A stretch of DNA of 29,548 nucleotides from positions 1-29,548 of IMG/VR virus record IMGVR_UViG_3300020052_000026. One strand, written 5' to 3'. This DNA is from a virus. How positions within the stretch are numbered: the stretch's first letter is position 1; every line of letters starts with the position of its first letter. A program made the position numbers and the translations under genes. Below the pieces are notes generated by a model. The model worked only from the letters and a program-made list of their open reading frames with translations, did not search any database and was not told the DNA's origin. Shown piece by piece: positions 1 to 29,548 of the stretch.

Positions 1-205
1 TTTTTTTTATAAAATGTTTAATTATTTTTATTTTTTATTTTTTAATAAAAAAAAAAAGTTTGTTTATATACTAGAAAAATAAAAAAGTTTAATAATTGTT
101 AATAAGTTTTTTGACCACATATGATATATAGTAAAAAAATTTTAAATAAATTAAATTATTAATTGTGTTTTAAAATAATATATAAATAAAATAAATAAAA
201 TAAAT
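1..205. other. AT-rich intergenic leader
   Basis: No gene is visible in these 205 bases, which are almost pure A and T. The right end carries the late-type promoter box of the first gene. No open frame from the left edge continues into it. Confidence 0.6.
179..188 (+). promoter_or_regulatory. T4-late-like promoter box
   Basis: TATATAAATA contains the exact T4 late consensus TATAAATA and ends 17 nt before the ATG at 206. The same box recurs upstream of most structural genes in the window. Confidence 0.6.
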
Positions 206-946
206 ATGTCAAACCAACAAGAAGATTATAATATAAAAAATAATTATAGTGATGTTTTTTTACGTGATGTTACGGTAGGATTTTTAGCATATTTAAGAGA
301 CAAATTAAAAATCAATTATATTAGTGAAGAAAATGGATCATATACTGAAATAATTCCTATTTATTATTCTTTAACAGGAGATCAAAGATTTATAATGGAT
401 TCTTTTTATGATGATATACCAAATAAACGAGTTAATATGAATACGGATATTATTCCTAGAGGAGTATTAGATGTTAAATCTTGGATTATAAAAGCTGAAG
501 AATTCACTAATCCTAATACTTGGTTTCATATAACAGAAGAAGTAGATGAAGAATTGATTCAAAAATATTCACAATTAAAAAGTGTACCTATTAAATTATC
601 ATTTGAACTAGTTTTTGTATTAGATAATGAAAATGAGGTATTTAAGATATGGCAAGAATTAATGGAAAATTTTTATATGTATAGATATTTTAATTTTACA
701 TATAAACGAATTCCAATAAAAGCTAATTTTAATTTTATTGGTGATAGTGAAAATGTTATAGCAAGAGAATATTCATTTGGAACAGGAACTAAACCATATA
801 AATCTGTTTATAATATTGAAGTACATACACATTTTCCAATAATAGATAAAGTTACTTCTTTATTATCGAATAAAGGTGTAGAGTGGGATTTTGCTATATA
901 TCAAAATCAAAATATAATAAAAGAAACGGATATAATAAAAAAGTAA
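206..946 (+). CDS. gp15-like tail completion/sheath stabiliser protein
   Basis: 246 aa. It resembles the T4 gp15 family, the hexameric protein that caps the tail tube and sheath and joins tail to neck. Seen: an early 'EIIPIYYSLTGDQ' stretch like the gp15 'IPITYASKE' strand, a central 'IPRG' segment, then 'SVPIKLSFELVFVLDNENE' followed by 'WQELMENF', matching the gp15 order of a 'PY-L-FEL-IFTR-ED' strand and a helix. The family is known to be encoded beside other neck and head genes, as here. It has its own late-type box and no Shine-Dalgarno sequence. The similarity is remote and read by eye, so another neck or tail terminator protein is possible. Confidence 0.5.
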   Translation: MSNQQEDYNIKNNYSDVFLRDVTVGFLAYLRDKLKINYISEENGSYTEIIPIYYSLTGDQRFIMDSFYDDIPNKRVNMNTDIIPRGVLDVKSWIIKAEEFTNPNTWFHITEEVDEELIQKYSQLKSVPIKLSFELVFVLDNENEVFKIWQELMENFYMYRYFNFTYKRIPIKANFNFIGDSENVIAREYSFGTGTKPYKSVYNIEVHTHFPIIDKVTSLLSNKGVEWDFAIYQNQNIIKETDIIKK

Positions 947-967
947 TTTTTTAATTAAAATAAATAA

Positions 968-976
968 TATATAATA
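968..976 (+). promoter_or_regulatory. T4-late-like promoter box
   Basis: TATATAATA, followed by an A-rich stretch and 'AAATAAATAC', ends 28 nt before the ATG at 1005. Confidence 0.55.
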
Positions 977-1004
977 AAAAATAAATACAGACTAAAGACA
1001 TAAT

Positions 1005-2273
1005 ATGAAGTCATTAAAATTAAAATTGTTTGAATATAGAAATGGTTTAAATATAGAACAAAGCGATGTATCTACTATAGTTACATCACATTTAGAAGAA
1101 TATGATAAATATTCTGATAAAGAGATATTTAATTCATTAAATGAACGTTTAGAAACGTTTAAATATTTTGAAGGTGTAAAAACATTATTAGAAGAAATAG
1201 ATAATGAAATTTCTGAAAATAGCTTAGTATATACATTAAAAGATTTACATAAAAAAATATCAAGAAAACCGGATAGATTTTTATATGAAACAACATTAAC
1301 ATCATTAATGGAATGTATTAATGAAAATAATGATGATGATAGAAAAATCAAAATATTAAATGATTTAAAAATGCATGAATGGATTCCTGAAATTAAATCA
1401 TTTTTAGGAGAAATGGCTAATACACCTCAATTAAAAATGAATTATATATCTAAAGGTGGTGTAATTAATGATGTATATTCTATTGTATTAGAAAAAAAAG
1501 AAGGATTTTTAACTTATATAAATGAAACATGGTTTTTAATGAATGATGAAGGTATTTCAGCTACATTATTAGAAAATCATATAAATGATGAAAATCAATT
1601 ACGTAGAATGAGATTATTAGAAGAAGGTGTAAAAAGAGCTATTTTTACAGAAAATTCTATTAAATTTAAAATAGCAGAAAATTTCAATATAACATTTAAT
1701 ACTGATACTAAGCAAATTTATTTAAATGAAAATGAAAAAGAAGCAAGTTCTACATTAGAATCTATTTTTCAATCTCCATATGTACCATTTATGGGTAAAG
1801 GATTCTATCCAATTTTAAATGAATGTTATAATTCATTAGATAAATTTATGATAATTGATTCTGTTAAACATATTTATAATTTAGGTAATTCTACATTTGA
1901 ATGTTATGTATTTAACTACAAAGATAAAATTGCACAATTAAGATTAGATAGAAGAAGTGGTAATTCATATTATACTTTTGAACAAGCATTACCATTAATA
2001 GAAAATGTAATGCATGAATTAGGTACAGATATTACATTCTTTTATGAAAACTTAATTTCTGATGAATTATCTAAAAAAATAAAATTAGAAAAACAAGAAA
2101 AAGTATTATTAGAAAAATTAACAAGTATTGAAAATGCTATTATTACATTAAAAAATGAATCACCAATAATCTTAGAAAATATATCTGTTAAAAAATTATA
2201 TAATAGTTTATTATCACAAAAACATACAATCAGTGAACAATTAAAAGAGGTAAAAAAAGATAAAATAAAATAA
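1005..2273 (+). CDS. Uncharacterised late protein, possible virion component
   Basis: 422 aa, not recognised. It is hydrophilic with no membrane segment. The N-terminal ~130 residues and the last ~70 residues are strongly charged and predicted helical; the C-terminal part, from about residue 350 (runs of E, K and L ending in 'LKEVKKDKIK'), reads as coiled coil. The middle (~150-340) is mixed and contains 'GKGFYPILNECYNSLDKF'. Its position between a gp15-like gene and the gp55-gp20 run, its late-type promoter and the terminator right after it suggest a separately transcribed late structural or assembly protein. That role is inference from context only. Confidence 0.75.
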   Translation: MKSLKLKLFEYRNGLNIEQSDVSTIVTSHLEEYDKYSDKEIFNSLNERLETFKYFEGVKTLLEEIDNEISENSLVYTLKDLHKKISRKPDRFLYETTLTSLMECINENNDDDRKIKILNDLKMHEWIPEIKSFLGEMANTPQLKMNYISKGGVINDVYSIVLEKKEGFLTYINETWFLMNDEGISATLLENHINDENQLRRMRLLEEGVKRAIFTENSIKFKIAENFNITFNTDTKQIYLNENEKEASSTLESIFQSPYVPFMGKGFYPILNECYNSLDKFMIIDSVKHIYNLGNSTFECYVFNYKDKIAQLRLDRRSGNSYYTFEQALPLIENVMHELGTDITFFYENLISDELSKKIKLEKQEKVLLEKLTSIENAIITLKNESPIILENISVKKLYNSLLSQKHTISEQLKEVKKDKIK

Positions 2274-2281
2274 AATAAAAT

Positions 2282-2313
2282 AAAAAAGTAGAACTTAGTT
2301 CTACTTTTTTTTT
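2282..2313 (+). terminator. Intrinsic terminator
   Basis: A 13-bp stem (AAAAAAGTAGAAC with its complement) with a TTA loop runs into a T tract, directly after the stop codon of the 422-aa gene. Confidence 0.85.
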
Positions 2314-2327
2314 GTTTAAACAATAGC

Positions 2328-2360
2328 GTATTTTTTATATATAATAACTATAAAAAATAC
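2328..2360 (+). promoter_or_regulatory. Late-type box inside a 12-bp inverted repeat, ahead of gp55
   Basis: TATATAATA at 2338-2346 lies between and partly within the arms GTATTTTTTATA (2328-2339) and TATAAAAAATAC (2349-2360), 27 nt before the gp55 start. The arrangement could be a protein-binding palindrome over the promoter, or chance in AT-rich DNA. Confidence 0.45.
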
Positions 2361-2373
2361 ACTATTATGAAGA

Positions 2374-2769
2374 ATGAAAATTACAACAACAACTGTAAAC
2401 GATTCACAATTTACTTATGAAATATTATTATCTAAAGGTTTAGGTACATTAACAAGAAAAGCAGAAATGTTTATTTATGTATTAGTACAAAATGCAATAA
2501 GAAAAACACAACATAAATTTTTTAATGAAGATGATAAAAATGATAGCATTCAGGCTAGTTATGAAAAAATATTAAATAAATGGCAAGGTTTTAATCCAGA
2601 AAAGTCAACAAGTGCATTTGTATATATTTCTGAAATACATAAACGTGCTGTCGCTGAATTTTTAAATTATTTTCATGATAAAAAAGGGATTAAAAAAGAA
2701 GATAATAAAAAACTAAAATTTATTAGTATGAATTCATCAAACAATGGACAAGGACTTTATAATATATAA
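2374..2769 (+). CDS. 55: gp55-like late-transcription sigma factor
   Basis: 131 aa, shorter than T4 gp55 (185 aa). gp55 is the small sigma-family protein that directs host RNA polymerase to TATAAATA late promoters. Seen: 'LSKGLGTLTRKAEMF', a pair of helices 'NAIRK', then 'DSIQASYEKILNKWQGFNPEKSTSAFVYISEIHKRAVAEFL'-type order (residues ~57-97), which follows the gp55/sigma-2 layout of a helix, an 'F(N/D)P-K---AF-Y' turn and a second helix. It begins a tight run: 3 nt to the next gene, then 1-nt gaps or overlaps to gp4 and beyond. The presence of many TATATAAATA-like boxes in the window supports the assignment. A nearby out-of-frame ATG at 2367 is not used. Confidence 0.75.
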   Translation: MKITTTTVNDSQFTYEILLSKGLGTLTRKAEMFIYVLVQNAIRKTQHKFFNEDDKNDSIQASYEKILNKWQGFNPEKSTSAFVYISEIHKRAVAEFLNYFHDKKGIKKEDNKKLKFISMNSSNNGQGLYNI

Positions 2770-2772
2770 ATT

Positions 2773-3498
2773 ATGAAAATAATAAAAGAAAAAACAGAAA
2801 ATCAAACATATTCATACGGTTGTATAATGGGATATTTTGATACTCCTATTTCTAATATACAAATAGAAGAAAACGATATTTATAATAATGATACGAATGA
2901 ATTTGGTTTAGAAATTGAACCACATGTTACAATATTATTTGGATTATTAGATGATAAAATTCCTGAAAATGAAATAGTAGATTTATTATTAATGATTAAT
3001 CCGCCAGAAATATCTTCTAAAATGGTAAATATATTTGAATCTAATGAATATGACGTAGTTAAATATGAAATCGAAGGAAATAATTTACATATTTTAAATA
3101 AAATATTCTCAACATATCCAAATGAAAATTCATATCCAACATATGAACCACATTCTACTATAGCTTATGTTAAAAAAGGAACAGGTAAAAAATATATTCA
3201 AGTTTTATTACATGAAGAAATAAAACAAATATCATACTGGGTATATTCGATGGCTAATGGAAAAAAAATTAAAATAGATCCAAAAAATAATTTAATTGAA
3301 ACTATTAGAGAAGAATATGATGATTCTATTATAGTTGAATATTTAGGATATGATATTATAATTAAACCACATACTAGATTAAATGATGCATATTATTTTT
3401 CTATATATGAAAATAATATTTATAAAATGGCTTTAAGAGGACCAATATTATATGATAATGGTTTAAATGTTTGTAAAAATTATATAAATAATATTTAA
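2773..3498 (+). CDS. 2H phosphoesterase-like protein
   Basis: 241 aa. Two HxT motifs, His51-Val-Thr53 in 'EPHVTILFGL' and His127-Ser-Thr129 in 'EPHSTIAYVK', are ~75 residues apart, the hallmark of the 2H phosphoesterase superfamily (2'-5' RNA ligase/ThpR, CPDase, T4 Acb1). Such enzymes open 2',3'- or 1'',2''-cyclic phosphates or cleave 2'-5' linkages. Both catalytic motifs look intact. Residues ~175-241 form an extra C-terminal part with no match that I recognise. The gene lies between gp55 and gp4, so it is probably made late. Possible roles, all inferred: RNA-end or ADP-ribose cyclic-phosphate processing, or cleavage of CBASS cyclic nucleotides as for Acb1. Confidence 0.75.
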   Translation: MKIIKEKTENQTYSYGCIMGYFDTPISNIQIEENDIYNNDTNEFGLEIEPHVTILFGLLDDKIPENEIVDLLLMINPPEISSKMVNIFESNEYDVVKYEIEGNNLHILNKIFSTYPNENSYPTYEPHSTIAYVKKGTGKKYIQVLLHEEIKQISYWVYSMANGKKIKIDPKNNLIETIREEYDDSIIVEYLGYDIIIKPHTRLNDAYYFSIYENNIYKMALRGPILYDNGLNVCKNYINNI

Positions 3499-3499
3499 A

Positions 3500-3982
3500 A
3501 TGGCACACGCACCTAGTAATCCTACAAAATACCATCAAGGTAAATATAAAATTAAATTTCCTAATAAATATATGGGTAATCCTATGGATATAGTTTATAG
3601 ATCTTCATGGGAATATAAATTTATGGTTTATTGTGATGTAACAACCGAAATAATTAGATGGGGTTCTGAAACTTTAACTATACCATATGTTGACCATAAA
3701 GGTAAAAGTAGAAGATATATTCCAGATTTTTATATAGAAACAATAAATCATAAATTTCCTAATTTAATAAATAGATTTTTAATTGAAATAAAACCTGATG
3801 CAGAAACAAGAGAACCTATTATACCTAAAACTATATCAGAAAAAAAATTAAAAAATTTACAATATGCTATAGGAGTTTGGCAAAAAAATAAACATAAATG
3901 GTATTATGCAAATGAATGGTGTAAAAAAAGAGATATTCAATTTAAAATAATAACAGAAAAACATTTACATATATTTAAATAA
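3500..3982 (+). CDS. 4: Head completion nuclease-like protein (gp4)
   Basis: 160 aa against 150 aa for T4 gp4. gp4-family proteins finish the head after DNA packaging and have a TnsA/restriction-endonuclease-like fold. Seen: 'YRSSWEYKFMVYCD' (Glu38), 'IIRWGSETLTIPYVD', 'RRYIPDFYIE' (Asp76) and 'FLIEIKPDAETR' (Glu96-x-Lys98), the E...D...ExK set of the fold. The later 'KNLQYAIGVWQKNKHKWYYA' and 'WCKKRDIQFKIITE' also follow the family. The gene starts 1 nt after the 2H gene and its stop overlaps the next ATG (TAATG), so translation is probably coupled. Confidence 0.9.
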   Translation: MAHAPSNPTKYHQGKYKIKFPNKYMGNPMDIVYRSSWEYKFMVYCDVTTEIIRWGSETLTIPYVDHKGKSRRYIPDFYIETINHKFPNLINRFLIEIKPDAETREPIIPKTISEKKLKNLQYAIGVWQKNKHKWYYANEWCKKRDIQFKIITEKHLHIFK

Positions 3983-4716
3983 TGGAAAAAAATTTTTTTA
4001 TAAATAGTATTAAAAAAGATTATGAATTAAATGGTTCTAATATTTATAATCTTAATTCTAAATTTATAAGTAAATGTATAAATGAAAATGATAATGTTGA
4101 AAAAATATCTATTAAAGATATATCTAAAGGATATTTTTATTTTATGTTTTATGATTTATCTGGTAAATCATCAAAAATGGAAAAGATAAATCCATTATTA
4201 ATTATAGATACATTTGATACAGCTGGTACTAGATTAATTTATGCCGTGTCATTAAATTTTATTCCTATTACAATAAGAGTTTTATTTTTTAATAATCTAT
4301 TTAATTATAATTTAAGTGTCTTAAAAGATAACTTAAACTTAAATACGATGAAACAAGATCCTTTATCTGGTGTAAATTTTACAAATATTTATAAACTATT
4401 ATATAGTATAGGTTTTGAATGGTGCATTAGAAAATTCGATATAAAACTAATAAATAAAATATATAAAATTAATACTAATATTTTAAAAGAATTTATTACT
4501 ATGTCTACATCTAAATTTACAGGTGTTAATGATAATAAATTATTAGAAATATGGAAAAAGAAAATAAATGAACAAGAAACAAGACAGAAAAAATTAATTC
4601 AAGAAATGATAAAAGATTTTAATTCCATTGAAAATGAGCTAAATAAAAATCAATTATCATTAACAGAAAAAAATGAATATTTAGAAAAGTCTTTATCTTT
4701 AATAAATAAAATATAA
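3982..4716 (+). CDS. Uncharacterised conserved phage-type protein
   Basis: 244 aa. Residues ~45-105 carry 'GYFYFMFYDLSGKSSKMEKINPLLI' style sequence, an F-D-T turn, and 'LNFIPITIRVLFFNNL'. This resembles a small protein common in T4-like phages with the pattern 'PG-LY-F-Y-PK---LPYYD--PLVL ... GLNLHYLP---R--LL', whose function I do not know. The C-terminal third (~190-244) is charged and helical, probably coiled coil, ending in 'LSLINKI'. It sits between gp4 and the portal gene, overlaps gp4 by one base and is 7 nt from gp20, so a head or neck assembly role is a reasonable guess. Confidence 0.7.
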   Translation: MEKNFFINSIKKDYELNGSNIYNLNSKFISKCINENDNVEKISIKDISKGYFYFMFYDLSGKSSKMEKINPLLIIDTFDTAGTRLIYAVSLNFIPITIRVLFFNNLFNYNLSVLKDNLNLNTMKQDPLSGVNFTNIYKLLYSIGFEWCIRKFDIKLINKIYKINTNILKEFITMSTSKFTGVNDNKLLEIWKKKINEQETRQKKLIQEMIKDFNSIENELNKNQLSLTEKNEYLEKSLSLINKI

Positions 4717-4723
4717 ACTAATT

Positions 4724-6472
4724 ATGGCTGGATATAATCCTTATAGACAAACAAATAATAATTTATTATCTAATATACCTTTAGATATAAATAATAATAA
4801 TAATAATTTTTTTAATAATACTTTAAGTAGATTATCTAAATTTGGTAGAAATTATAGTGAAACAGTTATAAAAAATTCTAGAGCAACAAATTATAATGAA
4901 GATTTAACACAATTAAATGATATTAATGGTACGGTATATTCAATGTTTTCTAGAAAAGTTCAAGCTTTAGTAACAGAAAAACAGAAAATTGCCGCATTAT
5001 CTCAAGATTATATTTCTAAAATAAATATATTTAAAGAATATGCAAAAAAAGGAGAAATATTAGATTATGTTACAAAATTAACTAATGATATAATTATTTA
5101 TTCTAAAGATAAAAAATTCTGTGAATTAGAAGATTTACCAGATACATATTCTAAAATTATTAAAGATAAATCAAAAATAATTTTTGAAAATATATATAAT
5201 CGTGGAGGATTTAATGATGGTACACTTGCTTGGGACATTTGTCATGATTGGTTAGTTGAAGGTTTTTTATGTAGAGAAATTATATACGACTCAAAAGGTA
5301 AAAATATATTAGCATTTCAAAGATTAGATCCTGCTACAATTGTACCTATAATAGACCCAGAATCAGGATATAAATTATGGATTCAACATTTTGATGATGA
5401 CCAAAATCGTGTAGTTCTTTTAGATTCATCTATAATATATATCTCATATTCAGGATCTTCTAATTATATGGAAACTTCATATATAGAACCATTAATTAAA
5501 CCTTATAATGAATTAAAATCAGTAGAAAGAACTAGATTATTATTTAATTTAATTAATGCAACAATGCATAAAGAATTTGTTATACCAACCGAAGGATTAT
5601 CACAAAGTAATGCAGAACAAGAAATGGCTACTTTAATAGCAGATTATAAAGACCATGTTATGTTTGATAATACAACCGGTGAAATTTATATTGATGGTTC
5701 TAAAGAATTACCTTATTCTAAAGAATATTGGTTTCCTAATTCAGGTGAAGGTAGACCTGAAATGTCTATTATAGATCCAGGAGGACATGATTTAAATGAA
5801 AATACCACATTAATATGGTTCAAAAATAACTTAAAAAATGCTTCTAAATTTCCATTAACAAGATTAGATAATACTATTGGTGGTGGTAATATTTATAGTA
5901 ATGGTAATGAAATATCACATGATGATTATAATTTTACACAATACATAGATAGATTAAGATCATTATTTAAAGATATTATTTTAAAACCTGTTATTATTCA
6001 ACTAATTTTAGATTTTCCAGAATTAGAAAATAATATAAATATCTATAACGATATAAATATAGAATATTTTGGTCATTCTGAATTAATTAAAGCAAAAGAA
6101 TTAAGTAATATGCAAGCAAAATCTGCTATTGTAACAGAATTACAAAATGGATTTAAACGTGAAGATGATAAACCATATTTTCATCATGATTATTTAGCTA
6201 AATATGTATATGAATTAACAGATGAACAAATAGCATTAAATAATGAATATTGGAAAAATAGTAGTTCTAGTGTTGGTGGTGAAGCCGGTGACATGAGTGG
6301 TGGTGGAGATGATATGTCAGGTGGTGGCGATATGGGTGGTGGTGATGATATGGGTGCTATTGATGATATGGGTGGTGGTGACGATATGGGTGCTACTGAT
6401 GATATGAGTGGTGGTGAAGATATGGGTGGTGGTGACGATATGGGTGCTACTGATGATATGGCTCCAGAATAA
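4724..6472 (+). CDS. 20: Portal vertex protein (gp20)
   Basis: 582 aa against 524 in T4. The portal dodecamer forms the unique vertex through which terminase packages DNA. Seen: 'AWDICHDWLVEGFLCREIIYD', 'FQRLDPATIVPI', the 'GEIYIDGSKELPYSKEYWFP' region with 'GEGRPEMSIIDPGG' and 'LIWFKNNLKNASKFPLTRLD', all in gp20 order. An N-rich N-terminus (~20-32) precedes the core. The last ~65 residues are a Gly/Asp/Met repeat (units such as GGGDDMGATDDM), not part of T4 gp20; this acidic tail may face the scaffold or package interior. It is the last gene of the gp55-gp20 run; a late box follows before gp21. Confidence 0.92.
   Translation: MAGYNPYRQTNNNLLSNIPLDINNNNNNFFNNTLSRLSKFGRNYSETVIKNSRATNYNEDLTQLNDINGTVYSMFSRKVQALVTEKQKIAALSQDYISKINIFKEYAKKGEILDYVTKLTNDIIIYSKDKKFCELEDLPDTYSKIIKDKSKIIFENIYNRGGFNDGTLAWDICHDWLVEGFLCREIIYDSKGKNILAFQRLDPATIVPIIDPESGYKLWIQHFDDDQNRVVLLDSSIIYISYSGSSNYMETSYIEPLIKPYNELKSVERTRLLFNLINATMHKEFVIPTEGLSQSNAEQEMATLIADYKDHVMFDNTTGEIYIDGSKELPYSKEYWFPNSGEGRPEMSIIDPGGHDLNENTTLIWFKNNLKNASKFPLTRLDNTIGGGNIYSNGNEISHDDYNFTQYIDRLRSLFKDIILKPVIIQLILDFPELENNINIYNDINIEYFGHSELIKAKELSNMQAKSAIVTELQNGFKREDDKPYFHHDYLAKYVYELTDEQIALNNEYWKNSSSSVGGEAGDMSGGGDDMSGGGDMGGGDDMGAIDDMGGGDDMGATDDMSGGEDMGGGDDMGATDDMAPE
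6274..6472 (+). repeat. Gly/Asp/Met tandem repeats in portal C-terminus
   Basis: Imperfect in-frame repeats built on GGTGGTGATGATATG and GGTGCTACTGATGATATG units encode an acidic, flexible tail. The long open frames on the opposite strand here are shadows of this repeat. Confidence 0.85.
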
Positions 6473-6503
6473 TAAATAGAAAAAAGGCTCTTTAAAAATA
6501 TAA

Positions 6504-6513
6504 TATATAAATA
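6504..6513 (+). promoter_or_regulatory. T4-late-like promoter box
   Basis: TATATAAATA (exact TATAAATA at 6506-6513), followed by CATAAAAAG, ends 30 nt before the protease-scaffold start at 6544. Confidence 0.65.
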
Positions 6514-6543
6514 CATAAAAAGTTTTTAAAACAAAAAAAAAAT

Positions 6544-8970
6544 ATGAAACATGTATTAATATTAGAAAGAAATCTTCAATCATTAACTGAACATTTTGAT
6601 GACAGATTAAAAGAGACTAATCAGTTATTTATGGGTGGATCTTTTACAGAATTTGATATAGAAAACAGAAATAAAAGATTTTATACTGCTGAAAACTTCA
6701 TACCATGTATGAATGCTTTATTAGAAAAGAAAAAAATGCTTTCTGTTATTTATGGTGAATTAGATCACCCTGATGTATTTGATATAGCAGGAAAAAATGT
6801 ATCACATACTATAGAAGAATTAACTCACAATGAACAACACAATAGAGTAGATGGTAAAATTAAACTATTAACTACACCTAATGGTATGACAGCCAGAGCT
6901 ATAATAAATGATAATTGTCCTTTATTTGTATCTTCTAGAGCAGCTGGTATTACTGAAGGAAAAAATGTACAATTAAAAGAATTATTTACTTATGATATAG
7001 TTGTAGATCCTGGTTTTGCAACATCAGTTGTTACAAACGTAAATGAAAAATATGGATTTTCTAATGATATAGATGTACCATATAGAATTTATGAAATGAA
7101 AAATGAATCAGATGTAAATAATTTATTCAATGATAATAAAAATGATAGAAAAACCGAAATGGATATAAAAGAAATGCAATTATATGTTGCTAATGAAATA
7201 GCTAAATTAGAAAATGTATTAGTTAGTAAAATAAAAGAAGGAAAAAGTACACCTTTAGAATTAGATAAATTATTAGAACAACAACAAATTTGGAATGAAG
7301 AAATGTCGAGTATTAAAAAATATTTAGATGTTTTTAAAACTAAAATAAATTATTTAGTTAAAGAAAATAAATCTTTAAAAGAATCTAATATTAAATTAAA
7401 TAATGAATTAAATGAAAATACTATTTATGCTAATCATTTAGCGTCAGGATTTAATAATATTAAAGAAAATATTAATAAAATTGATACAAAATTAGACACT
7501 TCTATTGCTTTTACTGAATCAGTAGCAAAAGAAACTGAAGTGACACAAAAGTTTGCTGAATCAATAGCAAGAGAAACAGAAGTGACACAAAAGTTTGCTG
7601 AATCAGTAGCAAAAGAAACAGAAATAGCTCAAATGTTTGCTGAATCAATAGCAAAAGAAACAGAAGTGACACAAAAGTTTGTAGAATCAGTAGCAAAAGA
7701 AACTGAAGTAGCTCAAATGTTTGCTGAATCAATAGCAAAAGAAACTAAAATAACAAGAGATTTCAGTGAATATATTGCTAATGAAAATAAAATAACAAGA
7801 GAATTTAGTGAATATATTGCTAATGAAACTATGATTGGTCAAAAATTTACTGAAATGGTTGCTAATGAATTAAACAATGAAGATATTTGGTTAAATTATG
7901 TAGCTGAAAAAGTTGATGGTATCATTAAATATATTCCGTCTATTACTGAAAATTTAAATAAAAATGTAAATGAAAGTTTAAATACACCAATAGAAAGTAT
8001 AGATAGTTATTTAGGTATTACAGAAGAACAAGAAAATTGGAATTCAATAACTAATAACATTGAAGATGAAACATTAGAAGATGAAACATTAGAAGATACT
8101 ACATTAGAAGATGAAACATTAGAAGATACTACATTAGAAGATGAAACATTAGAAGATACTACATTAGAAGATACTACATTAGAAGATGATACAAATTCAC
8201 AAATTGTTAGTATAGATAATGCTGGTCCTGATGTATCTGATATTCCTACAGATGTAAATATGAATAATACTACAGATGATAATGGTTCTTTAGAAAATTC
8301 TTTATTATCTAAATTAGTAAAAATATTAGGTTCTGATGAAACAGGTATAGTTATTGAAATAACACCAGACAATAAATTAATTATTCAAAAATCAGGTTTA
8401 GAACAACCAGAAACTATTCCATATAATATGGATGAAATTGAAGAAATTGATACAGAAAATAATATTGCGGAAACTGTAAGTAATGTATTAGAAGAAATTA
8501 AAAAACAAACAATTTTAGCTAATAAACAACCACATTTCTTTACATTCTTATCTGAAGATAATTTATCTAATTTTAAACAATTTGATAAAACACATCAAAA
8601 TGATATTATTTTAGCTATGGAAAATGCTACATATACATCAGAAAAAGAAGTATTAAATATTATTGGTAATGTATTAAATAAAAGTTCTATTTCATATGAA
8701 GAAAACTTAATTAATAATATTCCTGATAATATTAAAGAATCATGGAATTCACTTAATCATAATGAAAAAATATCATTATTAAGTGAATCTAAATATTTTC
8801 CTTTAAAATCTAAATCAGATATTAAATCATTTTGGAATACTAGACCTTTTGCAAAAAAAGTAATTAGTCCAGAAGCAATTTTAATAAAAGAAAATTATAA
8901 TTCTAATGATATTAATTTATCTGAAAATTATGTAGATGCGTTCATTAAATCTATGAATAATTTAAAATAA
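6544..8970 (+). CDS. 21: Fused prohead protease (gp21) and scaffold protein
   Basis: 808 aa, about four times T4 gp21. Residues ~28-185 are a T4 gp21-type serine protease: 'FTEFDIENRNKRFYTAENF', 'YGELDHPD' (likely catalytic His75) and 'LFVSSRAAG' (likely catalytic Ser130 or Ser131), then 'YDIVVDPGFA'. T4 gp21 cleaves scaffold and capsid proteins in the prohead. From ~205 on, the protein is scaffold-like: helical coiled coil, about nine 14-residue repeats of the type ESVAKETEVTQKFA (~325-450), an acidic LEDETLEDTT block (~507-550), and a C-terminal domain (~590-808). In T4 the protease and core proteins (gp22, gp67, gp68) are separate genes. No separate scaffold gene lies between it and gp23. 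An internal Met206 could start a scaffold-only product. Confidence 0.85.
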   Translation: MKHVLILERNLQSLTEHFDDRLKETNQLFMGGSFTEFDIENRNKRFYTAENFIPCMNALLEKKKMLSVIYGELDHPDVFDIAGKNVSHTIEELTHNEQHNRVDGKIKLLTTPNGMTARAIINDNCPLFVSSRAAGITEGKNVQLKELFTYDIVVDPGFATSVVTNVNEKYGFSNDIDVPYRIYEMKNESDVNNLFNDNKNDRKTEMDIKEMQLYVANEIAKLENVLVSKIKEGKSTPLELDKLLEQQQIWNEEMSSIKKYLDVFKTKINYLVKENKSLKESNIKLNNELNENTIYANHLASGFNNIKENINKIDTKLDTSIAFTESVAKETEVTQKFAESIARETEVTQKFAESVAKETEIAQMFAESIAKETEVTQKFVESVAKETEVAQMFAESIAKETKITRDFSEYIANENKITREFSEYIANETMIGQKFTEMVANELNNEDIWLNYVAEKVDGIIKYIPSITENLNKNVNESLNTPIESIDSYLGITEEQENWNSITNNIEDETLEDETLEDTTLEDETLEDTTLEDETLEDTTLEDTTLEDDTNSQIVSIDNAGPDVSDIPTDVNMNNTTDDNGSLENSLLSKLVKILGSDETGIVIEITPDNKLIIQKSGLEQPETIPYNMDEIEEIDTENNIAETVSNVLEEIKKQTILANKQPHFFTFLSEDNLSNFKQFDKTHQNDIILAMENATYTSEKEVLNIIGNVLNKSSISYEENLINNIPDNIKESWNSLNHNEKISLLSESKYFPLKSKSDIKSFWNTRPFAKKVISPEAILIKENYNSNDINLSENYVDAFIKSMNNLK
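7516..7893 (+). repeat. 42-bp repeats coding 14-residue coiled-coil units
   Basis: About nine in-frame 42-nt units, nearly identical at the 5' end (GAATCAGTAGCAAAAGAAAC) and more diverged toward the 3' end (EYIANENKITREFS). Fourteen residues equal two heptads, as expected of an extended coiled-coil scaffold. Confidence 0.85.
8062..8193 (+). repeat. 15-bp acidic repeats (LEDET/LEDTT)
   Basis: Tandem 15-nt units coding LEDET or LEDTT, partly arranged as 30-nt alternating pairs. They encode a highly acidic spacer inside the scaffold. Confidence 0.85.
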
Positions 8971-8989
8971 ATTTATAACTAATTTTATT

Positions 8990-9023
8990 AAAAACCATAC
9001 TTTATAAGTATGGTTTTTTTTTT
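8990..9023 (+). terminator. Intrinsic terminator
   Basis: ACCATACTT and AAGTATGGT (8994-9002, 9006-9014) form a stem with a TAT loop, flanked by A and T tracts, 20 nt after the scaffold stop. Confidence 0.85.
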
Positions 9024-9210
9024 AATTAAAAATTCAATAAAAAGTAAAAAATGGAAAAAAAGCAATAAAAAAATATAATATATAATAAAAACATAAAAAC
9101 AAAAATGTTTAATAAGTTCTATTTTTTTAATAAATATAAAAACATAAATATTTAAATAATTTAATTGAATTAATAAAAAACAAAAAATTAAAAAAAAATA
9201 AAAAAACAAA
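9024..9210 (+). promoter_or_regulatory. Late-type box and long A-rich leader of the capsid gene
   Basis: TATATAATA at 9079-9087 followed by AAAACATAAAAAC is the best late-type box, ~123 nt upstream of the ATG at 9211, giving a leader much longer than for other genes here. A second weaker match (AAATATAAAAACATAAATA, ~9132-9150) lies closer. The last 40 nt are nearly all A. A structured or A-rich leader could raise expression of the most abundant protein. Confidence 0.5.
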
Positions 9211-10956
9211 ATGATTAAAAATTCAAATTTAGTAATTGATATGGAAATGGCTGTTAAAAGATGGTCACCAATCGTAGAATCATTAGGTAAAGTATCTAGT
9301 GATAAATTACAATCTTTATGTGAATATGCTGAAATGCACTCTAAATCTTTACAATCAGGAATGGTAAATGAAAATGCTATGTATGCTAACGGTGTAAACA
9401 CTGCAGGTATGGGTAATGTTATAATGCCAGGTGTAAATTCTAATCCAGGTATGTTAGGTGCTGGTGGTTCAGGTGATTTAGCACAAACTTTATTACCAGC
9501 TTCAGTTAAAATTGCGGCACAAACTCCAGGTTTAGATTTAGTACCAATGATTAATGTTAATTCAAATAGAGTTGATTTATTATTCTTTGATTATAAATAT
9601 GATGATACTACAGATTTAGATGATTCAGCTGAACGTGCTTCTACATTTAAATTCTTAAGTTCTACAGATACAGCATTAAAAGCTTGGTTACGTGCTGAAA
9701 TGTTAGCTAATGGTGTACAAGAATTAAGAGGTCGTATTTCTAAATCTTTATGGTTCCACTTATCTGGTACATTTGGTTCAACAACAGTTGCTCCAGTTGC
9801 AGCGTATAATCCAACAGTAGCTCCAACAGGATCTAAACAAGGATGGGTTCAATTTAAAGGATTCTCAAGAATTACAGAAATGCCTATGTTCCGTATTTAT
9901 ACACAAGACAATTCAGCTTCTACAGGTGGATATGGTTTTGATGTAACTTTAAATACATTCCCAATGACTGGTTCATTAGTAGCATTTTTATCAGCAGCAA
10001 CTTTAGATGATACTATTACTTCTACAGCTTCTCAAACTATTGGAACAGTAGCACCATTAAATATTTCTATGGTATCTTTAAATGAAGATTTAATTGATGA
10101 CTTTACTACTGCACGTAAATCTTCAACTATGACTCGTGGTGAATGGGACACTAATACAGCTGGAAAAATCGGACCAAGTTCTGAAGTTAAAACTGTTCAA
10201 ATTGGTGTAAGTCATGTATCAGCAGCATTAAGATTATCAGAAATTAACGATTATAAAAGAATGTATAACGTTGATATTGTAGAAAGAACAAAAGCACAAT
10301 TAGTTAATTTAATTCAACAAAAAATTTCTATTGAAATCGTAGAAAAAATTAAAGAATTAGGTTTAAGAAATAGAGCAACATTACCAGCGGCTCCATCATC
10401 AATGGCAGCAGCTTTATTAGCAGGTGGTATTTCAGATGGTAAAATCTTTGATATGTCAGTAACACAAGTTGCTACTTTAGGTGGTGAACAATCTGCTTCT
10501 ATTGCACGTAAATTATGGTCAAAAGTATCTCAAGGTTCTCAATACATCTTTACAGATGGTAGAATTGGTGGTGCAGATTTCATTATTTGTTCAGGTGCTG
10601 TAGTTTCAATCTTTGAATCTATTGCTGGATATATTATCAATCCATTTGATTCTAAAGTAACAGCAACAAAACAATTAACTCCACAAGGAACAATTAACGG
10701 ACTTAAAGTTTATGTTGACCCTTACATGAATCAATCAGATTTAACTATCTACTTAGGATGTAAAGGTACTGCGGATTCTCCAGGTATTAAATTCTTAGCT
10801 TATATGTTAGCTGAAAATGTAGAAGTTGTATCTGAAAATACTATGGCTCCACATTTATACATGTACTCTAGATATGCAGTAGCTGAATTAGGTTACTTCC
10901 CAGAGAAACAATACATGGCTATAAAAGTAGAAGATGTAGACGGATTATTATATTAA
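9211..10956 (+). CDS. 23: Major capsid protein (gp23)
   Basis: 581 aa against 521 in T4. It forms the hexamers of the head shell (HK97-like fold). Seen: 'ARKSSTM...GPSSEVKTVQIGVSHVSAALRLSEIND' aligned with the T4 'SRQLKAAYSIELAQDLRA' region, 'IICSGAVVSIFESIAGY' with 'IIASRNVVNVLASVD', 'GTINGLKVYVDPYMNQSDLTIYLG' with 'YRVYIDQYAKQDYFTVGYKG', and a C-terminal 'MYSRYAVAELGYFPE'. Codons differ from its neighbours: CGT and TTC and other C-ending codons are frequent, as expected of very high expression. The N-terminal ~55 residues may be removed by the gp21 protease; 'MVNE|NAMY' is a possible but weak site. In-frame ATGs at 9241 and 9247 are alternative starts. Confidence 0.92.
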   Translation: MIKNSNLVIDMEMAVKRWSPIVESLGKVSSDKLQSLCEYAEMHSKSLQSGMVNENAMYANGVNTAGMGNVIMPGVNSNPGMLGAGGSGDLAQTLLPASVKIAAQTPGLDLVPMINVNSNRVDLLFFDYKYDDTTDLDDSAERASTFKFLSSTDTALKAWLRAEMLANGVQELRGRISKSLWFHLSGTFGSTTVAPVAAYNPTVAPTGSKQGWVQFKGFSRITEMPMFRIYTQDNSASTGGYGFDVTLNTFPMTGSLVAFLSAATLDDTITSTASQTIGTVAPLNISMVSLNEDLIDDFTTARKSSTMTRGEWDTNTAGKIGPSSEVKTVQIGVSHVSAALRLSEINDYKRMYNVDIVERTKAQLVNLIQQKISIEIVEKIKELGLRNRATLPAAPSSMAAALLAGGISDGKIFDMSVTQVATLGGEQSASIARKLWSKVSQGSQYIFTDGRIGGADFIICSGAVVSIFESIAGYIINPFDSKVTATKQLTPQGTINGLKVYVDPYMNQSDLTIYLGCKGTADSPGIKFLAYMLAENVEVVSENTMAPHLYMYSRYAVAELGYFPEKQYMAIKVEDVDGLLY

Positions 10957-10975
10957 TAACTAATAACTTATATAG

Positions 10976-11008
10976 AAAACCATACACTAAGTGTATGGTT
11001 TTTTTTTG
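10976..11008 (+). terminator. Intrinsic terminator
   Basis: A 12-bp stem (AAAACCATACAC with its complement) and TAA loop run into a T tract, 20 nt after the capsid stop. Its sequence is close to that of the terminator at 8990. Confidence 0.88.
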
Positions 11009-11032
11009 TTTTAAACATTTAAATCATAACGT

Positions 11033-11041
11033 TATATAATT
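11033..11041 (+). promoter_or_regulatory. T4-late-like promoter box
   Basis: TATATAATT followed by TATATAAAAAC ends 24 nt before the ATG at 11066. Confidence 0.5.
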
Positions 11042-11065
11042 TATATAAAAACTTTTTAATTATGG

Positions 11066-11674
11066 ATGAATGAAAAATTAACGAAAAGAGAAATTGGATT
11101 AATAAAACAAGGAAAATTAATAGTAAGTAATGAACAATTAGCTGTATGTTATTTAGTAGCAAAATATAGTATAAATAATAAAATACCAAATTTTATTATC
11201 AAAGGAACAACAAATTTTTCTATATATTCAGGTATGAATCCAGAAACATATAGAAGATGTATTGAAAAATTTAAATTATTATTTTTAAATTTAGATAGTG
11301 ATGAAGAAGAAACAAGAAAAGAAATATTATATCCTAAACTAATAAATTCATATAATACTTTTAATGAAATGAAAGAAGAAGATGTTTATAATTTAGCACA
11401 TATATCATTTACCGAAGATAATGAACAAATTGGAAAATTTATGTATGAACAACATTTAGAAAACCAAAGTAAATATACCGAACAAGCTAAAAAGAAAAGT
11501 AAATTAATTATACAAAAAGTAACTTTATTATATAAAAGTTTATATTCAGTATATAAAGATTCAAGTAAATCAAAAAAACAAGCAATAAATAAAATTTCTA
11601 AAGAATTAGATATTAATGTAGAAAATATTTATAATATATGTGCTAAAGATCAATTTCTAAAAACGATACATTAA
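11066..11674 (+). CDS. Uncharacterised protein with possible C-terminal helix-turn-helix
   Basis: 202 aa, not recognised. It is lysine-rich. The C-terminal ~35 residues, 'KKQAINKISKELDINVENIYN', read like a helix-turn-helix of the 'A---IA-ELGI----VY' kind, suggesting nucleic-acid binding. The N-terminal 'LTKREIGLIKQGKLIVSNEQLAVCYLV' is also helical. It has its own late-type box and terminator after gp23, so it is a separate late unit. A three-codon ATG frame at 11062 overlaps the start and is probably accidental. Confidence 0.65.
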   Translation: MNEKLTKREIGLIKQGKLIVSNEQLAVCYLVAKYSINNKIPNFIIKGTTNFSIYSGMNPETYRRCIEKFKLLFLNLDSDEEETRKEILYPKLINSYNTFNEMKEEDVYNLAHISFTEDNEQIGKFMYEQHLENQSKYTEQAKKKSKLIIQKVTLLYKSLYSVYKDSSKSKKQAINKISKELDINVENIYNICAKDQFLKTIH

Positions 11675-11693
11675 ATCTAATGTATCGTTTTTT
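11661..11693 (+). terminator. Intrinsic terminator overlapping a stop codon
   Basis: A 13-bp stem (AAACGATACATTA with its complement) with an AATC loop and a T tract. The stop codon TAA (11672-11674) lies at the loop edge. It ends the plus-strand block, facing minus-strand genes. Confidence 0.88.
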
Positions 11694-11732
11694 GTTTTAT
11701 ATAAGATTATATTAAATGAACATAAAAGTCTC

Positions 11733-12869
11733 TTAAAATTGATCTTTTGTATGTAATTTATTCATAAATAATCTTAATGCTTCTTCTTTAATTTTATCAC
11801 CTAATTCTTTTCCTTTAAATCCTTTATTCATTAAATCTGATGATAAATTTTCAGGTAATTTAAATTCACAAAGTACTTTCATATCTTTAATATTAGAATG
11901 AAAAGAAATAATATCATTATCAGTTAAAGTAGTACTTTTTCTTTTAGAAATAAATTCAATAGGACATACTTGTGTTGAATTAAATTTAATTAAGAAAATG
12001 ATATTATTAATCATTTTAGAAGTAAACTTTAATTTAGGTAATTCTTTAGATAAAAAATTAATATTATTAAATTTAAGAATATCGGCAAACATTAAATCTA
12101 AAGATGTAATATTAGATTTAAAATTTGTATGTGCTGTAATATTTAATTTAGGTAAAATTTCAAAAATCAAATTAGTTTTAAATAAAAGAGATTTAAGTCT
12201 ATCGAAATTTTTTGTTACTTTACTTAATTCTGTAATAATTCTTTCTGGTGATACATTTAATGTTGGATTTTTTGTAATTGCATTAATAGTATCAAAATCA
12301 AAAATAAAATCAATTTTAACAGCTCTAACGATTGCACGTAATTTACGTAAGTGATCTTCATTAAATCTATCTAAAGGATGTCCTACTGTTTTAATAACAC
12401 CATTAGTTAAATCATCAATACCACCAACTAAATCAATAATTTCGTTTGTGTCAAGATTCATAAACAATGCATTAATAGTTAAATCACGTCTTTTTAAATC
12501 TTCTTCTAAAGTTACACCTAAAACAACAGTATCATCGCTATTATTTCCAGTCATAGCATTAACATCTGATCTAAATGTAGCAATCTCAATATCTTCAGAC
12601 ATTTTAGCTACAACAACACCAAATGATTCACCTTGTAATTGACAAGAAACATTTACAGATTCTAATAATTCTATTACCTGTTCTGGTAATGCATTAGTAC
12701 ATACATCAAAATCTTTAGGTACTATATTTAAAAATGAATCACGTACTGCACCACCAACTAAATATAATTCAAATCCAAATTGAAAAAATAATCTAGATAA
12801 TACTTTAATATCATTTGGCATATTAGCCAATAATAAATCTTGTGCTTGGTTTTTAGATAATATATTCAT
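11733..12869 (-). CDS. cca: CCA-adding tRNA nucleotidyltransferase
   Basis: 378 aa from the ATG at 12869, which I prefer to a TTG five codons upstream because that lies in the promoter box. Class II CCA-adding/poly(A) polymerase family: adds CCA to tRNA 3' ends from CTP and ATP without a template. Seen: 'LYLVGGAVRDSFL' (GG at 39-40, R43), metal-binding Asp53-x-Asp55, 'RRDLTINALF' (127-136), and 'RFNEDHLRKLRA' with the EDxxR base-selecting motif (170-174). The C-terminal half is diverged. The tRNAs downstream in the window all lack encoded CCA, which gives it obvious substrates. The upstream 38 bp is duplicated before the next gene. Confidence 0.9.
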   Translation of the reverse strand: MNILSKNQAQDLLLANMPNDIKVLSRLFFQFGFELYLVGGAVRDSFLNIVPKDFDVCTNALPEQVIELLESVNVSCQLQGESFGVVVAKMSEDIEIATFRSDVNAMTGNNSDDTVVLGVTLEEDLKRRDLTINALFMNLDTNEIIDLVGGIDDLTNGVIKTVGHPLDRFNEDHLRKLRAIVRAVKIDFIFDFDTINAITKNPTLNVSPERIITELSKVTKNFDRLKSLLFKTNLIFEILPKLNITAHTNFKSNITSLDLMFADILKFNNINFLSKELPKLKFTSKMINNIIFLIKFNSTQVCPIEFISKRKSTTLTDNDIISFHSNIKDMKVLCEFKLPENLSSDLMNKGFKGKELGDKIKEEALRLFMNKLHTKDQF

Positions 12870-12871
12870 GT

Positions 12872-12909
12872 TGTAAATATACAAATTTTATTTTAATAAA
12901 TACATAAAA
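12872..12909 (-). promoter_or_regulatory. Promoter-bearing 38-bp direct repeat, copy 1
   Basis: Identical over 38 bp to 13729-13766. Read on the minus strand it ends TTTGTATATTTACA, with TATATTTA (12874-12881) like the Bacteroidota -7 box TAnnTTTG. The ATG lies only 4 nt beyond the box, so a transcript started at normal spacing would have almost no leader. Confidence 0.65.
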
Positions 12910-12916
12910 ATAAAAA

Positions 12917-13726
12917 TTATTTTATTAAATATCTATAATGAGGTCGTTGAATAGGTCCTTCAGCAATAATAGTCCATGCTCTTGTTTGTTTTGTGTATTT
13001 TTCTCCATCAAAGTTATGATGAATTGTACATTCAAAATTTTGTTTTATTTTAGAAGAGGTAACTTCAATTTTTTCATTTTTTAAAATACCTTTATTATAT
13101 AATTTAGAAGCTAATTTTATAATACTATTATTATAATGTTCTTCTGCATTTTTTAATTCAGATTCAATAAATAAATTTAATCCATTTTTAATAATTTTTT
13201 TATAATTATAAAAATCTCTAGATAATTTATCGTTTTCTTTTTTATATTTATTTTCAATTCTATAAACAATATTATATTTACCGTTTTTATCTAATTTATC
13301 TTCAGAAATAATAGATCCATATTGAGCATATTCTATTTTATATTCTATACCATATATAGAATACATTTCTTCTTTTGATAAATTTATAAACTTTTCAATG
13401 TATTTATAAAAATTTTTTGCATATTCTTCTGTGGATTTTAAAAAATTAATTTTAAAATCTTTAGTAGAAGTTATTAATTTATATACTAAATCATCAGTAT
13501 CTTCTGTAGATTTATAATTTTCACACATATCAGATGGAAAATTTAATTCTACAATTTTATGTGCATACATTTTAGCTTGATATTTACAAGAACTAGATAA
13601 TAAAGATGTACTAAAAATATCTGTTACCGATATTTTACCATTATCTTTTAAAGTAACCGTACCATAAATAATAGTTGAATTACTTTTAGAAGAATCTTTT
13701 GTATATTTAAATGTAGCTGTTTTCAT
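12917..13726 (-). CDS. Uncharacterised early-type protein
   Basis: 269 aa from the ATG at 13726 (a TTG five codons upstream lies in the promoter). Not recognised. It is rich in Lys, Tyr, Ile and Ser, has no membrane segment, and shows a beta-like start ('STIIYGTVTLKDNGKISVTDIF') followed by a long helical, charged middle (~85-200). It ends 'AWTIIAEGPIQRPHYRYLIK', where the conserved-looking WTI-GP-RP motif may be functional. The promoter repeat shared with the CCA enzyme suggests they are co-regulated. Confidence 0.65.
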   Translation of the reverse strand: MKTATFKYTKDSSKSNSTIIYGTVTLKDNGKISVTDIFSTSLLSSSCKYQAKMYAHKIVELNFPSDMCENYKSTEDTDDLVYKLITSTKDFKINFLKSTEEYAKNFYKYIEKFINLSKEEMYSIYGIEYKIEYAQYGSIISEDKLDKNGKYNIVYRIENKYKKENDKLSRDFYNYKKIIKNGLNLFIESELKNAEEHYNNSIIKLASKLYNKGILKNEKIEVTSSKIKQNFECTIHHNFDGEKYTKQTRAWTIIAEGPIQRPHYRYLIK

Positions 13727-13728
13727 AC

Positions 13729-13766
13729 TGTAAATATACAAATTTTATTTTAATAAATACATAAAA
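13729..13766 (-). promoter_or_regulatory. Promoter-bearing 38-bp direct repeat, copy 2
   Basis: Exact copy of 12872-12909, again placed immediately before an ATG (13726), with TATATTTA at 13731-13738. The exact conservation only of the non-coding segment indicates a regulatory unit. Confidence 0.65.
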
Positions 13767-13781
13767 TAAACTACATTTTTT

Positions 13782-14099
13782 TTATCTAGGTAAATCTGGT
13801 GGTACACCTATCTTTAATTCTCCATCGTCTATAGCGTGATTAATAGCTAATCCTATATCATATGTCATAGGACTATATGTTTCTTTAGATGTAATAATAT
13901 TATCATTATCATCAATAAGATAAGCTAATATATTAATAAGTATTTTATCTTTTTTATACTCAGGAAAATATTTATATCCAGTATTATGTGTATTTAATGC
14001 TAATCTTACATTAGGTTCTGTAAATATTTTTTCTTCTATTATTACTCTATTTGGGTTATTTATATTAACAAAATAATAGAATATTTTAAATCTTTTCAT
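13782..14099 (-). CDS. Small uncharacterised protein
   Basis: 105 aa, not recognised. It has a hydrophobic-aromatic start (KRFKIFYYFVNI) reading as a beta strand rather than a membrane helix, then 'ILAYLIDDNDNIITSKETYSP' and a C-terminal 'GLAINHAIDDGELKIGVPPDLPR'. It begins 2 nt downstream of the next gene's stop, so the two are probably co-transcribed. Confidence 0.6.
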   Translation of the reverse strand: MKRFKIFYYFVNINNPNRVIIEEKIFTEPNVRLALNTHNTGYKYFPEYKKDKILINILAYLIDDNDNIITSKETYSPMTYDIGLAINHAIDDGELKIGVPPDLPR

Positions 14100-14101
14100 T
14101 G

Positions 14102-14392
14102 TTATTTATTATTAAAAGGATAGTACATATTATCACCATATTTTTTATTAATTATAAGATCACATATAATATTATAAGCATTTTTAAATTCTTTTATATG
14201 AATATCGTTATGAATATCATTTTTTCTTTTTGAATAAAACGCATAACTACGATTAGTATTAGTGCGTAATTCAAAATATAAGTATTTATTAGTATTATTA
14301 TAAATCAAGCTAGATATATATGTAATATTATTAATATTAATAAATTCACCAGTATTAGATTTTATCCAAATATTTTTTTTTCTAAATTTCAT
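14102..14392 (-). CDS. Small uncharacterised protein
   Basis: 96 aa, not recognised. It is basic and Asn/Tyr-rich. The N-terminal half 'FININNITYISSLIYNNTNKYLYFELRTNT' resembles a small beta sheet, the rest a helix ('FKNAYNIICDLIINKK'). It lies just downstream of the CAT tRNA gene. Confidence 0.55.
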   Translation of the reverse strand: MKFRKKNIWIKSNTGEFININNITYISSLIYNNTNKYLYFELRTNTNRSYAFYSKRKNDIHNDIHIKEFKNAYNIICDLIINKKYGDNMYYPFNNK

Positions 14393-14411
14393 ATTTATAT
14401 AAATAATATTG

Positions 14412-14484
14412 TAGCGATAGTCAGAATCGAACTGATCTTTTATGGGTTATGATTCCATTGTAATAGCCATTATACTATATCGCC
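14412..14484 (-). tRNA. tRNA with CAT anticodon (Ile2 or Met)
   Basis: Acceptor GGCGATA pairs with TATCGCT (G1-U72 wobble); the D arm is GTAT..GGCTATTAC; anticodon loop ATCATAA gives CAT; T loop is TTCGATT. There are mismatches at 31-39 and 49-65. The discriminator is A; CCA is not encoded. ATA codons are very common here, so a lysidine-modified Ile2 reading AUA is attractive, but Met cannot be excluded. It resembles the tRNA-Thr at 15498. The stop codon of the upstream 79-aa gene lies inside it. Confidence 0.8.
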
Positions 14485-14709
14485 ATTTATAATTTCATCA
14501 TATTCTACATCTAATATATCATTAACAAATAAATAAAAATCATTTATTTGTTTAACATTATCTGTATGTATCATTTTTTGAAATTGTTTTAATGCTTCTT
14601 GATTATTATAGAAATAAGATTTTTTTATAACACGTTTAACGTAAAAATACTTATTTGTATTATTATCTTTTAATATTTTTGTTTCTAAATCAAATATAGG
14701 ATCTTTCAT
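14470..14709 (-). CDS. Small uncharacterised protein overlapping a tRNA
   Basis: 79 aa, not recognised. It is charged, with a middle 'KRVIKKSYFYNNQEALKQFQKMI' that suggests two helices. Its start overlaps the stop of the upstream HAD gene by 4 nt. Its last 15 nt, including the TAA stop, are the first 15 nt of the CAT tRNA gene, so the final residues GDIV are dictated by the tRNA acceptor stem. Confidence 0.6.
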   Translation of the reverse strand: MKDPIFDLETKILKDNNTNKYFYVKRVIKKSYFYNNQEALKQFQKMIHTDNVKQINDFYLFVNDILDVEYDEIINGDIV

Positions 14710-15116
14710 GTGTTTTTAAATATTTTATCTATTTCTTTTATATTTTCATTTGTTAAACCTTCATATGAATATTTAACAGAAATTACATTTTTACAATATG
14801 GTAAAATATCTATTATATTATCATCAATAACACAATAATTGTCTACATTGTTATTTTGTAACCAAATTTTTATTTCTTCACCACGTTCTATTCCTAAAAC
14901 ATCGGTATAATCATAGATTTTTACATCTATACCTTGATTATAAAATATTTTTTGTAATTCTTTAATATTATAATTTACTCTCCATGTAGATGTAATTACA
15001 GGTTTTAAATTATATTTTTTACATATATTAGAATACAATAAACATGCATGTTTATTCCATTTTTTAATATTACCTGTTTGTAATACACCATCTATATCTG
15101 TAAATATAATATTCAT
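14706..15116 (-). CDS. HAD-superfamily phosphatase of the RNA-repair type
   Basis: 136 aa. HAD motifs: Asp7-x-Asp9-Gly-Val (nucleophile and acid), 'VITSTWR' (~40-46), 'ERGEEIKIWL' (~77-86) and 'YCVIDDN' (Asp98-Asp99). The 'STWR' plus 'RG-EI--WL' combination is what I know from small HAD domains of the 'Swiss army knife' RNA-repair group, which remove phosphates from nucleic-acid ends. It sits 1 nt from tRNA-Cys in the tRNA cluster, which fits an RNA substrate; that substrate is inference. Catalytic residues appear intact. Confidence 0.75.
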   Translation of the reverse strand: MNIIFTDIDGVLQTGNIKKWNKHACLLYSNICKKYNLKPVITSTWRVNYNIKELQKIFYNQGIDVKIYDYTDVLGIERGEEIKIWLQNNNVDNYCVIDDNIIDILPYCKNVISVKYSYEGLTNENIKEIDKIFKNT

Positions 15117-15117
15117 G

Positions 15118-15189
15118 AGCTGGATAAGAGATTCGAACTCCTGTATATGGTTTTGCAGACCACCACCTAAACCACTCGGCCAATCCAGC
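15118..15189 (-). tRNA. tRNA-Cys (GCA)
   Basis: Acceptor GCTGGAT/ATCCAGC with U73 (a cysteine identity base), D arm with GCCGAGTGGTTTAGG, anticodon stem GTGGT/ACCAT with loop CTGCAAA, T arm with loop TTCGAAT. CCA is not encoded (next bases are CAT). Confidence 0.88.
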
Positions 15190-15204
15190 TTGTTTTATGT
15201 TTTG

Positions 15205-15280
15205 TACTCACGATGAGACTCGAACTCATATGGACCAATTAACCTTTCTACATGATATAAGCATGAGGGTATACGCAAGC
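15205..15280 (-). tRNA. Degenerate tRNA-like gene, anticodon unclear
   Basis: It has a good T arm (ATGAG-TTCGAGT-CTCAT) and a wobble-rich acceptor (GCTTGCG/CGTGAGT, A73), but no canonical D or anticodon arm. The only clean hairpin, CATG-CTTATAT-CATG, would give anticodon TAT but sits too close to the acceptor. Its 3' half matches the neighbouring tRNA-Leu at 24 of 27 positions, so it may be a decayed or rearranged duplicate. Confidence 0.5.
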
Positions 15281-15293
15281 ATTTTATTTTTTG

Positions 15294-15373
15294 TACTCTT
15301 GATGAGATTCGAACTCATAAAGGTATAGGGTCTAAACCTATTAACTGTGCCAATTTGTATTAACCACAAGAGC
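15294..15373 (-). tRNA. tRNA-Leu (TAG)
   Basis: Acceptor GCTCTTG/CAAGAGT (G-U first pair), A73, anticodon stem ATAGG/CCTAT with loop TTTAGAC, T arm ATGAG/CTCAT. The variable region is only six bases, short for a leucine tRNA, and the D arm is unusual. CCA is not encoded. Confidence 0.78.
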
Positions 15374-15497
15374 AAGGTGTAAGACTTTCCAATATTAAGT
15401 ATCTTACATGATGGATGGTGTCTCCAAACTTCATGTTCATCAATATATAACTATCGCAACATGTTTTGATATACTATTTATAATCAATCAAATGTTG
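15374..15497 (-). ncRNA. Possible structured RNA between tRNA genes
   Basis: No open frame. On the minus strand GTAAGATACTT and AAGTCTTAC form a 9-bp stem with a two-base bulge, and a second segment (TTTGGAGACACCATCCATCA) is richer in G and C than the surroundings. No T-arm motif is present, so it is not an ordinary tRNA. Confidence 0.3.
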
Positions 15498-15569
15498 AGC
15501 TGAATAACAGAATCGAACTGTTGTTTACGGGTTACAAAGCCGTCGTAATAGCCACTATACGAATTCAGC
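15498..15569 (-). tRNA. tRNA-Thr (TGT)
   Basis: Acceptor GCTGAAT/ATTCAGC with U73, D arm GTATAGTGGCTATTAC, anticodon loop TTTGTAA, T arm AACAG-TTCGATT-CTGTT. The 31-39 pair is C-C, the same position that is mismatched in the related CAT tRNA. CCA is not encoded. Confidence 0.8.
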
Positions 15570-15837
15570 AAAATGTATATTTACTTTACAAATATACAAA
15601 GTAGGTTTAGAATAAACTTTCCTTCCTATTATAGATTCTTTTTAAAGTATTAAAATACTTAAGGCATGTTATATAATAATTCAACAAAAAGCCACTTTGT
15701 TATCCTATGATCTAAAAATAAAAATTAATTTATTTTTAGATAAAAATATCCGAATATTATGTTACTTCCTTCGCATAAGTATATTATAAATGTAATATAT
15801 ATATGTTAAAACATATTATAATATAGTGATATTTTTG
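15570..15837. other. Intergenic, tRNA-cluster promoter region
   Basis: No gene seen. It carries a minus-strand -7-like box at the left end, a small hairpin AAGTATT/AATACTT (~15646-15661), and a 13-bp inverted repeat ATCTAAAAATAAA (15710-15722) with 15729-15741 that lacks a following T tract on the minus strand. Confidence 0.5.
15589..15596 (-). promoter_or_regulatory. Bacteroidota-type -7 box for the tRNA cluster
   Basis: TATATTTG on the minus strand matches TAnnTTTG exactly and lies ~20 nt before tRNA-Thr, so it could drive the tRNA-HAD run downstream. Confidence 0.6.
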
Positions 15838-15911
15838 TAGGAATAGTAAGACTCGAACTTACGACCTTCGTGGTATCAGCACGACGCTCTAACCAACTGA
15901 GCTATATTCCT
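15838..15911 (-). tRNA. tRNA-Ile (GAT)
   Basis: Fully canonical: acceptor AGGAATA/TATTCCT, A73, D arm GCTCAGTTGGTTAGAGC, anticodon stem TCGTG/CACGA with loop CTGATAC, T arm GTAAG/CTTAC with loop TTCGAGT. CCA is not encoded. Confidence 0.95.
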
Positions 15912-15913
15912 AT

Positions 15914-15942
15914 AAAAGATTAAATTAATTTAATCTTTTTTT
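15914..15942. terminator. Palindromic hairpin between tRNA genes
   Basis: Perfect 26-nt palindrome AAAAGATTAAATT with its complement; T7 follows on the plus strand, only T4 on the minus strand. It could stop antisense transcription or help processing of the tRNA transcript. Confidence 0.45.
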
Positions 15943-15994
15943 CTACTAATGGATCACACATCATATCACTGTTCATAAACTAGTTTAATTAGAG

Positions 15995-16073
15995 TAGCCC
16001 GACCGAGACTTGAACTCGGACTCCGTAGAACAGCATTTTAAGTGCTGCGTGTCTCCCATTCCACCACCGGGCC
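15995..16073 (-). tRNA. tRNA-Leu (TAA)
   Basis: Acceptor GGCCCGG/TCGGGCT with terminal wobbles, D arm GTGGAATGGGAGACAC, anticodon stem CAGCA/TGCTG with loop CTTAAAA, an 11-base variable region, T arm CCGAG/CTCGG with loop TTCAAGT. It reads UUA, by far the commonest leucine codon in these genes. CCA is not encoded. Confidence 0.92.
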
Positions 16074-16086
16074 ATTTTGTTTTTTT

Positions 16087-16119
16087 GAGAAGTTTCTTGA
16101 TTTAGAAACTTCTCTTTTT
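16087..16119 (+). terminator. Plus-strand-oriented hairpin
   Basis: An 11-bp stem GAGAAGTTTCT/AGAAACTTCTC with a 6-nt loop; the T tract follows on the plus strand, while on the minus strand it is followed by A. It may block antisense transcripts or mark a processing point upstream of tRNA-Leu. Confidence 0.5.
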
Positions 16120-16152
16120 ATAATTTCAAACAACGTATTGGTTAAATCTTTA

Positions 16153-16377
16153 TTAACCTTTATAATTTTTCAATCTGCTACATCTAACATCAACAAATTT
16201 AACACCATAGATTTTAGCGAAAGAACTTCTAACACGATCAGAGTTATTAGTATCATTATCAGCATAAACTAATGCATCTAATTTATTATCTTTATGTCTT
16301 ACAATATAAGTAGAATCTGATAAATATGCTCTATTAAATTCCTTTAATCTTCCTAATGCGTTTACTTTAATTGCCAT
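16153..16377 (-). CDS. Small uncharacterised basic protein
   Basis: 74 aa, not recognised. 'MAIKVNALGRLKEFNRAYLSDSTYIVRH' followed by 'ALVYADNDTNNSDRVRSSFAKIYGVKF' suggests a compact alpha/beta fold with net positive charge. It has a clear TATATTFG-like promoter (TATATTTG at 16407-16414) 30 nt upstream and lies at the head of the tRNA cluster, so a nucleic-acid or translation role is possible but unsupported. Confidence 0.7.
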   Translation of the reverse strand: MAIKVNALGRLKEFNRAYLSDSTYIVRHKDNKLDALVYADNDTNNSDRVRSSFAKIYGVKFVDVRCSRLKNYKG

Positions 16378-16406
16378 TTTAATTTGTTTATTTGTTTTTA
16401 TTTTTA

Positions 16407-16414
16407 CAAATATA
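16407..16414 (-). promoter_or_regulatory. Bacteroidota-type -7 box
   Basis: TATATTTG on the minus strand, 29 nt before the ATG of the 74-aa gene; no clear -33 TTG. Confidence 0.6.
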
Positions 16415-16450
16415 CATATTTTTTTTTAATAATAAAAATATAAAACAAAA

Positions 16451-16480
16451 AAAAAGACTTAAATTAATTTAAGTCTTTTT
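16451..16480. terminator. Bidirectional palindromic terminator
   Basis: A perfect 30-nt palindrome centred on AAATTAATTT with A and T tracts on both sides. On the minus strand it closes the short 24-codon unit. Confidence 0.75.
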
Positions 16481-16504
16481 AAAAAATATTTTAGATATAA
16501 AATA

Positions 16505-16579
16505 TCAACATATAAAAAGACTTACTGTCTGTAAAAGACACGTCATAATTAAAATTGATATTATTGTTAAATGTTTCAT
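16505..16579 (-). CDS. Possible 24-aa hydrophobic peptide
   Basis: ATG...TGA codes a 24-residue peptide, MKHLTIISILIMTCLLQTVS then LFIC, with a basic start and a hydrophobic core like a short membrane peptide or lipoprotein signal (C14, C24). Late-type boxes (TATATAACA at 16583-16591 and TATATAC just upstream) precede it and a palindromic terminator follows, making a self-contained unit. Small size makes this tentative; the transcript could instead be non-coding. Confidence 0.4.
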   Translation of the reverse strand: MKHLTIISILIMTCLLQTVSLFIC

Positions 16580-16642
16580 AATTGTTATATAAGTATATAT
16601 TAAAAAAGTTTTGTCTGTTTTAGATTTTTTATGTATTTTTTT

Positions 16643-17284
16643 TTATAATATTGAATATTTATAAAGTTTAGAACCAGAATCATATAATCTATAATTACCT
16701 AGTCTGTGCATACATTGAACCTCTGATTCACCTTTTAATAAAAAACCATTCTTAATCAAAATATCTTTTCTAAAGTTAAATCTGTTATGTTTAATTCCAT
16801 TTACTATCCAATAGTAATTTGGTATTGTATTTTTAATAAACTTAAATCCTAAATAGTCATATAATTTACCATTACTCCAACTTCTATCCGCATAAGATAT
16901 TATTTCATTAAACTCAAAATTATTTTTAAAATAATTAAAAAGTTTAGAAGCACCACCAATTATAGTATAATTTAATATACCTTTTTTTATTTTATCCTTG
17001 TCCGTAGTTCCACATTCTCTAGAACAAAAAGATTTATATCCTTTATTATAATTAAAAAATGAAATACTATTACCACATTTACATTTAGGTTTAATAGTAA
17101 TATCATTAATAATACAATAAATAATTTCAGATAAAGATTTAAATTCTAAATTATATTGTATACCATAATTTAGAATTTGTTCATATAAACCATTACTTTT
17201 CCAAAATTTAATAGTTAACTGATTAGATATTTTTTTTCCACTATCTATAAATGGCTGTAATATATTTAAAATTTGTTGTTTCAT
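16643..17284 (-). CDS. Probable phage homing-endonuclease relative
   Basis: 213 aa. A zinc-ribbon-like segment 'CKCGNSISFFNYNKGYKSFC' continuing 'SREC' (four to five Cys, ~68-90) is followed by 'SYADRSWSNGKLYDYLGFKF', 'PNYYWIVNGIKHNRFNFRK' and a terminal 'GNYRLYDSGSKLYKYSIL'. The 'ADR-WSNG-LY--LGF' and 'YDSG--K' modules are known to me from mobile phage endonucleases and their DNA-binding tails. A complete nuclease active site is not obvious, so this may be a reduced or decayed copy. It stands alone between terminators next to late tail genes, as expected of an inserted mobile gene. An 18-nt A tract lies directly before the ATG. Confidence 0.6.
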   Translation of the reverse strand: MKQQILNILQPFIDSGKKISNQLTIKFWKSNGLYEQILNYGIQYNLEFKSLSEIIYCIINDITIKPKCKCGNSISFFNYNKGYKSFCSRECGTTDKDKIKKGILNYTIIGGASKLFNYFKNNFEFNEIISYADRSWSNGKLYDYLGFKFIKNTIPNYYWIVNGIKHNRFNFRKDILIKNGFLLKGESEVQCMHRLGNYRLYDSGSKLYKYSIL

Positions 17285-17302
17285 TTTTTTTTTTTTTTTT
17301 TT

Positions 17303-17334
17303 AAAAAGACACTTACACTATGTAAGTGTCTTTT
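17303..17334 (-). terminator. Intrinsic terminator after tail tube gene
   Basis: A 14-bp stem AAAAGACACTTACA with its complement, CTA/TAG loop, T5 on the minus strand. It separates the tail tube gene from the endonuclease-like gene. Confidence 0.8.
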
Positions 17335-17392
17335 ATTATATTATAAATTATATAAAAAGTTTAAATATATAACTCATTGATTATTAATAAGT

Positions 17393-17950
17393 TTAGATAT
17401 ATAAGTCAGTCCAATAATCTGATACAAATTTAGCAGTACATTCTAAAATTTCTGTTGGAGAATCCCAAGTGAATTCCATTTCAGATAAACCAATGATTTG
17501 ACAGTTATGATATGTTACACGTCTAATTACTTTACCTTTTTTGTCATGTACATTAACTATAATATTTCCTATAATCTCTTGTTTAGTATGTGTTTCACCT
17601 GTTTGTGAATTCCATACTAAATCATACCAATCTTTTAAAATTTTCCATACGAATATAGAATTTTGATTATTTTGATTTAAATTGAAATTAATTGAAATAT
17701 CAGGATTATGTGTTTTATCTGGTAATGTTACATATGCTCTAGTAGAATATTTAAAACGTTGTACTGCAACTTCAATATCTGGAGTTGTAGGTAATGTAAT
17801 ATTACGAGCATTTTCTAACATTAATTTAGCCTCTTCTACTGTTTTACCTAAAATAGGAGGCAAATCAAATGATAACTCAAATAATGCTTTATGTATTGGT
17901 TCAAAATTTTCACTATGTGATAAAACTTGTTGGAAATGTGGATATGCCAT
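17393..17950 (-). CDS. 19: Tail tube protein (gp19-like)
   Basis: 185 aa against 163 in T4. gp19 stacks in hexameric rings to make the DNA conduit of the contractile tail. Seen: 'NFEPIHKALFELSFDLPP', 'VQRFKYSTRAYVTLPDKTHN', 'ISINFNLNQNNQNSIFVWKI' and 'LKDWYDLVWNSQTGE', then 'IGNIIVNVHDKKGKVIRRVT' with 'NCQIIGLSEMEFTWDS' and 'AKFVSDYWTDLYI', the tail-tube beta order. It is on the minus strand, away from the plus-strand head genes. A weak late-type box (TATAAAAAT) precedes it. Confidence 0.85.
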   Translation of the reverse strand: MAYPHFQQVLSHSENFEPIHKALFELSFDLPPILGKTVEEAKLMLENARNITLPTTPDIEVAVQRFKYSTRAYVTLPDKTHNPDISINFNLNQNNQNSIFVWKILKDWYDLVWNSQTGETHTKQEIIGNIIVNVHDKKGKVIRRVTYHNCQIIGLSEMEFTWDSPTEILECTAKFVSDYWTDLYI

Positions 17951-17962
17951 AATTTAATATAT

Positions 17963-17971
17963 ATTTTTATA
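17963..17971 (-). promoter_or_regulatory. Weak late-type box
   Basis: TATAAAAAT then ATATATT on the minus strand, 12 nt before the tail tube ATG; a poorer match than the others. Confidence 0.35.
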
Positions 17972-18038
17972 AGTATTAAAATAATATTTTTAAATATTAC
18001 TTTTTATTTATATATTAAATAAATAAAAGAAAATACTG

Positions 18039-18076
18039 AAAAAAAAAACATCTAATTAATTAGATGTTTTTTTTTT
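18039..18076. terminator. Bidirectional palindromic terminator
   Basis: A perfect inverted repeat around AACATCTAATT/AATTAGATGTT with A10 and T16 tracts, right after the stop of the hub partner gene. Confidence 0.8.
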
Positions 18077-18080
18077 TTTT

Positions 18081-18326
18081 TTAAAATTTAGGAATGGAAG
18101 GCATTTTAATATTATTAAAATTTGGTCCTTTATAATTTGTCGAAGGACTATTTGTTTGTTGACCTTCTTGTTTTTTTCTTTCTTTTTCTGCTTTTTCGTT
18201 TCGTTTATTTAATAATTCAATATACAATTCAAATTCAGCAAATGGTAAATTTAATATTTCTGAATTTTGTTGTGGACATTGCATCATAAATTCGAATTTA
18301 TTTTCGAATAAATTTGTTGAAAGCAT
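18081..18326 (-). CDS. Small partner of the hub gene
   Basis: 81 aa from the ATG at 18326, chosen because it lies inside the end of the upstream frame (29-nt overlap), typical of coupled translation; a frame upstream to 18392 has no support. 'FAEFELYIELLNKRNEKAEKE' is a charged helix and the C-terminus is Pro/Asn-rich ('SPSTNYKGPNFNNIKMPSIP'). Small proteins with an 'FE-YI-LL' helix often follow the gp26-type gene in T4-like phages. The frame offset equals +1, so a frameshift fusion is conceivable but re-initiation is simpler. Confidence 0.6.
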   Translation of the reverse strand: MLSTNLFENKFEFMMQCPQQNSEILNLPFAEFELYIELLNKRNEKAEKERKKQEGQQTNSPSTNYKGPNFNNIKMPSIPKF

Positions 18327-19296
18327 TTTGAACAATGAAAAGAGATTTAGCTCCGTTTGGGAAACGAAAGGGCGTTGACATCTCCGATCCACAAGTTTTG
18401 CAGTTACATTTTACTTTTTTAATACCAAAATCCATATAATCTATAGTTTCATAAATAAAAGCAAAATGGTCTTTATTCATTAATGAAAATTTATATTCTT
18501 CTTGTTCTAATTCTTCATTAGATAAATATTTAACATTTTGTCCAGCTTTCATATATTGTATTGCTAACATAAATGTAGTGTTAGGTTGTATTAATTTACC
18601 TTCTGATTGACTTTTAACAGTTTTATCAAATACGTATTTATTAACTGATTCAGTTAATCCTATAGTAGGTGGTGCTAATTTTATAATTGTACCATCTTCT
18701 AAAGGAAAATCATATGTTTTAGAAGTATGATTAAAATAATCTTTAATTAATTCATTTTCATTTACATATTCATAATTAGCTGGAATAAATTCAATACTTT
18801 GTTCTGACTTATCATTACAATTATCACATACTACTTTCTTTTCTACTTTTACACCATTTGCTGATGTAGCTTTAGATATAATAATAGCTAATGTATTTCT
18901 ATCACCATCAATAATATTTTTATATGTACCATATGAACCATCACTATATGTAATTTTAATACACGCTGAAAGTAATTCATTTAATTTTAAAGATACTTCA
19001 TATGGATTATGTTCATTTGTAGTTGCAAATGATTGAATTTCTGATGTTTTAGCTGCTCTAATAGAAATATGTGTATTAACAGGATAAAATTTACCATAAG
19101 GTAAATATTTTAATTCTATATCTTTCCATTGTGAATCAGCAGTAGTTTCAATATAATCTACTTTTACTTTTTTATTATCACCAAAATTATCTATATTTTG
19201 TAATTCTATTTTTTGTACTGGTTCTTCAGAATTTTTTATAAAATTCATTAAATGATCATTTTCATTTTCATCTATATTTTCATTTTCATCATTCAT
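18298..19296 (-). CDS. Baseplate hub assembly protein (gp26-like)
   Basis: 332 aa, longer than T4 gp26 (208 aa). The acidic Asn/Glu N-terminus (1-40) is followed by 'ELKYLPYGKFYPVNTHISIRA', 'KLNELLSACI', and 'IIDGDRNTLAIIISKATSAN' (the 'DGDR--L---I' motif of the family), then a Cys pair 'CDNCNDKSEQSIEF' with 'YVNENELIKDYF' and 'KLAPPTIGLTESVNKYV', and a second Cys cluster 'CNCKTCGSEMSTPFRFP'. The two CxxC pairs could bind one zinc. This is the layout of the hub assembly/hub proteins of T4-like phages; which T4 gene it equals is uncertain. A late-type box precedes it. Confidence 0.6.
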   Translation of the reverse strand: MNDENENIDENENDHLMNFIKNSEEPVQKIELQNIDNFGDNKKVKVDYIETTADSQWKDIELKYLPYGKFYPVNTHISIRAAKTSEIQSFATTNEHNPYEVSLKLNELLSACIKITYSDGSYGTYKNIIDGDRNTLAIIISKATSANGVKVEKKVVCDNCNDKSEQSIEFIPANYEYVNENELIKDYFNHTSKTYDFPLEDGTIIKLAPPTIGLTESVNKYVFDKTVKSQSEGKLIQPNTTFMLAIQYMKAGQNVKYLSNEELEQEEYKFSLMNKDHFAFIYETIDYMDFGIKKVKCNCKTCGSEMSTPFRFPNGAKSLFIVQNAFNKFIRK

Positions 19297-19320
19297 ATTT
19301 AATAATATAATTTATTTTTT

Positions 19321-19331
19321 TATTTTATATA
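19321..19331 (-). promoter_or_regulatory. T4-late-like promoter box
   Basis: TATATAAAATA followed by AAAAAAATAAAT on the minus strand, 24 nt before the hub gene ATG. Confidence 0.55.
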
Positions 19332-19355
19332 TTATTAAATACGTTTCTTGTGTAA

Positions 19356-19444
19356 TAAAAAAACCACTAAGATAGCGAATTCTTAGTGGTCATGTTTGCA
19401 TAACTGCAAACGGTCCTAAAATTGAGATACTATTTCAATCTCAA
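19356..19444 (-). ncRNA. Three-hairpin structured 3' region ending in a terminator
   Basis: On the minus strand: TTGAGAT/ATCTCAA (7 bp, 9-nt loop), then GTTTGCA/TGCAAAC (7 bp, 4-nt loop), then ACCACTAAGA/TCTTAGTGGT (10 bp, 8-nt loop) followed by T7. The last is the terminator of the 108-aa gene; the first two are not needed for termination and are richer in G+C than the background. Either a structured 3' UTR or a small RNA. Confidence 0.5.
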
Positions 19445-19452
19445 ATCGTTAA

Positions 19453-19779
19453 TTAAAATGTTTTAATAACATTAACAAATTCACCAAAACTTAATTGTGT
19501 GTAAGATGGTGCTTCTTCATTTAATTCTTCTTCATGTGATAATACTTTTTGGAACATTAATGTGCTATCATATGATGTAACATATACTGTCCATTCTTCA
19601 CCTAGTGAATTAATACCAACAAAAGAACACATATCTGTATCTTCTAGTGCTATATCTATACCTTCATTTAATTTTTTTCTTTTAATATTAGATGGTTTAG
19701 ATTTTAAATTCTTTTTTTCTAATTGTTTGAATTTTTTAAATAATTCAAACTCTTGCATTTCATTAATAGTTGTTATCAT
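19453..19779 (-). CDS. Uncharacterised small late protein
   Basis: 108 aa, not recognised. The N-terminus 'MQEFELFKKFKQLEKKNLKSKPSNIKRKKLNEG' is Lys-rich and helical; residues ~48-75 look like a beta hairpin ('CSFVGINSLGEEWTVYVTSYD'); the C-terminus ends 'QLSFGEFVNVIKTF'. The late-type box upstream and the separate terminator make it a single-gene late unit beside the hub gene. Confidence 0.65.
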   Translation of the reverse strand: MITTINEMQEFELFKKFKQLEKKNLKSKPSNIKRKKLNEGIDIALEDTDMCSFVGINSLGEEWTVYVTSYDSTLMFQKVLSHEEELNEEAPSYTQLSFGEFVNVIKTF

Positions 19780-19804
19780 TTTTTTTTAATATATTTTTTT
19801 TAAT

Positions 19805-19813
19805 TATTATATA
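19805..19813 (-). promoter_or_regulatory. T4-late-like promoter box
   Basis: TATATAATA followed by ATTAAAAAAAA on the minus strand, 25 nt before the ATG at 19779. Confidence 0.5.
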
Positions 19814-19826
19814 TATATTAAAAAAA

Positions 19827-20636
19827 TTAATTTAATTTTATTTCAATAATTTCGGTAATAAAAGGATTCATTTCATTACTAGTAACTAAATTTGTAATTA
19901 GTTTTTTCTTATTAAATTTTAAATTTTCTTCTATTCTTTGTTTTAGCCATGGTTGTGTTTTGGTTAGTAGAAGATTTATTTTATCATTAATGAATTTACA
20001 TTGATCAATATTTTTATCTTCATCATCATAGAAATAACAAATATCACAGCTGTCACACATCATCGAATTAAAAGAATTATTTTTTATTTCATATCCTATT
20101 AAAGATTGAATTAAAATTTGTAATTTTCTTTCTGGTGTAGAACCTGATAATTTTTTATTATTTAAATCATTGACAAATATTGCTTCATTTATATTAATAT
20201 TTATTTTTTTTAAATTATTAGTTAAATCATTTAATAATTCTTTATGTGCTTCTTTATTAGGTCTAGCTGTTAAAACATTTATGGATTTAGTTTTAATATC
20301 TTGTAAACGATCTATATAAATAAATAAATTTTCGCTTTGTTTTTGTATTAATTTAGGATCTACATATTCTCTGAAACTTAATCCTATATTTTTTAAATCT
20401 ATATCTTTTTTTTGTTTAATTTCTGTAATTAATTCATTACTTATCCAACCAGTAAGGCCATTATATGTGATTTTATTATTATCTTCAATATAATTACCAT
20501 TTAAAATTAATTGTCCTTCATATTGTGAAATTTTTAATATAAAATTTTTAGGATTCATTTTATCTATAATCCACCATTTAGAATTAGTATTCCACAATGT
20601 ATAATCTAAATCAAACCAATGAATTTCTTTAATCAT
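19827..20636 (-). CDS. HAD-superfamily hydrolase-like protein
   Basis: 269 aa. HAD signatures: 'HWFDLDYTLWNT' (Asp9-x-Asp11), 'INVLTARPNK' (Thr ~123), and 'YFYDDEDKN' (Asp-Asp near 204-206). The region between motifs is large (~110 residues, including 'LILNGNYIEDNNKITYNGLTGWIS'), a cap or insertion. 'CDSCDICYFYDDE' adds three Cys. The likely reaction is phosphate hydrolysis; the substrate is unknown. It starts 8 nt inside the upstream WxxG-repeat gene, in a run of short co-directional genes. Confidence 0.75.
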   Translation of the reverse strand: MIKEIHWFDLDYTLWNTNSKWWIIDKMNPKNFILKISQYEGQLILNGNYIEDNNKITYNGLTGWISNELITEIKQKKDIDLKNIGLSFREYVDPKLIQKQSENLFIYIDRLQDIKTKSINVLTARPNKEAHKELLNDLTNNLKKINININEAIFVNDLNNKKLSGSTPERKLQILIQSLIGYEIKNNSFNSMMCDSCDICYFYDDEDKNIDQCKFINDKINLLLTKTQPWLKQRIEENLKFNKKKLITNLVTSNEMNPFITEIIEIKLN

Positions 20637-20961
20637 TATTATTTTTTAATTTTTTAATTGTGCCACCTTTTTCAACACCACGAATCCAATATCCTTTAAA
20701 AGTTCCATTATAAAAAATACCACCATTCCATGTACCAAATCTAAATTCACCATTTTTCCAAATACCCCATTTCCAATCACCATAATAAAAAATACCATTA
20801 TTCCAATATAAGATATTATCTATAATTTCTATTTTTACAGAATCTAATTCACATTCTAATAACCAATAAAAATCAGAATTAATTAAATATAATTCTATTT
20901 CTTTATTACTTGTATATGTTTTAGATTCTGTTTTTAATTCTAAAAAACGTTGGTATTGCAT
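20629..20961 (-). CDS. MORN-like WxxG repeat protein
   Basis: 110 aa. Residues ~52-95 are repeats of aromatic-x-x-Gly: 'WNNGIFYYGDWKWGIWKNGE', 'FRFGTWNGGIFYNGTFKGYW'. Such strands form a flat beta meander as in MORN or related phage repeat proteins, used for binding or as a spacer. The N-terminal 50 residues are ordinary. Function unknown; its stop overlaps the HAD gene start. Confidence 0.7.
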   Translation of the reverse strand: MQYQRFLELKTESKTYTSNKEIELYLINSDFYWLLECELDSVKIEIIDNILYWNNGIFYYGDWKWGIWKNGEFRFGTWNGGIFYNGTFKGYWIRGVEKGGTIKKLKNNND

Positions 20962-20988
20962 ATTAAAATATATATTAAAATGATAGAC

Positions 20989-21435
20989 TTAAAATATAGA
21001 TTTAGTTTTATATTCTAATATTAAATTATAAAATTCTTTTTCAAATACTATATTTTTAGGAAATCCTTCAGGTAATGATGCTTTATAAAACATTTTAGCC
21101 ATATCAAGATTGGTATATCCATTTAAATTAGTTCCTTTACCATTGTATACTATTAAAAATTCTAAATCTTCATTTTCATCAGCATAATTATATAAATCTT
21201 GAATTTGATATTTAATACTAGATTGTTTAATACTTGGATGAATTTTTTTAGTTAAATCTTTAGTAACTATCGCATAAGATTGTCCTTGTAAACCTTTAGC
21301 CTGTCCATAAATAGCACCAAAATTTTTAACAGCATCTAAAGCCGCACCTTTACCATGTCTACCTTGTGTATTAGATCCAAATACAAATATTTGATTTGTA
21401 TTTAATTTAGTTATTTTACCTATATATGTTTTCAT
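20989..21435 (-). CDS. Macro-domain-like protein (phage A1S_2505-type)
   Basis: 148 aa. 'NQIFVFGSNTQGRHGKGAAL' continuing 'DAVKNFGAIYGQAKGLQGQSYAIVTKDL' is the N-terminal signature of the phage-associated macro-like family: a beta strand, 'GSN--G-HG-GAA--A---FGA--G---G--G-SYAI-T'. Macro folds bind ADP-ribose or derivatives, and some remove phosphate or ADP-ribosyl groups. The second half 'LEFLIVYNGKGTNLNGYTNLDMAKMF' fits the fold. The start overlaps the upstream small gene (ATGA). With a Tpt1-like enzyme in the same window, ADP-ribose phosphate is a plausible ligand (inference). Confidence 0.75.
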   Translation of the reverse strand: MKTYIGKITKLNTNQIFVFGSNTQGRHGKGAALDAVKNFGAIYGQAKGLQGQSYAIVTKDLTKKIHPSIKQSSIKYQIQDLYNYADENEDLEFLIVYNGKGTNLNGYTNLDMAKMFYKASLPEGFPKNIVFEKEFYNLILEYKTKSIF

Positions 21436-21608
21436 AATTCTTTATATAAAATATGAGTATATCCATAATATCTGTCAGTTGTTTCATTTATATGTAATAT
21501 TTCTATATTATTTTCAGATAAAAATTTATTAACATCCACTCTATTACTAAAAGTAATATATTTTAAATCTTTTTTATTTATTATATTTTTTTTGTTTTGT
21601 TTTGTCAT
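21432..21608 (-). CDS. Small protein of a local ~60-aa family
   Basis: 58 aa, starting TAATG-coupled to the upstream DUF4326 gene and ending ATGA-coupled to the macro-like gene. 'SNRVDVNKFLSENNIEILHI' and 'DRYYGYTHILYKEL' match the pattern of the 61-aa gene at 22301 (KVNKFLKDKI...YTYIFYKHKKK) and loosely the 63-aa gene at 22920. Probably a small alpha/beta domain. Function unknown; the tight coupling on both sides supports that it is real. Confidence 0.7.
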   Translation of the reverse strand: MTKQNKKNIINKKDLKYITFSNRVDVNKFLSENNIEILHINETTDRYYGYTHILYKEL

Positions 21609-21910
21609 TAAAATATAGATTTAATTTTTTTCTCATTTATTAATTTTACTAAAACTTCACAATGACATGATTTTGGTACACAGAAACATCCTAATATTTT
21701 ATTTTCTAGCTCTTCTAATGAATTTAATAATTGATCTTGAGTTAATATCCATTCTTCATATTTTTGTATAGCTACACGTCTAGAACTAACTATATAAAGT
21801 GCTTTAGTCTCTTTATCTTTTATATGTGTAAATGGATTACCCCATTTACTACCTCGACCACAATATACATCATATCTTTTTGTATTATTTATATTAACTA
21901 TAGTTGTCAT
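21608..21910 (-). CDS. DUF4326 family protein
   Basis: 100 aa. 'VNINNTKRYDVYCGRGSKWG' continuing 'NPF', then 'RRVAIQKYEEWILTQDQLLN', 'LEELENKILGCFCVPKSCHC' and 'EVLVKLINEKK' match the DUF4326 pattern closely (R-GKWGNPF ... AI--Y--W ... L-EL--K-LGC-C-P--CH-DVL). The conserved Cys/His cluster suggests metal or ligand binding. Function is unknown; the family is common in phages. Confidence 0.88.
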   Translation of the reverse strand: MTTIVNINNTKRYDVYCGRGSKWGNPFTHIKDKETKALYIVSSRRVAIQKYEEWILTQDQLLNSLEELENKILGCFCVPKSCHCEVLVKLINEKKIKSIF

Positions 21911-21923
21911 TTATAAATGATTA

Positions 21924-22289
21924 TCAAGAAAAAATTTCACCATTAGTTTCTATTTCTAAAATCATTGTTTTTAATTGATCTATCAAAACATCATTATGAT
22001 TTCCGCATTGGTGTAAAACAATTAATTTCGCTCTTCCTCCTTGTGATTCATCATCATCATCAATTAAACCTATCCAAGTTTCAATTTGTTTACTTTCAAA
22101 CCAATTAGTAGGTTTTACAATATCTTCTTTTACTTCAACCCAATCATTAGAGTCTTCTATAAAGTCCATAAATATACATTCATTGGTTTTAAAAATTTCA
22201 TTACCTCTTTCAAAGTGTAAAAAATAGTCTATTTTTGAATCATTAGTACCTATTATACCTGTCTTTAAATGTTTAAATTTTCTTATCAT
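21924..22289 (-). CDS. Uncharacterised small acidic protein
   Basis: 121 aa, not recognised. It begins 'MIRKFKHLKTGIIGTNDSKI', a beta-like start, with 'NDWVEVKEDIVKPTNWFESK' in the middle and a run of four Asp ('GLIDDDDESQGGRAKLIVLHQCG') before the end. No membrane segment. It belongs to the co-directional run of small accessory genes. Confidence 0.65.
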   Translation of the reverse strand: MIRKFKHLKTGIIGTNDSKIDYFLHFERGNEIFKTNECIFMDFIEDSNDWVEVKEDIVKPTNWFESKQIETWIGLIDDDDESQGGRAKLIVLHQCGNHNDVLIDQLKTMILEIETNGEIFS

Positions 22290-22300
22290 TTTTTGTTTAT

Positions 22301-22486
22301 TTATTTTTTTTTATGTTTATAAAATATATAAGTATAAATATCACCACCTCTAACTACAGTATTTGAGCTAATTAATATTTTATCTTTTAAAAACTTATTA
22401 ACTTTATCTTCTAAAGATGTATCATCATAATAATTATAAGATATAGTATGAAATAATACATTTTCATTATTATTATTTTTTGTCAT
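22301..22486 (-). CDS. Small protein of a local ~60-aa family
   Basis: 61 aa. 'SLEDKVNKFLKDKILISSNT' then 'GGDIYTYIFYKHKKK' shares the V-x-KFL ... I ... Y-Y---YK pattern with the 58-aa protein at 21432. Start overlaps the deoxyribonucleotidase stop by 4 nt (ATGA-type). Function unknown. Confidence 0.7.
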   Translation of the reverse strand: MTKNNNNENVLFHTISYNYYDDTSLEDKVNKFLKDKILISSNTVVRGGDIYTYIFYKHKKK

Positions 22487-22923
22487 AATAAATATTCTTT
22501 AATAATTTTCCAATTAGGAAATAGTGTAGATCCAAAAAGTATTAATTCACCAGTAAATCTATCTTGACCTCGACCTGATTTATTATCATCTATTAAATAA
22601 TCACCTATACATAATGATTTATCTGAAGATATAATTATTTTTTCACAAAAATTAATACCAAAGTACTTTCTGATCCAAAAGTTTTTTTCAGCTAAACACA
22701 TAGGATTTTTCCAACTTGGTGCGGTTAATATCCAAACATCATATTTGGTCATTAATAATTTAACGGTTTCAATAGAATCTTTTATTGGATCCATATCCAT
22801 AAAAAATCCGTATTGTGATTGTGGATATGGTTGTGTAGGAAATAAAATTTTATATTTTTTAATGTTTTTAGATATATCAGCTAAAACACCATCCATATCT
22901 ACATATATTCTTTTCTTTTTCAT
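22483..22923 (-). CDS. 5'(3')-deoxyribonucleotidase
   Basis: 146 aa, NT5C-type HAD phosphatase that removes phosphate from deoxynucleoside monophosphates. Seen: 'RIYVDMDGVLAD' (Asp9-x-Asp11), 'VWILTAPSWKNPMCLAEKNF' (Thr67, Lys80), and 'CIGDYLIDDNKSGRG' (Asp112-Asp113) with 'FGSTLFPNWKIIKEYL', the family's normal order and near its normal length. It probably adjusts host or phage dNTP pools during replication. It overlaps both neighbours by 4 nt. Confidence 0.88.
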   Translation of the reverse strand: MKKKRIYVDMDGVLADISKNIKKYKILFPTQPYPQSQYGFFMDMDPIKDSIETVKLLMTKYDVWILTAPSWKNPMCLAEKNFWIRKYFGINFCEKIIISSDKSLCIGDYLIDDNKSGRGQDRFTGELILFGSTLFPNWKIIKEYLL

Positions 22924-23111
22924 TTTTTAATTTCTTTATAGATGTATATCATATCATTATTAAAAATTTTAATATCTAATATTTCTATTTTTTTATTATT
23001 AATCCAATTATTAAATTTTTTTTCATACTCTAAATGATAATTAAATACTTTCATCAGTAATAATGATTCAGGTGTACTAATAATAATATTATTTAATATA
23101 TTATTTGTCAT
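22920..23111 (-). CDS. Small uncharacterised protein
   Basis: 63 aa. 'LEYEKKFNNWINNKKIEILD' and 'NDMIYIYKEIKK' loosely follow the pattern of the small proteins at 21432 and 22301 (helix, I-I-I, Y-Y---K end). It overlaps both neighbours by 4 nt, so it belongs to a coupled run. Confidence 0.65.
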   Translation of the reverse strand: MTNNILNNIIISTPESLLLMKVFNYHLEYEKKFNNWINNKKIEILDIKIFNNDMIYIYKEIKK

Positions 23112-23818
23112 TTTTTTGTTATAAATTTAACATAATTTTTAGTTTCAGTAAAATTAGGTATTTTATTACCATATTTTTCAACATTACCTGATCCAGCATT
23201 ATATGATGCAAATACTAAATCCCATTCATGATATTTGTCCCATAAATAAGATAAATAATATGTACCAACTATAATATTTTGTTGATTAGTAGAATATGAA
23301 TTAATAGATCCATATTTTTTTTCATATCGTTTTTTAATAGCTTTAAATGTACCAGGCATAATTTGCATATAACCTTTGGCTCCAGCTGAACTTGTTAAAC
23401 CCGGTTTAAATCTACTTTCTTTTTGAATTAATCGATATATGTATCTTTGTGGAATTTTAAATTTTATAGATAATCTATAAATTAATTTTAAATCATCATG
23501 ATTAAAGTTTTTCGGTATAACTATATCTGAATGTTTAAATGCCATATATCTTAAATAATCTTTATCTTCTATAATTGTATTATATGCTTTTAAATCTAAA
23601 TCATATTCTCTAATATTTTTATTCAATATTAATGTATCTTCTTTTAAAGAAGTAATTATAGAATTATTTGATATAATTAATTTATCTCTTTGTTTATATC
23701 CTATTAAAAAAGTTAAATATGATATAATTAAAATAATAAATAATAAAATTAATTTAGATCTAAATTTTTTATTAAAAAGATAATTTATATAAAATAAGTT
23801 ATAATAATAATTTTTCAT
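23108..23818 (-). CDS. Membrane-anchored lytic transglycosylase (SLT domain)
   Basis: 236 aa. An N-terminal membrane helix at ~22-41 (LILLFIILIISYLTFLIGY) is followed by a ~70-residue coiled linker and an SLT/lysozyme-like domain from ~110: 'IPQRYIYRLIQKESRFKPG' (catalytic Glu134), 'SSAGAKGYMQIMPGTF', 'NIIVGTYYLSYLW' and 'FASYNAGSGNVEKYG'. These enzymes cut peptidoglycan MurNAc-GlcNAc bonds. It could be the endolysin, released or exported through its N-terminal anchor, or a virion muralytic protein. It is the first gene of the compact run, just downstream of the tmRNA terminator. Confidence 0.88.
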   Translation of the reverse strand: MKNYYYNLFYINYLFNKKFRSKLILLFIILIISYLTFLIGYKQRDKLIISNNSIITSLKEDTLILNKNIREYDLDLKAYNTIIEDKDYLRYMAFKHSDIVIPKNFNHDDLKLIYRLSIKFKIPQRYIYRLIQKESRFKPGLTSSAGAKGYMQIMPGTFKAIKKRYEKKYGSINSYSTNQQNIIVGTYYLSYLWDKYHEWDLVFASYNAGSGNVEKYGNKIPNFTETKNYVKFITKK

Positions 23819-23861
23819 GTTATGTTAATTTTTACAATTATATGATTTTTTTATTATAAAT

Positions 23862-23896
23862 AAAAAAATCTCAATACAATTAAGTATTGAGATTTT
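23862..23896 (-). terminator. Intrinsic terminator after tmRNA
   Basis: A 13-bp stem AAAATCTCAATAC/GTATTGAGATTTT with a 6-nt loop and T7 on the minus strand, one base beyond the mature tmRNA 3' end. Confidence 0.85.
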
Positions 23897-23897
23897 G

Positions 23898-24295
23898 TGG
23901 AACATGTGGGATTCGAACCCACGTTTCAATAAACACCTAATAAATTTTCTACATGTTTAGTTTTAATTTCTATAAAAACAAAATATTTAATTTTCTAATT
24001 AACAAATAATATATTTTATTCTAAATATATAAAATCTTTTTGTAATTTTCAGAGTAAATTACCAACTTTAAACCGTTTTTATCTTTTCAGATCGACTTAA
24101 GCTGCCATAAGTACGTTATCTTCGGTAGAGATAACTTCATTCGAAAATGAACTTGGAGCTAAGGCTTCTGCAATTTTTGAGAAAGCAGAGTTTTTTGTGT
24201 TTGCATTTATTGTTTTGTATTCTTTTTTAAGTGATTTATACTTGTCACTACATGCTTATTTTTAAATAACTTAATGATCAACTCCAAAATGCCCC
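23898..24295 (-). ncRNA. ssrA: tmRNA (ssrA) with a 35-codon tag
   Basis: ~398 nt. Acceptor GGGGCAT pairs with ATGTTCC and includes G3-U70, the alanine identity pair; T arm GTGGG-TTCGAAT-CCCAC; A73, CCA not encoded. The tag frame (24204 down to TAA at 24097) starts GCAAACACAAAAAACTCTGC, coding ANTKNSAF, clearly related to the E. coli ANDENYA start, and ends VLMAA, a ClpX-type hydrophobic-AA end. The tag is 35 residues, long compared with the usual ~8-15. tmRNA rescues stalled ribosomes by trans-translation. It lies 48 nt downstream of clpP. The tag start is chosen by homology. Confidence 0.9.
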
Positions 24296-24343
24296 ATATT
24301 TTGTTATATTACAATTATATATATTTAATTTTAAATATAAAAA

Positions 24344-24934
24344 TTAATTCATTTTTATTTTTATTTCATCTATAGAACCATATTTAATACTTTCATCACT
24401 TTTCATCCAATAATCACGTTCACAATCTTTTTTAACTTTAGAAACAGATTGTCCAGTATTTTCAGCAATAATATGTATTAAATCTTTTTTAATAGATTGT
24501 AATTCTTTATTATGAATATCTATATCAGTAGCTTGTGAAAAATCTATTCCAGATAATGGTTGGTGTAACATCATTTTACTATTAGGTAAAGCGTAACGAT
24601 GGCCTTTTTCTCCAGCAATTGCTAATATATATGCCATAGATGCCGCTAATCCCATTACACATGTATAAACTGGTGCATCTATCATACGTATAGTGTCATA
24701 AATAGCCAATCCAGAATAAACATCTCCACCTGGACTATTAATATATAACCAAATTGGTTCAGAACTAATAGACGTTAAATATATTAATTGTGCGTTAATA
24801 GTATTTGCTATAAAATCATTAATACCTTCACCTAAAAAGATAATTCTATCTTTCATTAATCTATCAAATACTGAAATAATTGAAGAATTTTCGTTTGATT
24901 CTTCAATTATCATTGGTGTAAAACTTTTAATCAT
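24344..24934 (-). CDS. clpP: ClpP-family serine protease subunit
   Basis: 196 aa, normal ClpP length. Tetradecameric ClpP degrades proteins unfolded by ClpX or ClpA. Seen: 'RIIFLGEGINDFIANTINAQ', 'WLYINSPGGDVYSGLAIYDT', catalytic Ser99 in 'CVMGLAASMA', His124 in 'MMLHQPLSG' and Asp174 in 'CERDYWMKSDE', ending 'YGSIDEIKIKMN'. The triad is complete with typical spacing. 'GLAASMA' replaces the usual 'GQAASMG'. In phages ClpP-like proteins can also be prohead proteases, but here gp21 already fills that role, and the tmRNA beside it suggests degradation of tagged proteins. No Clp ATPase is in the window. Confidence 0.9.
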   Translation of the reverse strand: MIKSFTPMIIEESNENSSIISVFDRLMKDRIIFLGEGINDFIANTINAQLIYLTSISSEPIWLYINSPGGDVYSGLAIYDTIRMIDAPVYTCVMGLAASMAYILAIAGEKGHRYALPNSKMMLHQPLSGIDFSQATDIDIHNKELQSIKKDLIHIIAENTGQSVSKVKKDCERDYWMKSDESIKYGSIDEIKIKMN

Positions 24935-24987
24935 ATACTTTGTTTTAATTTATTATTTATATTATTAAAACAAATTAAAGTTTAAAA

Positions 24988-25017
24988 AAAAAGAGTATCA
25001 ATATTGATACTCTTTTT
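24988..25017. terminator. Bidirectional palindromic terminator
   Basis: A perfect palindrome AAAAAGAGTATCAAT/ATTGATACTCTTTTT between the 218-aa gene and clpP, so clpP-tmRNA forms its own transcript. Confidence 0.85.
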
Positions 25018-25040
25018 ATATATTTTATATTTTATATTTT

Positions 25041-25697
25041 TTACATTACAAGTCTGGCTGGTGTAAAACCAAATTTATTATATAAATTATTTTGTTCCAT
25101 TTTTAATGTAGTCCATGAAAAAATTATAGATGGAATTGATTCAACAGTAAATACTTCTTGATTCGCAATAGTTGATATATGTTCAATAACAACAACACCA
25201 CCATTAACTTCAGGTGTATTTACACCATAAGATTTAATATCATCAATATATACCAATTTACCAATTTCGAAACCTTGTTTACCTGGTCGAATTACATCAG
25301 AATCTTCATCAGATTCATAATCTTCATCAGAATCATAATCTTCATCAGAATCTTCATCAGAATCATAATCTTCATCAAAACCATAATCATAATCTTCATC
25401 AGAATCATAGTCTTCATCAGAATCATAATCTTCATTAACCACATTTCTAACAGCGTCTAAACCGTTATTATATGAATTAATAACATCATCTAATGATTCT
25501 TTTGTATTAGATTGTTCTTGTTGTGGTGCACTTAAAAAGTCAATATTAAATACTTGTACTTTACCATATAAAGATGTCAAATTTAATTCATTAATAATAT
25601 CATTAACTGAACATAAAGCATTATCTGTTTGATAAATTAAAACATCATCAACTTTAATATTAAATTCTTTTTCTGATTTTTTATATACTTTAATCAT
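25041..25697 (-). CDS. Uncharacterised protein with DSDEDY repeats
   Basis: 218 aa, not recognised. An N-terminal domain (~1-85, 'FNIKVDDVLIYQTDNALCSV') is joined by a highly acidic linker of DYDSDE repeats (~88-132) to a C-terminal domain (~135-218, 'GKLVYIDDIKSYGVNTPEVN', 'TVESIPSIIFSWTTLK'). Linker repeats code from 18-nt units. A TATATTTG promoter lies 32 nt upstream; a divergent late-type promoter serves the next acidic-repeat gene. The acidic linker may mimic DNA or act as a spacer. Confidence 0.7.
   Translation of the reverse strand: MIKVYKKSEKEFNIKVDDVLIYQTDNALCSVNDIINELNLTSLYGKVQVFNIDFLSAPQQEQSNTKESLDDVINSYNNGLDAVRNVVNEDYDSDEDYDSDEDYDYGFDEDYDSDEDSDEDYDSDEDYESDEDSDVIRPGKQGFEIGKLVYIDDIKSYGVNTPEVNGGVVVIEHISTIANQEVFTVESIPSIIFSWTTLKMEQNNLYNKFGFTPARLVM
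25300..25437 (-). repeat. 18-bp acidic repeats (DYDSDE)
   Basis: Tandem units of TCTTCATCAGAATCATAA on the plus strand, partly shortened, coding an Asp/Glu/Ser/Tyr linker on the minus strand. Confidence 0.85.
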
Positions 25698-25729
25698 TTT
25701 TATAATTTATTTGTTTATTTTTATTTTTA

Positions 25730-25760
25730 CAAATATAATAATAAATTTTAATATATAAAA
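25730..25760. promoter_or_regulatory. Divergent early-type and late-type promoters
   Basis: Minus-strand TATATTTG (25730-25737) faces the 218-aa gene; plus-strand TATATAAAA (25752-25760), followed by ATAAATAC, faces the 117-aa gene and ends 17 nt before its ATG. The two classes sit back to back within 31 nt. Confidence 0.6.
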
Positions 25761-25777
25761 ATAAATACTAAAAATAT

Positions 25778-26131
25778 ATGAAAATTCAAATAGGAGGATT
25801 TGATATAGAGATCAATAATGACGAAGAATCTATGTCAATAAAAATAATCGATGCTTCTGGAAAAGAATTATCTAATAATACGTATTCTCAATCTATAGAA
25901 GGTTCAGAAACAGAAGAAGTAGAAGAACCAGAAATAGACTCAGTTGATGATATAGTTCAAGATGATTCAGAAGAAATTCAAGATGATTCAGAAGAAGTTC
26001 AAGATGATTCAGAAGAAGTTCAAGATGATTCAGAAGAAGTTCAAGATGATTCAGAAGAAGTTCAAGAAGAAGATACAAATGAATCTTTTATATTAGATTT
26101 TGAATCTTTTAAGAAGAAAAAAAATAAATAA
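25778..26131 (+). CDS. Acidic repeat protein, possible head-core protein
   Basis: 117 aa, not recognised. A short N-terminal beta-like part ('MKIQIGGFDIEINNDEESMS') is followed by five VQDDSEE repeats (~60-94) and a basic tail 'ESFILDFESFKKKKNK'. It is the only plus-strand gene in the right two-thirds and has a late-type promoter. Its acidic body with a short 'F--FESF' tail resembles small prohead-core or internal proteins of T4-like phages, but this is a guess. Confidence 0.65.
   Translation: MKIQIGGFDIEINNDEESMSIKIIDASGKELSNNTYSQSIEGSETEEVEEPEIDSVDDIVQDDSEEIQDDSEEVQDDSEEVQDDSEEVQDDSEEVQEEDTNESFILDFESFKKKKNK
25955..26071 (+). repeat. 21-bp repeats coding VQDDSEE
   Basis: Five nearly identical units of GTTCAAGATGATTCAGAAGA-A plus a partial sixth. 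Near identity suggests recent expansion by slippage. Confidence 0.9.
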
Positions 26132-26172
26132 AAAAAAAAAAGAATGATTTTAAAATCATTCTTTTTTTTTTT
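26131..26172. terminator. Bidirectional terminator between convergent genes
   Basis: AGAATGATTTT/AAAATCATTCT stem with A11 and T11 tracts serves the plus-strand acidic gene and the minus-strand Tpt1 gene. Confidence 0.88.
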
Positions 26173-26725
26173 ACATATATTTTATAGATAGATAATGTTT
26201 ATCTACATTATCTGTTAAATATACATTATTTTCAGATAAATATATTATATTATTTTTTAAATATTCTATATGATTTAAAATAATTAAAACTGGTTCACTT
26301 TTAGTTTTATTATTTTTTTGATTAGCTCTTTTCTTAGCTAATTCTATATCACTAGTCCAATGTACATGATTTCTAGATCCAGAAATAATTTTATCGTTTA
26401 AAATTATTTCTGCTGTTTTTTTATCTGTACCATGATATAATATAATATTAGAATTTAATGTTTTTAATTGTATAAATTCTTTTTTTATAGCTATACCATT
26501 AGAATGTCCTTGTGTAGCTCTTATTTTATTTTTAAAATTATCAAATATAAATCTTTTTTTATTATTAGTATTAACTATATATTCTAGATCTAACAAAGAT
26601 ATAGATAAATGATTTAATATATCTGATACTTTAATCCAACCTTTATCATCAATATTAAGACCTTCTGTATCATGTCTTAAAATTTTTGATAAATGTCTTG
26701 ATTTTCTTTCTAATATTTTGTTCAT
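26171..26725 (-). CDS. kptA: RNA 2'-phosphotransferase (Tpt1/KptA)
   Basis: 184 aa, the family's normal size. Tpt1/KptA moves an internal RNA 2'-phosphate to NAD+, giving ADP-ribose 1'',2''-cyclic phosphate and nicotinamide. Seen: 'KSRHLSKILRHDTEGLNIDD' then 'KGWIKVSDIL' (the 'S--LS--LRH-P---GL--D--GW--V--LL' motif; Arg17-His18), 'IRATQGHS' (Arg69, His74), 'ILYHGT' (98-100), and 'SGSRNHVHWTSD' (Arg118, His120, His122). All key residues seem present. Usual His-Leu-Ser is His-Trp-Thr here. Two TATATTTG boxes precede it, the nearer 4 nt from the ATG. Confidence 0.9.
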   Translation of the reverse strand: MNKILERKSRHLSKILRHDTEGLNIDDKGWIKVSDILNHLSISLLDLEYIVNTNNKKRFIFDNFKNKIRATQGHSNGIAIKKEFIQLKTLNSNIILYHGTDKKTAEIILNDKIISGSRNHVHWTSDIELAKKRANQKNNKTKSEPVLIILNHIEYLKNNIIYLSENNVYLTDNVDKHYLSIKYM

Positions 26726-26729
26726 AATA

Positions 26730-26757
26730 CAAATATATAAATTATTTTACAAATATA
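26730..26757 (-). promoter_or_regulatory. Tandem -7-like boxes before kptA
   Basis: TATATTTG occurs twice on the minus strand (26750-26757 and 26730-26737), 20 nt apart. The nearer box would give an almost leaderless mRNA. Confidence 0.55.
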
Positions 26758-26765
26758 AAATTATT

Positions 26766-27257
26766 TTACATATTTATAAAAAATTGTAAAATACTTAAAA
26801 CTTCTAATGATATGTCATCTGGTAAATCTGAAATTTCTAATTTTTCAAATACTATATCTGATTCTGTATTTAATACATCATTATATTTTTTTATTTGTTC
26901 TTCTCTATTATTTAATGTATTAGTATATTCAGATTTTAATTCAGAAATAGCGTTTATCCATAAAGGATCTTCAACATTAATATCAAATTCTTGTTGGCCA
27001 TTATTATTTAATTTTTCAACTATTGTACCATCTTCATTTTTTTTAGTAAAATTATTACATAAATCTATTCTTTTATTTTCATATTCTAAAAAATCTTCAG
27101 ATGGTTGTGTATATGAATTAATTTTTTCTACTTCAGATTTAATTAATTTTAAATTATTTAAAATAACAATTGATATTTTTTTACCTTTTAATATACTTAA
27201 TTTATTGATATTATTATTTATAATATCATTCATTTGTAAAATTTCTATATTTTTCAT
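26766..27257 (-). CDS. Uncharacterised helical protein
   Basis: 163 aa, not recognised. Mostly charged helices: 'NINKLSILKGKKISIVILNN', 'LKLIKSEVEKINSYTQPSED', 'ISELKSEYTNTLNNREEQIK', with a C-terminal hydrophobic 'SLEVLSILQFFINM'. The type resembles small phage assembly or measure proteins, with no firm match. A late-type box (TATATAATT at 27275-27283) precedes it. Confidence 0.65.
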   Translation of the reverse strand: MKNIEILQMNDIINNNINKLSILKGKKISIVILNNLKLIKSEVEKINSYTQPSEDFLEYENKRIDLCNNFTKKNEDGTIVEKLNNNGQQEFDINVEDPLWINAISELKSEYTNTLNNREEQIKKYNDVLNTESDIVFEKLEISDLPDDISLEVLSILQFFINM

Positions 27258-27274
27258 TTTGTTTTAGTTTTTTT

Positions 27275-27283
27275 AATTATATA
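27275..27283 (-). promoter_or_regulatory. T4-late-like promoter box
   Basis: TATATAATT followed by AAAAAAAC on the minus strand, 17 nt before the ATG at 27257. Confidence 0.5.
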
Positions 27284-27302
27284 AAAATAAAACAAAATAG
27301 TT

Positions 27303-27926
27303 TTAAAATAAAAATATATCTTTTTTAGATAATTTATCAAAATGACCATTAAAATTTTCAAACATTTCTGTTGTATAAAATAAAAACCATCTACTATTAT
27401 GATAAATTGCATCTAAAACTTGTATTAATAATAATTTTTTATTAGGTGATTGTAAAGCATTATCTATAGAATATGTATGTTGTTTTGTTAAATAATTATT
27501 TAATTTATCAAATTTAATTTGTAAATCTTTAGGCATAGATATATTTTTATCTATATCTATATTCATTTTACCAAATTTATCATACATATTATTTTTTATA
27601 AAAGATTTTAATTCTTGAAAAGATAATTTTTTTTCTTTTTCTATAATTAATTTAGAAAAATCACTCATTGTCTCTAAAACTAAATTTGTATAAAAATGAT
27701 ATAATTCTGTTTTTAATTTATTATCATATTCATTTAAAATTGATTCAAATATTAATTTTTTTATGTCTTCTATAATATTATGTTGTGATATATCGTAATT
27801 ATTTTTCCCTATAAAATTAACAAACCATTCAGTTACACCTTCTCGTAATTTTATATTACTTATAATATAAGTAGTTAAAAATATACCTAACCCTGCTAAT
27901 ATTTCGTTTATTCCTATTGATGGCAT
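27303..27926 (-). CDS. Uncharacterised protein with one N-terminal membrane helix
   Basis: 207 aa, not recognised. Residues ~5-25 (GINEILAGLGIFLTTYIISN) form a membrane helix or anchor; the remainder is a soluble, helical, Lys/Glu-rich domain ending 'FENFNGHFDKLSKKDIFLF'. A late-type box (27941-27951) precedes it. With one anchor and a cytoplasmic-like body it could be a holin or antiholin-type protein or a membrane adaptor; nothing decides between them. Confidence 0.65.
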   Translation of the reverse strand: MPSIGINEILAGLGIFLTTYIISNIKLREGVTEWFVNFIGKNNYDISQHNIIEDIKKLIFESILNEYDNKLKTELYHFYTNLVLETMSDFSKLIIEKEKKLSFQELKSFIKNNMYDKFGKMNIDIDKNISMPKDLQIKFDKLNNYLTKQHTYSIDNALQSPNKKLLLIQVLDAIYHNSRWFLFYTTEMFENFNGHFDKLSKKDIFLF

Positions 27927-27940
27927 AACTTATTTTGTTT

Positions 27941-27951
27941 ATTTTTATATA
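27941..27951 (-). promoter_or_regulatory. T4-late-like promoter box
   Basis: TATATAAAAAT followed by AAACAAAATAAG on the minus strand, 14 nt before the ATG at 27926. Confidence 0.5.
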
Positions 27952-27978
27952 TTTTTTTAACAAAATAAATTATATACA

Positions 27979-28046
27979 AAAAAACATTTATAAATATTTA
28001 AATTAAGATTAATTACTTAATTTTTAAATATTTATAAATGTTTTTT
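27979..28046. terminator. Long inverted repeat, likely bidirectional terminator
   Basis: Arms of 29 and 31 nt (27979-28007 and 28016-28046) pair perfectly except for a two-T bulge, with loop ATTAATTA and T tracts at both outer ends. It follows the 66-aa gene. It is far longer than the other terminators here. Confidence 0.7.
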
Positions 28047-28084
28047 ATTAAAAAATAAATAAATATATAAAATATTTATTTAGA

Positions 28085-28285
28085 CTAATTTTCTTCTTGT
28101 TTTTCAATTAACGGACAATTATTAGGTATGGCAGCGAACTGTTCAGATATTCTCACACCTCGTTGTCCTTCCCATACATTTAATTCACATTCAATAAAAA
28201 AATGCCGCTCTTCATGGTCTTTGCCTCTATTATTTACTCGGCAGTTGTTACACTTCACACAATTATTTAATCTAATACTATTCAT
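28085..28285 (-). CDS. Small Cys-rich, probably zinc-binding protein
   Basis: 66 aa. 'NNCVKCNNCRVNNRGKDHEE' with Cys9, Cys12, Cys15, later Cys33 and a terminal 'NNCPL' Cys suggest a zinc-binding knuckle. Its base composition is clearly richer in G and C than its neighbours and it uses codons rare around it (GCG, CTC, CCC, CGG), which suggests recent acquisition. No family recognised. Confidence 0.7.
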   Translation of the reverse strand: MNSIRLNNCVKCNNCRVNNRGKDHEERHFFIECELNVWEGQRGVRISEQFAAIPNNCPLIEKQEEN

Positions 28286-28314
28286 ACTTTTTAATTTATA
28301 ATTTCTACTCGACT

Positions 28315-28333
28315 AAAAATAAGCTTATTTTTA
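28315..28333 (-). terminator. Short palindrome at a gene end
   Basis: AAAAATAAG/CTTATTTTT, overlapping the stop codon of the DUF3228-like gene, with T5 in the arm on the minus strand; a weak terminator. Confidence 0.45.
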
Positions 28334-28939
28334 TCCGATAATAATATTATTTTTCCAAAATTCTACAGATTTTAAATACAATTCTCTATTTAATTTTACA
28401 CCATTTCCACCTTCTTCCATACCAAGTGCATTTCTCATTATAGTAATAGGTACATACGGATCTGGTGATGGGTTATTATTTGATTGAATAGCTACAATAC
28501 CATATTCTACATCGGTATCTAAATAAAAATCTAAATCTTTATTTGATTCTTTAGAATAAAACTCTTTTTTTAATTGTTCTCTAGAATAAAGAATAATACA
28601 TAAATATTTAGCTTTAGGTATTTCATACCAAGATGGTAATTTAACAACTCTAGATAAAATAGGTAATTCTAAACTATTTCTAGATACATAATCTGTTTGT
28701 ATAAATTGATTAATATCTAAAGATAATTTAATTACTGCTGTTTTAATATCATCTATATTATTTTCTATAATCAAATATTTACAAAATTCATTATCTGAAT
28801 TTATTAATTTATATTGATGATATTTATCATTTATATAATTTAATAAATTTTCTTTATACTCTAAAGGTATTCTTGTTCCAGATGCTTTAGGTTCAAATTG
28901 ACGTAATACAAAAGGATCATATTCAATTTTATTTTTCAT
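28331..28939 (-). CDS. DUF3228-like protein
   Basis: 202 aa. 'PFVLRQFEPKASGTRIPLEY' at the N-terminus, 'NDKYHQYKLINSDNEFCKYL', 'ELPILSRVVKLPSWYEIPKA' and 'LCIILYSREQLKKEFYSKES' then 'YGIVAIQSNNNPSPDPYVPI' and 'IMRNALGMEEGGNGVKLNRE' match my memory of DUF3228, a family of unknown function whose members have 'F--RQF', 'FCK', 'ILYSREQ--KE' and 'IVSIQ' in this order. It starts 11 nt inside the upstream gene, so the two are coupled. Confidence 0.7.
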   Translation of the reverse strand: MKNKIEYDPFVLRQFEPKASGTRIPLEYKENLLNYINDKYHQYKLINSDNEFCKYLIIENNIDDIKTAVIKLSLDINQFIQTDYVSRNSLELPILSRVVKLPSWYEIPKAKYLCIILYSREQLKKEFYSKESNKDLDFYLDTDVEYGIVAIQSNNNPSPDPYVPITIMRNALGMEEGGNGVKLNRELYLKSVEFWKNNIIIG

Positions 28940-29234
28940 TTTTTATATTTTTATATTGTTTAATTAATTTAATAGATTTAATATTATCAGATATTAAAAT
29001 AGTGTCACAATTACATTTAGATAACATATATAAACTATTAGTTGTTTTATTTAAATATAACCGTGGTTTTCTCTTTTTATCATTTAATACAAAAGTTGTT
29101 TGTTTGTTATTTGTTTTAATAGCTCTAATCTTATATTCATAATTATTCATATCACTTATTAATTCATAAGATGTTATATATGATAATAATAATGAAATAA
29201 TAATTATAGTTAAAATTTTAATTAAATATTTCAT
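28929..29234 (-). CDS. Small exported or membrane-anchored protein
   Basis: 101 aa. The start MKYLIKILTIIIISLLLSYI is a signal peptide or membrane anchor. The rest (~25-101) is a short basic domain with two Cys in 'LSKCNCDTILIS'. No family recognised. Overlaps both neighbours (4 and 11 nt). Possibly an inner-membrane or periplasmic accessory protein such as a superinfection or lysis factor; not supported further. Confidence 0.65.
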   Translation of the reverse strand: MKYLIKILTIIIISLLLSYITSYELISDMNNYEYKIRAIKTNNKQTTFVLNDKKRKPRLYLNKTTNSLYMLSKCNCDTILISDNIKSIKLIKQYKNIKNEK

Positions 29235-29548
29235 ATTAATTCTGGTTTATTTGTATAAAATTCTTTTATAACCAACCAATCACTTTCTAAAAAACCAGCC
29301 TTATCATCTAATAAAATATTAAAATATAATTTATCAGTATAACACCCTAATGCTGTATTAGGAACTTCAGGATTTTTATTAACATGACTAAATTTAATAT
29401 TTAAATTCTTAAAAAATTCTAAATATTTAATAATTTCAACTTCATGTGAACATGTATATAATATAAGACATACATCTGTTCGTTTAGATAACATTTGTAA
29501 TGTTTCTTTTGCATCTTTTAAAAATTCTGTTGGTAAAACATCGGTAAC
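29231..29548 (-). CDS. HAD-like protein, truncated by window edge
   Basis: The frame is open to the end of the window, so the N-terminus is missing; the ATG at 29494 is internal. Visible: 'FLKDAKETLQMLSKRTDVCL', 'ILYTCSHEVEIIKYLEFFKN', and 'LYFNILLDDKAGFLESDWLV', the middle and end of a phage HAD-like domain ('LYT---' motif II and 'N-LLDD-AGF' motif IV). The nucleophile motif would lie outside. It is probably a small phosphatase-like protein coupled to the next gene. Confidence 0.65.
   Translation of the reverse strand, partial: VTDVLPTEFLKDAKETLQMLSKRTDVCLILYTCSHEVEIIKYLEFFKNLNIKFSHVNKNPEVPNTALGCYTDKLYFNILLDDKAGFLESDWLVIKEFYTNKPELI

Follow-up and report, generated by a model that had tools for sequence, protein, structure and literature searches.

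A phage clpP gene beside a tmRNA gene with a long tag: a probable trans-translation and proteolysis unit in a relative of huge phages

The tmRNA frees jammed ribosomes and tags the unfinished proteins that they carry, and these proteins are normally degraded by the ClpP barrel. Genes for both molecules lie side by side in the viral DNA analyzed here (hereafter the window, the whole stretch of 29,548 nucleotides), which raises the question of whether the phage encodes tag and protease as one unit or whether the two genes are merely neighbors. Each is known separately in phages, as the sequence-only reading of this DNA had stated, and the coordinates agree with its description of a tmRNA gene 48 nt downstream of clpP on the same strand, with terminator-like hairpins on either side; both genes are intact. 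The relevant features are the following:

6544 to 8970: T4-type prohead protease, separate from clpP
11733 to 12884, minus strand: tRNA nucleotidyltransferase, CCA-adding type (phrog_2244 1e-49, PF01743 8.5e-34)
23865 to 23896, minus strand: terminator-like hairpin directly 3' of the tmRNA, with a 13-bp stem and a T run
23898 to 24295, minus strand: tmRNA (ssrA) gene, matching RF00023 over its full length, with G3-U70, A73, T arm and ACTAAACATGTAGA
24097 to 24204, minus strand: tag reading frame within the tmRNA, with resume codon GCA at 24204, 35 codons (ANTKNSAFSKIAEALAPSSFSNEVISTEDNVLMAA) and stop TAA
24296 to 24343, minus strand: A/T-rich gap of 48 nt between clpP and the tmRNA (from the sequence and the terminator scan)
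24344 to 24934, minus strand: clpP, 196 aa, catalytic type (Ser99, His124, Asp174; PF00574 E=1.3e-66)
24935 to 24987, minus strand: clpP leader, where a promoter of the unit's own would have to lie, with TATAAATA 27 nt before the start codon
24988 to 25017, no strand assigned: terminator-like hairpin upstream of clpP, with T/A runs on both sides (terminator scan)

Three terminator-like sites were found in the window against 0.3 expected in shuffles, and the scan detected none in the 48-nt gap between the two genes; the hairpin upstream of clpP could act bidirectionally. The leader element TATAAATA resembles a T4 late promoter, a weak resemblance given its 34 copies on both strands of the window, and it was not counted as a promoter at -27 because it is too common in such A/T-rich DNA; no Bacteroidetes-type promoter (TAnnTTTG) was found ahead of clpP. 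The same arrangement is present on a contig from a second metagenome that is 99.93% identical. We also would like to mention that a gene for an acidic Asp/Glu/Ser-repeat protein without family match (25041-25697, minus strand) lies directly upstream of the clpP unit.

Membership of the window protein in the ClpP family (PF00574, S14) is beyond doubt. The triad Ser99/His124/Asp174 is in place when the protein is aligned with phage ClpPs, and solved bacterial ClpPs match it with a phmmer E of 3e-53. The NCBIfam model PRK00277 scores 237 bits, just missing its cut-off of 249, versus 90 bits for the head-maturation model. Assignment as a head-maturation protease was ruled out, since ClpP models score far higher and the window carries a separate prohead protease.

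The covariance-model check of the tmRNA gave a divided answer. A sensitive Rfam search aligned all positions of RF00023 (1-374 of 374) with an E-value of 8e-17, and the score of 46.3 bits, which carries a 51-bit composition correction for A/T-rich DNA, falls just below the gathering score of 47 bits. For this reason the default Rfam search misses the gene; ARAGORN misses it too. The tmRNAs of LR756504, Lak and LR756500 exceed the gathering score. The acceptor stem (GGGGCAU/AUGUUCC) contains the G3-U70 wobble and A73, the marks of alanine charging, and the T arm (GTGGG-TTCGAAT-CCCAC), the ACTAAACATGTAGA segment and the AAUAAAU-GCA resume region, the last of which is aligned to RF00023, are canonical. 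The fold z-score is -2.4. CCA is not encoded, and the tmRNA would therefore need a CCA-adding enzyme such as the tRNA nucleotidyltransferase listed above. Other RNA-care genes of the window are a Tpt1/KptA RNA 2'-phosphotransferase (26171-26725, minus strand) and five tRNAs (14411-16073). Blast comparison of the tmRNA DNA and the tags with annotated phages returned chance or tRNA matches only.

The portal, prohead protease and major capsid proteins of the window are T4-like. Its nearest capsid proteins, at 37-39% identity, belong to huge phages of 635-735 kb (LR756502, LR745206, LR756501 and LR756504), with Lak phages as more distant capsid relatives; a single-protein scan with the capsid protein gave no matches. 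From these relationships, the window is part of the genome of a relative of huge phages, and genes missing from the window are therefore not judged absent from the phage. Bacteroidota is the likely host phylum, as Prevotella, Tenacibaculum, Chryseobacterium and Flavobacterium are the main hosts of the named capsid relatives.

The tag frame, which follows from how the resume region aligns to the Rfam model, has a G+C content of 38% versus 22% for the window and ends in a hydrophobic, Ala-rich C-terminus (LMAA-stop). With 35 aa the tag reaches the top of the range of 8-35 aa stated in a review (PMC8012679); another source (PMC11915505) names 10 aa as the most common length. Bacteroidota tags are of the GENNYALAA type and about 9-10 aa long (27 tags from 28 tmRNAs; 30 host genomes searched). 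As the last eight residues of the window tag, EDNVLMAA, resemble host ENNYALAA, the tag looks like a host-like end preceded by a 27-residue extension. No diverged homologue of it was found, and it has only a loose [IL]..[EG].[LF]AP-like motif in common with the tags of LR756504 (DNVNSFEQSILNELFAPVEMAVAA) and L206 (GENPFYILAGLAPVEEAEVALAA), a likeness that may be due to chance. The "phage-chosen degron" of the sequence-only reading is in keeping with this phage-specific tag of 35 aa.

If the two genes act together, their linkage may be expected to recur. A tmRNA scan of viral contigs revealed phages with clpP directly upstream of the tmRNA, and a search with that ClpP as query yielded 435 relatives, of which 80 loci, from large IMG/VR phages, were fetched (the adjacency clade). 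A same-strand tmRNA lies downstream of clpP in 52 of these 80 loci and on the other strand in none; the gap measures 78-1956 nt, and about half of the pairs are without an intervening ORF of at least 30 aa. The controls gave 0/80 for tmRNAs beside bacterial clpP (flanks up to 4 kb), 1/80, in opposite orientation, for another, distant set of phage ClpPs, and 1/80, at 5.4 kb, for ClpPs of a sister clade. The adjacency of clpP and ssrA is thus non-random. In the ClpP tree a fully supported branch separates the window from the adjacency clade, the window's own branch being long and its exact place uncertain; the pair therefore occurs in two ClpP lineages, having either formed twice or been kept from an ancestor. 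Long tags and ClpP adjacency were also associated among random viral tmRNAs (Fisher p 0.024), a value not relied on because the adjacent cases form one clade and ARAGORN shortens some tags.

The adjacency clade also provides information on the tag itself. Its 30 distinct tags are 25-26 aa long, and most of them contain [SD]ENFL as a core and GE[LV]A.A at the end; the SENFL core is absent from the window tag. Across 34 distinct tag ORFs, pN/pS in frame is 0.41 (25 aa) and 0.56 (26 aa) versus 0.96-1.17 in shifted frames, and third codon positions differ most often. The peptide is therefore the conserved element, and the tag of this clade is under protein-level selection. The RNA is also constrained: in 17 tmRNAs of the clade, compensatory changes occur in the acceptor stem, the T stem and one more hairpin, 96.7% of cells are paired with 53 double changes (0/500 shuffles as high), and G3-U70 is invariant (17/17).

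The closest complete relatives present a different arrangement, and the adjacency recorded in 52 of 80 loci of the second clade is absent from them: the tmRNA of LR756504, whose tag has 24 aa, is separated by 11 kb from one of the phage's clpP copies, and in Lak phages, whose tag has 10 aa, the tmRNA is 56-62 kb away from clpP. No tmRNA was seen directly downstream of other clpP copies in huge phages. In LR756502 and LR745206, which encode two or three ClpPs alongside SmpB, no tmRNA was found; their tmRNA may be very divergent, split or permuted, or SmpB may occur there without one. A candidate at 68075 of LR756502 proved on examination not to be a tmRNA, and a pattern search in LR756502, LR745206 and LR756501 performed no better than its control. 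LR756501 (735 kb) has SmpB and a 33-aa tag (GDYKMNAEDMMSIPTSLTGKVATESFVEDLVLA) but no ClpP; long tags thus do not depend on a ClpP of the phage's own. In this phage a group I intron match (RF00028, 96 bits) directly follows the T-arm region of the tmRNA (L060:1932-1360, minus strand), which suggests an intron-split phage tmRNA; its 3' exon was not located. Another phage tmRNA (L224:5393-5002, minus strand), with a 24-aa tag (GKNTHIFNHYPMVEVSQNQYAIAA), lies about 1 kb from clpP on the opposite strand.

Trans-translation and proteolysis would further require SmpB and a Clp ATPase, and here the description of the locus as self-contained is not supported: neither was identified in the 29.5-kb window among the subset of ORFs run against family libraries, and in the related complete huge phages with both, tmRNA and clpP are far apart. 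SmpB is present in 7 of 12 huge-phage records, including LR756501, LR756502, LR756504, LR745206 and Lak phages. Among the SmpB-bearing records, LR756504 and Lak have a ClpX above the NCBIfam cut-off and the others ClpA/ClpB-type ATPases. Two adjacency phages, G003 (306 kb) and G004 (368 kb), likewise encode SmpB and a ClpA/ClpB-type ATPase. Since tmRNA, SmpB, ClpP and a Clp ATPase occur in the same records, some phages hold all four. The ClpX of Lak-A1 (L307:405-2609, minus strand) has the zinc-binding domain and an insert of about 300 aa in its AAA+ domain.

We consider it fairly probable that the clpP-ssrA pair is a phage trans-translation and proteolysis unit with its own phage-specific tag, whose bearers the phage ClpP would degrade. 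The alanine-charged phage tmRNA would enter, with SmpB, ribosomes stalled on broken mRNAs and append its long tag to the stalled products, after which a Clp ATPase would drive the ClpP ring to degrade the tagged proteins. As one expression unit, the pair would make tag and protease available at the same time, when many ribosomes stall because of mRNA decay during infection. Co-transcription, the source of SmpB and ATPase (the phage itself in complete relatives) and the fate of tagged proteins as substrates of the phage ClpP are what we infer here. The joint role proposed in the sequence-only reading is likely, because the adjacency recurs in a distinct phage ClpP clade and is missing beside bacterial clpP in the loci sampled. 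Redirected host ClpX would be only one of several fitting partners.

A bolder version, which we advance tentatively and regard as possible rather than probable, is that the long phage degron is read by phage ClpP, ATPase and SmpB and not by the host protease; proteins from stalled ribosomes would then pass to the phage's own protease, and clpP-ssrA would be the core of an orthogonal quality-control channel in at least two phage ClpP lineages. Clearly less credence than to a joint unit is due to the explanation that the genes are independent neighbors, the tmRNA serving rescue and ClpP acting on host or defense proteins, their adjacency being inherited order or chance. The main observations against tight coupling are also those that favor independent neighbors, namely the separation of the two genes in the closest complete relatives and the 735-kb phage with a tmRNA and no ClpP; in roughly half of the adjacency-clade loci small genes lie between the two, and host proteins have been proposed as targets of jumbo-phage ClpP (PMC7824862). 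However, order and strand do not vary among the 52 loci of this diverse clade, and the window, from a separate ClpP branch, agrees with them; bacteria have no such arrangement in the 80 loci sampled.

It is unlikely that the long tag is read by another protease (host ClpXP, FtsH or a Lon-like enzyme), with ClpP being incidental or acting on untagged substrates. The Mesoplasma florum tag with mf-Lon is a case of a tag with a different protease partner (PMC9097571), the 33-aa tag without ClpP would fit, and the closeness of EDNVLMAA to ENNYALAA means that host ClpX could read the window tag; nevertheless, the protease gene linked to ssrA in both the adjacency clade and the window is clpP. Finally, it is very improbable that the phage tmRNA acts as a decoy, titrating SmpB or alanine charging and so shutting down host trans-translation. 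The TLD-only tmRNA-like RNA of mycobacteriophage DS6A, an inhibitor of tmRNA, offers a parallel (PMC4131195, PMC11915505), but the window encodes a complete molecule whose tag frame is open, the adjacency-clade tag evolves as a protein, and relatives supply SmpB too.

Should the trans-translation and proteolysis unit be real, big phages would run ribosome rescue with their own tag and protease and not merely a borrowed system, which bears on the reason why phages carry tmRNAs at all. Their tags would make up a set of natural long degrons under selection; they lead to a prediction about the Clp machine that recognizes them, and orthogonal degradation tags might be drawn from them. It is also evident that some phage tmRNAs escape a standard tmRNA finder. 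No mention of clpP-ssrA linkage or of long phage tags was found in the open-licence literature searched, as far as its accessible text extends, which is not proof of priority; within that literature, a conserved clpP-ssrA pair with long selected tags appears undescribed.

Several known systems come close to the one described here. Huge phages with tmRNA and SmpB, to which the window phage is related by capsid protein and ClpP, have been reported (Al-Shayeb et al., 2020; PMC7162821). ClpP does not appear under that name in the main text of the study, which called tmRNAs with ARAGORN, a program that misses that of the window. Phage-borne tmRNA genes, as in the window, are recorded for mycobacteriophages Bxz1 and Wildcat and for Bacillus phage G (PMC4131195). 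The ClpP, ClpA and ClpX of jumbo phages were described by Iyer et al. (2021; PMC7824862), with a like phage ClpP barrel and Clp ATPases, and tmRNA is without mention there; ClpA is near-core in aquatic moraphages according to a 2025 study (PMC12619734). The tmRNA of Bacteroidota hosts shares with that of the window the tRNA-like end, the resume region and an Ala-Ala C-terminus of the tag, but its tag has 9-10 instead of 35 aa and it does not adjoin clpP in the bacterial loci examined. The ssrA tag of M. florum is long. This tag is read by a dedicated protease, mf-Lon, and is orthogonal to the E. coli system (PMC9097571); the M. florum system differs from the phage pair in being cellular, in its Lon partner without ClpP and in its unrelated tag sequence.
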